Below, in pieces: positions 1-64,000 of a stretch of 64,000 nt of DNA. The DNA lies in NCBI GenBank assembly GCA_030584085.1, contig CP129490.1, forward strand, positions 2,885,511 to 2,949,510, given 5' to 3'. A program made the translations under genes and the position numbers. Source of the DNA: Melioribacteraceae bacterium. Its GTDB lineage: Bacteria > Bacteroidota > Ignavibacteria > Ignavibacteriales > Melioribacteraceae. The notes under the pieces are model-generated. The model had not been told where the DNA came from. It searched no databases and saw only the letters and a list, made by a program, of their open reading frames with translations. Every line of letters begins with the position of its first letter. The stretch's first letter is position 1.

Positions 1-1
1 G

Positions 2-382
2 GGAACCGAACGATTACGAAAGTTCTGTAACATAGAAACGGGAATTGTTACCGGAGAAAATAGCGGAATTGTAACAAGTCGCGCAATTAAGTTAAATATT
101 ACCGAAGTGCATCTCGGTATTAAAGATAAAGTCTCTTGCGTAAAAGAAATCTGTGAACGACTGAATTTACAATTAGACGAAATTGCATTCATCGGTGATG
201 ACACAAACGATATTGAAATTATGAAAATTGTCGGTTTAACAGCTTGTCCTTCCGATGCAACGAGTTTCGCAAAAGAACTGGCGGATATAATTGTTGAAAG
301 TAAAGGCGGGCATGGTGCATTTCGTGATTTTGCGGAAATGATTATCGAGGCAAACTTGAATAAAAATGAGGATCAAAATTAA
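2..382 (+). CDS. KdsC-family HAD phosphatase (nonulosonate/KDO 9- or 8-phosphate phosphatase type), 5' end cut by the window
   Basis: The reading frame is open from base 2, so the gene begins outside the window and the internal GTG at 107 is not its start. The visible part holds the TGENS stretch of HAD motif II, the G-x-K-D-K region with its lysine, and HAD motif III (FIGDDTND). The N-terminal DxD nucleophile motif lies upstream and cannot be checked. KdsC-type enzymes remove the phosphate from 3-deoxy sugar-acid phosphates. The stop codon overlaps the neuB-like start (TAATG), so the two are translationally coupled and the substrate is probably the product of that synthase. It could also be the C-terminal half of a fused cytidylyltransferase-phosphatase, which cannot be decided here. 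Confidence 0.8.
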   Translation, partial: GTERLRKFCNIETGIVTGENSGIVTSRAIKLNITEVHLGIKDKVSCVKEICERLNLQLDEIAFIGDDTNDIEIMKIVGLTACPSDATSFAKELADIIVESKGGHGAFRDFAEMIIEANLNKNEDQN

Positions 383-1254
383 TGGCAAAAGTAAAAGTCG
401 GCGATCGTTATATAGGTGAGGGCGAACCGGTTTATATTATTGGTGAAATCGGAATTAACCATAACGGATCACTTGAGATTGCAAAAAAGTTAATTGATGG
501 TGCGGCTGCAGCAGGATGTGATGCAGTCAAATTCCAAAAACGAACACCGGAATTATGCGTGCCTGCAGATCAATGGTATATTGAACGTGAAACTCCTTGG
601 GGAAGAATGACGTATATCGAATATCGTCATAAAATTGAGTTCAAAGAAAAAGAATACGAGATTATTGATAAATATTGTAAAGAGAAAAACATTCATTGGT
701 TTGCTTCGCCTTGGGATGAAGAAGCAGTAAACTTTTTGGAAAAATTTAATCCGGTTTGTTTTAAACTTGCTTCGGCTTCGTTAACGGATAATTTTCTGCT
801 GAAAAAAGTTAAGTCAACCGGCAAACCGATTATGCTTTCCACCGGCATGTCAACATTGGAAGAAATCGATAAAGCAATTTCAATTATTGGATCTGATAAC
901 TTAATGATTGCTCAATCAACTTCGTCTTATCCGTGTAAACTTGAGGAACTAAATTTGAAAGTAATTAGCTCATTCAAAGAAAAATATCCGGAAGTACCAA
1001 TTGGTTATTCCGGACATGAAACCGGTCTGGCGCCGACACTTGCCGCGGTTGCATTAGGCGCTACATTTGTTGAACGACATATCACTTTAGATCGCGCAAT
1101 GTGGGGAACAGATCAAGCGGCATCGGTTGAAATGGTTGGTATGTCAAGACTGGTAAAAGATATCCGAGATATTGAATTAGCTCTCGGCGACGGTATTAAA
1201 AAAGTTTACAACTGTGAAAAACCTTCGCTGGTAAAATTGAGAAGAGTAAAATAA
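382..1254 (+). CDS. NeuB-family nonulosonic acid (sialic acid/KDN-like) synthase, without SAF domain
   Basis: A 290-residue TIM-barrel synthase that would condense phosphoenolpyruvate with a hexose or hexosamine to make a nine-carbon sugar acid in the cytoplasm. Typical NeuB signatures are visible: GEIGINHNGS at residues 21-30, VKFQKR near 49-54, GYSGHE at 208-213 and ERHITLDR at 231-238 carrying a metal-ligand histidine. Classical NeuB is about 340-350 residues with a C-terminal antifreeze-like SAF domain. This protein stops after the barrel, so that domain is absent. Barrel-only members together with a KdsC-like phosphatase recall the KDN-9-phosphate route of Bacteroides, in which a phosphorylated product is then dephosphorylated. 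That specificity is inference. The start is fixed by overlap with the upstream stop. Confidence 0.85.
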   Translation: MAKVKVGDRYIGEGEPVYIIGEIGINHNGSLEIAKKLIDGAAAAGCDAVKFQKRTPELCVPADQWYIERETPWGRMTYIEYRHKIEFKEKEYEIIDKYCKEKNIHWFASPWDEEAVNFLEKFNPVCFKLASASLTDNFLLKKVKSTGKPIMLSTGMSTLEEIDKAISIIGSDNLMIAQSTSSYPCKLEELNLKVISSFKEKYPEVPIGYSGHETGLAPTLAAVALGATFVERHITLDRAMWGTDQAASVEMVGMSRLVKDIRDIELALGDGIKKVYNCEKPSLVKLRRVK

Positions 1255-1260
1255 CATTAG

Positions 1261-1345
1261 TGTTACTTTGAGTGTACTTTGTGGTACTTTGTGAAACTTA
1301 AACACAAAGAACCATGGAGAAGGCACGGAGAACCACAGAGTTTCC
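1261..1345. repeat. Imperfect palindromic intergenic repeat (CTTTGTG/CACAAAG type)
   Basis: The left half repeats ACTTTG/CTTTGTG units and the right half carries the complementary CACAAAG, GGAGAAGGCACGGAG and ACCACAGAG pieces, giving a long imperfect hairpin. It sits directly between the neuB-like gene and the next gene. Sequences of this appearance are scattered in the gaps of many Bacteroidota-group genomes (established impression, not searched here). It creates a spurious N-terminal extension of the following reading frame. Confidence 0.6.
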
Positions 1346-1347
1346 TT

Positions 1348-2172
1348 ATGATAGATTCGGTCATAAATTTCATAACAAATTATTATAACTCACTTTCCTT
1401 ACCGGAATTAATTTCGTTTGGATTAATAATCGGTGGGGCGTTTGTTATAATTTTACTCGAAAGAATTTTCCCTTATTCAAAGGGACAAAAATTTTTACGT
1501 GAAGGATTCTTTAATGATCTTGCTTTATATACAATCGCACAGAGTTATATCCTCGGAATAATAATTTTCGGTGGAATAATTTATTACATCGACAATACAA
1601 CGGGTTTATCGAGACTCGGTTTATTTGCAAATATCCCGATCTGGCTTCAGTTATTATTTTTCTTAATCACACATGATATTTACATTTACTGGATGCATCG
1701 CTGGCAGCACAAGAATAAATGGTTATGGCGAATTCATGAAGCACATCACTCACCAAAGAAAGTCGATTGGCTAAGCGGTTCTCGTTCACATGCATTCGAA
1801 ATTCTTATCAACCAAACAATTGAATTTGCGCCGATTGTTTTACTCGGTTCACCACCGGAAGTGATTGCATACAAAGGTGTCATTAGTGCCGTTTGGGGAA
1901 TGTACATTCACTCAAATATTAATGTAAATACCGGAAGATTGCAGTATATAATTAACGGACCGGAAATGCACCGTTGGCATCATGATGTTGGTAAAGGTCG
2001 CAACAGAAATTTTGCTACAAAACTCGCAATTTGGGATTGGATTTGGGGTTCGGCATATCTCCCTCGTCCGGAAAAACCAAAAGAATATGGTTTGAAATCT
2101 TACTTCCCCGATAATTTTATCATGCAGTTCATTTTTGCTTTTATGGATTCTAAAGCTCGGAAGAAAAAGTGA
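1348..2172 (+). CDS. Sterol desaturase / fatty acid hydroxylase family membrane protein
   Basis: About 274 residues with several hydrophobic segments in the first 120 residues and the three histidine boxes of the di-iron integral-membrane hydroxylase family: HDxxxYWMHRWQH, HEAHHS, and near the C terminus HRWHHD. These ligands bind two irons and support O2-dependent hydroxylation or desaturation of a lipid substrate in the membrane. The frame is open 69 bases further upstream, but that part is translated from the palindromic repeat at 1261-1345. I therefore place the start at the ATG at 1348 (MIDSVINF). No good Shine-Dalgarno sequence is visible. The lipid substrate cannot be told from sequence. 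Confidence 0.85.
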   Translation: MIDSVINFITNYYNSLSLPELISFGLIIGGAFVIILLERIFPYSKGQKFLREGFFNDLALYTIAQSYILGIIIFGGIIYYIDNTTGLSRLGLFANIPIWLQLLFFLITHDIYIYWMHRWQHKNKWLWRIHEAHHSPKKVDWLSGSRSHAFEILINQTIEFAPIVLLGSPPEVIAYKGVISAVWGMYIHSNINVNTGRLQYIINGPEMHRWHHDVGKGRNRNFATKLAIWDWIWGSAYLPRPEKPKEYGLKSYFPDNFIMQFIFAFMDSKARKKK

Positions 2173-2185
2173 ACAAGCAGTTACT

Positions 2186-3106
2186 TTAATCACTTAAGCC
2201 AATTGAATTTTGTAGAGTTTTTCGTCGTGCACTATTCTCAAGCACATAGTGCATTCTTGAAATCTGATCATTCGTAAAAATGTTCATATAAATATCGTTT
2301 GACCAGGTCATGTAATTATTAAACATAACCGGTTCTTCGTCACATCCGCTCGAAACATCTGGAGAACATCCGGTAATCTTTTCTGAAATTGGTGGTGTAT
2401 CATCACAGAAATCATTATTCTCACAATCGCCTCCGCCCCATAAATGAAGCACACCCAAATAGTGTCCCATCTCGTGGGTGAGAGTTCTTCCAAGATTGTA
2501 ATTCGAGTTAATTTCAGATTCTCCAAAATGATAAGTGTTAATTAGAATTCCTTCGGCTTGATAAGGTTCACCCTTCGCAAGTAAATCGGCTCCGGGTAAT
2601 TCTGTTTCAGGTCCGGTAGCCATTCCAAGAACAATGTTTATCATCGATTCATCAAGAGGCATCGTCCAAATATTTATATAATTTTCCGGGTTCCAATAGC
2701 TGTAATAAGCATAGTAATCAAATAGACTTCCGGTGTTTGTGGGATTGTCCACCGAGTCAATATTAACTCTAACAATTCCGTCAGTTACATCTCCACCCGG
2801 ATTCTTTTTGGCCAACACAAATTCAATTTTTGAATCTCCTCCATCTGGATGTTTATTATATCCTCTTGTTCCTTCTCGTTTTCTATAATCCTCATTCAAT
2901 ATTTCAACTTGACGTTCAATGCGTTCTTTTGAGAGATTAAATCCTTCCCCAATCGGCTCACCTTTGTGAAGAATGTGAATAACAACCGGCAATGTATAAA
3001 TTTCTTTATATGGTTCATCATCAATTGGATCAACAACTCTATCTTCTTTGCATGAAAGAATGAATGCTATACTAAGAAATAAAAATATCAGCCATAAATT
3101 TTTCAT
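2186..3106 (-). CDS. M43-family (cytophagalysin/pappalysin-like) zinc metalloprotease, lipoprotein
   Basis: A 306-residue predicted lipoprotein. A hydrophobic signal peptide is followed by a lipobox ending at Cys19. The metzincin zinc site HEMGHYLGVLH lies at residues 211-221 and the Met-turn (NNYMTW) at about 263-268. Cysteine pairs around CENNDFCDD and SSGCDEEP fit the disulfide-rich region of M43 enzymes. It should cleave proteins at the cell surface or in the periplasm. There is no T9SS sorting domain, unlike many M43 proteins of the phylum. A longer frame starting at 3154 exists, but the signal peptide begins at the Met encoded at 3106. The gene converges with the hydroxylase gene. Confidence 0.85.
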   Translation of the reverse strand: MKNLWLIFLFLSIAFILSCKEDRVVDPIDDEPYKEIYTLPVVIHILHKGEPIGEGFNLSKERIERQVEILNEDYRKREGTRGYNKHPDGGDSKIEFVLAKKNPGGDVTDGIVRVNIDSVDNPTNTGSLFDYYAYYSYWNPENYINIWTMPLDESMINIVLGMATGPETELPGADLLAKGEPYQAEGILINTYHFGESEINSNYNLGRTLTHEMGHYLGVLHLWGGGDCENNDFCDDTPPISEKITGCSPDVSSGCDEEPVMFNNYMTWSNDIYMNIFTNDQISRMHYVLENSARRKTLQNSIGLSD

Positions 3107-3248
3107 ATAATTAATCTTCACCCTCGTTTTACCAATGTTTATCTGAATAATCATTAGAAATATCGGACATCTTGTAGTCTATTTTGACGATACAAAGCCG
3201 AATAGGTTCACAACTGTTGAGAAGTATTTTGGGGATAAAGAAAAATAC

Positions 3249-3331
3249 GGAACACGGATTATTCTAATCAATTATGCTTGACACTGATTAAAATCATAAC
3301 TTATCATAACCATCATAAAAATCCGCGTTCC
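3249..3331. repeat. Palindromic dispersed-repeat-like element with GGAACACGGATT / AATCCGCGTTCC ends
   Basis: The 12-base ends at 3249-3260 and 3320-3331 are inverted copies with one mismatch, and the interior is AT-rich. It fills the gap between the protease promoter region and the 3' end of the DUF4139 gene. I recognise this sequence as similar to a repeat dispersed in several unrelated bacterial genomes, but could not search for it. Confidence 0.55.
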
Positions 3332-3339
3332 TATTAGGT

Positions 3340-4932
3340 TTAATAAATATTAACCGGTTTATCACCGGGATGTCTAACTGAATATGTAAACTTTTTAGAA
3401 ATTGTTTCAGCCGGATTGAGTTTAAGATTCCAAGTTAAGATACCATCATTCTTATTTATTTTTGCATCAGCTGTTTCGATCAATTTTACTTCTATATCTT
3501 CGTTCTTCGAAATTGGGAATTGATCCTCGAGAGTTAACTTAATTTCTTTACTCTTCGAATTTCGCACTGTGATTTCATATCCAAAAAATCTTTCAACATC
3601 GCTGCCGAAGAATTTATCTTCCGTAAAGTCTTGTAAAGTTTCTCGTTTTATGACAATGCTTTCATCTCTTCCCAAAGAGAAAGTCATTGCTTCTTCGGTA
3701 ATGTTGGGATTAATAAACGAGTTACCGACAAAAGAATTTTCAAAATAAATATTAGCAGGTCCCGGCAGCAGATTATATTTACTCCAATCTTTAACATTTG
3801 CGACAAGGAAAGCATTTGAAACAAGTTTTGGAGCGGCATAGTATTCATATTCAGCTTGTAAATCATAACTTTGAAGCGCAACAATGTGTGGTTTTCCATC
3901 TGCAGCGATTGAATATTTTATTTGCGGAGTGTATTCAACTGCGAGTTGAGTTTCATTAACCACCATGTAATCCGCCATTGATTCAGCTTCAGCGGCTGCG
4001 TCCATTGTCGGGGCTGCGGCTGATTTCATTAACTGCATCTCATTAACACCGCCGGCTCTTGATCTCATTTCCTGAACAAAGTCAATGAACCACCTTCTTA
4101 ATTCGGGTTTGTTGTTATTTTGTCTTGCCGAACGCGTTGAAAGAACAATATTCATATCCTTCCATTCAATACCGGTTTGCTGCCAAACATCAGCACGTAG
4201 ATCAAGTTTAATCGGAGTATCTATACCCGAACTTCTTAAATCATAAGAAGGATTCCAACCGGCGTCATAAGTCAAATAGTTAGCTTTTAAGTTTGCCTTT
4301 GTATTCTTGTGCGCAGAAACCGTTACAACAATCTCGGTCACTGATGGTTTATTTTTACCATTTAGATCATTAATCTGATTTTGAATTTTTGTTATTCTTT
4401 CGTTTACTTTTTCTTTTTTCAAATCGATTGAGGTCATGTCATTCAAAAGCTGTGTCGATTTCTTGTTGAAATATTCCGACATTCTTTGAAGTTCTTGAAC
4501 CGTAATTGTTTTATTATCGCTTCCCAAACTTTTATTTGCTAAAAGTAAATCAAGTTCATATTGAAGTACTTGTCTATTGTTATTCAATTTGCTTAAATCG
4601 GCTTTTAGTAATTTTAATGAATCCTCCAGAACAATGAGCTGCGGCGTTTTTTCTTTTGCTTTGAGAAAATTTTGTCGCTGGTTTACGGAAAGTATTACAA
4701 AGTCACCGGTTCCCCCTACTTGCAGACTGTTGCCTATAATATTGTTTGCAACATTTTCTAAAATTATTTCATGGATACCTTGTGGTACATCAATTTGAGC
4801 TGTGTGAGTTAATTCCGCACCACCAAGAAAAACAGTTACGGAATTTAATTTTGTATCGGCGGGAATTTCTTTTGCGGATAAATTAATTACCGCAAAAAAT
4901 GAGAAAGCAATCACTAATATTTTCTTTATCAT
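3340..4932 (-). CDS. DUF4139/DUF4140 (MuiA-like) secreted protein
   Basis: A 530-residue protein with a signal peptide (residues 1 to about 20). It has a short N-terminal beta domain (DUF4140-like, about 25-100), a charged coiled coil rich in Lys, Leu and Asn (about 100-200), and a C-terminal beta-rich DUF4139-like domain from about 205 containing the family stretch YDAGWNPSYDLR. The family includes the mucoidy inhibitor A homologues; the molecular function is unknown. The protein should be exported. It stands alone, with 536 bases without a gene upstream and a palindromic repeat just downstream. Confidence 0.8.
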   Translation of the reverse strand: MIKKILVIAFSFFAVINLSAKEIPADTKLNSVTVFLGGAELTHTAQIDVPQGIHEIILENVANNIIGNSLQVGGTGDFVILSVNQRQNFLKAKEKTPQLIVLEDSLKLLKADLSKLNNNRQVLQYELDLLLANKSLGSDNKTITVQELQRMSEYFNKKSTQLLNDMTSIDLKKEKVNERITKIQNQINDLNGKNKPSVTEIVVTVSAHKNTKANLKANYLTYDAGWNPSYDLRSSGIDTPIKLDLRADVWQQTGIEWKDMNIVLSTRSARQNNNKPELRRWFIDFVQEMRSRAGGVNEMQLMKSAAAPTMDAAAEAESMADYMVVNETQLAVEYTPQIKYSIAADGKPHIVALQSYDLQAEYEYYAAPKLVSNAFLVANVKDWSKYNLLPGPANIYFENSFVGNSFINPNITEEAMTFSLGRDESIVIKRETLQDFTEDKFFGSDVERFFGYEITVRNSKSKEIKLTLEDQFPISKNEDIEVKLIETADAKINKNDGILTWNLKLNPAETISKKFTYSVRHPGDKPVNIY

Positions 4933-5468
4933 AATAACCTCAACAAGTTTTAAGCTTCGTTTTATACACTAATTTATTTTTACGGTTCCTCATAAAAGCA
5001 TCCATGGATTTATGACTGTGATGTAGAACTCAAAGAATAATTGCCATAGAGATCGCTATGTGTTGCATAAATACTTTTTTTTGCCGTCCACTTTAGAGTG
5101 TGTTGTACAACTGATAAACTGTCATTCCGATCGAGCTGTTTTTCGGCGAGAGAGGAATCTCACCTAAAAACCGCTAAAATCTCAATTTATATTGAGTGAG
5201 ATTCTTCATTCCGCTCCGCTACATTCAGAATGACAGTTATGCCACACACTCTGAAACCGACGGCAATTTCCCACTCTAAGAGTTGTGACAAAAAAATCAT
5301 TTGTGCAACAAAGTCAATAGTTATTCAGTCTACTGCATTTCTATTTTATAAAGCAATAGCCAACAAATTAACTCGATTCACCTTTTAATTCATACTTGCA
5401 ATCCGTATTTTTCAATTCTCATTTTTGGGAAGAGGGCAAATTCCCGGTTTCAGTAAAATTTTTTACGA
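4933..5468. other. 536-base gene-free region between divergent genes
   Basis: No credible reading frame. It holds a large imperfect palindrome (5061-5311) and about 150 bases of AT-rich DNA before the kinase gene. That last part contains a small GGGAA/TTCCC inverted repeat around 5430-5445. No clear TAnnTTTG promoter was found for either flanking gene. Confidence 0.6.
5061..5311. repeat. Large imperfect palindrome, MITE-like, about 250 bases
   Basis: Ends TGTTGCATAAAT (5061-5072) and ATTTGTGCAACA (right end, to 5311) are near-inverted copies. Moving inward, GCCGTC/GACGGC, AGAGTGTGT/ACACACTCT and ACTGTCATTC/GAATGACAGT also pair in register (5083-5131 against 5224-5264). The core contains GTCATTCC...GGAATCTC and GAGATTCTTC...GAATGACAG. 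It carries no transposase frame. No clear target-site duplication flanks it. Confidence 0.65.
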
Positions 5469-6968
5469 ATGAAAAAACTCATAATTGAATTAATAAAGAA
5501 GTACTTCACTCAAATTACGCAAAGTTGGGTTGAAAAACTTGAGCAGGAGTTCGGGAAAAAACTTTCCAAAGCTCAGCTTACAACTTTTGTTGAAAGTACT
5601 TTAAATACTATCATAGATGTAATTGATACGACGGATTACACGCGCGCCGATCAGTACCTAATCGACTCATACCAACTTTTCAGCAAAACTAAATTTAATT
5701 TGCTTCAGATAAGTCAACTTTTTACAATCGGCAGATATTCAATAATTAATTTTTTGGAGAAAGATTCGAATTATGACATTGATCCGCTTATACTTTTAGG
5801 TTTTCTCGATGAAGTAATTGAACAAATTTATGCTCGTTATGGTATGCTTCATCAAAATGCCGAGATGCAGGAACTTACATCAGATAGAGACAGACTTGCC
5901 TTAAAATTAGATACAAGTCAGCAATATCTAGATAATATTCTTCACACTTCCGATTCTGCAATTATGGTTATTGACGATGATGAAAGGTTCATTGCCTGGA
6001 ATAAAGGAGCCGAGAAAATTTTTGGTTTTACCGAAGAAGAAGTCGTAGGAAAATCATCTTCATTACTCTTTCCAAAAGGAGAAAAGTATTTAAAAGAGTT
6101 AAAGCATATTCGTGAAGAAATCAAAACTCGCGGATTTGTAACAATAAACGAAACAGAAAGAATTTCAAAAGATGGAAGATTAGTAACGGTCCAATTGAAT
6201 GTAACAAAACTGCCCGGCAGTAATGGTGATTCTGCCGGAAGAACTGTTATAATACGAGACTTTACCGAAGTAAAAAAATTACAGCAGCAAGTAGATCAAT
6301 CGGAAAAACTTGCCGTTATTGGTCAACTTGCAGCCGGTGTTGCGCATGAAATCGGCAATCCGTTGACTTCAATTTCCGCAATTGTGCAAATACTGCAACG
6401 TAAAGCACCGGATGATTTTTTCAGTGAACAACTATCGACAATTAAAGAAAATATTGATCGAATTTCGAAAATTGTAAGAGAACTTGTTGATTTCTCGCGT
6501 CCGCCATCTCATGAAAAAACAATAATTCAAATTACGGATATAATTAAGACTGCAATAGGAATTGTCAAGTACGACAAACGTGTAAAGAAAGTTGATTTCA
6601 ATGTTAAGTTAGATAATGACGCACCGTTAATTTTGCTTGTCCCCGATCAACTTCTTCAAGTATTTGTTAATATTTTGATAAATGCATTGGATGCAATTGA
6701 AGGAAACGGAGAGATAAAAGTTGAAACTTCTCATGATGATGAAAACGTTTATGTAATTATCGAAGATAACGGCTGCGGGATAGATGAGATTACACTTAAT
6801 AAAATTTTTGATCCTTTCTTTACAACAAAAGCAGTCGGTAAGGGAACGGGTCTGGGACTTTCAGTTAGTTATGGAATTATAAAAAAATTCCACGGCGATA
6901 TTTTTGTAGAGAGTGAAATAAACAATGGAACAAAGTTTACAATAAAAATTCCAATAGAAGAGAATTAA
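5469..6968 (+). CDS. PAS-domain sensor histidine kinase, NtrB-like
   Basis: A 499-residue cytoplasmic kinase. Residues 1-135 are a helical input domain resembling the N-terminal domain of RsbRD-type proteins (tentative). Residues 150-270 are a PAS domain with its PAC segment. The HisKA helix contains VAHEIGNPL with phospho-acceptor His293. The HATPase has N-box Asn405, DNGCG at 433-437 and GTGLGL at 459-464. No transmembrane segment is visible. It lies 13 bases upstream of a sigma-54-dependent response regulator, which is almost certainly its partner. Start ATG with no strong Shine-Dalgarno sequence. Confidence 0.92.
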
Positions 6969-6981
6969 GAGGAGCATATAA

Positions 6982-8343
6982 ATGGCAGCAAGAATATTAG
7001 TAGTTGATGACGAGAGATCGATACGCGATTCGTTAAACATGATTTTGACCGACGAAGGTTACGAGGTTAAATCAGCCGCGGACGGTGAAGAAGCTCTAAA
7101 ATTTATTTCGGAGGAAAACTTCGATATTATTATCAGCGATATCAAAATGCCGAATATTGACGGCATCGAATTACTTAACAAAGCATCGAAAATTTCACCG
7201 AGTACATTTTTTGTTATTATGACTGCATATGCATCTGTAAATACCGCGGTCGAAGCATTACGTCACGGAGCTTTCGATTATTTAATTAAACCGGTTGAGT
7301 TTGATGATTTATTGATAAGAATAAAACGACTACTCGATTACAGAAAATTATCTCTTGAAAATAAAATGCTTCGTCAGCGAACTGTTGAAGAAGGAAACTT
7401 TAATAACATCATCGGTAAAAGTGAGCCGATGAACAAAGTCTTCAGTTTAATCAAACAAGTCGCACCAACAAACAGTAATGTTTTAATTTCCGGAAAAAGT
7501 GGAACCGGTAAAGAACTCGTCGCAAAAGCGATTCACTACAATAGTTTGAGAAAGGATCAAATATTTCTACCGATTAATTGCGGCGCTATTTCAGAAAATT
7601 TAATTGAATCGGAATTGTTTGGACATAAAAAAGGATCTTTCACAGGCGCTACCGAAGAGAAACAGGGTTTATTCAAAGTTGCCGATGGTGGTACATTATT
7701 CTTGGATGAAATCGGTGATCTTCCGTTAAACTTGCAAGTAAAATTATTACGCGCGATTGAAGACAAACAGTTTCTTCCGGTCGGCGGAACAAAACATATT
7801 CAAACAAATGTGAGAATTATTGCGGCAACAAATCAAAATCTTTATGAGAAAACTAAGAAAGGTGAATTCCGTGAAGATTTATTCTATAGATTAAATGTTG
7901 TCGAAATAAAACTCCCCTCTTTGAATGAAAGGAAAGATGATATTCCGTTACTTGTAAATCATTTCATTGAAAAATATTGTAATGAAATGGGTAAAAAAGT
8001 TTTAGGTGTTGATAACGAAACTATGAAAGTACTAATGGGTCACGATTGGCAAGGCGGAGTTCGTGAGTTGGAAAACGTTATTGAACGTGCTGTAATATTT
8101 GCTGCCGAAGACATGATAAGAGTGGATAATCTTTCCGAACATATTAGAGGCGACGCAATGCCTCACGGTTATCCCGATTCATTAAAAGATGCGATTGCCG
8201 GATTTGAACGCGAACATATTTTACGAATAATCAAAAAGTTCGATTACAATAAAGAAGAAGCTGCAAAAGCCTTGGCAATCGGTTTGTCTTCGCTTTATAG
8301 AAAAATGGAAGAATTAAATATTCCGACAAAGTCGCCAAAGTAA
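6982..8343 (+). CDS. Sigma-54-dependent response regulator, NtrC/AtoC family
   Basis: A 453-residue regulator with three domains. The receiver carries phospho-acceptor Asp53 and Lys103 in LIKP. The AAA+ domain has Walker A GKSGTGKE at 171-178, a GSFTGA loop at 218-223 that contacts sigma-54, and Walker B GTLFLDEIGD near 237-246. A C-terminal Fis-type helix-turn-helix lies at about 405-450. The usual loop is GAFTGA; the Ser for Ala change is a common natural variant. A good Shine-Dalgarno (AGGAG) precedes the ATG. It should activate sigma-54 promoters when phosphorylated by the upstream kinase. The adjacent array of secreted proteins is a candidate target. Confidence 0.94.
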   Translation: MAARILVVDDERSIRDSLNMILTDEGYEVKSAADGEEALKFISEENFDIIISDIKMPNIDGIELLNKASKISPSTFFVIMTAYASVNTAVEALRHGAFDYLIKPVEFDDLLIRIKRLLDYRKLSLENKMLRQRTVEEGNFNNIIGKSEPMNKVFSLIKQVAPTNSNVLISGKSGTGKELVAKAIHYNSLRKDQIFLPINCGAISENLIESELFGHKKGSFTGATEEKQGLFKVADGGTLFLDEIGDLPLNLQVKLLRAIEDKQFLPVGGTKHIQTNVRIIAATNQNLYEKTKKGEFREDLFYRLNVVEIKLPSLNERKDDIPLLVNHFIEKYCNEMGKKVLGVDNETMKVLMGHDWQGGVRELENVIERAVIFAAEDMIRVDNLSEHIRGDAMPHGYPDSLKDAIAGFEREHILRIIKKFDYNKEEAAKALAIGLSSLYRKMEELNIPTKSPK

Positions 8344-8712
8344 TTTATTCGTTACTCCTTGTGCAAGTTTTGTTGAACTAATTAAATGCAAGATTCTAAT
8401 CCCAAATTAGAAACATAATTTCATATTGTAGGAAAATCGGTACTTATACTGAGTTTTTATACTTCATATCTCTTTTAATTAATTTACCCATTATTTCAAT
8501 TTTTATGTTTCATTTCAATTTTTCATTCCATATATTGATTCTATTACTAAAGCTTTCATTAATGTAATCTTTATTACTGTGATTAGGTTTCATTAATGAC
8601 AGCCTGCCGAAAAAGTTGCTTAGCATTTTATCGCGTTTATAGAATGACATATCATAAATAAAATACCGATTGAAGAGATTGTTTTATAAATAATTCATAA
8701 TAGGAGTCAGCC
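8344..8712. other. 369-base gene-free region upstream of the secreted-protein array
   Basis: AT-rich, with several ATTTCAATTTTT-like and TTTCATTAATG-like near repeats (around 8490-8600). No TAnnTTTG promoter was found. A weak sigma-54-like box is present at 8605-8620. The Shine-Dalgarno AGGAG of the next gene lies just before 8713. Confidence 0.5.
8605..8620 (+). promoter_or_regulatory. Weak sigma-54-like promoter candidate
   Basis: TGCCGAAAAAGTTGCT has the spacing of the TGGCAY-N5-TTGCW consensus and an intact TTGC element. The essential GG of the -24 element reads GC here. It is about 95 bases before the first array gene and downstream of a sigma-54 activator gene. Weak evidence only. Confidence 0.22.
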
Positions 8713-10383
8713 ATGAAGAAACTTTTACTCGTCATTTTATTATTAACAAGTTGTGTAATTGCTCAGATAGAAGATGCAATTAAAGTAAATAACATCTATC
8801 TCCCGTTTAATAATGCAGGTATTTTGGGTGAAGTAAATATTCCACCACTTGGACAAGGTGGGCAATTTGCAGGTAATGTTTTTCTCTTCTCAGGTGGTTT
8901 TTGGCTTTCGGGTTATGCAAACGATGAACTTTTTGCAAACGGTGTAGCCTCTGCATCATTAGTTGAAGATTATCAACCTGGTACTGTTGGAAGCTCTCCG
9001 GATGATCTAAAAAATATAATCTATAGAATATCAGAAAACTCTGAACCTTTCGGCGAAGATTGGATAAAGTGGAAAGACGCTGTTGAACAAGGTGCTTACT
9101 TCTACGATGGTGACGCTGATGGCATATACGAACCTGTAGATAAAAATAGTAATGGAATTTGGGATGCGGACGAAGATCGGCCTGATTTGATTTATGATGA
9201 ATTATACTTTACTGTGTTTAACGATGGAGTTCCTTCAAGTAATAGAAGATGGCACACCGTAAATCCTTTAGGTATTGAGGTAAGACAATCTATTTTTGGG
9301 TCTGCAAGAAATTCTATATTGAATAACACATTTTTTGTGCGCTATTCGATTGTGAATACCGGATTAATAGCAGATACTTTAAAGGATGTAATTTTTACTT
9401 CTTGGCAGGATGCTGATGTTGGTGATTATATCGATGATACGTTTGGAAGTGATTCAACTTTAAGTTCAACATTTATGTATGACTTGGATAACCATGACAA
9501 TGATTATGGGATTCCGCCGGCAGTATACTTTACATTAGTTCAAAGTCCCAAAAACTATACTGGTAATCCGAATGATTACGCGATAAATAAAATGGGATCC
9601 ATTTTAGGTGAAGAACAATTACAATATTATCAAAATGTTGAAGAAAGATCAGCTACGTACTATAGAAAATCTGATCCATTTTCAGGTGACCCGAATTCAG
9701 TACAGGAAGCCAGAAATTATTCACTTGGATTAAACAGATTAGGTGATCCGATTGATCCTTGCGTTTCTAATTTTGGAAGACCTAACGAAATGGCAGTAGT
9801 TAATTGTATGGATTGCGAAGACGTAACAAATCTATTTTGGGTGTCGGGTGATCCGGTTACCAATTGCGGATGGCTTTCTATTGATGAATCGGATATTAGA
9901 TCATCACTGCACTCCAATTTTTTTGAGATGCCGGTTAATGAACCAATCGATATAATTGTCGCATACACAATTGACCAAGGCACAGATGGAATGAACTCGC
10001 TTGATTTGGTTAGAGAAAGAGTTCAGTACATCCACGAAGAATACGAACGTAATTTTTCTACTATTGTTAGTGTTGATGATAAACCTGAAGAAGTCGTAAA
10101 TGAATTTTCACTTTCACAGAATTATCCTAATCCGTTTAATCCAACTACAACAATTCAATATACAATTTCAAATGTAGGGGACGAAAATATTCGTCCCCTA
10201 CGCACACAATTGATTGTGTATAACATTTTGGGACAAGTCGTAAAAACATTAGTTAACGAAGTAAAAGCTCCGGGTAGTTATGAAGTTACTTTCGATGCAT
10301 CACAACTTTCAAGTGGTGTTTATTTTTATAGATTACAAAGCGGTGATTTCATGCAGACTAGAAAGATGATTCATATGAAATAG
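8713..10383 (+). CDS. T9SS-secreted protein of a four-member paralogous array, short form 1
   Basis: 556 residues: a signal peptide ending about residue 18 (CVIAQ), then a conserved module of about 430 residues, then a T9SS type A sorting domain from about residue 465. The module starts with a VNN-Y-PFNN-G motif and continues with FLFSGGF and SGYAN. It contains an Asp/Asn-rich loop starting at residue 132 (DGDADG ... DKNSNG ... DEDRPD) that looks like a calcium-binding thrombospondin-3/EF-type loop. Two cysteines near the end of the module may form disulfides. The function of the module is unknown to me. The sorting domain should route it through the outer membrane to the surface or medium. 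Its DNA contains a 28-base palindrome (10174-10201). The Shine-Dalgarno AGGAG supports the start. Confidence 0.85.
   Translation: MKKLLLVILLLTSCVIAQIEDAIKVNNIYLPFNNAGILGEVNIPPLGQGGQFAGNVFLFSGGFWLSGYANDELFANGVASASLVEDYQPGTVGSSPDDLKNIIYRISENSEPFGEDWIKWKDAVEQGAYFYDGDADGIYEPVDKNSNGIWDADEDRPDLIYDELYFTVFNDGVPSSNRRWHTVNPLGIEVRQSIFGSARNSILNNTFFVRYSIVNTGLIADTLKDVIFTSWQDADVGDYIDDTFGSDSTLSSTFMYDLDNHDNDYGIPPAVYFTLVQSPKNYTGNPNDYAINKMGSILGEEQLQYYQNVEERSATYYRKSDPFSGDPNSVQEARNYSLGLNRLGDPIDPCVSNFGRPNEMAVVNCMDCEDVTNLFWVSGDPVTNCGWLSIDESDIRSSLHSNFFEMPVNEPIDIIVAYTIDQGTDGMNSLDLVRERVQYIHEEYERNFSTIVSVDDKPEEVVNEFSLSQNYPNPFNPTTTIQYTISNVGDENIRPLRTQLIVYNILGQVVKTLVNEVKAPGSYEVTFDASQLSSGVYFYRLQSGDFMQTRKMIHMK
10174..10201. 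repeat. 28-base palindromic repeat inside the sorting-domain coding region (copy 1)
   Basis: GTAGGGGACGAA and TTCGTCCCCTAC are perfectly inverted around a central AATA, with one mismatch to full symmetry. In the protein it encodes VGDENIRPL, an insertion between two beta strands of the T9SS domain. A second copy lies at 14881-14908. Confidence 0.85.
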
Positions 10384-10439
10384 AATGATAACTGGTGCGA
10401 ACGAAGAAAAAATATAATTTTGTAAAATGGAGTAATGCC

Positions 10440-12083
10440 ATGTATAAAATAATTTTGTTTATAATTTTGTCAACAGCATTATACGCTCAAACGGCCAATG
10501 CAATTAACGTAAACAAAGTTTACTTCCCATTTACAAATAACGGGATTTTAGCCGATGCAAATGTACCGCCAATAGGTACTCTGGCTAGATATGATAGCAT
10601 TGGTTTTCTTTTTTCAGGTGGGTTTTTTCTTTCGGGTTATGCCAACAATGAACTTTTTGCAAATGGTATGGCGTCGGCTTCTTTAGTTGAAGATTATCAA
10701 GCCGGTAAAGTCGGGTCTTCTCCTGATGATCCAAAAAATATAATCTATAAAATTACCGACAACTGCGAACCGTTCGGTGATGAGTGGATAATGTGGAAAG
10801 ATGCTGTTGAGCAAGGAGCTTATTTTTACGATGGTGATGGTGACGGTTTATATGATCCTATCGATAAAAATGCAAACGGCATTTGGGATGCGGATGAGGA
10901 TCGTCCCGATTTGATATATGATGAATTATACTTTACAGTATATAATGATGGTGTTGAAGCTGAGAGAAAAAGGTTTAATACTGTAGCACCCCACGGAATT
11001 GAAATCAGACAATCAGTTTTTGCTTCGGGAAGAAACACCTTACTAGAGAACACAGTCTTCGTACGATATTCTATTTTAAATACGGGTTTGGTTACCGACA
11101 CATTAAAAGATGTAATCTTTTCATTCTGGCAAGATCCGGATGTTGGAGATTATACAGATGATATTAGTGGAGTCGATACGGTTTTACAATCTAGTTTCGT
11201 TTACGATGATGATAATTTTGATTATCAATACGGAGTACCACCGGCTGTTTTCTTTACTATTGTTCAAGGGCCAAAAACTTTCACAGGTAATCCGAATGAT
11301 AATGCAATAAATCGAATGGGTCCGGTTCTTGGTGAAATTAATTTACAAGATCATAAAAATGTTGGAATTAGATCTTTCACGTTCTATCAAGGTTCAGATC
11401 CAATTCTAGGTGATGCAAACAGTGCTCAAGATTTAAGAAATTATGCTCTTGGGTTTTTCCGTGACGGTGTTGAGATGAACCCATGTAATTTTGCTCTTGG
11501 TTATTTTAATGAAGTTGATTGTTCTGATGCAAACCCATTGTTTTGGTTATCGGGAGATCCGGTTACAGATTTCGGGTGGATCGGAAATCGTCCAACAAAT
11601 ATCAGAACTCTCTTGCATTCCGGTATGTTTAATCTTCCTAAAAATAATCCAACGGATATAATAGTTGCTTATACAATCGACCGGGGTGGTGACGGTATGG
11701 AATCAATTACCAAAACTCGTGAACGTGTTAGTTATTTATTGGAAGAATACGAACGTAATTTTTCTACAATTTTAAGTGTTGATGATAAACCTGAAGAAGT
11801 TGTAAATGAATTTTCACTTTCGCAGAATTACCCGAACCCGTTTAATCCAAGCACAACGATTAAATTCACGGTGCCTTCAGACGTGAAACGTGAGACGTCA
11901 ATCACTAAACTTGTTGTTTATGACATTCTGGGTAGAGAAATAAAAACTCTAGTTAACGAAGTAAAAGCACCCGGAACTTATGAAGTTACTTTCAATGCAT
12001 CACAGCTCGCGAGCGGGGTTTATTTTTATCGATTACAAAGTGGTTCTTTTATTAAAACAAAAAAAATGGTTCTTCTTCGCTAA
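10440..12083 (+). CDS. T9SS-secreted protein of the array, short form 2
   Basis: 547 residues from the ATG at 10440, which has a GGAG Shine-Dalgarno eight bases upstream and starts a clean signal peptide (MYKIILF...ALYAQ). The longer frame from 10395 would bury that signal. The mature protein repeats the same module as its upstream neighbour: V-Y-PF-N-G-LAD motif, GFLFSGGFFLSG, the Asp-rich DGDGDG ... DKNANG ... DEDRPD loop, and VAYTIDRG near the end. It closes with a type A sorting domain. The sorting domain carries a five-residue surplus encoded by an ACGT-rich repeat (11880-11899). The 56-base gap to the previous gene suggests cotranscription. Confidence 0.85.
   Translation: MYKIILFIILSTALYAQTANAINVNKVYFPFTNNGILADANVPPIGTLARYDSIGFLFSGGFFLSGYANNELFANGMASASLVEDYQAGKVGSSPDDPKNIIYKITDNCEPFGDEWIMWKDAVEQGAYFYDGDGDGLYDPIDKNANGIWDADEDRPDLIYDELYFTVYNDGVEAERKRFNTVAPHGIEIRQSVFASGRNTLLENTVFVRYSILNTGLVTDTLKDVIFSFWQDPDVGDYTDDISGVDTVLQSSFVYDDDNFDYQYGVPPAVFFTIVQGPKTFTGNPNDNAINRMGPVLGEINLQDHKNVGIRSFTFYQGSDPILGDANSAQDLRNYALGFFRDGVEMNPCNFALGYFNEVDCSDANPLFWLSGDPVTDFGWIGNRPTNIRTLLHSGMFNLPKNNPTDIIVAYTIDRGGDGMESITKTRERVSYLLEEYERNFSTILSVDDKPEEVVNEFSLSQNYPNPFNPSTTIKFTVPSDVKRETSITKLVVYDILGREIKTLVNEVKAPGTYEVTFNASQLASGVYFYRLQSGSFIKTKKMVLLR
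11880..11899. repeat. Short ACGT-rich repeat inside the sorting-domain coding region
   Basis: GACGT ... ACGTC form an inverted pair around a third ACGT (GAAACGTGAG core). It encodes part of a DVKRETS insertion at the same loop where the other array members carry the VGDE-IRPL palindrome. Confidence 0.55.
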
Positions 12084-12171
12084 TGTCATCGAGGACAAAT
12101 GTTTATTAGATAATCTGGTACTGATGCGTTAATTATAAGTTTATATATGTATATATCAGCCGGAGGTAAAA

Positions 12172-15090
12172 ATGAAAAGATTTTTACAAATAATTTTATT
12201 GCTTATCCTAACTCTTACAATTTCCGGGCAAGAAGCCGGATTAACTCAATTGAATTTCATTGATTTATCCGATGAAAGTTTTTCACAAATTATACAAGCT
12301 AATTCTCAAACAGATATCTTTACCGAAGTTGACGGAAGAATTAGGATTCGTTCAACAAATGACATCGATGGCGATTGGCAGGAAATTTCTCCGTCAGGTA
12401 TGCCGCAAATCATTCAACAAAGTAATCGTCCGTTCTCAGTTCTAATCAACGATGATGGTTACTATTATCTGGCAATTTCCGGGGGCGGTTTATATTTCTA
12501 CTTGTATAAATCCACCGAGCCTTATACTCTCAGTTTTGTTAACCAAGGTGGTTTCAGATTAGATATCAACAGTGTGAAAATTATTGAAGGACAAAACAAT
12601 GAGTTAATTGTTTTTGCGAGTACCACAAATAACTCACTGATTAAAATTACTTCAACCGACGAGGGTGATAATTGGAGTAATCCGGTTACCTTATATAATT
12701 CTCTTGGTAAAATCGAATTCTTCGATGTGTTCAAATTCATCGATAATTCTCTGACAATTATCATCAACGAAGATACAAATCCTCAACAATATGATATTTA
12801 TACATCTTCAGACTATGGTTCAACTATTAATTTCGACAATTCTCTGAACCTTATTTCAGATAGTATAGAACGCGTAAGAATTATGCAAACGGAGGATGAA
12901 ACTCTTTACTTTGTTTTCAACGTGGTTAAATCATACGTTAATCATGAAAACACAAATGTCGATTATCGTGATATTTATTACATAACAAGTACAGATGCCG
13001 GACAAAATTGGAGCACCACAACACAACTTACAAAATATATGGCGGATGATAAAATTTATGGTTATTCCGTGAACGGCAATCAACCATTGTTGCTTATAAA
13101 TGCCAACAGGTATAAACAAATTTTACCGCACCCACATAATTATTTATTAAATATTGATTTATTCCAAGATGTTGAGCGTCCATTATTTACTTATCTAGAT
13201 ATACCGTATCAAGTTCATTTTAATGAAACTTTCGATATATCCATATTTGCAGTTGATAATAATCCCATAACTTCTTATGAAGTCACCTTTCAAAATATAA
13301 CTCATGAAATGAAAGATGACGGTATCGGAGCTGACTCAATTGCCGGAGACAATATCTACTCCGTACGAATAACAGCAGACTCACCTGCCTACGACGAAAG
13401 CACTGTTAAATCTATTGATATAAATAATGTTTACATGCCCTTTAATAATAGCGGTGTATTAGCAGATGCACATTACACGGGAATAAGAGAACCAATTCTA
13501 TTTAGATTAACAAACTCACTTGGTAATTCATCAGAATTCGATTTTTCACTAACTACAACACCAACCGAATATTATGGTTCATTAGGTAAATTTGAAAAAA
13601 TAGGATTTTTGTTCTCCGGAGGTTTCTATTTAAGCGGTTTTGCAAACGGTCAATTATTCGCTAATGCGGTAGCTTCAGCAGCTTTTATTGAAGACTATCA
13701 AGCAGGTAATGTTAACTCGATTCCAGATGATCCAAAGAATATTATTTATGAAGTTCACGCTGATGCTGCACCATTCGGAATACAATGGCAGAAGTGGAGT
13801 GATGCAGTAGATCAAGGTGCATATTTTTATGATGGCGATGAGAATGGGGTCTATTCCCCTATCGATCACAATGGAAACGGCGTTTGGGATACAAACGAAG
13901 ATAGACCGGACTTACTTTATGACGCAACATATTTCACAGTTTATAATGACGGCAAACCAGATACTACACGAAGATTCCAGGATATGAATCCCTTAGGAAT
14001 AGAAATTAGACAAACGGTTTTCGGTTCCTCCAGAAATACACGTTTGAGTAATACCGTATTTGTCCGTTATTCATTACTCAACACCGGTTTAGTTGCAGAT
14101 ACATTAAGGGATGTGATTTTTTCAAGCTGGCAGGATCCCGACATGGGTGATTACGTTGATGATCGTTTTGGCAGTGATACTACTTTACAATCAACATTTG
14201 TTTATGACCATGATAACGAAGACATGTCGTTCGGAATTCCACCGGCTGTATATTTTACTTTAGTACAAGGTCCGAAAACATACACCGGGAACTCCAACGA
14301 TTATTCACTAAATAGACGTGGTCCTATTCTCGGAGAAGATCAATCACAATTTTATAAAACAGTCGGATTAGGTTCTGCTATTTTCAATGTCAGATATTTC
14401 TGGGGATTTATGGATCCGGCATCCGTTGAAGAAGCAAGAAATTTTGGATTGGGACTTTCAGCAGCGGGTGAAGTGATTGATCCATGTACATTCGAACACA
14501 GCAGATTTATCGGAGGTAATTGTAACGAAGTTAATCCACACTTCTGGGTATCCGGCGATCCTGTATCAAATACAGGCTGGCTCTTTGATAAAGAAGGTGA
14601 TATTAGAAATCTTTTAAATACCGAGAAATTTGACTTGCCGGTAAACGAACCGACAGATATTATTGTTGCATACACAATCGATAGAGGAATTGATGGAATG
14701 AATTCAATTGATTTGGTTAGAGAAAGGGTTCATTATATTCACGAAGAGTATGCAAATAATTTTTCTACAATTGTAGGTGTTGATGATAAACATGAAGAAG
14801 TTGTAAGTGATTTTTCACTATCGCAAAATTACCCAAACCCGTTTAATCCAACTACTACAATTCAATATACAATTCCAAATGTAGGGGACGAATATATTCG
14901 TCCCCTACGTACACAATTGATTGTTTATAACATTTTGGGACAAGTCGTAAAAACATTAGTAAACGAATTAAAAACTCCCGGAACGTATGAAGTTACTTTC
15001 GATGCATCACAACTTGCGAGTGGTGTGTATTTTTATAGATTACAAAGCGGTTCTTTTATGCAAACAAAAAAAATGGTTCTTCTTCGTTAA
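12172..15090 (+). CDS. T9SS-secreted protein of the array, long form with Asp-box propeller (1)
   Basis: 972 residues. A signal peptide ends near residue 19. Residues 20-350 hold several Asp-box/BNR motifs of the S-x-D-x-G-x-x-W kind (for example TSTDEGDNW and TSTDAGQNW), predicting a sialidase-fold beta-propeller. An Ig-like domain follows, with DDGIGADSIAGDNIY near residue 382. The array module then runs to about 875 and a type A sorting domain ends the protein. The start of the module (IDINNVYMPFNNSGVLADA, residues 415-433) lies inside the Ig-like domain, whose last strands (REPILF...LGNSSEF) resume at 439. No sialidase catalytic triad is visible, so enzymatic activity is not claimed. The Shine-Dalgarno GGAGG is good. 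Confidence 0.85.
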   Translation: MKRFLQIILLLILTLTISGQEAGLTQLNFIDLSDESFSQIIQANSQTDIFTEVDGRIRIRSTNDIDGDWQEISPSGMPQIIQQSNRPFSVLINDDGYYYLAISGGGLYFYLYKSTEPYTLSFVNQGGFRLDINSVKIIEGQNNELIVFASTTNNSLIKITSTDEGDNWSNPVTLYNSLGKIEFFDVFKFIDNSLTIIINEDTNPQQYDIYTSSDYGSTINFDNSLNLISDSIERVRIMQTEDETLYFVFNVVKSYVNHENTNVDYRDIYYITSTDAGQNWSTTTQLTKYMADDKIYGYSVNGNQPLLLINANRYKQILPHPHNYLLNIDLFQDVERPLFTYLDIPYQVHFNETFDISIFAVDNNPITSYEVTFQNITHEMKDDGIGADSIAGDNIYSVRITADSPAYDESTVKSIDINNVYMPFNNSGVLADAHYTGIREPILFRLTNSLGNSSEFDFSLTTTPTEYYGSLGKFEKIGFLFSGGFYLSGFANGQLFANAVASAAFIEDYQAGNVNSIPDDPKNIIYEVHADAAPFGIQWQKWSDAVDQGAYFYDGDENGVYSPIDHNGNGVWDTNEDRPDLLYDATYFTVYNDGKPDTTRRFQDMNPLGIEIRQTVFGSSRNTRLSNTVFVRYSLLNTGLVADTLRDVIFSSWQDPDMGDYVDDRFGSDTTLQSTFVYDHDNEDMSFGIPPAVYFTLVQGPKTYTGNSNDYSLNRRGPILGEDQSQFYKTVGLGSAIFNVRYFWGFMDPASVEEARNFGLGLSAAGEVIDPCTFEHSRFIGGNCNEVNPHFWVSGDPVSNTGWLFDKEGDIRNLLNTEKFDLPVNEPTDIIVAYTIDRGIDGMNSIDLVRERVHYIHEEYANNFSTIVGVDDKHEEVVSDFSLSQNYPNPFNPTTTIQYTIPNVGDEYIRPLRTQLIVYNILGQVVKTLVNELKTPGTYEVTFDASQLASGVYFYRLQSGSFMQTKKMVLLR
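14881..14908. repeat. 28-base perfect palindrome inside the sorting-domain coding region (copy 2)
   Basis: GTAGGGGACGAATA is followed directly by its exact reverse complement TATTCGTCCCCTAC. It encodes VGDEYIRPL at the same position of the sorting domain as copy 1. It differs from copy 1 by one base, which restores full symmetry. Confidence 0.9.
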
Positions 15091-15125
15091 TAATTTTTAT
15101 AAATCAATATCAATTGGGGCACGTC

Positions 15126-17990
15126 ATGAAAAGAATACTCTTACTGTTAATTTTTGTAATTAGTTCTGTTCAATTTGCACAATTTGAACAGATTCGGAAT
15201 GTTCATTTGGGAGATGCAACTATTAACGAGCAATCAAAGGTTTCATTTATTGAGAAAGATGATTCGTTGTTTTGTTTCTTCAGACATCTTTCGTCTCTAA
15301 ATGTAATAGTAAGTAATGATAATGGATTGACTTGGAGTGAACCTCAATCTATACAAGGATTGCTTACATCAAATCTCAGGAATTTTGATGTCAGTTTGAC
15401 TCCACAAAATAAAATACTCATTTCAACTGTACGCTTCCCTCAATCGATTATGATGTTTAATTATAATTTTTCCTCTAACTCAAATATAGCTGTGGGCACA
15501 AATACTAGCATAAGCGGTCTTTCAACTTTTGAGAATCTGCAAATTGACGAAAATAATTACTTTGTTTCGGCTCGATCTTCAGACAACACTTTATTTTATA
15601 TAACTAGCAACGACGGCGGTAATACATGGAGTGATAAGTTGTTCTCCCCTTCAATTTCAACAAATGAAAAGGCTCTTCAAATTGCTCAGCATAATAATAA
15701 TGTTTTTGTTGTCTATGAATCCGATGGTTCTATTAAGTCAATATTAACAGACGATCTTGGCGAAAATTGGAGTAATGAAGTCGAAATTTTTACATCCGAT
15801 AATGAAATTGCAAACCCGGTTATTCAAACATTTGACGGCAAGCTTTACATTGCTTTTGAAGAAAAGGAGTATGTAGAGTTAATCGACGATTATCAATCAA
15901 ATGTATATTACATAGTAAGCGAAGACGGTGGTATTACTTGGAGTGATAAAGTACAATTCACTTTTTACATAGGAAATGATCTTATTTCTGAAATAGTAAA
16001 CTCGGGTAATCGATTATTGATCAGCTTGAATATAAACAGACCCGTGTATTCAACTTATTCTCCATATTTCGCCGATCTAATTAATTCTGTTGATACTGCC
16101 CCGCCTGCTATTTACGATTTCATTATCCCCGAAACTGTAAAATATCATAATGAATTAATAGTGCGTGCATTTGTGAATGATAATAATGGAATTGCATCTG
16201 TAAAAGTTAATTATAACGAGGTAGAGTATGAATTATTTGATGACGGTAATCATAATGATTCACTAGCAAATGACAACATATACGGCTCTCTAATCCCGGG
16301 AATAGAAAGACCGCTTGATGTTAATAAGACATTTATTGATGTAAATAATCTAACCACACCTATCGATAACTCCGGAAGAATCGCAGATATAGGAGTTGAA
16401 GTATTGAGAAACGAAATTGAAGTAGTCGCGACAGATATAAATGACAATTCAACTTCAAATCTAAAACTTGTTGAGTATGAAGATTTTGGAAGAGGAATAA
16501 GACTTGATGACATAAGTATAATGTTCGCCGGTGGATTTATGCTATCTGGTTACAGTAACGGAGACTTAATTGCTAACGGAGTGGCTTCGGCAAGTTTAAT
16601 AGAAGATTATCTTCCCGGAAATGTCGGATCTGATCCAAATTATCCGGAGTACAAAATTTATTCAGTCTGGAGAACCGATACTCCGTTCGGACAAAGCTGG
16701 CAAGATTGGAAGACAGCGGTTGATCAAGGTGCATACTTTTATGACGGTGATGATGACGGTGTTTACAATCCGATTGATAAAAACAGCAACGGGCTATGGG
16801 ATGAAGATGAGGACAAACCGGATATTCTTTTTGATGCTACTTATTTTACTGTCTATAATGATGCAGTTCCGAAATCGCAAAAACGATTCAATACCGTTGA
16901 CCCTCAGGGAATTGAAATTAGACAAACTGCTTTTGCCTCTGCAAATAATACTTTGCTTAGCAATACGGTATTCTTCAGATACTCAATTGTAAATACAGGA
17001 ATGATTGCTGATACATTGAAAGATGTTATCTTTTCTCCATGGGTGGATAATGATATTGGTTATAATTATAATGCTGATCTTGTAGCTTGCGATACCTTAT
17101 TACAATCAGCGTTTACCTATAAACCGAATGATTACAACGATCAGAGTTTCGGGACCAACCCGCCGGCGCTATTCACAACAATTTTGCAAGGACCAATTAA
17201 ATATACCGGTGACGAAAATGATATTGCTTTTAATAAACTCGGTCCCGATTTAGGTGTGATTGAATATCCCGGATTTGTGAATGTTGGAATTGAGTCTCAT
17301 GTACATTATCAATCCTCCGATCCATTTTTAGGTGATCCGACTAATGCAAGCGAACAACGAAATTATCATCTTGGAACCACAAAAGATGGAATGGCTCCTG
17401 ATCCATGTAATTGGTATTTGGGTAGTGTAATAAATCAAGAGTGTTCAAATGTGAACCCATATTTATGGTATTCAGGTGACCCCGTTACACAAACCGGTTG
17501 GATTAATAATTATACTACGGATCAGAGACAATTACTTAATACCGGGAAATTTGATTTGGTAAAAGAACAGCCGGTTGATATAATTGTTGCATATACAGCG
17601 GAACGAGGAATGAATTCATTCAATTCAATAGATCTAACAAGAGAAACTGTTCGTTATCTTTTTGAAGAATACGGAAATAATTTTTCAACTTTAGTTGGTG
17701 TGGAAGACCAACAAGATGAAGTTGTAAATGATTTTTCACTATCGCAGAATTTCCCGAACCCGTTTAATCCAACATCAAAAATCAAATATCAAATTGCAAA
17801 ATTGGGTAAGGTTGAATTAAAGGTTTATGACATTCTTGGAAGAGAGATTACTACCCTCGTAAACGAAATAAAAGCACCCGGAACATATGAAGTTACTTTC
17901 AACGCATCACAACTCGCAAGTGGAGTTTATTTTTATCGTTTAACTAGTGGTGATTTTATGCAGACTAAGAAGATGATCCTCCTTCGCTAA
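15126..17990 (+). CDS. T9SS-secreted protein of the array, long form with Asp-box propeller (2)
   Basis: 954 residues from the ATG at 15126 (signal peptide MKRILLLL...QFAQ). An in-frame TTG twelve bases upstream is less likely because GGGG lies in good Shine-Dalgarno position for the ATG. Asp-box motifs (VSNDNGLTW, TSNDGGNTW, LTDDLGENW, VSEDGGITW) give a propeller of about 310 residues, followed by an Ig-like domain and the array module. The VNN-PIDNSG-IAD motif is again nested within the Ig-like domain. The module keeps the Asp-rich loop (DGDDDG ... DKNSNG ... DEDKPD). The C-terminal type A sorting domain lacks the repeat-encoded insertion, so it shows the unexpanded form. The last codons overlap a palindrome at 17977-18003. 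Confidence 0.85.
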   Translation: MKRILLLLIFVISSVQFAQFEQIRNVHLGDATINEQSKVSFIEKDDSLFCFFRHLSSLNVIVSNDNGLTWSEPQSIQGLLTSNLRNFDVSLTPQNKILISTVRFPQSIMMFNYNFSSNSNIAVGTNTSISGLSTFENLQIDENNYFVSARSSDNTLFYITSNDGGNTWSDKLFSPSISTNEKALQIAQHNNNVFVVYESDGSIKSILTDDLGENWSNEVEIFTSDNEIANPVIQTFDGKLYIAFEEKEYVELIDDYQSNVYYIVSEDGGITWSDKVQFTFYIGNDLISEIVNSGNRLLISLNINRPVYSTYSPYFADLINSVDTAPPAIYDFIIPETVKYHNELIVRAFVNDNNGIASVKVNYNEVEYELFDDGNHNDSLANDNIYGSLIPGIERPLDVNKTFIDVNNLTTPIDNSGRIADIGVEVLRNEIEVVATDINDNSTSNLKLVEYEDFGRGIRLDDISIMFAGGFMLSGYSNGDLIANGVASASLIEDYLPGNVGSDPNYPEYKIYSVWRTDTPFGQSWQDWKTAVDQGAYFYDGDDDGVYNPIDKNSNGLWDEDEDKPDILFDATYFTVYNDAVPKSQKRFNTVDPQGIEIRQTAFASANNTLLSNTVFFRYSIVNTGMIADTLKDVIFSPWVDNDIGYNYNADLVACDTLLQSAFTYKPNDYNDQSFGTNPPALFTTILQGPIKYTGDENDIAFNKLGPDLGVIEYPGFVNVGIESHVHYQSSDPFLGDPTNASEQRNYHLGTTKDGMAPDPCNWYLGSVINQECSNVNPYLWYSGDPVTQTGWINNYTTDQRQLLNTGKFDLVKEQPVDIIVAYTAERGMNSFNSIDLTRETVRYLFEEYGNNFSTLVGVEDQQDEVVNDFSLSQNFPNPFNPTSKIKYQIAKLGKVELKVYDILGREITTLVNEIKAPGTYEVTFNASQLASGVYFYRLTSGDFMQTKKMILLR

Positions 17991-18003
17991 AGCTTCGGAG
18001 GAC
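17977..18003. repeat. Short palindromic repeat overlapping the stop codon of the last array gene
   Basis: TCCTCC ... GGAGGA arms surround TTCGCTAAAGCTTC. The repeat supplies the final residues (ILLR) and the TAA stop of the preceding gene. It resembles a short palindrome seen widely in bacterial intergenic DNA (recognition only, not searched). Confidence 0.5.
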
Positions 18004-18025
18004 AAGTTATGATAAAATAAGTGGG

Positions 18026-18105
18026 AAAACCCCGGGATTTGTCCGAAGCAAGTTGGTAAATTGTGACTTCCTTATCACTATCTTGCAGAAAAATCCCGGG
18101 GTTTT
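18026..18105. terminator. Bidirectional terminator-like hairpin with a structured 50-base loop
   Basis: Perfect 15-base arms AAAACCCCGGGATTT (18026-18040) and AAATCCCGGGGTTTT (18091-18105) lie between convergent genes, with T or A tracts on both sides. The loop is unusually long and contains inner pairs GCAAG/CTTGC (18048-18052, 18082-18086) and GTGA/TCAC (18063-18066, 18075-18078). Confidence 0.7.
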
Positions 18106-18109
18106 TAAG

Positions 18110-20377
18110 TTAAAATTCCAGACTGATACCAATTGACGGAAGTATACCAATTGAAGATGTATCATCGACTTTCATTTCTTTATAATCCCATCTGATATTT
18201 TGAATGTTGCTTCGGTTGTAAATATTCTGTATGTCTAAATAAGTTATTAAACTTAATCCGCCCAAATCCCAGCGCTTATCAACTCTTAAATCCAATGCGT
18301 GAATCGGTGGTAAAGTTTCGGTTAAATAATTGGATAAAGTTTGTGTACCGTCAAAATTATATGGCGTACTCGGTCTGCCCGAGGCATATCTGAACTTAAA
18401 AGAAACTTCCCATTCAGCATTAAAAATATATCCGCCGCTTATATTAAATATAAATTCTTGCTCGTATGTGCTGGGTCTCTCAATTCCGTCAAGAGAAGTG
18501 AAATCAGATTGAGAATAAGTTGCGCTTAGCAATCCATATAATCCTTGTCCGGTCGATCTTTTTTGAACAGAAAGCTCGACTCCCCTTGCTCTTCCATAAC
18601 CTTCGCTTATCAAAGGTTCCAATCCAAACGATTCAAAATTATCTTCCGAACCGCCATAACCCGCGCCGGTATTAGCGAGAACAAGATACGGTCTTAATGT
18701 ACTTGTAGGGTAATCTTGATAATCTTTATAAAATCCTTCCAGTTTTATTCTGATATTCTCCGATAAACGATGAGATAAGCCGAGAACGTATTGATTGACT
18801 CTTATCGCATCCAAGTTACGGTTTCCGGCAAGCAGCCAAATGTATGATGGAAATTGGTAGTAAATTCCCGTGCTGAAATTCAAACTTGTCAAATTATTAA
18901 AATTATATGCCGTGGAAAATCTCGGACTTACATAAACTTGATTTTCAATCGCATCAAAATAGTCAACACGCCCACCGAGATTAAATCTAAGTCGATTAAA
19001 AAACACATTGCTGTATTGCAGATAAGCGCCCAATTTGGTGAAGTTTTCATTTGTTACTAAATTATTTTGGGTAAGTGTATCGCCAAATGTTGTAACAAAA
19101 TTATTTGGGAATAAAACATCCGCATCAAAATTTATGAACTTTGCAGAAGCTCCGGCGTTTAATTCGGCATTAGAAGAAAGTTTGTAAACCAACTCCCCTT
19201 TTAATTCATGTTCGGCTTCTTTGGAATTATTCTTAAAGATTGGATTTAATAATGTATCATTCTGGAATGACTCAAAATTGATATAACTTCTGCTAGCGCT
19301 GAATGATAAAATTCCTTTACCGAAAAGATGGTGGTATTTAATTCCCGTTACATATTGATTTTGATCGCTTCCTAAAATTCTTGCGTTATCAAAAATATCT
19401 TCTTCATCGTTATTATTAAATTTTACTCTGTCCAGTGCTCCGATAAATAGAAATGAGAATCTGTTGGAATTATCTATATTAAAATTGTATTTGCCAAGCA
19501 AGTCATAATACTCCGGCACAAAATTGAATCCCGCCGCATTAAAAATAAAATCGAGATAACTTCTTCTCACCGAAAAAATAAAATTACTTTGATCGCCGGT
19601 TGGTCCTTCCAAATTCAATCCGAATTGTGAAGCTGAGATTGTTGCTTTACCACCAAGTCTATCATTTCTTCCATTGCGTAAATCAATATTTAGTACAGAT
19701 GAAAGTTTATCTCCGTAAAGTGAAGAGAAACCGCCGGTCGAAAAAGATACATCTTCTACAAAATCGAGATTAACAAAACTAAGTGGACCACCGGTCGCAC
19801 CTTGATTTCCGAAATGATTAATCGTGGGAAAAACAAATCCGTCAACTATGTACAAATTTTCCGAAGGTGCTCCGCCTCTAACAACTAAATCATTTCGTCC
19901 AGATGATTGTTGAGCAACACCGGGTAATACCGAAAGTGCTCGTACAACATCTTCAAATCCGCCGGGTGATCTTCTAATTTCTTCATAGGAAAACTTTTTT
20001 ATACTAGTTACTTCAGTCGGTTCTGTTTCAAATAGATCTGAAGTTACGGTAACATCATCCAATTCTAAAATGGTTTCGCTTAATTCGAAATTTACTTGTG
20101 CCGGTCTGGCTGAGTTTACAATAACATCAACACGTGTAATAGTTGAATAGCCAATCGCGCTGGCTCTTAACTGATAATTACCTATCGGTACATTACTGAT
20201 TTCATAGTTGCCATTTAAATCTGAAGCCGCGCCAAATTGCGTATCTACCACCAAAATATTGACACCCGGAATTGGCTGTTTCGTAATTTTGTCAATTACT
20301 TTGCCTACAATCTGACCAGCCGATTGAGCCAACGTCACCGAAGCCGCGAACAATAATCCAAATAATAATTTTTTCAT
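18110..20377 (-). CDS. TonB-dependent outer membrane receptor with carboxypeptidase-regulatory-like N-terminal domain
   Basis: 755 residues. A signal peptide (residues 1 to about 18) is followed by a CarboxypepD_reg-like beta-sandwich (about 22-105, GKVIDKITKQPIPGVNI...). A TonB plug follows (about 120-235, with VVRGGAPSENLYIVDG), then a beta-barrel to the C terminus. It should import a ligand across the outer membrane using TonB energy. The ligand is unknown. It lacks a paired SusD lipoprotein, so it is not a classical SusCD system. It converges with the T9SS array and is divergent from the hybrid kinase gene, sharing a 135-base AT-rich upstream region. Confidence 0.92.
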   Translation of the reverse strand: MKKLLFGLLFAASVTLAQSAGQIVGKVIDKITKQPIPGVNILVVDTQFGAASDLNGNYEISNVPIGNYQLRASAIGYSTITRVDVIVNSARPAQVNFELSETILELDDVTVTSDLFETEPTEVTSIKKFSYEEIRRSPGGFEDVVRALSVLPGVAQQSSGRNDLVVRGGAPSENLYIVDGFVFPTINHFGNQGATGGPLSFVNLDFVEDVSFSTGGFSSLYGDKLSSVLNIDLRNGRNDRLGGKATISASQFGLNLEGPTGDQSNFIFSVRRSYLDFIFNAAGFNFVPEYYDLLGKYNFNIDNSNRFSFLFIGALDRVKFNNNDEEDIFDNARILGSDQNQYVTGIKYHHLFGKGILSFSASRSYINFESFQNDTLLNPIFKNNSKEAEHELKGELVYKLSSNAELNAGASAKFINFDADVLFPNNFVTTFGDTLTQNNLVTNENFTKLGAYLQYSNVFFNRLRFNLGGRVDYFDAIENQVYVSPRFSTAYNFNNLTSLNFSTGIYYQFPSYIWLLAGNRNLDAIRVNQYVLGLSHRLSENIRIKLEGFYKDYQDYPTSTLRPYLVLANTGAGYGGSEDNFESFGLEPLISEGYGRARGVELSVQKRSTGQGLYGLLSATYSQSDFTSLDGIERPSTYEQEFIFNISGGYIFNAEWEVSFKFRYASGRPSTPYNFDGTQTLSNYLTETLPPIHALDLRVDKRWDLGGLSLITYLDIQNIYNRSNIQNIRWDYKEMKVDDTSSIGILPSIGISLEF

Positions 20378-20512
20378 TTTATCCTTTTGTTTTTCAAGAA
20401 ATAGAACAATCTAAACTAATTTAAAGTTTCGTAATTATAAAAAAGTGCAGATTGCTGAATTATAATACTTATTAGTATATTTAGTAATTCAAACAATTCT
20501 TAAAAAGACTGC

Positions 20513-22063
20513 ATGGGCGTTGATCTCGAAAAATTAAAAAAATTAGCAAAAGACGATGATTCTTTTGAAGAATTAGTCGATTTAATTAGAATCAGCAATG
20601 ATAAATCCTTCCCGGTAAACATGGAACTGAAGGATTTCTTTTTTATAGAACGGGACAGAAAATCACCGAAGAAATTTTCTATTTCAGCTTCAGTTAAAGA
20701 TACCCTAGGATATACGTCCGAAGAAATAGAAAAAATGCCGGGAGGAATTTTCTCGCTTATTTTTGACGAAGATACTTCCTTGGTTAAAAGAAATATTGGT
20801 GAGTTTGAAACTAATCCGAAAAAGAAATCCATGCAGCATATTTACCGAATTTTAGATAAGGAACAAAAACCGAAATGGATTAAAGAATCCATATATGTTG
20901 ACCGCGATGAGCATGGAAGAATCTTAAAACATTTCTCCATTTTTTGTGACATCAATTCGATAAAAGAAAATGAAGAAGAATTTAAAACCAAAGCTGAACA
21001 TCTTCGCGAAATAAATCAAGCAAAAGATAGATTTATCTCCATCGTTTCTCATGATTTACGCGCGCCTTTTACAAGTTTGCTGGGATTCTCGGAAATACTT
21101 TTAAATGAGAACGAGCTTTCCGATGAAGAAAAACAAGAATACTTAACTTACATTTATGATGCTTCTCAAAATCAGCTTCAGTTAATTAATTACTTGTTGG
21201 AATGGTCACGGTTGCAAACTGGTAGAATTCAAATGGAAATCAAGCGTTTGAATTTACGTTTGGTAGTTTCTACATGTATAGCTACTTTAATCGGCAACGC
21301 TATTAGAAAAGATATTGAACTCAAACAAGATATTCCCGAAGATATATTTATTCACGCGGATGAAAAACTAATTTCTCAAGCAATTACGAATCTGTTAAGT
21401 AATGCTCTTAAATTTACGCCTAAAGGAAAGTCCGTAACCGTAACTGTAGAGAAATTTAAAATCGGAATGATAGAATTAATTGTTAAAGACCAGGGAAGAG
21501 GAATTGCGGAAAAGGATCAAGAGAAAATTTTTAGGATCGATCAGAAATTTACCTTGGAAGGAACTGATGGCGAAAAAGGAAGCGGACTCGGATTAACTCT
21601 GGTAAAAGAAATTGTTGAAAAACATAAAGGTGAAATTTGGTTTTACTCTAAACTTGATGAAGGAACAGAATTTCACGTAACAATACCCGAAGCAAAAAAT
21701 ATTATTCTACTTGTTGAAGATGATGAATCCATGATGGAACTTTATAACAAGTCAATTGATAAAGCTTTGTCCGGCTATGAAGTTCTTAGATCTAAAAACG
21801 GTTACGAAGCGATGAGCATAATTATGAATTCGCTTCCGACGATTGTTATTACTGATCATGACATGCCGTTGATGAACGGTTATCAATTAGTCGAAGCAAT
21901 TCGAAAACGTGACAAAAATTTTTCAATTCCAATATTAGTTATTTCTGCTAAGATGAATGAAGAATTGCAGACCAAATATGAACGACTCGGAGTTCTTAAA
22001 ATTCTTCACAAACCAATTGAGCAAGAAGAACTTGTAAATTCACTAAAGGAAATTATTGTTTGA
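20513..22063 (+). CDS. Hybrid histidine kinase (PAS-HisKA-HATPase-receiver)
   Basis: 516 residues with no transmembrane segment. A PAS domain spans about 45-155. The HisKA motif SHDLRAPF carries His180. The HATPase has N-box NLLSNA (about 293-298), DQGRG and GSGLGL (356-361). A C-terminal receiver starts at about 396 with acidic EDD, phospho-acceptor Asp448 (TDHDMP) and a conserved lysine in HKP. The receiver may act as a phosphate sink or pass phosphate to another protein. It is the first gene of a six-gene operon; the following start lies one base after its stop codon. The start (ATG at 20513) has no strong Shine-Dalgarno sequence. Confidence 0.92.
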   Translation: MGVDLEKLKKLAKDDDSFEELVDLIRISNDKSFPVNMELKDFFFIERDRKSPKKFSISASVKDTLGYTSEEIEKMPGGIFSLIFDEDTSLVKRNIGEFETNPKKKSMQHIYRILDKEQKPKWIKESIYVDRDEHGRILKHFSIFCDINSIKENEEEFKTKAEHLREINQAKDRFISIVSHDLRAPFTSLLGFSEILLNENELSDEEKQEYLTYIYDASQNQLQLINYLLEWSRLQTGRIQMEIKRLNLRLVVSTCIATLIGNAIRKDIELKQDIPEDIFIHADEKLISQAITNLLSNALKFTPKGKSVTVTVEKFKIGMIELIVKDQGRGIAEKDQEKIFRIDQKFTLEGTDGEKGSGLGLTLVKEIVEKHKGEIWFYSKLDEGTEFHVTIPEAKNIILLVEDDESMMELYNKSIDKALSGYEVLRSKNGYEAMSIIMNSLPTIVITDHDMPLMNGYQLVEAIRKRDKNFSIPILVISAKMNEELQTKYERLGVLKILHKPIEQEELVNSLKEIIV

Positions 22064-22064
22064 T

Positions 22065-22619
22065 ATGCATCAAACCGCAGAAAATAATATGATTATCAAT
22101 CCAAAAATTTCTTTACAAAAATCTTGGTTCGCACTATATACCAAACCGAGACACGAATTTAAAGCAAAAGAATATTTAGATAGTATTGAACTGGAATCCT
22201 ATCTTCCTACAATCACAACAGTCAGAAAATGGAGTGATCGCAAAAAGAAAGTAACCGAACCTTTATTTAAAGGATATATTTTTGTCAATTGTAATGAATT
22301 AGAACGCTTTGACGCACTTCAACACGAAGCCATTATAAATACAATCTGCTTTGAAGGTAAACCGGCAAAAATTCCTGATTGGCAAATTGAAAATCTCCAA
22401 AAAATGCTGGCGGAAAATCATTCTGTAATTGTCGGTGACATGCTATGCGAAGGTACAAAAGTTAAAATTGTAGAAGGACCATTTGCCGGTGTTGAAGGAA
22501 TTGTTTGTCAGACGGACGACCGCGGTAAAATTTTCGGGATTACAATTGACTTGCTGCGCCGTTCGGTAATTGTTCGTCTTCCAAAAGAAAGTATTGTTAA
22601 AGAAATAAAGCAAAGTTAA
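22065..22619 (+). CDS. NusG-family specialised transcription antitermination factor (UpxY/RfaH/LoaP-like)
   Basis: About 184 residues with an NGN domain from WFALYTKPRHEFKA to about residue 110 and a C-terminal KOW segment (GTKVKIVEGPFAGVEGIV). This is the layout of NusG paralogues that bind RNA polymerase and suppress pausing or termination on selected long operons. Such paralogues usually sit at the head of polysaccharide or secondary-metabolite operons; here it is the second gene of an operon with a hybrid kinase and regulatory enzymes. An in-frame TTG at 22056 and an ATG at 22089 are alternative starts; AAGGA upstream favours the ATG at 22065. Housekeeping NusG is normally next to rplK, which is not here. 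Confidence 0.85.
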   Translation: MHQTAENNMIINPKISLQKSWFALYTKPRHEFKAKEYLDSIELESYLPTITTVRKWSDRKKKVTEPLFKGYIFVNCNELERFDALQHEAIINTICFEGKPAKIPDWQIENLQKMLAENHSVIVGDMLCEGTKVKIVEGPFAGVEGIVCQTDDRGKIFGITIDLLRRSVIVRLPKESIVKEIKQS

Positions 22620-22620
22620 A

Positions 22621-23610
22621 ATGAAACAGAAAGAACTTATCGAAATACAAACCGGCGAAAACATAAACCACTTTTTTATTCTGTTAAAATTAGAAGAAAG
22701 AACAACGAAAACCGGTAAACCATTTTTAAATCTTGAGCTTCGCGATAAATCATCTTTGATTAGCGCAAAAGTTTGGGACGGATTTGATGATTTTCAAAAA
22801 TCTGCAGAACCCGGTAAAGTCGTGAAAGTTACCGGACAAATGGAAGAATTCAATAATTCACCTCAGATAAAAGTTTCCTCAATTCGCATTGCAACTAAAA
22901 ATGATGATGTGAATCCAAGTGATTTTATGCCTAAGTCTTCACACAACTTTGAAGAGATGGTGAAGGAACTTGAGAAAAGAATTTCACAAATAAAAAATGA
23001 ACATCTCAAACAGCTAATTAATAAAATTCTTTCCGGTGAAAACTATGCAAAATATAAACACGTACCTGCCGGTAAAGCTTGGCATCATGCTTATGTGCAT
23101 GGATTAATTGAGCACACTTTAGAGATTATTAAAATTTGTGATTTAATGAGTGATATTCACCCGGAAATTAATAGAGATTTATTGGTATGCGGTGCAATAC
23201 TTCATGACTTCGGCAAAACAAAGGAATTGAATTATGAAACCAATTTCGATTATACTGATTCCGGCAAATTACTTGGACATATCGTAATAGCTGCAATTGA
23301 AATTGAGAAAGCCGCCTCAACTATTAAAGATTTTCCTCTTGATCTTAAAGAACATTTGATTCACTTGGTATTGAGTCACCAAGGTAAACTTGAGCAAGCT
23401 TCTCCGGTAGTTCCTAAAACATTAGAAGCGATTACACTTTATCACGCGGATGAATTGAGTGCAAAATCTAATGCGTATAAATATGCAATCAAGCTGGATG
23501 AAAACAAAGGTGAGAACTGGACAAGATTCCAACAACTTGCCGGTACTGCTATCTTCATTCCTGACAAAGAAAAATTAACAGAAGAACAAGAAACTCTATT
23601 TGATAACTAA
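22621..23610 (+). CDS. YhaM-type 3'-5' exoribonuclease (OB-fold + HD domain)
   Basis: 329 residues. An N-terminal OB-fold nucleic-acid-binding domain covers about 15-95, joined by a charged linker to an HD hydrolase domain. Metal-binding residues are visible as HHAYVHGLIEHT (His155, His156, His165) and the HD pair His195-Asp196 in ILHDFGK. Members of the YhaM family degrade RNA or single-stranded DNA from the 3' end in the cytoplasm. The length is close to that of B. subtilis YhaM. It begins one base after the stop of the NusG-like gene, so the two are cotranscribed. The assignment to the family is firm; the substrate is not. Confidence 0.85.
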   Translation: MKQKELIEIQTGENINHFFILLKLEERTTKTGKPFLNLELRDKSSLISAKVWDGFDDFQKSAEPGKVVKVTGQMEEFNNSPQIKVSSIRIATKNDDVNPSDFMPKSSHNFEEMVKELEKRISQIKNEHLKQLINKILSGENYAKYKHVPAGKAWHHAYVHGLIEHTLEIIKICDLMSDIHPEINRDLLVCGAILHDFGKTKELNYETNFDYTDSGKLLGHIVIAAIEIEKAASTIKDFPLDLKEHLIHLVLSHQGKLEQASPVVPKTLEAITLYHADELSAKSNAYKYAIKLDENKGENWTRFQQLAGTAIFIPDKEKLTEEQETLFDN

Positions 23611-23623
23611 TAAGGACGGCATT

Positions 23624-24403
23624 ATGAAAAGAATATCTTTTCTACTAACTATGCTCATTTTCCTTTTCACTTCTCTCACCTATTCTCAAACAGTTGAAAA
23701 ATATATCTCTGAAGGAGATTCTCTCTACAAAATATTTGATAATGAAGGCGCATTAAAAATCTTTAAAGCAGCTGACGAAAAATACCCCGATAACTGGGAA
23801 ATTCTATGGCGATTAAGTCGAACATACGTTGATATAGGCGAACATATGCCTACTTCAACAAGCAAACAAGAAGATGAACAATTAGCGATATATGAATTGT
23901 CAGTTAAGTATGCCGATCGAGCAATTGAAAAAGCTCCTGATAAATCTATAACTTGGTTAAGACGAGCAATTGCCAACGGAAGAATTGCTCTTTTCAAAGG
24001 TGTATTTTCTGTTGGTGCGGTAGTTGATCAAGTAAGAGACGATTGTGAAAAAGCAATTTCACTTGGTAACGGAGGTAATGAAGTTCAAGGCGTTGCTCAT
24101 TATGTTTTGGGAAGAACACACGATAAAATTTCAGATAAATGGTCTGTCGCGCGCGCTGCTCTCGGTTTAGGTTGGGCTGATTATGAAATTGGAATGAAAC
24201 ACTATGCTAAAGCTGTTGAACTTTATCCGAATTTTATGATGATCTATCTAGATTATGCAAAAGCCTTCATGGAAGAAGATGATTGGGCAGATGCAAAAAA
24301 AATGTTGGAGAAAGCTTTGAAGTGTCCAATTATTGATGAAGATGATGAACAGCGATTAGTTGAAGCGAAAGAATTACTCGAAAAAGTAAAAAAAGAATTA
24401 TAA
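23624..24403 (+). CDS. Exported TPR protein, RMDN-like
   Basis: 259 residues from the ATG at 23624, which has AAGGA upstream and opens a signal peptide (KRISFLLTMLIFLFTSLTYSQ). The frame is open from 23600 but that extension would precede the signal. The mature protein consists of helical tetratricopeptide-like repeats (about 25-255). The central region around ALFKG ... HYVLGR resembles the regulator-of-microtubule-dynamics (RMDN) TPR family, whose bacterial members have no known function. It is probably periplasmic. It sits between a nuclease and a sirtuin in the operon, so its link with these cytoplasmic enzymes is unclear. Confidence 0.75.
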   Translation: MKRISFLLTMLIFLFTSLTYSQTVEKYISEGDSLYKIFDNEGALKIFKAADEKYPDNWEILWRLSRTYVDIGEHMPTSTSKQEDEQLAIYELSVKYADRAIEKAPDKSITWLRRAIANGRIALFKGVFSVGAVVDQVRDDCEKAISLGNGGNEVQGVAHYVLGRTHDKISDKWSVARAALGLGWADYEIGMKHYAKAVELYPNFMMIYLDYAKAFMEEDDWADAKKMLEKALKCPIIDEDDEQRLVEAKELLEKVKKEL

Positions 24404-25156
24404 ATGAATGAATTCCCAATTCCGTCCGAATTAGTTGAGAAATTAAAATCGGCAGAGAATATTGTTTTCTATTCTGGTGCCGGAATATCAGCAGAAAGCG
24501 GAGTCCCGACTTTTCGCGGTAAAGATGGAATCTGGAATAAACTTAAACCGGAGGAACTTGCAAACTTTAACGCGTTCCTCCGGAATTCCGATATGGTTTG
24601 GGAATGGTATCAATACAGAAGAAAAATTGTAAGAGAAGCTAAACCAAATCCCGGACATCTAGCAATTGCTGAATTTGAAATGTATTACCCAAATGTTACT
24701 GTTGTAACACAAAATGTTGATAATTTACATAAACGTGCCGGAAGTAAAAAGATATACGAACTTCACGGTAATATAGAAAGAAATTATTGCATCGATTGTA
24801 AAAAATGGTACAACGATGTTCCGATTAGCGATGAAAAAAAAGGTGCGATTAAATGTAGTTGCGGCGGACTTATTCGTCCCGATGTAGTTTGGTTTGGTGA
24901 ATATTTACCCGAAGATGAATTCAAAAATTCAGAATGGGAAGCCGGTAAAAGTGATATATGTTTTGTTGTCGGCACTTCGGCAATTGTTTATCCGGCTGCT
25001 TATATTCCTATTACAGCTTTACAAGCCGGTTCTTATTTAGTTGAAGTAAACATTGAGCCGACTGAATTCACTAAAAACGCACATCATTCATTTTTTGGAG
25101 AAGCCGGGAAAGTACTGCCGGAAATTTTGAGTAAGGTAAAAGAACTCAAAAAATAG
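24404..25156 (+). CDS. cobB: Sirtuin NAD-dependent lysine deacylase, class III (CobB/SIRT5-like)
   Basis: 250 residues. The NAD-binding motif GAGISAESGVPTFR is at 25-38, TQNVDNLH at 102-109, and the catalytic base His121 in ELHGN. A zinc ribbon has Cys129, Cys132, Cys151 and Cys153. The Tyr69-x-x-Arg72 pair in WYQYR matches the acyl-pocket residues of SIRT5 and CobB, predicting removal of succinyl or similar acidic groups as well as acetyl. The ATG follows the upstream stop with no gap. Its own TAG stop is directly followed, in the same frame, by the PP2C phosphatase gene. Confidence 0.93.
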   Translation: MNEFPIPSELVEKLKSAENIVFYSGAGISAESGVPTFRGKDGIWNKLKPEELANFNAFLRNSDMVWEWYQYRRKIVREAKPNPGHLAIAEFEMYYPNVTVVTQNVDNLHKRAGSKKIYELHGNIERNYCIDCKKWYNDVPISDEKKGAIKCSCGGLIRPDVVWFGEYLPEDEFKNSEWEAGKSDICFVVGTSAIVYPAAYIPITALQAGSYLVEVNIEPTEFTKNAHHSFFGEAGKVLPEILSKVKELKK

Positions 25157-26569
25157 TTGGGAAAGAAAATCGATTTAAATAGATCAAATAAATCCGGTTC
25201 ACAATTAGATTTACCTGAATTTTCTATAAACCGGTTCACACTTTCATTCAAAGATGAGAAACTCAACAAAGAGTTTGGTGATCATCTAATTATCAAATCT
25301 CTTAATCTCGTTAGAGGTTCAATCTTTCTAGCCGCTTTTTTGTATGCTCTCTTTGATATATTAGATAAAGTTGTTATTCCGGACGCGACCGAAAAAGTTT
25401 TCGTCGTCAGAATTATAAGTATTTTCTTCTTCTTTGTAATAATTGCCTTGACCTTCACACCACTTAAAAAATATTTGCAATTTTTAATGGGATTGGTTGT
25501 GCTGCTCGGCGGGTCAGGTATAATTGTAATGATTATCATTTCGGAATCTTATGGCGGACAAAATTATTACGCCGGTATTTTATTAGCTATAATTTATGCT
25601 CATTCACTTTTAAGACTCAGATTTATCTATGCGTCGATGGTAACATGGGTTGTTGTTCTTATTTACGCGTTGTCAACTATTTTACTTCACGTTACACCAA
25701 TTCACGTTTTTATAAATAATGTGTTCTTTCTTGCCTCGGCTAATATTTTGGGAATGTTTGCAAGCTATAGTCTCGAATACTATATGCGAACAGTCTTTTG
25801 GCAAAACAGAATTTTAGAATTAAAGAGTAAAGAACTTGAGATTGAACACAAACGAAAAAGTGACGAACTCGAAGCAGCGAGAAACATTCAGCTTGCAATG
25901 TTACCGCAAGTACTGCCGATAATGAAAAACGCGGAGATTGCCGTAAAGATGGAAACTGCTTCGGAAATCGGCGGTGACTATTATGATTTCGTATTTGATA
26001 ATGACATTTTCAGATTTGTAATTGGAGATGCAACCGGGCATGGAGCTAATGCCGGTGCAATGGTAACTGCAACTAAAACAATTTTCAGTAACTATGGTTC
26101 AATTCTGGATCCAACAGATTTTTTACAAAAAGCAAACGAAAGAGTTAAACAAATTCGTTTACCCAAACTTTTTATGTCACTTGCTGCCGGAAAGTTAGTG
26201 GAAAATAAACTGGAAATTAGTGGTGCTGGGATTCCTCCATTACTTATAATAAATAAAACCAAGAATACATTAGAAGAATTTCCATTAAAAGGCTTGCCGC
26301 TTGGTCTGAATCCAAATATTCCTTACAGCAATATGATTATTGATCTGAATAAAGATGACCATTTAGTTTTTATGACCGACGGATTACCCGAATTATTTAA
26401 TTCTCAAAATGAAATGCTAGGTATGGAAAGGATAAAATCAAGATTACTTTCAAGCAGTTTTAACGGTGCCGAATCTTTACTTAATTTATTACTTGAAACT
26501 GCTAATGATTGGAAAGGAGATCATCCTCTGCAAGATGATGTAACATTACTTGTTATTAAAATGAAATAA
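25157..26569 (+). CDS. Membrane-anchored PP2C-type (SpoIIE/RsbU) serine phosphatase
   Basis: 470 residues if translation begins at the TTG at 25157, the first codon after the sirtuin stop. No ATG or GTG occurs in the next ninety or so codons. Residues about 52-215 form about six transmembrane segments. A short coiled coil (LKSKELEIEHKRKSDELEAA) leads into a SpoIIE phosphatase domain with EIGGDYYDF (about 271-279) and GDATGHG (about 290-296), which provide the metal-binding aspartates, and FMTDGLPE near the C terminus. Relatives dephosphorylate anti-anti-sigma factors in partner-switching pathways. A STAS-like candidate partner lies 6 kb away (32842-33222), but no direct neighbour supports this. 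Confidence 0.85.
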   Translation: MGKKIDLNRSNKSGSQLDLPEFSINRFTLSFKDEKLNKEFGDHLIIKSLNLVRGSIFLAAFLYALFDILDKVVIPDATEKVFVVRIISIFFFFVIIALTFTPLKKYLQFLMGLVVLLGGSGIIVMIIISESYGGQNYYAGILLAIIYAHSLLRLRFIYASMVTWVVVLIYALSTILLHVTPIHVFINNVFFLASANILGMFASYSLEYYMRTVFWQNRILELKSKELEIEHKRKSDELEAARNIQLAMLPQVLPIMKNAEIAVKMETASEIGGDYYDFVFDNDIFRFVIGDATGHGANAGAMVTATKTIFSNYGSILDPTDFLQKANERVKQIRLPKLFMSLAAGKLVENKLEISGAGIPPLLIINKTKNTLEEFPLKGLPLGLNPNIPYSNMIIDLNKDDHLVFMTDGLPELFNSQNEMLGMERIKSRLLSSSFNGAESLLNLLLETANDWKGDHPLQDDVTLLVIKMK

Positions 26570-26587
26570 ACTGTCTCTTCGGAAAAA

Positions 26588-26720
26588 TCCTAAATTCGAA
26601 GCACTAAATTCTAAACAAATTCAAAATTCAAATCAAACAAGCACAAAACTAATTTCCCGGTTTGGGATTTCGGATTTATTGCTTCAATATTGTTTAGTAT
26701 TTCGAAATTAAGATTTAGGA
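26588..26720. repeat. AT-rich imperfect palindromic repeat
   Basis: TCCTAAA at 26588-26594 is mirrored by TTTAGGA at 26714-26720. Further inside, TTCGAAGCACTAAATTCTAAACAA on the left pairs imperfectly with TTGTTTAGTATTTCGAAATTA on the right. It fills the gap between the phosphatase stop and the queD stop and may act as a terminator for both. It looks like a widely dispersed repeat of AT-rich genomes (recognition only). Confidence 0.6.
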
Positions 26721-26721
26721 T

Positions 26722-27135
26722 TTACAACTCAAGTTCATCTTCAGCGTAAGTCTTTTCTGTTTCGTAAACTCTTATTTTTATTTTTTTTATTCGATCGGAA
26801 GTAATTCGTTCTTTTATTTTCGTTAATAAATGTAGAGTAATATTCTCTGCTGTCGTTTCAAAAGGAACTACAACTTTTTTGGAATTTAGTTTAACAAGAA
26901 AATCAATTACTTCTTTATCGGAATCTTTTACCATGAAAGAATGATCAAGTTCATCAATAATTGGAGAAATGATTTCTGAGACATCGTAATAATCTATTAC
27001 CATTCCGTTTTCATCCAAGTCGCCTTCAATCTCAATGCGCATTTTGTAAGTATGACCGTGAATGTTTTTACATTTACCGGAATGGAACGGAAGTCTATGT
27101 CCCATTTCCCATTTAAACTCTTTAGAAATTTTCAT
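26722..27135 (-). CDS. queD: 6-carboxy-5,6,7,8-tetrahydropterin synthase QueD
   Basis: 137 residues of the T-fold family. Zinc ligands His13, His26 and His28 (GH ... HGHTY), catalytic Cys22 and the Asp64-His65 pair (LDHSF) are all present. The substrate-anchoring glutamate is in YETEKTYAE near the C terminus. It converts dihydroneopterin triphosphate to carboxytetrahydropterin, the second step from GTP to the queuosine precursor preQ0. Its start overlaps the stop of queE by one base (TAATG), so the two are one operon, making consecutive steps of the pathway. Confidence 0.95.
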   Translation of the reverse strand: MKISKEFKWEMGHRLPFHSGKCKNIHGHTYKMRIEIEGDLDENGMVIDYYDVSEIISPIIDELDHSFMVKDSDKEVIDFLVKLNSKKVVVPFETTAENITLHLLTKIKERITSDRIKKIKIRVYETEKTYAEDELEL

Positions 27136-27773
27136 TACACACCTTTTTTATCGGGTTCCCAAATTATTTTATGCATTTGTAATTGATACCGCACATTAAT
27201 TTTATCTTCTAATATCCAATTTACTAAAGTAACCGGTTCAAGTTCTCCGAAAACAACCGAGAAAAGAACAGCACATTTTTTATCGAATTGATACTTTTCG
27301 ACTTGTTCTTTTGACCATTCATAATCTTCACGAGTGCCAATAACAAATTTTACTTCGTCAATTGGTTTTAGATGTTCAATATTCTCATATAAATTTTTCT
27401 TCATCATCCCGCTGGAAGGACATTTTAGATCGAGAATAATTCTTACTCTTTTATCAATCTCTGCGATTGGCAGACTTCCGCCAGTCTCCAGCATTACCTC
27501 AAAACCTTCATCGCATAATCTTTTCATCAATTCAATTGATTCATTTTGAACAAGTGGTTCACCACCGGTCACTTCAACCAAATTGCAGTTATATTTTTTT
27601 ACTTCCTTTATAACTTCATCAATCGATTTATCATATCCCTCATAAAAAGCATACTCGGTATCGCAATAAGTGCAGCGAAGATTGCAGTATGTCAGTCTGA
27701 TAAAAACACAAGGCAGACCGGCTTTTGTGCTCTCACCCTGAATAGAATGATAAATTTCGTTGATTTTAAGCAT
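27135..27773 (-). CDS. queE: 7-carboxy-7-deazaguanine synthase QueE (radical SAM)
   Basis: 212 residues. The N-terminal SIQGES motif is typical of QueE, and the radical-SAM cluster motif C-x3-C-x2-C uses Cys30, Cys34 and Cys37. The SAM-contacting VTGGEPL follows. It rearranges the QueD product to carboxydeazaguanine in the cytoplasm. A Bacteroidota-type promoter candidate lies 33-63 bases upstream. QueC, QueF and Tgt are not in the window, so the pathway is completed elsewhere. Confidence 0.95.
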   Translation of the reverse strand: MLKINEIYHSIQGESTKAGLPCVFIRLTYCNLRCTYCDTEYAFYEGYDKSIDEVIKEVKKYNCNLVEVTGGEPLVQNESIELMKRLCDEGFEVMLETGGSLPIAEIDKRVRIILDLKCPSSGMMKKNLYENIEHLKPIDEVKFVIGTREDYEWSKEQVEKYQFDKKCAVLFSVVFGELEPVTLVNWILEDKINVRYQLQMHKIIWEPDKKGV

Positions 27774-27805
27774 TTTTTGCAGCTTTCTCTTAAAAAATTG
27801 GAGGA

Positions 27806-27836
27806 CAAAAATAGTTATTAAATTGGTGAGATTAAA
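27806..27836 (-). promoter_or_regulatory. Bacteroidota-type promoter candidate for queE-queD
   Basis: Read on the minus strand, TATTTTTG (27813-27806) matches the -7 element TAnnTTTG. TTTA, one base off TTTG, lies about 19 bases upstream as the -33 element. The predicted transcript start is about 27 bases before the queE ATG. Confidence 0.45.
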
Positions 27837-27875
27837 GACTATACTTTGGTCAGGACTTTAAAAACACTAATTTTA

Positions 27876-27907
27876 TTTGCACAAAACTGGTAATACTCTT
27901 ATATTTG
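27876..27907 (+). promoter_or_regulatory. Bacteroidota-type promoter for rpsT
   Basis: TTTG (27876-27879) and TATATTTG (27900-27907) match both elements of the TTTG / TAnnTTTG promoter, with 20 bases between them. The start codon is 35 bases downstream of the -7 element. Confidence 0.75.
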
Positions 27908-27941
27908 TGGTCTATTAAAAATCTAATTTAGGGTTATAAGA

Positions 27942-28199
27942 ATGGCTAATCACGCTTCTGCTAAAAAGAGAGCGCGTCAAAACGAGACGAGACGAATAAG
28001 AAACAAAGCTATAAAATCTAAAGTAAATACTTTAGTTGGTAAAGTTTTGGATTCAACCGAAAAAGAACAAGCTGAAGTTGTATTAAAATCAGCGGTATCA
28101 GCAATCGATAAAGCTGCTTCAAAAGGTAAACTTCATAAAAATACAGCGGCAAGAAAAAAAGCAAGACTTACTAAGTTCGTTAATAAATTAGAAAAATAG
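27942..28199 (+). CDS. rpsT: 30S ribosomal protein S20
   Basis: 85 residues, rich in Lys, Arg and Ala, with the S20 N-terminal signature MANHASAKKRARQNE and the A-x-KG-xLHKNTAARKKARL segment near the C terminus. The usual length is 85-90. It binds 16S rRNA early in small-subunit assembly. It is monocistronic here, with a clear promoter before it and a strong hairpin terminator after it. Confidence 0.97.
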   Translation: MANHASAKKRARQNETRRIRNKAIKSKVNTLVGKVLDSTEKEQAEVVLKSAVSAIDKAASKGKLHKNTAARKKARLTKFVNKLEK

Positions 28200-28219
28200 T
28201 TTTACTTAATTTTATTCTT

Positions 28220-28249
28220 AAAAAGGAATGCAAAGCTGCATTCCTTTTT
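28220..28249. terminator. Rho-independent terminator, bidirectional
   Basis: Perfect 13-base arms AAAAAGGAATGCA and TGCATTCCTTTTT around an AAGC tetraloop, with T-rich and A-rich tracts either side. It lies between rpsT and the convergent transferase gene and can serve both. Confidence 0.9.
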
Positions 28250-28253
28250 CTTT

Positions 28254-29756
28254 TTAAATTTCTTTTATTCCTTCCCTACCGATTACTTCCGGAATATAAA
28301 AACCTATCTTGAATTGTGAACCATCTTTATTAGGATTAATCACATTTTTTCTTACTAACACCGAATGATAAATCAAAATATTATCGGCAATCTTCGATCC
28401 GAAAATATATGTTGTTCCTTTTATCTCCACATTATTTCCTATAGTAACCGGGTAATCGTCACTGCCGGTCATATTAACGCTGGATTCAATTCTTGAATTG
28501 TTGCCAATGGTAATATTCCCTTTGATGATATCTCCTTTCATGATCTCAACATTATCACCAACAAGAACTTGTTGTCCCTGGAAGCATGATATTTCGACGC
28601 CTTCACCAATGTTTACATTTTTACCGAGTACAATGTTATCTTTTACTATACACTCACGACCAAATGTGCATCCATAATTAACAGAAACTCCTTTACAAAT
28701 AAATGCTCCTCTTCCGACATGGATATCTAAAGGAGTGCCTTGTGAATCCATTTCCAATATTTTTTCGACTACATCATCGGCAATGTAAAAATCTTCTTCA
28801 TCTTCAATTTCGATTATATCTTTTATCTTATCATATACATGATTGCGGGCAATCTTCTCCATCTCTTTAAGAACAGACTTATTATTAAATCCCATTATAA
28901 CATGCTGCTGTATCGGACTTACAGCGCCAACCGATAATCCTTCTTCATTGAATAGATGAATTAAGTCTGTAAGATATATCTCCCCCTGTACATTATTGCT
29001 TTCTATTTCGTTGATAAGCTTAGCAAGATATTTATACTTGAAAGCGAAAACACCGGAATTAAATTCATTGTTCTCCAATAATTCCTGACGAGTAAAAGCG
29101 TATTTTTTTTCTTTAAATTCGATAATATGATTTTCGGTTTCGGACAGACTAAGAATATCTTTGTGCTCCATAATTTTAATAACTTGTCCGGCATCAGGAG
29201 ATTTATTTCCATTTACGTCGGTTTCTTTTACTCTTACAATTCTACCGTAATAATTTTCTTTATAGTCACCTTCGAAAAGTCCGGTTAAAACCATCATATC
29301 GGAATTGGATTTGTGGAATTCATCTTTAAATCTTGAGACTGTTTTCTCGTCAACCAACCCCATATCACCGGGGAAAACATAAACAATGCCATCATAATTT
29401 TTGTTTTCAATTTTTTCTAATGCAACCTGAACTGCATGACCGGTGCCTTGCTGCTCGGCTTGGTAAGCATAACTTCCGTATTCTCTTTTCCCCACTGTTT
29501 CTATAACGTTTTCAGCTTTAATTCCAATCACTACTATAATGTTTGCTGATTTTAGTCCCTTAGCACAAGCATCGAAAACTCTAGAGACTGTGGGCTCACC
29601 CCAAATTTTATGCAGCATTTTTGAACGATGTGATTTTATTCTTTTACCGTGACCGGCAGCTAAGATTATTGATGTCTCTTTTTTTGATGTGTCGAATTCG
29701 GCAGAATAAATTTTTATAAGCTCGTTAATATCAATTTCTGTTTTGGATTCTATCAT
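28254..29756 (-). CDS. GlmU-like sugar-1-phosphate nucleotidyltransferase with left-handed beta-helix
   Basis: 500 residues. The N-terminal nucleotidyltransferase domain has the phosphate-binding LAAGHGKR (32-39) followed by a lysine-containing KMLHKIWG stretch, and GDMGL later in the fold. From about residue 340 a left-handed beta-helix of hexapeptide repeats runs nearly to the C terminus. Architecture and spacing resemble GlmU, which makes UDP-GlcNAc from GlcN-1-P, but the N terminus is about 28 residues longer and the helix region diverges. A related sugar nucleotide rather than UDP-GlcNAc is possible. It is a single gene with no close neighbour on its strand. Confidence 0.75.
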   Translation of the reverse strand: MIESKTEIDINELIKIYSAEFDTSKKETSIILAAGHGKRIKSHRSKMLHKIWGEPTVSRVFDACAKGLKSANIIVVIGIKAENVIETVGKREYGSYAYQAEQQGTGHAVQVALEKIENKNYDGIVYVFPGDMGLVDEKTVSRFKDEFHKSNSDMMVLTGLFEGDYKENYYGRIVRVKETDVNGNKSPDAGQVIKIMEHKDILSLSETENHIIEFKEKKYAFTRQELLENNEFNSGVFAFKYKYLAKLINEIESNNVQGEIYLTDLIHLFNEEGLSVGAVSPIQQHVIMGFNNKSVLKEMEKIARNHVYDKIKDIIEIEDEEDFYIADDVVEKILEMDSQGTPLDIHVGRGAFICKGVSVNYGCTFGRECIVKDNIVLGKNVNIGEGVEISCFQGQQVLVGDNVEIMKGDIIKGNITIGNNSRIESSVNMTGSDDYPVTIGNNVEIKGTTYIFGSKIADNILIYHSVLVRKNVINPNKDGSQFKIGFYIPEVIGREGIKEI

Positions 29757-29790
29757 AATTATTACCTTTTTACATCCGTTTAGATTATGT

Positions 29791-29798
29791 TAAATTTG
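29791..29798 (+). promoter_or_regulatory. Candidate -7 element (TAAATTTG) for the 29860 operon
   Basis: TAAATTTG fits TAnnTTTG; the expected TTTG at -33 is only partly matched by a T run. It lies about 60 bases upstream of the start codon. Confidence 0.3.
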
Positions 29799-29859
29799 CT
29801 CTAATAATTTAGCAAATATTTTTCAGAAGTATGTTAAACGAATTAATAATGGGCAAAGA

Positions 29860-30312
29860 ATGAAATTAAAAATTATTCTTCTATTCTTCGTGTTAATGTT
29901 TCTAAATAGTTTTTCACAACCTTCAAATTTCGGTCTGGGATTAATGTTCGGGGAACCTTCCGGTATAAATGCAAAATACTGGGTAAGTGAAAATAACGCA
30001 GTTGTCGGTGGATTGGGTTGGCATTTCTTAGGTCGTGATGACGGTCTCTCAATTCACGCTGATTATTTATATCATATCGACAATACTTTTAATACTAATA
30101 TTAGTTTTCCATTATATTACGGTTTCGGTGTACGCTTAAGAAATGAAAAAGATAAATTCGGTTTAGGATTCAGAGGTGTCGGCGGAATATTATTTTACCC
30201 TGATAATATTCCAATGGATATCTTTCTGGAATTTGTCCCGGTATTCAGATTACTTCCTGAAACTAAGCTTGAAATAGATTTGGCTGTCGGTGCAAGATAT
30301 TACTTTAATTGA
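29860..30312 (+). CDS. Small outer-membrane beta-barrel protein (DUF3996-like)
   Basis: 150 residues: a signal peptide (residues 1 to about 20, SFSQ), then alternating hydrophobic/polar beta strands rich in Gly and aromatic residues, ending in ARYYFN with a C-terminal aromatic residue pattern typical of outer-membrane barrels. It resembles small eight-stranded barrels of the DUF3996 kind. The function is unknown. It is the first gene of a four-gene operon: the kinase start is 7 bases after its stop. Confidence 0.65.
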   Translation: MKLKIILLFFVLMFLNSFSQPSNFGLGLMFGEPSGINAKYWVSENNAVVGGLGWHFLGRDDGLSIHADYLYHIDNTFNTNISFPLYYGFGVRLRNEKDKFGLGFRGVGGILFYPDNIPMDIFLEFVPVFRLLPETKLEIDLAVGARYYFN

Positions 30313-30319
30313 GGAGTGC

Positions 30320-31465
30320 ATGGAAAAAACTATTACCACCTATTACGACTCACCGGAAAGAACATCAGACGAGAAAATTAATTCGGAATCTCAAAAACTT
30401 ATCAATCACAAAATTGTTCAAACATTGCTTGACGGGTTTCCTGAGTTGGCGGTTATACTTGATAAAAACAGACAGATTGTTGCCGCTAACAAAAAGGCAA
30501 TTGCCGGTTTCAGAAAATCAAGTTTTGAAGAGCTAAAAGGAAAACGTGTAGGTGAAGCAATCTCTTGCATTCATAGTGATGAAATGGGAAAAGATTCATG
30601 CGGAACATCGAAATTTTGCGCGGAATGCGGTGCTGCCCACGCAATTAAATTTACTAATGAAAACAAGTTATCCTCTGAAGAGGAGTGCCGAATTATCAGC
30701 GAACTCAGTCAGAAGGAAGAATCATTTGATTTCAAGGTAAATACATCTTTACTAGATATAGATGAAGAACAATATACTATCTTTGCAATCAGAGACATTT
30801 CCGGCGATAAGCGACGTCAAGCACTAGAAAGAATTTTTTTTCATGATGTTTTAAACACTGCTTCGGTTGTTAACAATTTTTCATTACTATTGAAAGATGC
30901 GGAAGAAGATGAATTTGATGAAATTCTCCCGCCGCTTATAGAATCATCCGATCAACTAATTCAAGAGATTTTAACTCAACGTGATCTGAGAAATGCGGAA
31001 GACGGAAAATTGTCGGTTGATTTTCAAACTACGGAAGTAAATGACATTTTAAGAAAAGTTTACTCACAATATTCCAAGCATCAACTTACAAAAGACAAGA
31101 AGTTGACCTTAGCCGAAAGTGATCCATTTATAAAAGTAAACACAGATAAAAAACTTTTAGTTAGATGTTTTGGCAACTTAGTTAAAAACGCAATTGAAGC
31201 TTCTTCAAAAAATGATGAGATAAAAATATATTCTACAATTGATAACGATCATATTATTTTCTCCGTCCAAAATCCACAAATTATTCCCGAGGTCATTCAA
31301 TTACAAATATTTCAACGTTCGTTTTCCACAAAAGGTTATGGAAGAGGAATTGGCACATACAGTGTAAAACTTTTAGTCGAACAATATCTTAGTGGTGAAG
31401 TTTTCTTTACTTCCCAAAAACCGGAAGGAACTATTTTTAGTATTAAAATAAATCGTAATGTTTAA
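30320..31465 (+). CDS. PAS-domain histidine kinase with cysteine motif
   Basis: 381 residues from the ATG at 30320, which has GAGGAG upstream; the frame opens earlier at a poor TTG. The PAS domain (about 30-150) contains four cysteines, Cys83, Cys94, Cys100 and Cys103 (C-x10-C-x5-C-x2-C), suggesting a metal or redox site. The phosphorylation site is probably His175 in FFHDVLN. The HATPase keeps its N-box (NLVKNAIEAS), but the DxGxG element is replaced by VQNPQIIP; FSTKGYGRGIGTYS matches the later ATP-lid and G2 region. This layout occurs in a known kinase subgroup. No response regulator is adjacent. Confidence 0.82.
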   Translation: MEKTITTYYDSPERTSDEKINSESQKLINHKIVQTLLDGFPELAVILDKNRQIVAANKKAIAGFRKSSFEELKGKRVGEAISCIHSDEMGKDSCGTSKFCAECGAAHAIKFTNENKLSSEEECRIISELSQKEESFDFKVNTSLLDIDEEQYTIFAIRDISGDKRRQALERIFFHDVLNTASVVNNFSLLLKDAEEDEFDEILPPLIESSDQLIQEILTQRDLRNAEDGKLSVDFQTTEVNDILRKVYSQYSKHQLTKDKKLTLAESDPFIKVNTDKKLLVRCFGNLVKNAIEASSKNDEIKIYSTIDNDHIIFSVQNPQIIPEVIQLQIFQRSFSTKGYGRGIGTYSVKLLVEQYLSGEVFFTSQKPEGTIFSIKINRNV

Positions 31466-31467
31466 GA

Positions 31468-31758
31468 ATGGCTTATTATTTTATCGCAAATATTAGAATT
31501 AAGGATGAGAAGGAATATAATAATTACTTAAAGAGCGTTGACCATGTTTTCGCAAAATATAATGGCAAATATTTAGCTTCGGATAATGATCCCGTTATAC
31601 TTGAAGGAAATTGGAATTACTCTCGGACCGTAGTTATTCAATTTGAAAATAAAAATGATTTTGAGAATTGGTATTATTCAGATGAATATCAGAAAATTTT
31701 AAAGCACCGATTAACAGCAGCAAATTGCGATACAATTTTAATAAAGGGTAACAGTTAA
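31468..31758 (+). CDS. DUF1330-type dimeric alpha-beta barrel protein
   Basis: 96 residues. The sequence follows the DUF1330 pattern: a first strand (YYFIANIRI), a helix with YNNYLKSV, then ILEGNW, VVIQFENKNDFENWY and SDEYQKIL. Members are small ferredoxin-like (dimeric alpha-beta barrel) proteins of unknown function. It starts two bases after the kinase stop, in the same operon. Confidence 0.8.
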   Translation: MAYYFIANIRIKDEKEYNNYLKSVDHVFAKYNGKYLASDNDPVILEGNWNYSRTVVIQFENKNDFENWYYSDEYQKILKHRLTAANCDTILIKGNS

Positions 31759-31760
31759 AT

Positions 31761-32195
31761 ATGAAAACAACAGATGAGCCAATTATAGTTGAAGAAGAAT
31801 TTAACCAACCGACTTCCAAAGTTTGGAAAGCAATCACCGAAGTTGATCAGATGAAGAAGTGGTTTTTCACTAATATCCTGGATTTTAAACCGGAGATTGG
31901 ATTTGAAACTCAATTTAATGTGAGCTCCGGCGAAAGAGATTTTTTGCATCTCTGGAAAATTGTTGAAGTCACCCCCAACAAATTAATAAAGTACAATTGG
32001 AAGTATAAAGATTACTCCGGTGATTCGTTTGTTACATTTGAGTTAGAAGATCATGGAAGTAAATCATTGTTAAGAGTAACCACAGAGGTTATTGAAGATT
32101 TTTCGGATGATATACCGGAGTTTAAACCCGAAAGTTGTAAAGGTGGATGGGAATATTTTATTCAAAATAGTCTGAAAAGTTACTTGGATTCTTAA
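31761..32195 (+). CDS. SRPBCC/AHSA1-family protein
   Basis: 144 residues with the START-like fold pattern of the AHSA1 group: an N-terminal VEEEFNQPTSKVWKAIT, then MKKWFFT, a central beta sheet (KLIKYNWKYKDYSGDSFVTFEL) and a C-terminal helix with GGWEYFIQNSLKSYL. Such proteins bind hydrophobic ligands or act as cochaperone-like factors. It begins two bases after the DUF1330 gene and ends the operon. Confidence 0.82.
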   Translation: MKTTDEPIIVEEEFNQPTSKVWKAITEVDQMKKWFFTNILDFKPEIGFETQFNVSSGERDFLHLWKIVEVTPNKLIKYNWKYKDYSGDSFVTFELEDHGSKSLLRVTTEVIEDFSDDIPEFKPESCKGGWEYFIQNSLKSYLDS

Positions 32196-32298
32196 TCTTT
32201 TCTGATTTCTTCTAATTCACTTTAGGCCATTTTGGCGCTTAAACTCAACATTCAGCAAGACATCGAAAATAAAATTAGGTTACTAAAGGAATTTAATC

Positions 32299-32306
32299 TA
32301 TATTTG
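32299..32306 (+). promoter_or_regulatory. Candidate -7 element for the cold-shock gene, giving a long 5' leader
   Basis: TATATTTG matches TAnnTTTG. The -33 position reads TTAG instead of TTTG. If used, the transcript would have a leader of about 135-140 bases before the ATG at 32450, like the long regulatory leaders of cold-shock mRNAs. Confidence 0.4.
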
Positions 32307-32449
32307 GAGCTGTACGGCAGTATCTTAAAAATGTAAACCCGCAGTAAGTGGTAATGTAGAAGTAGAAGTAATTCGAAAATCCCCCAGTACAATTTTAGAG
32401 CCCTGTCAAAAACAATACAATTTATAATTTACAAAAAGGAGCATCTGTT

Positions 32450-32662
32450 ATGGCAGAGCGCAAACAAGGATCAGTAAAATGGTTCAACAGTACTAAAGGT
32501 TTTGGTTTCATTCAACAAGCTAGCGGCGATGATGTATTTGTACATTTCAAAGCAATTGCCGGCGACGGTTACAAATCACTTGAAGAAAATGATAGAGTTG
32601 AATATTCTGTTACTGAAGGTCCAAAAGGTCTTCAAGCAGCTGACGTAAGAGTAATCAACTAA
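32450..32662 (+). CDS. Cold-shock domain protein (CspA family)
   Basis: 70 residues covering a single cold-shock domain. RNP1 (KGFGFIQ) and RNP2 (DVFVHF) are intact, and the N-terminal KQGSVKWFN is typical. It is an OB-fold RNA/ssDNA chaperone. A strong AAAAAGGAG Shine-Dalgarno precedes the ATG, a 254-base leader region is upstream, and a terminator follows. The leader may be regulatory. Confidence 0.95.
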
Positions 32663-32685
32663 CATATACGTTTATTATTGTACTT

Positions 32686-32712
32686 AAATCCCGGCTTTGT
32701 CCGGGATTTTTT
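32686..32712 (+). terminator. Rho-independent terminator after the cold-shock gene
   Basis: Arms AAATCCCGG and CCGGGATTT around a short CTTTGT loop, followed by a T run. Confidence 0.88.
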
Positions 32713-32841
32713 ATTTTAAAGAAATCAGCATTAAAAAAGAACTCATAATTCAATCAATTTATTAGAGAATAATAATTAAGTAGCTTGCTAAGTTTTTTCT
32801 GTCTAAATTGTACTTAAGCAAGAACAGAAGAATCCAAACTA

Positions 32842-33222
32842 ATGAAATATTCCGTTACATATTTACCCAAAGATGAATACATACTTATAAAAGTTACTGG
32901 TAGAATTAACTTTCAAGCAGCCGAGCAATATTCAAAAGATACAATTAAGCTAGCACAAGAAAATTTGTGTAATAAATTTCTTATCGATCATACCGAGACA
33001 ACATTGAAGGAAGGTGTTTATCGTTTGCACACATCAGGTGAAGAGCTTCAGGAGTTTGGATTTACTGATAAAGATCGAATTGCCATTATTATTGCCAATA
33101 CAAAAAAGAAAAGCGATATACCGGATGCTTCAAATCAGAATAGCCGTTTTTGTGTTGTAAAATACTTTATGGAAAAAGATTTATCCGAAGCATTAAATTG
33201 GTTACAAACTAACGAGAATTAA
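32842..33222 (+). CDS. STAS/SpoIIAA-like single-domain protein
   Basis: 126 residues. A beta-alpha-beta pattern starts with YSVTYLPKDEYILIKVTGRI, followed by a helix, then KFLIDHTET and IAIIIANTK. This resembles the SpoIIAA-like/STAS fold family; no phosphorylatable Ser/Thr loop can be pointed to with certainty. It could take part in partner-switching, but no kinase is adjacent. Its 20-base upstream sequence lacks a strong Shine-Dalgarno. Confidence 0.55.
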   Translation: MKYSVTYLPKDEYILIKVTGRINFQAAEQYSKDTIKLAQENLCNKFLIDHTETTLKEGVYRLHTSGEELQEFGFTDKDRIAIIIANTKKKSDIPDASNQNSRFCVVKYFMEKDLSEALNWLQTNEN

Positions 33223-33249
33223 TTAAAGCAACACAGAACCGGAGATAAA

Positions 33250-33378
33250 ATGAGTAAAGGTCAGAATGTTAAAAAGAATACAAAAAAAACCCCTCTGCTT
33301 ACAAAAAAAGAAAAGAAAAATGCAAAGCGAGATAAAAAGAATAATGATTTAACTAAATCAAAGCATATCCCACTTTAG
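33250..33378 (+). CDS. Very small lysine-rich protein (42 residues)
   Basis: A complete 43-codon frame with a GGAGA Shine-Dalgarno at 33241-33245 and an ATG at 33250. The product begins MSKGQNVKKNTKKTP, and 18 of its 42 residues are lysine. Its strongly basic, low-complexity sequence resembles small proteins common in Bacteroidota that start MSKGQ and may bind nucleic acid (inference). It lies 27 bases downstream of the STAS-like gene and just before the convergent end of the carotenoid operon. Confidence 0.65.
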   Translation: MSKGQNVKKNTKKTPLLTKKEKKNAKRDKKNNDLTKSKHIPL

Positions 33379-33403
33379 TAGATTTGTTCAAAATTTGTAA
33401 TAC

Positions 33404-34072
33404 CTATTTCATCTTATAAAGCTGCCACCATGGAATGTGAACATCATCGTGATGTTCAAAATGATAACCAAAAAAGTAACAAGTCAGCATCGCCCATAAA
33501 TGATTTTTCTTTTGAGTTCTTGCTTTGTGTGGTTCCATATTATCTTCATGCGGTTTTCTATGCGGTAAATATGTTCCGAAATAAAACAACTGCATTGATC
33601 CAAGAAATGCGGGAATTACCCAAAACACCCAAATGTTAATCTCGGGAAACCAAAGTTTTAAAACATTGAAAATTATTGCCATCATAACCAACTGAAGTAC
33701 TGTAGCATATCTGATCATGAAAGTTGAGTACCACACAAAAAAGTTCTGGGATTTAATGGAGTAATCCGGATCCTTTTCGGTTCCCGGAAATTTGTGATGC
33801 AGAAAATGATTCTTCACTAAACGATTGTAAGACAAAGCTGCAAATAGAAATGTAGAAATCTGACCGATTATTTTGTTTACTTTATAATTTTTACTGACTA
33901 GTCTATGCATGGCATCATGCCCGGTGATAAATAATCCGGTGTATAGATATGCTTGCAAAAAGACATGAAAGTAAATCCATGGATTAGTGAAATTGATTTC
34001 TAAATAATTTAGAGAATAAAATAAATGTATTCCCCAAATTACTATGATCGATATGGCAATTGTTACACCCAT
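33404..34072 (-). CDS. crtW: CrtW-type beta-carotene ketolase
   Basis: 222 residues, an integral-membrane di-iron oxygenase. Histidine boxes are HDAMH (52-56), NHFLHH (88-93), LPHR preceded by FYFGTY, and near the C terminus FGYHFEHHDD ... PWW. This set and the FYFGTYLPHR stretch are typical of CrtW, which adds a 4-keto group to the beta-ionone ring. One position of the third box (HFEHH instead of HHEHH) differs from the common form. It is the last gene of the carotenoid operon; its start follows the cruF-like stop with a gap of three bases. A hydroxylase (CrtZ-like) function is less likely because of the LPHR motif. Confidence 0.85.
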   Translation of the reverse strand: MGVTIAISIIVIWGIHLFYSLNYLEINFTNPWIYFHVFLQAYLYTGLFITGHDAMHRLVSKNYKVNKIIGQISTFLFAALSYNRLVKNHFLHHKFPGTEKDPDYSIKSQNFFVWYSTFMIRYATVLQLVMMAIIFNVLKLWFPEINIWVFWVIPAFLGSMQLFYFGTYLPHRKPHEDNMEPHKARTQKKNHLWAMLTCYFFGYHFEHHDDVHIPWWQLYKMK

Positions 34073-34075
34073 TTT

Positions 34076-34699
34076 TTATAACATAATATTTAATGAAAGA
34101 AAAAAGAATATTTGTATAGCAAAGTAATGAATAGGGATGGTGGACTTTACTTCAATTTTGGACTGCATAAAAAAGAAAACAGCTAATAATGAAATAGCGT
34201 ACCACGCTAAATAATTCTGTACTGGTATCTCACCTCTAAACCACATCCAATAATTTAATTTTATTGCAACAGGTTCTAGGAAAAAATCGAATAGAACTGT
34301 AAGCAATGGAGTAAATAATACAATAAGAAAGTTATTGGAAATAAATTTGCTAGAAAGAAGAACTCCACCCAAAATTACTAAAACCCAGTTAAATCCTATT
34401 ATGAGAGGGGTTTCAAAAAGTTTAGGACCTAATACATCTCCATATTCATAAGAACCAAAAAGTAAGCCGGTCTTCACTCCAAACACTTCCAATGCAAACG
34501 TGACGATATATACGATAACAATCCATTTAACGAGCGTAATATTGTGAGGTAAAACTTTGCTAAGGACAATACCACCTGTTAGAAGTAATGTATATGGAGT
34601 CAACATCAACATGTATTCTCTAGTTGGAGTAAAGAGATGTCCGATAATGCCAACTGCATAAACCACATATAAGACTATCAGTGTAGATTTATGACTCAA
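34076..34699 (-). CDS. cruF: CruF-type carotenoid 1',2'-hydratase
   Basis: 207 residues with about six or seven transmembrane segments. The conserved polar motifs of the CruF/bisanhydrobacterioruberin hydratase family are seen as FGVKTGLLFGSYEYG, FLEPVA and NYLAWYA. The family adds water across the terminal double bond of a psi end group, leaving a tertiary 1'-hydroxyl that can be glycosylated. Its start overlaps the stop of the glycosyltransferase gene by 11 bases. Confidence 0.82.
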   Translation of the reverse strand: MSHKSTLIVLYVVYAVGIIGHLFTPTREYMLMLTPYTLLLTGGIVLSKVLPHNITLVKWIVIVYIVTFALEVFGVKTGLLFGSYEYGDVLGPKLFETPLIIGFNWVLVILGGVLLSSKFISNNFLIVLFTPLLTVLFDFFLEPVAIKLNYWMWFRGEIPVQNYLAWYAISLLAVFFFMQSKIEVKSTIPIHYFAIQIFFFLSLNIML

Positions 34700-35795
34700 C
34701 TATTCTCTCCTTCCAATTATAATATTTACTACTTACGGATTTTAAACCAAATAATAACATGATAATCATTTGAAACGGATGTAGTATTAGGTTTAAAAAC
34801 CAGTTTTGCTTACTCATTATCGAAATAAAAATTCTTTCGAAGAATATCATGAGCACAATTAACATAAATATATCGTTAAAAAAATATAATAATAGTGGTG
34901 CTGTAAACATAAAAAACAAGACTAGTAAAAGAATAATAAAAGTTGTTTTCCCGACATTAAATCCCTTGTAAAAATTCTTTACAAATCCATTAACCGAATC
35001 AGAAAAAGAATTATACATTTTGCAGAACACAGCATCCTCACCTAGTGATGTTCTTACTTTGTATCCATTTCTTTTGAATAGACGAACAAACTGCATATCT
35101 TCAACTACCTCATTCTTAACAGCTTCATGAGTGCCAATTTGTTCATAAATCTCCTTATTCATCATTAAAAACTGACCGTTTGCCGCTGCTAGATTTTCAC
35201 TTTTTTTTGAATTTACAAACTTCAACGGAAGAAAATTAAGTAACAACCAATTCATTAACGGTACAACAAACCATTCGCCAAAACTAGCAATTTTTTGTGT
35301 TGGAAAAACCGAATACAATGATAATTTGTGCTTTTGCATCTCATAAATTGCGTTTGAAACTGCATGCTTGTTTAATGTAACATCGGCATCTACAAATAAT
35401 AAATATTCTCCGTTCGCATATTTTGATAGTTGATAACATGCCCAATTTTTACCCAGCCAATTTGAAGGAATTGATTTACCATTAACAAGTTTTACTTTAC
35501 TATACTTGGAAGAATATTCTTGGACTATCTTTGTGGATTGATCTTCTGAATTATCATCGAGGACAATAACTTCATAGTTATCGTACGATTGCTGGTTTAT
35601 AGAGTTAAGTAAGTCCCCTATATTTTTTTCTTCGTTTCTTACCGGGATTAAAATCGAGATAAAAATGTTTTCGGTGATCTCTTTTCTAGTATTATATAGT
35701 CGAGGTGCTGTTGAATAATTAAACAAGACTATTCCAAGAAAAATTGAATGTGAGATAAAAAGTATAGCGAATATGATTAATTCTATTGCTGTCAT
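34689..35795 (-). CDS. Family 2 glycosyltransferase of the carotenoid operon (CruC/CrtQ-like)
   Basis: 368 residues. A transmembrane helix (about 3-25) precedes a GT-A domain with IPVRNEEKNIGDLL, VLDDNSED and the metal-binding FVDADV. Later AANGQFLMM and EVVEDMQF supply the acceptor-site region. Two or three membrane helices close the protein. Its place between hydratase and acyltransferase suggests that it glycosylates the carotenoid 1'-hydroxyl, as CruC does in green sulfur bacteria. Sugar identity is unknown. Its ATG overlaps the upstream acyltransferase stop by one base. Confidence 0.8.
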   Translation of the reverse strand: MTAIELIIFAILFISHSIFLGIVLFNYSTAPRLYNTRKEITENIFISILIPVRNEEKNIGDLLNSINQQSYDNYEVIVLDDNSEDQSTKIVQEYSSKYSKVKLVNGKSIPSNWLGKNWACYQLSKYANGEYLLFVDADVTLNKHAVSNAIYEMQKHKLSLYSVFPTQKIASFGEWFVVPLMNWLLLNFLPLKFVNSKKSENLAAANGQFLMMNKEIYEQIGTHEAVKNEVVEDMQFVRLFKRNGYKVRTSLGEDAVFCKMYNSFSDSVNGFVKNFYKGFNVGKTTFIILLLVLFFMFTAPLLLYFFNDIFMLIVLMIFFERIFISIMSKQNWFLNLILHPFQMIIMLLFGLKSVSSKYYNWKERIVES

Positions 35796-36448
35796 TATAA
35801 TAAATCTTCAATAAAACTTTTTTGATTAGCAGCTTCATTTAATAAATCAAGGTTTTCCGTGAACTTAAATCTAAATTGGTTATAATCTTCCAAAATCAAT
35901 TTTACTTCTATTAATTCACCAAATCTGCAAATAACTGCCGGATTTTTTTCATTATAAAATTGAATTTTAAATCCAACCGGTAATACAAATTTCTTATCAC
36001 TCGAATTTTTAATTAATAATTTCAGTCCTTCTTTTATATCAATCGGTCGTTTTTCGAATGGTTCAATCTTTCCTTGAGGATAAGTAACCACAAAGTTCTT
36101 AGTATCATTAAGAATTTCGTTTGTGTACTTAACTGTCTCAACAATAGATCTTGGATTATCAGGATCGATTGAATAAGCTCCTACCTTTTTAAAGAACCAA
36201 TATTTCTTTAAAGATGATTCCAGCATCATTAAATACATTTTACGATTGATCTTTTTACGGTTAACAAAATCAATAAAAAATCCGTCCCACCAGCTAATAT
36301 GATTTGGCGTTACAATAAGTGAAGATTCGGAAGAAACAGAAGGATATAAGTTTACTAAATAAAAATTGCTGAAAGATTTTTTAATTATCCTGTTTATGTA
36401 TGGATTAAAAATCAATCTCGCAATATTTGAGTGTTCAGCTTTAATCAT
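35795..36448 (-). CDS. PlsC-like acyltransferase of the carotenoid operon (CruD-like)
   Basis: 217 residues of the lysophospholipid-acyltransferase fold. The catalytic HX4D motif is HISWWD, and the second block is TYPQGKIEPFEKRP, which binds the phosphate or acyl acceptor. In green sulfur bacteria an enzyme of this fold (CruD) esterifies the carotenoid glucoside with a fatty acid; the adjacent glycosyltransferase makes the same role likely here (inference). Its start abuts the stop of the desaturase-family gene. Confidence 0.78.
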   Translation of the reverse strand: MIKAEHSNIARLIFNPYINRIIKKSFSNFYLVNLYPSVSSESSLIVTPNHISWWDGFFIDFVNRKKINRKMYLMMLESSLKKYWFFKKVGAYSIDPDNPRSIVETVKYTNEILNDTKNFVVTYPQGKIEPFEKRPIDIKEGLKLLIKNSSDKKFVLPVGFKIQFYNEKNPAVICRFGELIEVKLILEDYNQFRFKFTENLDLLNEAANQKSFIEDLL

Positions 36449-37936
36449 TTATTTTATTTCATACTTTTCAATAAGTTCTGCAGTAATCTTACCGGATAAA
36501 ATTACTAAAGGAATTCCGCCACCGGGATGTGCACTTCCGCCACAGAAATATAAACCGTTATATTCTTTAGATTTATTCTGTTGACGTAAGAAAGCTGCCA
36601 TTTTATTATTTGACGATATTCCATAAATACTTCCGCCAATACTGCTGGTTTTCTTCTCAATCAATTCTGGAGTCAGTATATCTTCAAGTACAATTTTACT
36701 TTCAATATTGACTCCTAAAATTCGGTTAAGTTTTTCTAGAATTATTTTTCTGGCTCTCTGGATTTCCTTTTCCCAAACTTGTTGTTTGTTATAAGGAACA
36801 TTGATCATCACAAACCAATTTTCATAATTAACCGGCGCATCATCATTTTTAAATTTTGAGGAAATATAAATATATATCGTTGGATCTGTAGGGATAATTC
36901 TGTTAGTAAATAGATCATCAAATTCTTTTTGATAATCTTCCGAGAAAAGAATATTATGAATCTCTAATTCGGAGTATATTCCTTCGATTCCCCAATAGAA
37001 TACAAGTGCAGAAGTCGATTTCTCTAATTTAGAATATTTTTTTGCTGAAGAAGAAGTATTATCATTTAGTAAATTTTTATAAGTGTTTTCCACATCTGAA
37101 TTCGAGACTACGATATCATAGTCTATTTGTTTGCCATTGACTGTGATCCCCTTTATAATATTCTTTTCGTGAATAACTTTTTGAACTGAAGAATTAAAAA
37201 AGAAGTTTACTCCCTTGAGTCTTGCAGCCTTTTCAATTGCTTTCGGAATAGAATAAATGCCGTCATTGGAAATATATCCGCCGAGATTATATTCAACATG
37301 TTGAATAACATTTAACGTCGCCGGTGCTTGAAATGGATTTGAGCCATTATAAGTCGCATATCTATCGAATAGCTGAATAGTTTTATCATCCTTGAAGAAA
37401 GAGGAGTTAGCTTCGTGCATAGTTCGATGTGTGTCAAGATTCTTAATATTTAGTAAAGTCTTGATCGCTTTTTTACTTATAAAATTTTTCTTCTCTGAAA
37501 AACTTTTAAAAAGAAATAAATCCGCGGAAAGATCATAAATATTCTTGCAATAATTTAAGTATTTCTTAATATCATCGGCTTTATCGTTAGTATTGAATTC
37601 AATTTCTTCAGCAAATTTATCTACGTCTGAGTATGCAGTAATTATAGTTGAATCCGGATAAAAATACTTACACAACACATCTAATTTTTTCATTTTGATA
37701 TAGTCGGATAAATTTAATCCGGATGAAGTGAAAAGATCTTCTAGAACAAAAGGCATTGTAAGAAGTGATGGTCCGGTATCAAATCGAAAACCATTTTTGT
37801 TGATTTCGTTTGCTTTACCTCCAACTGAGTTGCTTTGCTCATAAACATCTACTTCATAACCAAGAACACTTAATCTCAAAGCCGTTGAAAGTCCACCGAT
37901 TCCCGATCCGATAATTGCTACTTTTTTATAAGCCAT
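36449..37936 (-). CDS. CrtI-family FAD oxidoreductase, probably a CrtD-type carotenoid desaturase
   Basis: 495 residues. The dinucleotide motif GSGIGGLSTALRLSVLGYEV is near the N terminus, followed by GFRFDTGPSLLTMP. The C-terminal FAD contact is CGGSAHPGGGIPLV. It is a paralogue of the phytoene desaturase in the same operon. Because the operon also has CruF and CrtW, the second copy most likely introduces the 3',4'-double bond next to the hydrated end (CrtD role, inference). It shares 19 overlapping bases with the lycopene cyclase gene. Confidence 0.8.
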   Translation of the reverse strand: MAYKKVAIIGSGIGGLSTALRLSVLGYEVDVYEQSNSVGGKANEINKNGFRFDTGPSLLTMPFVLEDLFTSSGLNLSDYIKMKKLDVLCKYFYPDSTIITAYSDVDKFAEEIEFNTNDKADDIKKYLNYCKNIYDLSADLFLFKSFSEKKNFISKKAIKTLLNIKNLDTHRTMHEANSSFFKDDKTIQLFDRYATYNGSNPFQAPATLNVIQHVEYNLGGYISNDGIYSIPKAIEKAARLKGVNFFFNSSVQKVIHEKNIIKGITVNGKQIDYDIVVSNSDVENTYKNLLNDNTSSSAKKYSKLEKSTSALVFYWGIEGIYSELEIHNILFSEDYQKEFDDLFTNRIIPTDPTIYIYISSKFKNDDAPVNYENWFVMINVPYNKQQVWEKEIQRARKIILEKLNRILGVNIESKIVLEDILTPELIEKKTSSIGGSIYGISSNNKMAAFLRQQNKSKEYNGLYFCGGSAHPGGGIPLVILSGKITAELIEKYEIK

Positions 37937-38598
37937 TTTTCTTTTACAGTCACATAAATTAGTAAGTTAAAGGACAGCAATGAGAATGAATAGAAAAAAT
38001 CTTCAACCGGTATCGTAATTATCCGCGTACCCCAAATAGCCGAATCATTATATAAAACTATAGGAATGGATGTAAGAAAATAATTAACAATGAAAAATGG
38101 AATGAAAGTAAAAGCAATAAATCGCCAGTACAATCTTGATTTTAGCAAAGAAGGATTTAACAATTTAGCAGCGACAAAGAATAATCCAACAAACAACATT
38201 ATTGTGAGAGTATAATACTGCCCGATAAAAGCCAATGAGGCAACAGAAAAAAATAATGCAGCGTAGGTATAAAGATTGCAGTAATACGTTATCTCTTTAT
38301 CGCCCAAGTAAAACTTTGCCGTTTCATACAGAAATATTATAGCATAAGGAACAGTAACAAAAAATAATATTTCTTCGAGTGGAAGATTGAATACATAAAC
38401 ACCCAATATATGTTCTTCGTTAAAAGACCAATCTCCTCTTGCAGTAGCAATTATATCCCATGCAATGAATAGAAGTCCGACTGGTACTATAGAAATAAAA
38501 ACCGCAGGAATATTGCGGTAGAACTTTAATTTCTTTTCGAAGGTTAACAGAATCGGGACAAAAATAGTGGCAATATTAATCAGTAAATAGTCACTCAT
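37918..38598 (-). CDS. crtY: CrtYcd-type lycopene beta-cyclase (two fused half-domains)
   Basis: 226 residues with six to seven transmembrane helices. It contains two lycopene-cyclase half-domains, each with a PxE[E/D] motif: PLEE at 73-76 and PVED in the second half, followed by FF-rich helices. The conserved RGDWSFN motif lies just before the first. This is the fused form of the heterodimeric CrtYc/CrtYd cyclase found in Bacteroidota and archaea. It closes a psi end into a beta-ionone ring. One ring closure is expected here, since CruF would act on the other end (inference). Confidence 0.88.
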   Translation of the reverse strand: MSDYLLINIATIFVPILLTFEKKLKFYRNIPAVFISIVPVGLLFIAWDIIATARGDWSFNEEHILGVYVFNLPLEEILFFVTVPYAIIFLYETAKFYLGDKEITYYCNLYTYAALFFSVASLAFIGQYYTLTIMLFVGLFFVAAKLLNPSLLKSRLYWRFIAFTFIPFFIVNYFLTSIPIVLYNDSAIWGTRIITIPVEDFFYSFSLLSFNLLIYVTVKEKWLIKK

Positions 38599-39184
38599 TT
38601 GGTTTGGCTGATACCAAATAATTTTTCAATTTGTTTTCTTCATCCTTTGAGAGTAAATCTGTCATCAATAGGAATTCAATCATTCCGTTTTGAATTTCAT
38701 AATCAAGTGCCGAATAATCTCGTTCAAGTAATAATTGGTAAACTACATCTAGATCTTCTTCAGTTTCGTTTCCATAACCCAATATTCCGGGAACGTAATA
38801 TAAGATAGAAAACCTCATAAACCTTATCTCTAAATTTTCCGGATCCTTTGCAATCGCTTCTTCAAATAAGCTCATTGAATCATTAAGATAACTCATTTTT
38901 TTAAAAGGCCAGAATGCATGCTTGGATTTTAAGGCATCTATTCCAGCTTTATAAGCAAGAATAGTTGGCGGATAATCTGATATATTTTTACCAAAAATAT
39001 CTTCTATATAAGTTTGTAATGAATCCACATACTCATATTCTTCAACGCCGGAATAGTAATTTAGCCTTAATTTTTCAAGAACTGCATCATTGATATGTTT
39101 CGACGATTCATTTTGCGAAGCAGATAAATTTACATAGATAACAAGAAAAAGCAATGCAACGATATAATTCTTGTAATCAGTCAT
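38591..39184 (-). CDS. Exported helical protein of the carotenoid operon, unknown function
   Basis: 197 residues from the ATG at 39184, whose last base position overlaps the phytoene synthase stop (TAATG); an upstream in-frame start would be less coupled. An N-terminal hydrophobic segment (NYIVALLFLVIYVNLSASQ) looks like a signal peptide. The rest is mainly helical with an SLFEEAIAKDPENLEIRFMR repeat-like helix pair, as in TPR proteins. I do not recognise a family beyond this. Its invariant-looking place between synthase and cyclase suggests a carotenoid-linked role, perhaps scaffolding in the membrane or periplasm (inference). Confidence 0.65.
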   Translation of the reverse strand: MTDYKNYIVALLFLVIYVNLSASQNESSKHINDAVLEKLRLNYYSGVEEYEYVDSLQTYIEDIFGKNISDYPPTILAYKAGIDALKSKHAFWPFKKMSYLNDSMSLFEEAIAKDPENLEIRFMRFSILYYVPGILGYGNETEEDLDVVYQLLLERDYSALDYEIQNGMIEFLLMTDLLSKDEENKLKNYLVSAKPNE

Positions 39185-40023
39185 TAAGTAAGCCGTAGTA
39201 CTTTTATTTCCCATAATCCTTTTATGAACAGCGCAAATTTATATGCGTTTGAAATTCTTATTCGTTTTGATTGCAATTCATTTACGCTACATTTTCTAAT
39301 TTTTGAAAACAATCTTTGATAATATAAAAATGCTGAGTACACACCGAGTTTTACACCAATCGGAAGTTTCATAATTCCAATTAGTGCTTCATCAAATTCA
39401 CGTTGGATTTCATTTTCAAGTAATATTTTGTTTGCGTCATTTATTTCTACTTCAGCATCAACATTGGGCAGATAAATTCTACCTCTTTCTTCAATATCAC
39501 TTTTAATATCACGTAGAAAATTAACTTTTTGAAATGCTGAACCTAGTAATCTTGCCGGTTCTTTTAATGATTCGAATTTTTCGTTATCATGTTTATTAAA
39601 GACTTTTAAACACATTAATCCGACAACTTCCGCAGAACCGTAAATATAATTGTCATAACTATTACGTTTATAGGTTGAGTTATAAAGATCCATTTCCATG
39701 CTGTTTAAGAATGCATCAATATATTCAAGATCTATTTTGTATTCATTTACAACGAGTTGAAATGCATGAAGAACTGGATTTGTTGAAATTCCGTTTTCTA
39801 TTGCATTATATGTATCTTCTCTAAATTTTTGAATCAAAGCAGCTTTATCATAACCATGAAATGTATCTACGATTTCATCAGCTATTCTCACGAAACCATA
39901 AATAGCATATATTGGGTCGCGATATTCCGGAGCAAACGCTTTTATACCAAAACTAAATGACGTACTATAAGCTTGAGTAAGTTTTTTACTCATTTTATAC
40001 GAAACATTATGATAAAGTTGCAT
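39184..40023 (-). CDS. crtB: Phytoene synthase
   Basis: 279 residues of the squalene/phytoene synthase family. The first aspartate-rich motif is ADEIVD (Asp49, Asp53) and the second lies in NFLRDIKSDIEERGRIYLP. These bind the Mg-diphosphate of two geranylgeranyl diphosphates, which are joined head to head. It overlaps the desaturase gene by 17 bases. No GGPP synthase is in the window, so the precursor comes from elsewhere. Confidence 0.93.
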   Translation of the reverse strand: MQLYHNVSYKMSKKLTQAYSTSFSFGIKAFAPEYRDPIYAIYGFVRIADEIVDTFHGYDKAALIQKFREDTYNAIENGISTNPVLHAFQLVVNEYKIDLEYIDAFLNSMEMDLYNSTYKRNSYDNYIYGSAEVVGLMCLKVFNKHDNEKFESLKEPARLLGSAFQKVNFLRDIKSDIEERGRIYLPNVDAEVEINDANKILLENEIQREFDEALIGIMKLPIGVKLGVYSAFLYYQRLFSKIRKCSVNELQSKRIRISNAYKFALFIKGLWEIKVLRLT

Positions 40024-41488
40024 AGTCTTTCTCGATCCTTTCGGTTACAAGTTTTGAACTAATTATTACCATCGGCAATCCGGTGCCGGGCGTTGTTGAT
40101 GCACCAACGTAGTACAAATTGCTAAACTCTTCGTCTTTATTGCTTGGTCTAAATGCTCCTACTTGGTCAATATCGTGTGCTAATCCAAGACCTGATCCTT
40201 TGTAGAGATTAAGAGCATTTGCCCAGTCATCAGGAGCCATTATTCTTTTAGTTACAATATTATTCTTGATATCGAATCCGGTTCGTTGCGAGAGATCGGA
40301 AATTAATGTTTCGGCTAATTCTTCTTTATCAGACCAATCTTTTTTGAATCTTAAATCCGGTACGGGACAAAGAATATAAATATTCTCATGACCTTCCGGT
40401 GCGGCTGTTTGATCCGATTTTGAAGTAACATTCACATAGTAGTAAGGCTTTTGCGGATTTATAGAAGATGTAAAAATTGTATCTGCATAACCTCTAAAAT
40501 TACTTCCAAGGAAATAATTATGATGCATTAGTTTATCTACCTTACCTTTAACACCGAGATAAATTGTATATGGAGCCAGCGTCCAATGCATTTTATCAAG
40601 TTTAGCCTCAGAATAATTTTTTCGACCAAGTAATTTTCCTCTAAAAGATGCAGCATCAGAATTTGATATAATTATATCGGCAGTCCATCTTTTTCCGTTT
40701 TGATCGATTACTTCATTTAGCTTGCCGTTGTTATTTCCTATGCTGACTATTTCTGTATTGTAGTGAATCTTAACTCCCTTGCGTTCTAATATTTTTAGAA
40801 TTGCTTCTACCATTTTGTACATACCGCCTTTAACTTTCCAGTAACCGTTGTGACGCATTTCTGTGTAGTTTAGCAAAGAATATATTGCAGGTGTTTGAAA
40901 TGGTGTTGAACCTAAAAAGAAAGCAACAAGAGAGAAGATAATTTTCATTTCTTCAGACTTAAAAGTTCTATCAACTTCACTCCACATCGTCTTAAATAAA
41001 TATGGTAGATGTTTAAGCGGAACTCTGCTGAGTTTTAGAATATATTCAAGCTTATTATTAAAATTAGACTTAACAACTTTATCTTCGGTATCATGAAAAA
41101 ATTGACTGGCTCTTGATAAATATTTATCAACTTTATTAGCCAAGTCGGGTTCAATATCTTTGAACTCTTCTTGAAGTTTTTGTAAATCTTTGTAAATCAG
41201 TCTAGGTTTTTCTTTGCCTTCAAAAAAAACTTGATAAAGCGGATCAAGTTCTTCTAATTCAATTGGATTCTTCTCATTAATGCTATTGAATAATTCATCA
41301 AGCTCATAAGTCATACTCATAAATGACGGACCCATATCAAAACGGAAACCATCTTGCTCGATAAGATTTAATCTACCACCAGCTCTATGGTGTTTTTCAA
41401 GAATTGTAACATCATAGCCTTTGTGGCTAAGTCTAAGAGCTGTACTTAATCCGCCTAATCCTGATCCAATTATTAACGCTGATTTCAT
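40007..41488 (-). CDS. crtI: Phytoene desaturase
   Basis: 493 residues, FAD-dependent. GSGLGGLSTALRLSHKGYDV is the N-terminal dinucleotide motif, GFRFDMGPSFMSM follows, and YVGASTTPGTGLPMV closes the FAD site near the C terminus. This is the bacterial CrtI pattern; it converts phytoene to lycopene (or a less desaturated product). Coupled to crtB by a 17-base overlap. Confidence 0.9.
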   Translation of the reverse strand: MKSALIIGSGLGGLSTALRLSHKGYDVTILEKHHRAGGRLNLIEQDGFRFDMGPSFMSMTYELDELFNSINEKNPIELEELDPLYQVFFEGKEKPRLIYKDLQKLQEEFKDIEPDLANKVDKYLSRASQFFHDTEDKVVKSNFNNKLEYILKLSRVPLKHLPYLFKTMWSEVDRTFKSEEMKIIFSLVAFFLGSTPFQTPAIYSLLNYTEMRHNGYWKVKGGMYKMVEAILKILERKGVKIHYNTEIVSIGNNNGKLNEVIDQNGKRWTADIIISNSDAASFRGKLLGRKNYSEAKLDKMHWTLAPYTIYLGVKGKVDKLMHHNYFLGSNFRGYADTIFTSSINPQKPYYYVNVTSKSDQTAAPEGHENIYILCPVPDLRFKKDWSDKEELAETLISDLSQRTGFDIKNNIVTKRIMAPDDWANALNLYKGSGLGLAHDIDQVGAFRPSNKDEEFSNLYYVGASTTPGTGLPMVIISSKLVTERIEKDYATLS

Positions 41489-41547
41489 TTTCTTTTAATT
41501 TAATCCTTAATTTCAGTTGTATACGTGTAAACCAGGATTCAAGAAAT

Positions 41548-43002
41548 TTAGTTCAAAATCTCGTTAACAATATTTAAGGCGCCTAAAACTACAGCCGGAG
41601 TTCCTTGTCCGGGGAAAACTGTATCTCCGACAAGATATAATCCATCAAAAGGGGAAATATTTGATGGCATTTTGAGCAGATTTTTGCTAACTGAATGAGG
41701 AATTCCACCAACAAATCCATTGGAACGACCTGTATAAAATTGGAAAGTTTTTGGAGTACCCGATAGAAGATGCAATTTCTCAGAGTCCATAAACTGTGGG
41801 AAATGTTTATCGAATTGTGAGATTATGTAAAAAGTTGTTTTCTCTTTTCGAATTTTATACTCATCCTCAGAAAGATTCATCCAATTCTTCACATTCGTAT
41901 GCAAACTAATTGTAACGGATCGACTTCCTTCCGGAGCTCTCTGACGATCATCAATATGAGAGAATGAAACAAAAAAGGAATTTGAATCACTGTGAGGAAT
42001 TTTCTCATTTGTATGAATTTGATAGTAAAGCGAATCGAGTTCTTCCTTGCTTTCTATTCCAAAATTGACGGTGAATGCTCCCCATGAAAAGTTGAATAGT
42101 TTTGATTTTTCCTCGAAATATTTTTTAATCTTACCGTCAGTCATTTCTACCATATTCCATATTGGAATATTTGAAATAACATTTTTTGCAAGTAACTGAT
42201 CACCATTTTGTAAGCTTATCAAATAACCGCTTTTAACTTTTCCAATTGATTTAACTCTTTTCTTAAATTGAATTTCTCCTCCACTTGATTTAAATGATTC
42301 AAAAAGTAGTTCAGCAGGTTTATACATTCCACCAACCGGATAGTAAGAATCGGATGGATAAGCTAGCCCCATTGCAGCGGTCAAAAATGGAGAATCTGAA
42401 ATACTGTTTTGTGTTGTGATTAAAAGCTGTTCTTGTAGAAATCTGTGAAATGCAGTATCTGTTAAATTGTACTTCTCAACAAAGTGATGAACGCTTTTGA
42501 AAATGTAGGGAAGCAATTTTGTGTATTTTAAATTGCTCAGCTTTGTAAGTGTGAAAATATCATTAAAATTTCTTGGTAAAATTGTATTGTTCTCAGAGAT
42601 AAACTGCCAGGCTAAGTCATTAGTCTCAAAAACCTCATTCCAAAATTTTCTTTGGTTTTCTGAATTAAATAATAATTCGGCATTTTTAATCCAAGTTTCC
42701 CGATGAGCATTGCGTGATATTTGTTTATCCTCTAACTTGACAATGAGTCCGGGATCAATTCTTAATAGTTCAGGTTTGAGCTCAAGATAATTAAACAATT
42801 TGCCAAGCGGTTGATGTTTCTTAACACCACTAATTGTTGTAGCCCCGACATCAAATGTAAATTCTTTTCTTTTATAAAAAGAAGCACATCCTCCAATTTT
42901 AGAATGTGATTCGAGAAGAAGAACATCCTTTCTATTTTTGGCAAGCAATGATGCTGCAGCTAAACCTCCGTAACCGGCACCAATTACTATAAACTCTCGC
43001 AC
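41548..43002 (-). CDS. CrtI/CrtH-like FAD-dependent carotenoid oxidoreductase or isomerase
   Basis: 484 residues. The FAD motif is GAGYGGLAAASLLA, followed by KEFTFDVGATTISG, and GDTVFPGQGTPAV near the C terminus. The FTFDVGAT stretch is closer to carotene isomerase (CrtH/CRTISO) and related oxidoreductases than to CrtI proper. It is the first gene of the operon, 59 bases before crtI. The role (cis-trans isomerisation, or another desaturation) is open. Its upstream region (43003-43206) has no clear TAnnTTTG box on this strand. Confidence 0.72.
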   Translation of the reverse strand: MREFIVIGAGYGGLAAASLLAKNRKDVLLLESHSKIGGCASFYKRKEFTFDVGATTISGVKKHQPLGKLFNYLELKPELLRIDPGLIVKLEDKQISRNAHRETWIKNAELLFNSENQRKFWNEVFETNDLAWQFISENNTILPRNFNDIFTLTKLSNLKYTKLLPYIFKSVHHFVEKYNLTDTAFHRFLQEQLLITTQNSISDSPFLTAAMGLAYPSDSYYPVGGMYKPAELLFESFKSSGGEIQFKKRVKSIGKVKSGYLISLQNGDQLLAKNVISNIPIWNMVEMTDGKIKKYFEEKSKLFNFSWGAFTVNFGIESKEELDSLYYQIHTNEKIPHSDSNSFFVSFSHIDDRQRAPEGSRSVTISLHTNVKNWMNLSEDEYKIRKEKTTFYIISQFDKHFPQFMDSEKLHLLSGTPKTFQFYTGRSNGFVGGIPHSVSKNLLKMPSNISPFDGLYLVGDTVFPGQGTPAVVLGALNIVNEILN

Positions 43003-43206
43003 AAAATCTCCGAATATATATAAAGTAGTTATTAGATTTGAAAGACATTATTCACATCTCTTATTACAAGTAAATTAACACGTAACTTTAGTTTAAAGTT
43101 CTTTGTGAGATAGGTCTGTAGTAGATTTTGATCTCCTCATTTTAATGGGTACTTTATAAAATTCTTTTTATTTTAATTAAAGTTAATTTAGGTTCTGCTT
43201 CTAACA

Positions 43207-46200
43207 ATGAACAAAAATAGCAAAACGACAAATAAGCTAATTTTTGCCTCCTTTATTTTTATTGTAATTATAATATTAGCCGGAGGATATTTTGCTTATG
43301 ATGTTCAGGTTAAAGGAATTACAAAGAATCGCTACAACGAACTTGCCGCTATAAAATCCCTTAAAGTAAAACAGATTGTTGATTGGAGAAATGAAAGAAT
43401 TGGTGATGCAAGAGCCATTTTGGAAAATCCTCTTATTTCAAATGATATAAAAAACTTTGTAACTACAAAGAACCCGGATCTAAAAGAAAAAATACTTATC
43501 TGGTTCAATGTATTAAAAAAATCATATCGATATACTGACTTGATTCTTGTCGATAATAATTACAACCCACTAGTTTCACTTAATGATAATTTAGAAATGG
43601 ATAAATATCATTTTGGTGTATTTAAAAATTTAACTGAAGATGAAGATATTGTAATCTCACCTTTGCATAAATCTAATTATAGCTACATACACTTTACATT
43701 AAGAATTACTTTTAGAGAAAATGGAATTCCGACTTCACACATTTTACTTGTAATAGATCCAAATGATTTTTTATTTCCTTTAATCCAGAACTGGCCAACA
43801 CCGAGTAAAACTGCCGAGACAATTTTAGTGAAATCTGTTGGTGATTCGGTTGTTTTCTTAAATGAACTCCGACATAAAAAGAATACCGCACTTGAATTTA
43901 AACTTCCCAAATCAAGAGTTGATCTTCCCACCGTAAAAGCAATAGATGGTTTTAGCGGAATGTTTACCGGTTATGATTATCGTGGTGAACTTGTTATCTC
44001 AGACGTTGGTCATATTCCGGGTACTGAATGGTTTATTATCACAAAAGTTGATGAAGCAGAAATTCTTGGTGAATTAAAAACCTCACTTTTAAACAGTATA
44101 ATTATTGTTTTGTTATTAATTGCAATTGTGTATTTAATTTTTTTAGGAGTATTACGTAAATCAAAACTGGCTTTTTATCAAAAAGAAGTTGAACTTCAAT
44201 CAGAGAAAGTTCGGTTAAGTAGATTATATGCTACCCTTAGTCAGATTAATCAATCTATTGTTAGAGAACAAAGTAAATCTGAATTGCTACTGACTATCAC
44301 AAAACTACCGGTAAAATTCGGAGGATTTCCAGCTTGTTCATTAAGTATTTTCGACGAGAAATTAGGCAAACTAAAGGTAGAATCATTTGATGGTAATTTC
44401 GACTATTTCCATAAAATTCTAAATGATAATTCAGAATACTTAGTTGATGATCCTTCGGTAAAAGCATATAATAATTCCTCCACTATTGTCTATGACTCTT
44501 TAAATAACACGAAAGAAAAGTGGGCAGAGATTGCGCTTAAATGTGGTTTCAAATCATGCAGTGCAGCACCATTAAAAACATTTGACAAAACGATTGGCTC
44601 TATAATACTTTATTCAGGTGCAGAAAATTTCTTTAAGACAGCGGAGATCAAATTACTTGAAGAAATCGCTTCGGATATATCTTATTCTTTAGAATCAATT
44701 GAAAAAAATGAACAAAGGAAATTAATTGAACAAAAAATAAAAGAAAATGAAAGGCAGTTGACAACCTTATTTTCAAATTTACCCGGCATAGCTTATAGAT
44801 GTAGACTTAACCGTGACTATGATATGGAATTCATGAGTGAAGGAACACTTAATATTACAGGTTATACTTCTGATGAATTTGTAAAAGAAAAAAGTATCAC
44901 ATATGGCCAACTGATTCATCCCGATGACAGTAAATTTGTGTGGGATGAAATTATGGAATCTATAAATAACAAGAAGACTTTTACAATTATTTATAGAATA
45001 AAAACACGTGAAGGAACGCAAAGATGGGTTTGGGAAAGAGGAATAGCTGTTTATAATTCCAAAGGTAAAGCTGTGGCCCTCGAGGGTTTTATTAGCGATA
45101 TAACAGAAACAAAAGAAGCACAAGATCAACTTAGAAAGAGCGAAGAATATTTTAGATATCTATTTGAACATAATCCGTTACCAATGTGGATATATAATTT
45201 ATCGACTTATGATTTTATGGAAGTAAACACTTCGGCTATTGATACCTATGGATATTCCAAAGATGAGTTTTTAAGTTTGCAAATTTTGGATATTCGTCCA
45301 GAGGAAGAAAAACAAAAATTATTAGATGACTTGAAAAGAAACAGGCCACTGCTTTCAAAATCCGGCGAGTGGAAACATAAACTTAAAAATGGGAAGTTAA
45401 TTGATGTTTTAATTACGTCGCATCAAATTGAATATAAAAATACTGACGCTGTTTTAGTTGTTATAAATGATATAACAGATCGTAAGTTAGCCGAAATGCA
45501 GTTGTTGGATGCAAAAGAAAAAGCTGAAGCCGGTGAAAAGATGAAAAGTGATTTCTTAGCACAAATGTCTCACGAAATTAGAACACCTGTAAACGTGATA
45601 TTAAGTTTTACAAATTTGATTAAAGATGCTGTCTCGAATACAATCGATGATGATTTAAAAGAGGGATTTGGAGCTATTGATCATGCAAGCCATAGATTAA
45701 TTAGAACTATCGATTCAATTCTAAATATGGCACAATTTACTAGCGGCGCATTTGATGTTAAACTGGAAGAACTTGATGTTTATAACGATATTCTAATTCC
45801 ACTTAATCATGAATTTATTTCAATTGCCAAATCAAAATATTTGGAATTTACTCTTGAAAATGAATGCGAGAAAACATCTGTTATAGGTGATAGATACAGT
45901 CTGTCTCAATTATTTACCAATCTTATTGATAATGCAATTAAATATACCGAGCAAGGATTTGTGAGGATTGGTGTTTCGTGTGATTCAGAAAATATTAATG
46001 TGAAAATTGAAGATTCCGGAATCGGAATGTCTGAAGATTTTATTCCTAAATTATTCTCGGCTTTTTCACAAGAGGAAACCGGATACAGCCGAAAATATGA
46101 GGGAACAGGTTTAGGTTTAGCTCTTGTTAAAAATTATTGTGAACTAAATAATGCTTCCATAGATGTAAAAAGCAAAAAAAATATTGGAACTACTTTTATT

Positions 46201-46227
46201 ATTACCTTAAAGAAACCATCCACTTAA
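43207..46227 (+). CDS. Large membrane sensor histidine kinase (Cache-like, GAF, two PAS)
   Basis: 1006 residues. A transmembrane helix at about 12-30 and another at about 296-316 bracket an extracytoplasmic sensor of about 265 residues, of Cache-like appearance. After the second helix come a GAF-like domain (about 340-500) and two PAS domains (about 515-645 and 645-775). The HisKA box is MSHEIRTPVNVIL with His789. The HATPase has N-box Asn909, DSGIGM and GTGLGLALV. No receiver is attached and no response regulator is adjacent. The carotenoid operon is divergently transcribed from the other side of a 204-base gap, so light or redox sensing is a possible but unsupported link. Confidence 0.9.
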   Translation: MNKNSKTTNKLIFASFIFIVIIILAGGYFAYDVQVKGITKNRYNELAAIKSLKVKQIVDWRNERIGDARAILENPLISNDIKNFVTTKNPDLKEKILIWFNVLKKSYRYTDLILVDNNYNPLVSLNDNLEMDKYHFGVFKNLTEDEDIVISPLHKSNYSYIHFTLRITFRENGIPTSHILLVIDPNDFLFPLIQNWPTPSKTAETILVKSVGDSVVFLNELRHKKNTALEFKLPKSRVDLPTVKAIDGFSGMFTGYDYRGELVISDVGHIPGTEWFIITKVDEAEILGELKTSLLNSIIIVLLLIAIVYLIFLGVLRKSKLAFYQKEVELQSEKVRLSRLYATLSQINQSIVREQSKSELLLTITKLPVKFGGFPACSLSIFDEKLGKLKVESFDGNFDYFHKILNDNSEYLVDDPSVKAYNNSSTIVYDSLNNTKEKWAEIALKCGFKSCSAAPLKTFDKTIGSIILYSGAENFFKTAEIKLLEEIASDISYSLESIEKNEQRKLIEQKIKENERQLTTLFSNLPGIAYRCRLNRDYDMEFMSEGTLNITGYTSDEFVKEKSITYGQLIHPDDSKFVWDEIMESINNKKTFTIIYRIKTREGTQRWVWERGIAVYNSKGKAVALEGFISDITETKEAQDQLRKSEEYFRYLFEHNPLPMWIYNLSTYDFMEVNTSAIDTYGYSKDEFLSLQILDIRPEEEKQKLLDDLKRNRPLLSKSGEWKHKLKNGKLIDVLITSHQIEYKNTDAVLVVINDITDRKLAEMQLLDAKEKAEAGEKMKSDFLAQMSHEIRTPVNVILSFTNLIKDAVSNTIDDDLKEGFGAIDHASHRLIRTIDSILNMAQFTSGAFDVKLEELDVYNDILIPLNHEFISIAKSKYLEFTLENECEKTSVIGDRYSLSQLFTNLIDNAIKYTEQGFVRIGVSCDSENINVKIEDSGIGMSEDFIPKLFSAFSQEETGYSRKYEGTGLGLALVKNYCELNNASIDVKSKKNIGTTFIITLKKPST

Positions 46228-46252
46228 TAACATCAAACCAGATAGCTATTTT

Positions 46253-47863
46253 TTATGCAACGTTTTCCATAGCAATAGTTTGATCATTATGCTCTATTGC
46301 TGACAGAAATTTAACATTCGGACATTTTTCAGCAGCCATTGTGTATGTGTAATGAGTTTCGGCAATAAAAACTAAATTATTATTCTTATCGTAATAGAGG
46401 TTATTAAAATAGATTCGATGCAAATAATCTATATCGTCTTTTGAATCATATTGAAGCCAGAAAGCTTTATATGCCGGCATTTGCATAAAATCAATACTTG
46501 CGCCATACTCATTTAATAAACGATATTTCATTACATCAAATTGAAGTTCACCAACAACTCCCACAACTTTTTTATTGCCAAGATTTTGTGTAAATAGTTG
46601 CGCTAGACCCTCATCAGTTAGAAAGCTAATTCCTTTTTCCATTTGTTTTGATTTAAATGGATCCATATTTCTAACAACTCTGAACACTTCCGGAGAAAAT
46701 CGAGGGATGCCTTTGAACATGAATGAATCACCCTCGGTAAGTGTATCGCCAATTTTGAAAATACCCGAATCATATAAACCAATTACATCACCGGGAAATG
46801 CTTCTTCGAGCAAGGTTTTGCTCTGCGCCATAAATGAAGCCGGATTAGCGAATTTAAGTTCTCTATTTAATCTAACATGATGATAAAACTTGTTTCGTTC
46901 AAATTTACCGGAACAAACACGCAAAAAGGCAACTCTATCTCTATGATTCGGATCAAGGTTTGAGTGAATTTTAAAAACAAATCCACTGAAGTTTTCATCG
47001 GTTGGTCTAACAATACCATCGGTAACTTCACGCTCTTTTGGGGAAGGTGCAATTTCAATAAAAGTATCAAGCAGTTCTCGAATTCCGAAATTATTTAAAG
47101 TACTGCCAAAAAATACCGGTGCAAGTTCACCGCTTAGATATTTTTCTTTTGTAAAGTCTTCATAGATTCCATCGATTAGTTCAACGTCGTGCCGTAATTT
47201 ATTTGCATCTTGTCCAAATCGTTCATCCAATCCGGGATCATGGATATTATCGAATAGAGTTATATCTTCTTCAACTTTAGATTTATTTGGTGTAAAGGTA
47301 GCAAACGAATTTTTGTAGATATTATAAACGCCTCTAAATTGTGAACCCATTCCTAAAGGATAAGTTAGGGGTCTTACTCTGATTTCAAGTTTTGATTCCA
47401 ACTCATCTAATAATTCTATCGGGTCTTTCCCCTCTCTATCCATTTTATTAATTAGAATAATTACCGGAGTATTTCTCATTCTGCAGACTTGCATCAGTTT
47501 TTCTGTTTGTTCTTCAACACCCTTAACGCAATCAACAACAAGAATGACACTATCTACTGCAGTTAAAGTTCTATATGTATCTTCAGCAAAATCCTTATGA
47601 CCCGGTGTGTCAAGCAGATTTACTTTATGATTTTTGTAATTAAATGAAAGTACAGAGGTTGCAACGGAAATTCCTCTCTGCTTTTCAATTTCAAGGAAAT
47701 CTGATGCAGCAGTTTTTTTAATTTTATTTGATTTGACAGCCCCCGCAATTTGAATAGCCCCACTATATAAAAGTAATTTTTCGGTTAACGTTGTTTTTCC
47801 GGCATCGGGATGACTTATAATTGCAAAAGTCTTTCGTTTATTTATTTCTGATATATTTGACAT
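46253..47863 (-). CDS. prfC: Peptide chain release factor 3
   Basis: 536 residues, close to the usual length of RF3. GTPase motifs: SHPDAGKT (G1, 17-24), RGISVATS in switch I, DTPGH (G3, 85-89) and NKMD (G4, 139-142). RF3 GTPase removes RF1/RF2 from the ribosome after termination. It converges with the sensor kinase gene, with 25 bases between stops, and is otherwise single. Confidence 0.96.
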
Positions 47864-48179
47864 ATTTTATTCTTGTTCAATTATGGTTTATAAAAAATTA
47901 TTTCAATATGGTTTGAGATACTTTGGGAGGTATTCTAAATCGGACTATATGTAAGAAATTTTCCAAACATAGATTATAAATTTACAAAAATTATTCTCTA
48001 TCTAATAGTTAATTATTCTGTCCTTAAGGCCTTGTTTACTCTAATTTTGCTTTTAATAATTGATTTAAATCACATTGCTCATTGCTTTGGAAAAGGTATT
48101 TCATTAAATTTAATGAATAAGACAGACCCTCTTATTTAGTATCTGCCTCCTTTAAATAAACCAACCTTTTGGAGGAAAT
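47864..48179. other. 316-base gene-free region with a weak promoter candidate
   Basis: AT-rich divergent region between prfC and the C39-like gene. TAATTTTG at 48042-48049 fits TAnnTTTG on the plus strand, with TCTG at the -33 position. A near-palindromic AAATTTAATGAAT/ATTAAATTT piece lies around 48103-48116. GGAGG before 48180 is the Shine-Dalgarno. Nothing else was recognised. Confidence 0.4.
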
Positions 48180-50273
48180 ATGAAAAAAATATACTTCCTA
48201 TCATCCTTACTCATCTTATTCACAACCCAAACTGTATATACTCAATCCGATTTTAATATAAAAATTCAGCAAATTGAAAATCCCTACTATAGCTCAGAGA
48301 ATTATCTTGAGGGGTTAATAATAGTTGAATACACACCAGGTAATAGTGGGGCATACCTTAGTCTTGGAGCTGAATGGAGTGATTTTTCAGGTCCATTCGA
48401 TATCATTCTCGAAAATCTTTACTTACCAAGTGAAAGTGAAGTTGACACAAACAGATATACTCTTACAGCCTCTTACAATCTTTATGATTTGGGTGTGACT
48501 GAAGAGATGATAAAACAAATGAATTCTTCTCAATCATCAATAGAGTTTATAGTTTACATTCATTGTTTAAGTACTATCGGATTTTATCCATTCGCACCGC
48601 ATACCTTCCAAGGACAATTACTTGTATTACTGACACTATCCTACTATGATGCTGTTGGCGCATTATTTTTATTTGACTTAGCGACAAAATTGGCATCAGT
48701 CCAACCGGTTACGCAACCACCGGAGGATCCGAAAACAGATTTCTTATTAAGGACAAAAGTTTATAATCTAGACCTCGATAACGAAACAAATCCAGGATCA
48801 CCAACTGGTTATGCCGGTGATTTGAATGCATGTGTGCCCACAGCAACAGCAAATAGCATGCAGTGGTTAGAAGACCAAAAGAAAATTGAATTTAAAGGTG
48901 ATGCCGAATACTTAAAAAATAGTCCTGGTAATAAACTTGCAACATTGAGTAAGAACATGAATCGAGAGCATCAGAAAGGTGTTAGACCTGAACCAATGAT
49001 CAAAGGCAAACTTGATTTTATTGAGGAAACGAAGATCCCACTCTCTGTAAAATTTCAAACAAAATATTTGGATACAAATGTCACAAGCAGTAATGGAAAT
49101 GCAACCGCACAAAATTTCAACAGACCGGATAAGCCTTGGCCGGATTGGAATTTCATAAAACAAATGCTGAAAGATGGTGAGGATGTTGAAATGAATTATC
49201 ATTGGCAAGATGCCGATAGCAATTGGCATGCTCATTCTGTAAACGTTATTGGATTTGAGGAATATCAGAGCGGTAAAAAAACTATAACATTTTCACATGA
49301 TCGAATCCAAAGTAGAAAAAATGGAAAGAATGGAGAGGATGATTGGGGTACATTCCGTGAGACTCATGAAATTTCCATTGATGATGAAGGTGCGATGAGG
49401 TTTGGTCACAATAATTCCAGAAGAATTTTTTTAGCTGCTGCTGAAAGTCCACGTCCGAGTGAAGGCGAAGCAACGGCTGCTTTCTTAAATGAATTCTTTG
49501 CGTTAGATGGTAATTTGATAAAAAATAAATCAAACCAAATTACTGCTGATAACGAATTTATTGAAATTGGACTTGGTCCGAATATTCAAGAATTAGAACT
49601 ATACACTATTTTATTCTATGACGGTTCAGATGGAACAGTTTATTCTGAGATAAGCTTAGGTGAGTTTGATGTGGCATCTGTTGAAGATAGCATACAGTTG
49701 TACCTCTATACTTTTAATGAAGATCATTTTTTAAGTCAAAGTGGAGGAATAGCTATAAACTATAGCGGTACTTTAATACCCGGACAATTTTTCAGCTATG
49801 GTGGTGAATTTACTGCTACGGAAGGTTCTGCTATGAGTTTAGCAAGTAATGACTTGGGTGAATTAACTGAAGGTCAATCAATCGGTTTGCAAGGTTCTGG
49901 AACAAATTATACTCATTTTACTTATGGTTATTCATCCAATCCTTCCCCAGGGGAGTTAAACGATGGACAAATTATAACTAACCTTGATGTTAATGATGAT
50001 TTACTTCCGATAAAGTTTGAATTGAGCAACAATTATCCAAATCCATTTAATCCAACAACAACAATTGAGTTTCAAATCCCAATACGAACGCAAGTAAAAT
50101 TAACTATATATGACATTCTGGGTAGAGAAGTATCCAAGCTAGTAGATAGTGAACTCTCCGCCGGAAAATATGATTTCATATTTGATGCTGCTAATCTACC
50201 AAGCGGTTTATATTTATATCGTCTATCGGCAGAGGGATTTACACAGGCAAAGAAACTTTTATTGTTGAAATAA
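48180..50273 (+). CDS. T9SS-secreted protein with C39/papain-like peptidase domain
   Basis: 697 residues. A signal peptide (about 1-20) is followed by a beta-rich region to about 195. A C39-like cysteine peptidase domain has Cys218 in GDLNACVPTA, His352 in HAHSVNVIG and Asp374 in SHD as likely catalytic residues. A further beta region precedes a type A sorting domain (from about 610, LSNNYPNPFNPTT ... DILGREV). It should be exported to the outer surface. The array proteins at 8.7-18 kb share only the sorting domain. The sorting domain has the unexpanded seven-residue loop. Shine-Dalgarno GGAGG fixes the start. Confidence 0.82.
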   Translation: MKKIYFLSSLLILFTTQTVYTQSDFNIKIQQIENPYYSSENYLEGLIIVEYTPGNSGAYLSLGAEWSDFSGPFDIILENLYLPSESEVDTNRYTLTASYNLYDLGVTEEMIKQMNSSQSSIEFIVYIHCLSTIGFYPFAPHTFQGQLLVLLTLSYYDAVGALFLFDLATKLASVQPVTQPPEDPKTDFLLRTKVYNLDLDNETNPGSPTGYAGDLNACVPTATANSMQWLEDQKKIEFKGDAEYLKNSPGNKLATLSKNMNREHQKGVRPEPMIKGKLDFIEETKIPLSVKFQTKYLDTNVTSSNGNATAQNFNRPDKPWPDWNFIKQMLKDGEDVEMNYHWQDADSNWHAHSVNVIGFEEYQSGKKTITFSHDRIQSRKNGKNGEDDWGTFRETHEISIDDEGAMRFGHNNSRRIFLAAAESPRPSEGEATAAFLNEFFALDGNLIKNKSNQITADNEFIEIGLGPNIQELELYTILFYDGSDGTVYSEISLGEFDVASVEDSIQLYLYTFNEDHFLSQSGGIAINYSGTLIPGQFFSYGGEFTATEGSAMSLASNDLGELTEGQSIGLQGSGTNYTHFTYGYSSNPSPGELNDGQIITNLDVNDDLLPIKFELSNNYPNPFNPTTTIEFQIPIRTQVKLTIYDILGREVSKLVDSELSAGKYDFIFDAANLPSGLYLYRLSAEGFTQAKKLLLLK

Positions 50274-50293
50274 TTTCTAATTTTCACCACAAT

Positions 50294-50328
50294 AAAAAGC
50301 GGCTTAAGTATTACTCAGCCGCTTTTTT
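50294..50328 (+). terminator. Rho-independent terminator after the C39-like gene
   Basis: AAAAAGCGGCT pairs with AGCCGCTTTTTT around a 12-base loop, with a T run at the end. Confidence 0.88.
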
Positions 50329-50466
50329 GGTATATATCGAGAACAAGTATATTTGCCAAATTCTTAATGAGTCTCAGATATTTATTAGTTGCATTTATAA
50401 TGCTGAAACTATTGATAGAAAAAATATGCTCCTCAGTGTGCTGTAAATTAACTCGATTAGGTTAAA

Positions 50467-51462
50467 TTATCCCCTATTATCATAGTCAGGCTGAGGCTTA
50501 TTATCCAATACATCATCAATTTTTTTCATCACCTCATCGGTTAGTTTTTCAACTGCCCTAAGAGCTTTCATGTTTTGTTTTACTTGATCTGCATTTGATG
50601 CGCCGGTTATGACTGTACTTACATTTGGGTTTTTTAAACACCATGCGATCGCTAGTTCGGGCATGGTTACACCAATTTCTTTTGCAATTGGAATTAAATC
50701 CTTCACTTTCGCATTACGTTTTTTTCCATCTTCATTTAGTATCCAATCTCTTAACCATTCATACCCCTTAAGATTGAGTCTACTTCCTTCGGGAATTCCA
50801 TCAACATATTTTCCGGTTAATAAGCCACTTGCAAGGGGACTCCAGATTGTTGTTCCTAAACCAACTTCATTGTAAAGTGGAAGATATTCCTTTTCAATTT
50901 TTTCTCTTCTGAACATATTGTATTCCGGTTGTTCCATAAGTGGTGGAATTAAGTGTTCACGTCTTGCAATTCCGTATGCTTCCATAATTTGTTGAGCTGT
51001 CCATTCGCTCGTTCCCCAATAGAATGCTTTACCTTGATTAATAATATGGTTCATTGCTCTAACGGTTTCTTCAATCGGTGTGTGAATATCAGGACGATGG
51101 CAAAATATTAAGTCAACGTAATCTACTTGCATTCTTTTTAATGCTGCATCAGTTCCTTCAATTATATGCTTACGTGAAAGACCTTTATCATTTGGACCTT
51201 CGCCTCCCCAAAATATTTTTGTTGATAAGACTAAATCACTTCTTTTCCATCCCGTTTTCTTTAATACTTTTCCCATCAGTATTTCCGATTGACCGTTTGC
51301 ATAAACTTCGGCGTTATCAAAAAAGTTTACGCCCGCGTCGTAGGCTTCTTTCATACATTTGTATGCAACATCTTCACCTATTTGATCGTGAAATGTAACC
51401 CATGAACCGAATGATAAAGCTGATACTTTTAATCCTGATTTACCTAAATAACGATACTCCAT
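50467..51462 (-). CDS. Aldo/keto reductase, voltage-gated K+ channel beta-subunit-like
   Basis: 331 residues of the TIM-barrel aldo/keto reductase superfamily. The catalytic tetrad is visible: Asp49, Tyr54, Lys82 and His122 in [15 protein letters not shown] and FCHRPD. The [11 protein letters not shown] and [16 protein letters not shown] stretches are typical of the Kv-beta/YghZ subgroup. It reduces aldehydes or ketones with NADPH. The physiological substrate is unknown. It is a single gene, followed by a long gap with hairpin repeats. Confidence 0.9.
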
Positions 51463-51508
51463 TAAACCTCCGCTTATAATGACATATTTATAATTATGAA
51501 TTTTTGTT

Positions 51509-51727
51509 GAACCCCGTTGGGGTTCTTTTTTTAAAATTACATTTTTCTATTCATGTTGAACTCCTTCGGAGTTCCTATTAATTCACGATGGTTCTGAACA
51601 TTGAATTCCTTTGAAGTTCATGCAAAATTTTGATGTAATTTCAGATTCAAATTTGCTTGGATTCTATTCACATTCATCTCAATCGGAGTTCTTTAAAGAT
51701 GGTTTAATATAAATCCCGGAGGGATTT
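51509..51727. repeat. Cluster of REP-like 17-base hairpins
   Basis: Most of a 333-base gene-free gap (51463-51795). Three perfect hairpins, each with 7-base arms and a 3-base loop: GAACCCC-GTT-GGGGTTC (51509-51525), GAACTCC-TTC-GGAGTTC (51558-51574) and AAATCCC-GGA-GGGATTT (51711-51727). A degraded copy GAATTCC-TTT-GAAGTTC is at 51603-51619 and a half copy near 51682-51692. Spacing is irregular. The first is followed by a T run and could terminate transcription on the plus strand. No other gene or promoter was recognised in the gap. Confidence 0.7.
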
Positions 51728-51795
51728 AACATGAATAGACAACAAGGCGAAAAAATAAAAACAACTAAAAGGGTTAAACGTTTTTAATCATTTAA

Positions 51796-52716
51796 CTATC
51801 CTATTGAAACATTATTAACATTCAACTCGTTCAATTTCTGCAACCATTCTTTTTTCATCTTTTCAGTTGCATTTTCAATATGATAATATTCGTTATCTCT
51901 TCCAACTTTTGCGGCTTTATCCCTCCCAATATCGTGATAAGCCATAAGCTCGACAGAAACTAAATTTGGAAGCTGAAAAACCAACTCGGCAATTCCTTCA
52001 AAATGATCATCTCTGTCATTCACACTTGGAATAATCGGGCAACGAAGAATTATATTTGCTCCATTATCATGAAGTGTTTTTAAATTATCAATGATAACTT
52101 TTCTGTCAACTCCGGTGAACTCGTTGTGTTTTACCGGATCGGTTTCTTTGTAATCGTAAAGAAACAAATCGACTAAATGAACTATATCGAGATAGCGATT
52201 TTTTGGTGCGAAGCCGCAAGTTTCAAGTACGGTATGTATTCCGTTTAACTTTGCAAGCTGAAGCAGATCTCTTGTGAACGAGAACTGATTCATCGGTTCA
52301 CCGCCGGAAATTGTTAAGCCGCCGCCTGAGTTATTGTAATACTCTTTATCGCGCAAAACTAATTCAAGAGTTTCGTTAATGGAATTTTCTTTACCAATAA
52401 TTTTTAACGCATCGTTGGGACAAACAGAAATACATTCCCCGGATAATTCACACAACGAGAAATTTACTTTATGTTGTTCATCTTCAATGTAGTGTGTTCC
52501 GGTTGGACAAACTTCAACGCACTTGAAACAGTTCATGCATTTATCCACAGAAAATGATAACTGCGGTTTTGATATTTGTGTTTCTGGATTATGACACCAT
52601 TTACAGTTAAGCGGGCATCCTTTTAAAAAAACAGTTGTGCGAATTCCCGGTCCGTCATGAAGCGAGAATCTTTGTATATCGGAAACAAGTCCTGTATGAT
52701 GATTTTGTAATTTCAT
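51796..52716 (-). CDS. Glycyl radical enzyme activase (radical SAM, with ferredoxin insert)
   Basis: 306 residues. The radical-SAM motif is C-x3-C-x2-C with Cys34, Cys38 and Cys41 in GCPLNCKWCHNPE. An inserted ferredoxin-like domain has Cys60, Cys63, Cys66 and Cys70 for one 4Fe-4S cluster. The second set shows only Cys89, Cys95 and Cys99; Ser92 stands where a cysteine is expected. TISGGEP follows for SAM binding. It would abstract hydrogen from the glycine of its partner, the glycyl radical enzyme encoded 33 bases upstream, which is its obvious substrate. Confidence 0.9.
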   Translation of the reverse strand: MKLQNHHTGLVSDIQRFSLHDGPGIRTTVFLKGCPLNCKWCHNPETQISKPQLSFSVDKCMNCFKCVEVCPTGTHYIEDEQHKVNFSLCELSGECISVCPNDALKIIGKENSINETLELVLRDKEYYNNSGGGLTISGGEPMNQFSFTRDLLQLAKLNGIHTVLETCGFAPKNRYLDIVHLVDLFLYDYKETDPVKHNEFTGVDRKVIIDNLKTLHDNGANIILRCPIIPSVNDRDDHFEGIAELVFQLPNLVSVELMAYHDIGRDKAAKVGRDNEYYHIENATEKMKKEWLQKLNELNVNNVSIG

Positions 52717-52717
52717 T

Positions 52718-52748
52718 GATTAACCGCCAAGGCGCTGAGACGCAAAGA
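52718..52748. repeat. Short intergenic repeat between glycyl radical enzyme and activase
   Basis: TTAACCGCCAAGGCGCTGAG and the following ACGCAAAG fill almost the entire 33-base gap. The piece resembles a repeat scattered in many Bacteroidota-group genomes (recognition, not searched). It does not leave room for a separate promoter. Confidence 0.4.
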
Positions 52749-52749
52749 A

Positions 52750-54981
52750 TTAATAAAGTGTTCTACTTAAAATATCTTTTTGTACGTCAGGGGAAAGTTC
52801 AATAAATCTTGCGCTGAAACCACCGACTCTTACAAATAAGTGTTGATATTTTTCCGGTTCTTTTATTGCGTTCTCGAGATCATTTCTATTTACGACCGTA
52901 ATCATTGCCTGTTGGCCGCCTTTTTCAAAATATGTTTTTAGTAGAGCTTTCAATTCTTCTCTGTTTTCAGTAAACATTTTTTTGCTGAATTTCATATTCT
53001 GCACGGCACCAGCATGTATTGATGTATCCGGTTTTGTTATCGAATTCAACATTGCGGTTACTCCTTCTTTGTCGCTGCCGCCCGAAGGTGCATTGCCGTT
53101 GTTCATGTATGTACCGGATAACCTGCCGTCTGCTGATGCTGAAGTGGAGTGACCCATTAACGTATTAGCCGAGTTATTAATTATAACTACTAGGTATGAA
53201 TCCAAGTTAACTTTGTGCTTTTGATCTCTCACATAATTGCAAACGTGTTCGTGAACCTTAACGAGCATTGAATCGGCTTCGTCATTATCGTTGCCGTATT
53301 TGGGTTGTTGCAATAATTCCTTTCTAAGATTGTCGTAGCCATCAAAATTATTGTCGAGTGCATTTAGCAATTCTTCTTGAGTAATTTTCTTTTGTTCGTA
53401 GACTAATTTTTTAATCGCCGTTAAGCTGTCGGCTGTGTTTGTATTTCCATATGTTTCAAGCGTTCCGCCCAAATAGCGAATTCCTCCTTCGAACAAACCT
53501 TTACCTTTTTCTAAACAATCGTCGTATAAAATACTTGCAAAAAGAAAAGGAGCAAATTCACCGGCAATTTTATATTCGATTACTTCCTGTTGAGCCATTA
53601 AATCGACAAAGAATTCAACCTGTTTTTTATATGCATTCCATAAATCATCGAAAGTTTCAAAATCGTTAAACTCGCCGAGTTGTAATCCGATAACTTCGCC
53701 GGTTATAGGATCGATACCGTTATGAAGAGTTACTTCGAGAGCTTTCAATAAGTTTATTACTCCGCTTGGTGTTCCGAACGATTGATGTTCTAAAATATAT
53801 TCACCACATCCATAAGGGACATACTGTTCAGCTTTGAGTGGTGTGAATTCAAACGCTTTTACAACTGACGGAATATTAACTTCATCATTATACAAAATCG
53901 GATAAGTTCTTCCTTCACCTATTACATCGAGTGCTTTTTCATAAATACGTTCATTCATTCCGTTATAAATTCTTAACGAAAGCTGCGGCTCAACTTCCAA
54001 TACAGTTCTACTCGCTTCAAGTGCAAGCAATGCAAACTCATCTGCATTCTTTTCGTTTCTTCTTCCCTTTCCACCGATTATTATTCGTCCATGAACAACA
54101 GTATTTCTATCCGCCATTAACTGCCATAGTGATTGAAGGAATCGCAATGCTTCATCTTTTGTCAATACACCGTTTTGCAAATCATTAGCCAGAAAGTCAC
54201 CGAAATAAACATCCATTCTTCCATGATTGCGTATATCACTTATCAATGAGTAAAGCCAAAAAAGTTGTATAGCTTCACGAAGTGTTTTCGGTTTACTTTG
54301 GGTTATTAAATCAAGTGTATTGGCAATTTTTATAAGCTCGTTTTTCCACTTCTTATCATTAGTTTCTTCAACAAAATATCTTGCTTGTGCGGCATAATGC
54401 TTTGCGACCTTAATCAACACATCAATTGCAAGTAAAGCTCCTTCATAGAATTCTTTCTTGCCGGGTTCGGCATTAACAAGTTTAGCTTTAATTTCTTTCT
54501 GTAATCCCGGTATTCCGAGTGTTACTAATTTTTCGTTATCAATATTTCCGCCGGTTAAGCGGTAAAGAGGGAATGCAATTCCGGAAGCATTCATCCAATC
54601 ATCGTTAGGCAGCCATTTTTTCATTTCATCGGGATACGCTTCACGAAGTTTGTTCGAAGTATCTTCCTTCTCCCAAAATTTCATCATCTCTTGGATTTCT
54701 TTTTCTTCCTCGGGAGAATAATTGAATTCACTTAAATATTTTTCGAACTCTTCAAACCGGCAGTAGTAACCAAATGCAGTAGGTCCCCATTCATCAATGC
54801 TGAATCCAACTAAACCGTGATCAATTCTACCGGCGAAAAGATCCTTCTTTTTTATCTCGGCAAAATAATCCGGGTATTGTGCATCGAGACATTTTGCTTC
54901 TCTAATTGCCGGATGATCGTTTTGATATTTTCTGTATATCTCGGTAAATTTTAGTTCGGTTTGGAAATCTTTCTTTTTCAT
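52750..54981 (-). CDS. Glycyl radical enzyme (pyruvate formate-lyase family), substrate unknown
   Basis: 743 residues from the Met encoded at 54981 (MKKKDFQTELKF); an upstream in-frame extension is hydrophobic and unlikely. The thiyl-radical cysteine is Cys392 in PYGCGEYILEH, followed by Gly393 and Glu394. The glycyl-radical loop near the C terminus is RVGGFSARF, with Gly721 as the radical site. Characterised dehydratase and lyase members that I know read GCVE at the active site, so GCGE is unusual. Radical Gly loops usually have Tyr where Phe722 stands. The enzyme works only without oxygen. It is paired with its activase and divergent from an AraC-type regulator, which suggests inducible carbon-source use. 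Confidence 0.85.
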   Translation of the reverse strand: MKKKDFQTELKFTEIYRKYQNDHPAIREAKCLDAQYPDYFAEIKKKDLFAGRIDHGLVGFSIDEWGPTAFGYYCRFEEFEKYLSEFNYSPEEEKEIQEMMKFWEKEDTSNKLREAYPDEMKKWLPNDDWMNASGIAFPLYRLTGGNIDNEKLVTLGIPGLQKEIKAKLVNAEPGKKEFYEGALLAIDVLIKVAKHYAAQARYFVEETNDKKWKNELIKIANTLDLITQSKPKTLREAIQLFWLYSLISDIRNHGRMDVYFGDFLANDLQNGVLTKDEALRFLQSLWQLMADRNTVVHGRIIIGGKGRRNEKNADEFALLALEASRTVLEVEPQLSLRIYNGMNERIYEKALDVIGEGRTYPILYNDEVNIPSVVKAFEFTPLKAEQYVPYGCGEYILEHQSFGTPSGVINLLKALEVTLHNGIDPITGEVIGLQLGEFNDFETFDDLWNAYKKQVEFFVDLMAQQEVIEYKIAGEFAPFLFASILYDDCLEKGKGLFEGGIRYLGGTLETYGNTNTADSLTAIKKLVYEQKKITQEELLNALDNNFDGYDNLRKELLQQPKYGNDNDEADSMLVKVHEHVCNYVRDQKHKVNLDSYLVVIINNSANTLMGHSTSASADGRLSGTYMNNGNAPSGGSDKEGVTAMLNSITKPDTSIHAGAVQNMKFSKKMFTENREELKALLKTYFEKGGQQAMITVVNRNDLENAIKEPEKYQHLFVRVGGFSARFIELSPDVQKDILSRTLY

Positions 54982-55030
54982 AAATATTGATATTTGGTTA
55001 ACAATTATTATATTAAACAGTAGATAAATA

Positions 55031-55038
55031 CAAAGATA
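55031..55038 (-). promoter_or_regulatory. Candidate -7 element for the glycyl radical enzyme operon
   Basis: On the minus strand TATCTTTG matches TAnnTTTG about 50 bases before the start codon. The -33 element is not a good match. It lies in the 118-base gap shared with the AraC-type regulator. Confidence 0.4.
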
Positions 55039-55099
55039 TACAAGCATTATCTTGTTTTAGAATGATTAATTAATTGTATTATATTGATTTTTACGAGAT

Positions 55100-55960
55100 A
55101 TGAGTCCAATTAAAATATATACCGAAGAAATCCTCGATCCGCAGACAGAAATTCATTATGCGTTTCACAAATCATTAAAAGATATTACGGTTAAACACAC
55201 ACACGATTTTTATGAAATATTTTTAATTGCAAAAGGAAAGGTTAAACACATCATTAATGATAACGAGCAAGTGCTTGATGAAGGTACGATGATTTTTATG
55301 AGACCAAATGATATTCATTTTTATCAAAGACATGAAAAAGATGAAGTCGAGTTGATAAATTTAGCTTTCCCTAAAAAAACTATTGCCGAGTTATTTTATT
55401 ATTTGGGAGAAGGTTTTGAAGCAGAACGATTACTTGAAAGCAAACTTCCTCCGTCGACAATTTTATCTTCGACCGAAAAAACAATTTTAAAGGGAAGGTT
55501 TGAAAAACTTCAGTTAATTCCTCTTACTAAAAAAGCTGAAATTAGAACTGCTTTGAGAATTTTATTAGCTGAGATAATGACAAACTATTTCTCAAAAAGT
55601 TTTTGGATACAAAGAAGTGCCGTTCCAAAATGGTTGGAAGAAACTCGTTCAGAAATGCAGCAGAAAGAGAGATTCGTAAGCGGATTCGAATCTATGGTTG
55701 AAATTTCACATAGATCAAAAGAACATCTTTGTAGGGAATTCAAAAAACATTACCATCAAACACCGACTGAATACATTAACGATCTTCGATTAAACTACAG
55801 CGCTAACTTACTAATGACAACTGACGAAAGCATACCATACATCTCAATTGAATGCGGGTTCGAAAATTTGAGCCACTATTACCATCTATTTAAAAAGAAA
55901 TACAACTTATCGCCGGGTGATTTTAGAAAGCAGCACAGAAAGAATGTTATACCTGCGTAG
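55100..55960 (+). CDS. AraC-family transcriptional regulator
   Basis: 286 residues. An N-terminal cupin-like sensor domain (about 10-100, DITVKHTHDFYEIFLIAKG) and two helix-turn-helix motifs at about 185-285, ending with the typical ISIECGFENLSHYYHLFKKK and LSPGDFRK. AraC regulators of this layout usually bind a sugar or other small effector. It is divergent from the glycyl radical enzyme operon across a 118-base gap, so it most likely controls that operon (inference). Confidence 0.92.
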   Translation: MSPIKIYTEEILDPQTEIHYAFHKSLKDITVKHTHDFYEIFLIAKGKVKHIINDNEQVLDEGTMIFMRPNDIHFYQRHEKDEVELINLAFPKKTIAELFYYLGEGFEAERLLESKLPPSTILSSTEKTILKGRFEKLQLIPLTKKAEIRTALRILLAEIMTNYFSKSFWIQRSAVPKWLEETRSEMQQKERFVSGFESMVEISHRSKEHLCREFKKHYHQTPTEYINDLRLNYSANLLMTTDESIPYISIECGFENLSHYYHLFKKKYNLSPGDFRKQHRKNVIPA

Positions 55961-55994
55961 AATGATTTATAATATTAATAGATAATTCCAATTC

Positions 55995-56984
55995 TCAAAA
56001 GTTAACCTTCTTTTTATTCTCGGCAGAATTCAACGCACCCAAAACAATTTCCATATCACGGTAAGCTTCTTTAAATGAATAATCTACTTTGGTTCCCTTG
56101 ACAATGGCGTTGTAAAAATCATTGAACTCCGCATCATAACCATGCCCGTCGGTTAAATCTTCAGTTTTATCTTTCTTGCCCTCCTGTTTAAGTGTCAAAA
56201 CATTTGTGTTGATTTCGATGCTACCCTTACTACCGAAAATCAAAAATTTGTCTTCCCAATGACCGTTTACGGAAAAGTAGAGATTATACAAACCGATAAT
56301 TCCGTTTATTAATTCGAACTGAAAGACTGTTGTATCAAACGTACCAATTTTAGGGTTGACTGATTTAATTAACGCATTGCCGGATTTGAAATCACCCAGC
56401 ATCATTCTTATTGCAGCAACATTGTGAACGCCGGCATCAAGCAAAAATCCACCGGGATGTACGTGTTTCTGTCTCCACTTGGTTGACCAATAATCTTTAT
56501 CAGTCGTTACATGATAAAATAAATTCCAATTCACGGCATACGGTTTACCTATCATCCCGTTTTCAATGTATACTTTTGCTTTATGAAATACTTTCCTGTA
56601 TCGAAAATTTTCAGCAACCAATTTGATAACATCATATTTTAGGTCGAGTTTTAATAATGCTTTGGCTTCCTTCAAATCACCCGCAAGCGGCTTTTCAAGT
56701 ATAACATGCTTTCCTGCTTTAATAGAATCCCGAGCCACTTTAAAATTCAAATGAATCGGCAATGTTATATCAACTGCTTCAACATCTTTTTGTTTTAGCA
56801 ATTCTTTATAATCGAGATAATACGGAACACCACCTAACAACTTTGCAAATTCTTTTGCTTTCTTTTCGGTATGATTGCAAACAGCAACAATTTCAAATTT
56901 ATTTTTCAGTTTTTGCAATGCCGGTAAGTGTAAATTCTTTGCAGCCAAACCGGTCCCGATTATTCCTAGTTTTACTTTTCTCAT
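55995..56984 (-). CDS. Gfo/Idh/MocA-family dehydrogenase
   Basis: 329 residues. An N-terminal Rossmann fold has GIIGTGLAAKNLHLPAL and the family motif EKPLAGD with the catalytic lysine, followed by the C-terminal alpha/beta domain with GGFLLDAGVHNVAA. NAD(P)-dependent oxidoreductases of this family act on sugars, inositols and related compounds. It starts inside the last four bases of the GH92 gene (ATGA overlap), so the two are coupled. Substrate unknown; a mannose-derived compound is possible. Confidence 0.9.
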   Translation of the reverse strand: MRKVKLGIIGTGLAAKNLHLPALQKLKNKFEIVAVCNHTEKKAKEFAKLLGGVPYYLDYKELLKQKDVEAVDITLPIHLNFKVARDSIKAGKHVILEKPLAGDLKEAKALLKLDLKYDVIKLVAENFRYRKVFHKAKVYIENGMIGKPYAVNWNLFYHVTTDKDYWSTKWRQKHVHPGGFLLDAGVHNVAAIRMMLGDFKSGNALIKSVNPKIGTFDTTVFQFELINGIIGLYNLYFSVNGHWEDKFLIFGSKGSIEINTNVLTLKQEGKKDKTEDLTDGHGYDAEFNDFYNAIVKGTKVDYSFKEAYRDMEIVLGALNSAENKKKVNF

Positions 56985-59191
56985 TTCTCTTCTCCATTGG
57001 GGATAATGAATATCAATTCCCCACCTCTAGTTAATTCGCTGTGCTTTATAAAATTTGAGTCAACTTTTTCGCCATTAAAAATAACTTCTCTTTTGTTTCC
57101 GCTTTTCTTCTTAATTATCAATTCATTTCCACTATAGTAATTTTGATCAAGCCGAATTTTTATTTCATCAAATAATGGCTGATTCAAAACGTATTCATCC
57201 GAACCCGGGCAAACCGGATAGAATCCCAATGCAGAAAATACAAACCAACCGGAGATTGTCCCGCAATCATCGTTGCCGGGTAATCCGTTTTCATCTATTC
57301 CAAATTCTGAGTTCATAATTTCTTCTACTAATTTAGTTGTATGCTGTGAATAGTTATCGGTGTACTTAAATAAATATGGATAAAAAATATCCGGCTCATT
57401 GTTGATTGTAAACTGACCGTTGTCGAATGACTCCAAAAGTTTTTCAGCAAACTCATTTTGGCTTCCGAATAATTCAATCAGACCATAAACATCGTGCGGC
57501 ACGAACCATGTATAATTCCAAGCATTGCCTTCAACGTAACCAGGTCCGCCGGAGCCAACCCAATCTCCCGAACCTTCTGTTGCAAGCTGATCAAACGGCT
57601 CCTTCCATCTACCGTTTATTAATTTCGGTCTCAGGAATTTAGTTTCAGGATCGAACAACTTTTTGTAGCTAAGTGATCGTTGGTAAAATTTATTTTTAGT
57701 TTCTGTATCATTTAGTAAACCAGCTAATTGAGAAATTGTCCAGTCTGCATAATTATATTCTAAAGTAGTTGATACAGGTCCCCACGCCCACCATTCATCT
57801 TCCATGTTTTGATCGAAAGGTATGTAGCCGTATTCCAATATATAATGATAAGCTGCCCGCACAGGCGGTGCTTTTTTATTTGTATCTAGTGTTACTGGTT
57901 TAAGAATTGCTTCGTATGCTTTCTTGATATCAAAATTGCGAATACCTTTTACATAGCTGTCAACAATAACCGGAACAGCAGGATCACCAACCATCATGTA
58001 TGTTTCGTTGCCGATCAGTTCCCATTTTGGCAGATAACCTTGTTCATCATACATGTCTATCATTGTCCTAATCATATCTGATTGTTGCTTAGGATAAGCC
58101 AATGTTAAAAACGGGTGAAGTGTTCTGTAAGTATCCCACAATGAATAAACTGAATATCTGTTTCGATCGGAATAATTTTTAACTTTATGTTCATTCATAG
58201 TAGGATAATCACCATTGAAATCACTTATGATATTCGGATGAATCAACATATGATATAAAGCAGAGTAAAATTTCATCTTGTTAGTTTTGTCTGAATCTTT
58301 GACAATTATTTTACTTAATATTTGGTTCCATTTATCTTTTGCATAATTAACTACTTCATCAAAATCCCAATGAATAATTTCCTTTAGCAAATTCTCCTTT
58401 GCGTTTTCTTTGTTTGTATATGATATGCCGGTTTTAATGATCAACGGATTATCAGGCAGTATTTTTAATCGTATTGAACAAAGAAGTGGTTTGTCCTTTA
58501 CAGAATACTTTGTTTCATCTATTAAAGTATCGTCTTGATGAATAGACATTTTCTCAGCTTCATAATTAATAACCGAATAGAAATAAACATTTTTTCGATT
58601 CTCCTCACCGCAGAAACCACCACTGATGTTATATCCTGTAATCTCTCTATTAGATAAAATTTCAATTTCACCGCCACCCACTAAACTTAAATTTCTTCCG
58701 GTATCAATTAACAAATTAATTTCAGTTTCTTCTTCAGAAGTAAATTTAATTATGCCATTTCTTTCCGTCGCTGAAACTTCTGCTTTGATTTTATTTTCAT
58801 TCAAGTAAAGAGAATAATAACCCGGTGAGGCAATCTCATTACTGTAAATAGTTTTATAATTCTCCGGCTCGGTTGAACTTGTTTTGCTGACTGTCACAAC
58901 GATATTCCCGAGTTCGGAGCAGCCTGTTCCACTTAAATGTGTATGACCGAATCCGTAAAAATATTTTTCACCATATATGTAACCTGATGGAACACCAGTT
59001 GAATTGTGCGGACTTACACTCACCATTCCCCAAGGGACAACCGCTCCCGGATATGTGTTGCCGCCGTTTGAAGTTCCGATAAATGGATTAATGAGATCAT
59101 TTATTTCATGCTTCGTCTGTGAAGCTAAAACACTTATATAAAGAAATATATATAGTGCTATTCTTAAGGTTGGTTTAATTGAATGTGTCAA
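56981..59191 (-). CDS. GH92-family alpha-mannosidase
   Basis: 736 residues. A hydrophobic signal segment (about 8-25) is followed by the DLINPFIGTSNGGNTYPGA region at the N-terminal beta-sandwich. The catalytic domain has LPKWELIGNETYMMVGDPA, and the second signature near the C terminus is GNDDCGTISGW ... ALGFYPVCPG. GH92 enzymes are calcium-dependent inverting alpha-mannosidases, exported to the periplasm or surface. The length is normal for the family. It leads an operon with the Gfo/Idh/MocA dehydrogenase and may free mannose from glycans. The 190-base upstream gap has no clear promoter box. Confidence 0.93.
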   Translation of the reverse strand: MTHSIKPTLRIALYIFLYISVLASQTKHEINDLINPFIGTSNGGNTYPGAVVPWGMVSVSPHNSTGVPSGYIYGEKYFYGFGHTHLSGTGCSELGNIVVTVSKTSSTEPENYKTIYSNEIASPGYYSLYLNENKIKAEVSATERNGIIKFTSEEETEINLLIDTGRNLSLVGGGEIEILSNREITGYNISGGFCGEENRKNVYFYSVINYEAEKMSIHQDDTLIDETKYSVKDKPLLCSIRLKILPDNPLIIKTGISYTNKENAKENLLKEIIHWDFDEVVNYAKDKWNQILSKIIVKDSDKTNKMKFYSALYHMLIHPNIISDFNGDYPTMNEHKVKNYSDRNRYSVYSLWDTYRTLHPFLTLAYPKQQSDMIRTMIDMYDEQGYLPKWELIGNETYMMVGDPAVPVIVDSYVKGIRNFDIKKAYEAILKPVTLDTNKKAPPVRAAYHYILEYGYIPFDQNMEDEWWAWGPVSTTLEYNYADWTISQLAGLLNDTETKNKFYQRSLSYKKLFDPETKFLRPKLINGRWKEPFDQLATEGSGDWVGSGGPGYVEGNAWNYTWFVPHDVYGLIELFGSQNEFAEKLLESFDNGQFTINNEPDIFYPYLFKYTDNYSQHTTKLVEEIMNSEFGIDENGLPGNDDCGTISGWFVFSALGFYPVCPGSDEYVLNQPLFDEIKIRLDQNYYSGNELIIKKKSGNKREVIFNGEKVDSNFIKHSELTRGGELIFIIPNGEEK

Positions 59192-59381
59192 AGAATATCC
59201 CTGGTTAATGTTAAATATAATTTCATATAAGCTAATTCAATATAGTGTTTTGTCAAATCCATTTCTCGAATTTATAAAACTATATACTTCATTAGAGAAG
59301 GAGAGAATGATTGTTGGATTGTTATAAAATATTTGCGTGAAAAGATTAAAGTAATCTCTTAGTTTGGAAGAGATTTACAAA

Positions 59382-60065
59382 CTAAAAGTAGTTGTTCTCA
59401 GATAAGTATTGAAATCCAATCCTTCGTAATTCCTTTATTTCGTTTAAAATGTGTGCATCACTATTTACATAAATTCTTTTAATATTTTGCAGCATTAAAT
59501 CTAAATTCTGCAAATTCGTTTTCTTGTAAACTAGATTAGCACAGTTAATTTCCATCGGTAGATCATACTTATTACATAATTCAATAATTGGGATAATGTC
59601 TATGTTTTTTTCAAAATATTTTGAGCATGGGTGACCTAGAAATGAAATTTTATCGTGATGAAGTTCAATTGCATTTAGATAAGCTTCTGTTATTTTCGCC
59701 GGATCTCCACTGTAAACCGGTGCAGGATGGGAAGAAAGAATTATTACTTCGGGAGTAAAGCCTTGAATATCAATACAAATTTCTCCTTCTTCGTTTAACA
59801 GATCACCTTCTACGCCAAAAGTTACTTCTACATTGTTGTGAATATTCTTCCAACGTTCGATCATGTTGTAATAATTTTTCTTTACAAACTTTCGTCTATC
59901 TTGATGAGCCTGGCAATGATCGGTTATAGCAATTTTCTCCAAACCTATTTCCCCGGCAAACTTTACAATTTCGTCAACCGTGTTCATTCCATCAGAAAAA
60001 TTAAACGAATGAATATGATAATCTTCATTACCGGGATTAATGATTTCCATTTCTTTTCTCTTCAA
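59382..60065 (-). CDS. PHP-domain metal-dependent phosphoesterase
   Basis: 227 residues. Metal ligands are seen as DYHIHS near the N terminus, ITDHCQAHQ, and histidines and aspartates in HPAP, GHPCS and NSDAH. This matches the PHP family (histidinol-phosphatase-like). It hydrolyses an unknown phosphoester. Start at 60065 or at the second Met five codons later. It is the last gene of the phytase operon, 8 bases after the monooxygenase-fold gene. Confidence 0.85.
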   Translation of the reverse strand: MKRKEMEIINPGNEDYHIHSFNFSDGMNTVDEIVKFAGEIGLEKIAITDHCQAHQDRRKFVKKNYYNMIERWKNIHNNVEVTFGVEGDLLNEEGEICIDIQGFTPEVIILSSHPAPVYSGDPAKITEAYLNAIELHHDKISFLGHPCSKYFEKNIDIIPIIELCNKYDLPMEINCANLVYKKTNLQNLDLMLQNIKRIYVNSDAHILNEIKELRRIGFQYLSENNYF

Positions 60066-60073
60066 ATATTCCG

Positions 60074-60358
60074 CTAAACTATTGCTGTCAGTTTGTGAAC
60101 TTCCAATTCAAACATGCCTTCAATTCCTTTAAAGGTATTCTTAAATCGGTCTGTTTCCATATGTGCTTTAAGGTCCTCGTCGGTTTCCCAATTTTCGTAT
60201 AGCAATATAATATCCGGATTATCGTTATCAAGATAAAAAGTGTAATCGACACATCCTTTTTCATTCCTTGTTGGTTCAACAAGACCAAGTAATTCGTTCT
60301 TAACTTTCTCGGGTTGTGTTATAAGTTTGAATTTTGCTATGATTGTTATGTAAGGCAT
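60074..60358 (-). CDS. Antibiotic-biosynthesis-monooxygenase-fold protein (YgiN-like)
   Basis: 94 residues of the dimeric ferredoxin-like ABM fold: ITIIAKFKLI, then EPTRNEKGCVDYTFY, LLYENWETDEDLKAHMETDRF. Members include quinol monooxygenases and (by genome context) sugar-related enzymes. It lies between the uronate epimerase and the PHP gene with gaps of 8-19 bases. A GGAAA Shine-Dalgarno supports the ATG. Confidence 0.85.
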   Translation of the reverse strand: MPYITIIAKFKLITQPEKVKNELLGLVEPTRNEKGCVDYTFYLDNDNPDIILLYENWETDEDLKAHMETDRFKNTFKGIEGMFELEVHKLTAIV

Positions 60359-60377
60359 AAAGTTTCCTAATTATGAA

Positions 60378-61628
60378 CTATAGAGGGAAAACACGTTTAA
60401 TGTGTCTTTCAAAAATATTTTCTTCAACATTTTCCGCAATTACATCTTTGTATTTATTTAACGCATTGAAGTATCTGCCGCCAAATTCGGCAGCTATTTT
60501 ATAACTAACGTGTAGCAGTTGACGAAAATGTTTATTGTAATTGTTGTTAGATAAATCATGCCGCAATGTTTGAGCGAACTTTTCACCTTCCCAACTATTT
60601 ACTTCATCAGCGGAAGGAAGTTTATCCGGATCAATATCAATTACAGTTTTATACGGTCCGGACAGTTCCTCAAATCGGGCTAATGCTTTTTTGTAAACAT
60701 CTTTGGCGATTTGTAAACCTTCATCTCCCGCAGATGCTAATCCAATTAATTCTTCCAACCACGTTGTACCTGCAGTTTTTATATGTAGTCCGGCATCGTA
60801 TTCTTTTATTGCTTCTTTAATTGGATTGTAAATCGAAAACTTATCACTTCCCGAATGAACACTGAGTTTTAATTTTTTAGGCAGTTCAAAGATGTCCACA
60901 GCTTTTGCTATTACCATTAAATCAAGTTCAAATTCTTTTTTGAACCTTTCTACATCTCCCACATAATCAACACCCTTATTGAATCTGCCGGAAAATTTTG
61001 GAGCAATTGTTTGCACCGGAATTTTTTCTGAAGCGATTGCAGACAAAATAAAAAATAATTCGGACGGACTTTGAGGTTCATCGGTTTCATCCATTGATAC
61101 TTCGGTCACGAATTCCTCTTCGCCTTTTAGTTCCTTAATTTTTCTGTAGATTTTCCCAGCTTGTTTAACTGCAGTTAGATATTTTTTACCTGCATTTTCA
61201 ATTGTCTTTTCTGTTACGATAATTTTAAGTGAAGTAGTAGGTAAATCTAATTCTCCAATAAATTTTTTATTATCGTATAGAAATTTTTCTAAATCATCTG
61301 TTTCAGGTGAGATGCCGATCGAATCAGCAACATCAATTGTATAAAAATCGGATGATTCTATAAACAGTTCCACCGTGTCCATTCCAATATGATCGGCATC
61401 TACAAAATAATTGTCTTTCCATTCCAAATTTTTAACGGCTGCATCTGCTTTCAACCTTGTATTCGATGGTTGACTGTGAATTATTTGGTGCTCTCTATAT
61501 GATTTATTCCACACAGGAGTGATATCAACTCCTAATTCTTTCGCTTTGATAATTGCACTTAGTTGTGCTTCAGCTTGATGACCGAATCGATCACCAATTC
61601 CCATCGAATATTTGCCAAGGTTTTTCAT
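60378..61628 (-). CDS. uxaE: UxaE-type tagaturonate epimerase-family protein
   Basis: 416 residues of the UxaE family (D-tagaturonate 3-epimerase of Thermotoga-type hexuronate catabolism). The conserved stretches VSMDETDEPQSPSELFF, TIAPKFSGRFNKGVDYVGD and SVHSGSDKFSIY are clear. It would interconvert tagaturonate and fructuronate in the cytoplasm. No other hexuronate-pathway enzyme is in the window. It starts three bases after the phytase stop, so it belongs to that operon. Confidence 0.82.
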   Translation of the reverse strand: MKNLGKYSMGIGDRFGHQAEAQLSAIIKAKELGVDITPVWNKSYREHQIIHSQPSNTRLKADAAVKNLEWKDNYFVDADHIGMDTVELFIESSDFYTIDVADSIGISPETDDLEKFLYDNKKFIGELDLPTTSLKIIVTEKTIENAGKKYLTAVKQAGKIYRKIKELKGEEEFVTEVSMDETDEPQSPSELFFILSAIASEKIPVQTIAPKFSGRFNKGVDYVGDVERFKKEFELDLMVIAKAVDIFELPKKLKLSVHSGSDKFSIYNPIKEAIKEYDAGLHIKTAGTTWLEELIGLASAGDEGLQIAKDVYKKALARFEELSGPYKTVIDIDPDKLPSADEVNSWEGEKFAQTLRHDLSNNNYNKHFRQLLHVSYKIAAEFGGRYFNALNKYKDVIAENVEENIFERHIKRVFPL

Positions 61629-61631
61629 TTT

Positions 61632-62753
61632 TTATAACCCGTAATTTTCTGTGCTTAATACGTTTTTGCCAATTATATCTTCCCAATTATAGATTTGGAA
61701 GGTTTTATCATCAGACATCGCAACAAACATTCCGTTCGGAAATTTTGGTCCAAGATTAACATTTGTTACTTCAGAACCATCACTGTTATTTGTCATTGTA
61801 TTGACAATTTTAATGAGTTTATGTTTATGCGGATTTGCAGGTACATTGTCTTCAGGGTCTTCGGGATCAACTATTGCCGGTGTTCCTTCTCTTAAATAAA
61901 TTCTAAATCGGTTTGCCGATTGATCAGAGACTAGAATATAGCCTGTTCCCTCTCCGGTCGGGTAAATACATATTCCTTCATTATCTTCCCAATAATCTCT
62001 CGTATCAATTATGCCGAGTTCTATATCGGCATCAGGAGCAGAAGGATCGGCATTATATTTCCTAACTCCGAATTGTTCATCAGAATAATAGACATAACCT
62101 AATTGGTCATCAACCGCAATAGCTTCAACTTCTTTTATTCCGCTGAAATTACCGAAACGTCTTACTTCCTCGCCAATTACACTTCCGTTTCCGTCATCTT
62201 TAAGAAGAAACTGCCACAAATAGTTTTCAGAGGGACCTTCTTTGGGACTGACAATTGCAAATATGGCTCCGTCACCAGGTCTTTTATAGAGACTAATACC
62301 CATGGGTGCAACTAGGCCTTCTGCTTTTATTCCTCCGTTGTCAATTGCTATCATATCAGGCAGACTGAAAACTCTAATTTTATTATCATATCTTTCAGAT
62401 AGTACTGCTATATCAATCTCTTTACCGTCCAACATAAATCCGTATTCAACATCCACGTTATTAGGACGGTTTATATTTCTTACTGTTTTTTCTTCTATAA
62501 CATTTCCATCCAAATCGAAGACATACAATGCTCCGTCCTCGTCCTTATCTGTTCCTAATATTAAGCTTTTAGAAAAATCATTCGGATTGATCCAAATAGC
62601 CGGGTCATCGGTATCCCACTTAACAGTATCCGTAACTGCAACCGGCTCAATTACATCACTACATTCTTGAGGAGGGTTACTGCATCCTATTAGCAATAAC
62701 AGAATTATACTTATCATAAATAAAACTAGTCTGTTGTTAGTAGATTTCATCAT
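61632..62753 (-). CDS. Beta-propeller phytase, lipoprotein
   Basis: 373 residues. The start is the first of two adjacent ATGs at 62753, seven bases after GAGG. A signal peptide ends in a lipobox LLLLIGC, so it should be a lipoprotein. The propeller shows TDDPAIWINPN, LILGTDKDEDGALYVFDL, RPNNVDVEYGF and DNEGICIYPTGEGTGYILVS, all typical of 3-phytase beta-propellers that bind calcium. It releases phosphate from inositol hexakisphosphate in the periplasm or at the surface. It is the first gene of a four-gene operon and lies next to a TonB receptor, a common pairing for phytate use. Confidence 0.9.
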   Translation of the reverse strand: MMKSTNNRLVLFMISIILLLLIGCSNPPQECSDVIEPVAVTDTVKWDTDDPAIWINPNDFSKSLILGTDKDEDGALYVFDLDGNVIEEKTVRNINRPNNVDVEYGFMLDGKEIDIAVLSERYDNKIRVFSLPDMIAIDNGGIKAEGLVAPMGISLYKRPGDGAIFAIVSPKEGPSENYLWQFLLKDDGNGSVIGEEVRRFGNFSGIKEVEAIAVDDQLGYVYYSDEQFGVRKYNADPSAPDADIELGIIDTRDYWEDNEGICIYPTGEGTGYILVSDQSANRFRIYLREGTPAIVDPEDPEDNVPANPHKHKLIKIVNTMTNNSDGSEVTNVNLGPKFPNGMFVAMSDDKTFQIYNWEDIIGKNVLSTENYGL

Positions 62754-62843
62754 ATTATTTCCTCTTTGATAGTTTATAGAATATCGCAAAACTGATGCTA
62801 AATGACTTTTTTAGTAAATAACTTGAATTTTCTTTTGTATAGA

Positions 62844-62851
62844 CAAATATA
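62844..62851 (-). promoter_or_regulatory. Candidate -7 element for the phytase operon
   Basis: TATATTTG on the minus strand matches TAnnTTTG; no good TTTG lies at -33. It is about 90 bases before the phytase start. Confidence 0.35.
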
Positions 62852-62894
62852 CAAATAAAATTTAATAAGTAAAATAGAAACTGTGTTTGATCCA

Positions 62895-62926
62895 ACAAAA
62901 ATACAGCGCTTCCGAGGAAACGCTGC
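62895..62926 (-). terminator. Rho-independent terminator of the TonB receptor gene
   Basis: On the minus strand AGCGTTTC pairs with GAAGCGCT (one G-T) around CTCG, flanked by GCAG on the left and a T-rich ATTTTTGTT tail. It separates the receptor from the phytase operon. Confidence 0.75.
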
Positions 62927-62955
62927 ATTAACCACACAAAGGAAGGGATGAAATT

Positions 62956-64000
62956 TTACATATTATATTTGAAACCGGCCTGCAGCCACCATGAATAATA
63001 TTCACGTTGAATTGGTCTGTTCTCATTGCCCAGATAAAAATTAAGGGGAGCATTATTAAGATTTACCAATTGTAAATAGGCATTAAAACCACTGAAAATT
63101 TCTTGGTTTGCAGAGAAGTCAAATTGGATATGATCTTTGTAATAAATATCATGTTCGGAATCTTCACCAACTTCAGAAATAAAACTGTCTTGATAGTTTA
63201 GACTGATTTGTGCCGTGAAACCAGATTTCTGATAACTTAAAGCTAAGTTGGCAGTACTTCCGGCCTGACCGGGTAATGTAGCGTTTTCTCTTCCTGGCAT
63301 ATCTGCTGTTGATTTAGTATATGTGTAGTTTGCATAGATTCCAAACCCATCAAGAAAACCCGGTAAGAAACTTAGTTGTTGTTGCCAATTAATTTCAAAT
63401 CCGAGGATTGTAGCCGGTTCTGCATCTTCAGGCTGCCAAGGCTGAATAATTTCATAACCGTCATAAATTCCACCTTCTTGTTCTATTACGGTTGGATATA
63501 TAGCATCTTCTAATATCTTATAAAAAACTCCACCGGATACAACACCGATACCTGAGAAGTAATGTTCTGCTAGTAAATCAAATCCGTATGCTGTAGTCGG
63601 TACTAGATCTGCATTACCTCTTTCAATTTCTTCATCTTCATGCAATACGATGCTGAAAGGAACCATATGTTCGTAATGCGGTCTAGCTAAACCACTTGTA
63701 AACGCAGCACGTAAATTAGTTCTATCCGAAATTGTATATTTTAGATGAACTGACGGTAGGATATGATTATGAGATTTGTCTGCAGATACTTTATTTGTTT
63801 CTACATAATCACCCTCATCATCAAAAATAACTTCATTGCCTGTGTAGGATGTTGTAGATATTTCATCTCTAATACCGGCAAGAATCATAAGATTATCAAA
63901 GTTTATTGTAGTCATCAAATAAAATGCATAGATATCTTCGGTGGCATCGTACGTAGCTGCATCGGAGTCTTCCCTGCTTAATTCTCCTACAAGATCCCCA
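62956..64000 (-). CDS. TonB-dependent receptor, C-terminal part (5' end outside the window)
   Basis: The frame is open to the window edge, so the TTG at 63918 is not the start. The visible 347 or so residues are a beta-barrel of alternating strands with typical phrases (NLRAAFTSGLARPHYEHMVP, GFDLLAEHYF, TKSTADMPGRENATLPGQAG) and a C-terminal aromatic end (LQAGFKYNM). It should be the barrel of an outer-membrane receptor. Its neighbour phytase suggests phytate or inositol phosphates as cargo, but this is context only. Confidence 0.85.
   Translation of the reverse strand, partial: GDLVGELSREDSDAATYDATEDIYAFYLMTTINFDNLMILAGIRDEISTTSYTGNEVIFDDEGDYVETNKVSADKSHNHILPSVHLKYTISDRTNLRAAFTSGLARPHYEHMVPFSIVLHEDEEIERGNADLVPTTAYGFDLLAEHYFSGIGVVSGGVFYKILEDAIYPTVIEQEGGIYDGYEIIQPWQPEDAEPATILGFEINWQQQLSFLPGFLDGFGIYANYTYTKSTADMPGRENATLPGQAGSTANLALSYQKSGFTAQISLNYQDSFISEVGEDSEHDIYYKDHIQFDFSANQEIFSGFNAYLQLVNLNNAPLNFYLGNENRPIQREYYSWWLQAGFKYNM

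Follow-up and report, generated by a model that had tools for sequence, protein, structure and literature searches.

Results

Palindromic loops in a tandem cluster of T9SS cargo genes

The window, that is, the whole stretch of 64,000 nt that was analysed, contains a tandem cluster of four paralogous genes encoding T9SS cargo proteins and, further downstream, another ORF with a sorting domain. The features considered here are the following.

8713..10383, + strand: gene 1 of the tandem paralogue cluster, T9SS cargo, 556 aa
10123..10380, + strand: T9SS type A sorting domain of gene 1, with palindromic loop
10174..10201, no strand: palindrome A copy 1, one base off perfect, GTAGGGGACGAAAATATTCGTCCCCTAC, encoding VGDENIRPL
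10395..12083, + strand: gene 2 of the cluster, T9SS cargo, 562 aa
11829..12080, + strand: sorting domain of gene 2, long loop with a non-palindromic KRET cassette at 11880-11903
12172..15090, + strand: gene 3 of the cluster, T9SS cargo, 972 aa
14830..15087, + strand: T9SS type A sorting domain of gene 3, with palindromic loop
14881..14908, no strand: palindrome A copy 2, perfect, GTAGGGGACGAATATATTCGTCCCCTAC, encoding VGDEYIRPL, predicted turn between two strands
15114..17990, + strand: gene 4 of the cluster, T9SS cargo, 958 aa
17751..17987, + strand: sorting domain of gene 4, short loop without palindrome
50034..50270, + strand: sorting domain of ORF 48180-50273, short loop without palindrome

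Both palindrome-bearing genes end in a T9SS type A sorting domain: the C-terminal matches to TIGR04183 scored 42.0 bits (gene with the 14881 copy) and 45.1 bits (gene with the 10174 copy) against a cut-off of 23, and the Pfam domain PF18962 also scored above its cut-off in both. The original prediction had placed two 28-base palindromes in frame at the same turn of these two domains, and this was confirmed: the in-frame translations are VGDEYIRPL and VGDENIRPL, the sequence at 14881-14908 is a perfect palindrome, and that at 10174-10201 has one base changed. The prediction that domains lacking the palindrome have a shorter loop held as well, as the short-loop domains of the ORFs ending at 17990 and 50273 are seven residues shorter here. 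A third long-loop domain of the window, in the gene at 10395-12083 and overlooked in the original prediction, has a non-palindromic loop (SDVKRETSITK) that is two residues shorter than the palindromic loops.

The 14881 domain was modelled with AlphaFold2 (mean pLDDT 75). The palindrome-encoded residues V32-L40 are predicted to form the turn between strands 22-29 and 40-48, the second of which begins with L40; local confidence is lower here, at about 65 across residues 31-40. The best Foldseek match to this model was the sorting domain of Tannerella mirolase, with a weak E-value of 3.0e-03. When the loops were re-drawn with synonymous codons, none of 1000 re-draws reached the observed inverted-repeat score, which was 14 for the 14881 loop (null maximum 8) and 12 for the 10174 loop (null maximum 9).

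The identity between gene 1 and gene 3, measured in 100-nt windows, was 79-96% over the last 430 nt and 50-75% further upstream, and their sorting domains paired with 100/99 support in a tree made without the loops. Gene 2 has a homogenised tail in common with gene 3 and a different loop. Separate insertions of the two window copies, as the original prediction had suggested, were not supported, because the genes at 8713-10383 and 12172-15090 are tandem paralogues with homogenised tails; copying between genes by duplication or gene conversion, which had been offered as the plain alternative, suffices. Given the homogenised tails and a loop that gene 2 does not have in common, the two copies are most simply one cassette that arose in one event and was then duplicated or converted within the tandem cluster.

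Several palindromes occupy the same turn throughout the genome

The genome is a single contig of 3.74 Mb with 127 matches to PF18962, all of which were read; 125 of them have the second motif that defines the loop. Thirty-three of these loops are long and 92 are short. An inverted-repeat score of at least 9 was found in 21 of the 33 long loops (one more scored 8), in 0 of the 92 short loops and in 0 of 125 downstream control stretches, so that 21 of the 125 domains carry a strong palindrome at the turn. Identical sorting domains, with the same score and frame length, lie near both contig ends (6419-6655 and 3737835-3738071), perhaps because the contig represents a circular chromosome and its ends overlap.

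The palindromes at this turn are of at least four types that differ in their arms: A (GTAGGGGACGAATATATTCGTCCCCTAC) in nine domains, intact or nearly so, B (GTAGGGACAAGTCGCGACTTGTCCCTAC) in five, C (GTAGGGACAACTCATGAGTTGTCCCTAC) in six and D (GTAGTGGACGCAAAATTTGCGTCCACTAC) in one, in addition to a decayed palindrome E in one domain. Synonymous re-draws reached the observed score in 0/1000 cases for each of two A domains, one B domain, one C domain and the E domain, and in 12/1000 cases for D. Six domains have the non-palindromic KRET loop, and one of these gave 783/1000. The possibility that the KRET loop is a hidden palindrome was rejected, the six KRET loops scoring only 4-5 as inverted repeats; a search with the 24-base KRET sequence, allowing up to three mismatches, gave five matches, four at KRET-loop sorting domains and one elsewhere.

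The pattern GTAGGGG..CCCCTAC occurs at exactly five places genome-wide, all of them in sorting domains and at the same offset, and all 10 places in this genome that match palindrome A with up to two mismatches are at sorting domains, one of which is broken. The prediction that the inverted symmetry is nearly kept although the protein does not require it stood in one part only: the symmetry exceeds codon chance, as the re-draws indicate, but it is not maintained, since six of the nine A-type domains have changes in the palindrome, all one-sided and none paired.

Sister palindromes lie outside the sorting domains

A looser pattern, GTAGNG..CNCTAC with a permitted span of 24-38 nt, matched 39 places in the genome, and the pattern read backwards matched 22. 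The matches are 28-29 nt long in 36 of the 39 cases. Sorting-domain loops account for 14 of the places, and a further 22, located elsewhere, are palindromes or near-palindromes; the other three are non-palindromic. The sequence between the fixed ends was left free in this search, and 263 of 308 inner pairs at the 39 places were complementary; the free base at position 5 paired with its partner in 38 of 39, with G-C, A-T, T-A and C-G all used. This complementarity with varied pair types indicates that the arms covary as in a family of palindromic repeats.

Twenty of the 22 outside palindromes are located 2-26 nt after the stop codon of a frame of at least 100 aa, one is at 65 nt, and one follows no such frame. 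Eight lie 6-65 nt 3' of the stop codons of sorting-domain genes, which is above a binomial expectation that assumes about 3300 genes, with fewer than eight events because of paralogous neighbours. None of the 22 is in an evident gene. Some lie within stop-to-stop frames of 63, 71, 75, 94 and 167 aa, in the last of which the palindrome is upstream of the first methionine, and another overlaps the edge of a 153-aa frame. In G061, a genome labelled as the same species, palindrome C is found in frame (VGTTHELSLK) at L339:1510-1535 (contig C23), in a Type ISP restriction-modification specificity domain (PF18135); the same protein also contains TPPSRRGAEGGE, which looks like another repeat-derived insert.

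Palindromes of types B, C and D-like occur outside the sorting domains of this genome. No clear extragenic copy of palindrome A was found in it; a 27-base variant lies 65 nt after a sorting-domain gene. When gaps and other sorting domains were searched, A itself therefore proved confined to sorting domains bar this variant, but its sister palindromes are present in gaps, and the refutation test attached to the original prediction thus gave a mixed outcome. The palindromes fall within the 20-40 bp of GTAG-type REPs and carry the GTAG tag, and the set as a whole has the dispersed extragenic copies, often after stop codons, that are typical of them; palindrome A taken alone does not. The copy number is not high in this genome, with 36 palindromes or near-palindromes of all types. 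C-type copies number up to 28 in the relative G060.

Loops are exchanged between genes and genomes

We compared 21 domains of G061 with those of this genome; one had no match, and four with matches below 92% identity were not counted as pairs. Of 12 palindromic pairs with at least 92% identity, two showed a palindrome swap, orthology having been verified through the flanks for these two swapped pairs only. The gene at 3591440 has palindrome C here and palindrome A in its G061 counterpart, and the differences fall within a 41-nt tract that starts 4 nt 5' of the palindrome, with 150/150 nt identical in the left flank and 147/150 in the right. The second pair, at 155317, has B here and a near-perfect A in G061; the DNA 3' of the gene is identical, and the mosaic tract is longer, extending at least 34 nt upstream of the palindrome. 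These pairs show that loops have been exchanged as cassettes between two genomes of one species.

On a loop-free tree of 28 long-loop domains, the four main loop types require 14 changes, where the minimum is 3 and the mean of shuffled types is 14.4. Well-supported branches of this tree force at least three changes for A, two for B, two for C and three for KRET. The type of palindrome is thus unrelated to the phylogeny of the sorting domains. A clean empty site for the 28-nt units was not found, as no compared pair represents the same gene with and without the palindrome. The region 49218-53664 of contig C3 in G061, compared with 3589452-3591440 here, has one extra T9SS gene between two sorting domains, as if it had been lost or gained through recombination between these domains.

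Palindromic loops and nested inserts in relatives

Another 26 genomes yielded 125 further domains, 107 of them with long loops. In the table of loops from this genome and its relatives, 119 of the 127 domains of this genome were recovered by motif, and 2 of 244 rows without the second motif were excluded. A score of at least 9 was reached by 47/107 long loops of the relatives and by 0/107 control stretches; the former number is biased upwards and is not a frequency, because most of the domains were retrieved as best matches to a profile built on 13 long-loop domains, of which 12 are strongly palindromic and the other is decayed, and because 6/107 came from loci fetched by the palindrome pattern, without which the number is 43/101. 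The remaining 60/107 were not strongly palindromic, suggesting that long loops also arise by other means. The palindromes at the turn differ from genome to genome. GTAG is present in 56 of 68 palindromic loops of this genome and its relatives, and GTA is a codon in 56/56, that is, in a single frame. A phylum-wide search gave 12 further loci, three of them (L340, L342, L345) shown as beyond the class; a palindromic loop was found in 0/12, and few had long loops.

In one relative, G041, a variant of palindrome A (A') is split centrally by a palindromic insert of net 21 nt, giving VGDEN-LPAGRQGV-RPL with the frame kept, and a sister domain 2.3 kb away has A' unsplit and is otherwise identical at 252/267 nt. 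In another domain of G041, palindrome B is split by exactly 18 nt (VGTS-PTTVGK-RDLSL), again with the frame kept. No other copies of these nested inserts were found among the loci searched. Sorting-domain loops at L204, L210, L261, L229 and L302 contain other repeat-like inserts (TSPLSKGGMQGG, PPRPSPYQGEGE, LSRGVSEGRGV and VTLSPHHLVTLSP) that are not of the GTAG type.

A RAYT-like gene is associated with related palindromes

Searching 39 genomes, we found palindrome A in five, this one included, and one copy is read in frame within a transposase, where it directly follows the HUH motif. The genome has one RAYT-like gene, at about 3223754-3224356. According to the accessible text of PMC6006769 (BMC Genomics 2018), double-foot GTAG REPs go with RAYT (TnpA-REP) subclass 2.4, equivalent to RAYT group 4, whose proteins have the motifs NH[IFV]H, then WQ and a YIxNNP-like motif and a mean length of about 190 aa, and whose genes are flanked by REPs and also contain them in frame between HuH and Y. 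The protein encoded here agrees with this subclass in motifs (NHIH, WQ and YIEQNP, the last one position off the published consensus) and length (stop-to-stop frame of 200 aa). Its gene is adjoined by GTAGGGGTCGAATATTTTCGACCCC and by a D-type palindrome and holds palindromes in frame, so that REPs are found both flanking it and between HuH and Y, the latter in decayed form. The 22-base core of GTAGGGGTCGAATATTTTCGACCCC matches palindrome A at 19/22 positions, and two of the three differences are the halves of one pair. The sole NCBIfam match of the RAYT-like proteins was NF047646 (REP_Tyr_transpos), with 49.6, 50.2 and 58.3 bits, below the cut-off of 80.

An inverted repeat scoring at least 10 is present in frame before the tyrosine part in 16 of 26 named transposase loci, including L150, L152 and L153, in which the frame has no HUH motif. 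In 16/28 transposases of relatives (30 loci, 28 with a readable motif), a palindromic loop follows the HUH motif, versus 0/28 upstream controls. A 10-mer common to the transposase loop and the sorting-domain loops was found within 3/6 genomes and in 8/96 comparisons between genomes; these comparisons are not independent, and this genome is among the three without sharing.

Another transposase of this genome, at L099, which we take to be RAYT-like from its motif YHVYNRG, was rejected as the source, as a different family of palindromes (CCCGGGATTTT) surrounds it. The 3.3 kb loci of the other four PF01797 genes of this genome contained no GTAG..CTAC palindrome, bar one non-palindromic match. Within the window, an inverted repeat at 18026-18105 (AAAACCCCGGGATTT.../...AAATCCCGGGGTTTT) resembles the palindromes near the L099 Y1 transposase gene and may belong to a second REP family that has a transposase of its own. 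Two Clostridia loci encode transposases of the same kind as the RAYT-like protein of this genome and contain SVGATLRGRP in frame; L154 has two copies and L155 one, and similar stretches are adjacent.

Discussion

Different REP-like palindromes are present in frame at one turn of the T9SS sorting domains, they have sisters outside genes, they are exchanged between genes, and a RAYT-like gene with related palindromes lies in the same genome. The reading that we favour, with a probability of about 0.8, is that the palindromes are mobile double-foot REPs of the GTAG type, such as those associated with RAYT subclass 2.4 transposases, that settled in the sorting-domain turn by founding RAYT transposition and were then subject to cassette exchange and one-sided decay. 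A REP copy in the turn between two strands of the domain would add a loop peptide of 9-10 residues, and the gene would not be broken because the arms are stop-free in one frame. We infer that the founding copies arrived by RAYT-promoted transposition. The loop would then spread and swap as a cassette, presumably through short-tract homologous recombination among more than 100 sorting domains. The inverted symmetry would point to recent arrival rather than to selection acting on the host gene, and would decay by one-sided mutation. The repeat appears to have found a tolerated home within the export signal; the claim made at the outset, that repeat DNA sits in a secretion signal and is tolerated there, gains support from the four or more arm types at one turn, the extragenic sisters and the in-frame inserts of G041.

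Ordinary inheritance of protein sequence, under which the domain has long existed in a long-loop version whose codons happen to form palindromes, would fit the non-palindromic KRET-type long loop here and the similar loops in relatives, and the single reading frame of all 56 GTAG palindromic loops is what common descent would give. It is nevertheless very improbable in view of the re-draws, which never reached the scores of the A, B, C and E loops re-drawn and seldom that of D, and of the variety of arms found at a single position, the occurrence of identical or sister palindromes outside genes and the lack of a tie between palindrome type and domain ancestry. Gene conversion alone, starting from one ancient insertion with arm-to-arm correction by template switching making the different palindromes, can draw on the cassette swaps directly seen, on the homogenised tails of the window cluster and on the near confinement of palindrome A to sorting domains in this genome. 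That B, C and D-like types lie outside sorting domains of the same genome, that the nested inserts of G041 show new repeats entering the loop, and that relatives differ in their palindromes all speak against it, and we regard it as unlikely.

Selection for a host function, for instance as a hairpin in the mRNA or as a site of protein binding in T9SS genes, would account for the excess of outside palindromes shortly after the stop codons of sorting-domain genes. The majority of sorting domains have no palindrome, though, including paralogues in the same cluster, and the one-sided changes in A-type copies are not what maintenance by selection would leave; this explanation has hardly any probability in our judgement. 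A more elaborate possibility, on which we put small though not negligible weight, is that the loop constitutes a coding niche for a selfish repeat, into which REPs with stop-free arms would be sorted and where hairpin breaks would be repaired from other sorting domains, resulting in homing-like shuffling genome-wide.

The settling of mobile REPs in the sorting-domain turn would have both precedents and differences in known systems. Rickettsia palindromic elements (RPEs) are palindromic repeats whose presence in protein genes extends the encoded product by an in-frame peptide; they are dispersed over many unrelated genes, and RPE-1 is longer. Unlike them, the units described here are 28-29 nt long, have a candidate transposase and cluster in a single domain family; the spread of in-frame insertions over many unrelated genes that marks RPEs was not seen, with 0/22 outside palindromes in an evident gene and a single unrelated gene in G061. 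The palindromes resemble the double-foot type of PMC6006769 in that GTAG is paired with CTAC, and differ from its systems, as far as the accessible text describes them without mention of T9SS or sorting domains, in that the main coding host is one loop of a 100-copy secretion domain whose loops are exchanged between genes. In the portions available of PMC3733652 (Di Nocera and colleagues 2013), GTAG and CGTC REPs located within genes are described as perhaps tolerated in loops or linkers of varied unrelated proteins, at mostly different sites with the exception of recB in two Xanthomonas species, and REP copies as mostly extragenic and often directly 3' of stop codons. The palindromes of this genome are alike in having copies in coding sequence and others that are extragenic and post-stop, and differ in recurring at one structural position in many paralogues; moreover, that definition leaves GTAG unpaired at one end, whereas here it is paired with CTAC. 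In-frame REPs, also within the transposase, are therefore known already (PMC6006769, PMC3733652, from the text available of both). Searches of the open-access literature listed no paper that joins REPs or such palindromes with sorting domains, T9SS or Ignavibacteria, and the available text of PMC10634447 uses "palindromic" for CRISPR only. Repeated settlement in a single loop of a secretion signal present in 100 copies, combined with swapping, was absent from all papers that the search covered.

One structural position, present more than 100 times per genome, has taken up several kinds of palindromic repeat with the reading frame intact. It offers a natural experiment in the conversion of repeat DNA into protein sequence, in a secretion signal that tolerates foreign loops, and on the minimum recombination tract in the wild, with a minimum of 41 nt in one pair. 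It also provides a ready set of substrates for testing the activities of double-foot REPs and their transposases.
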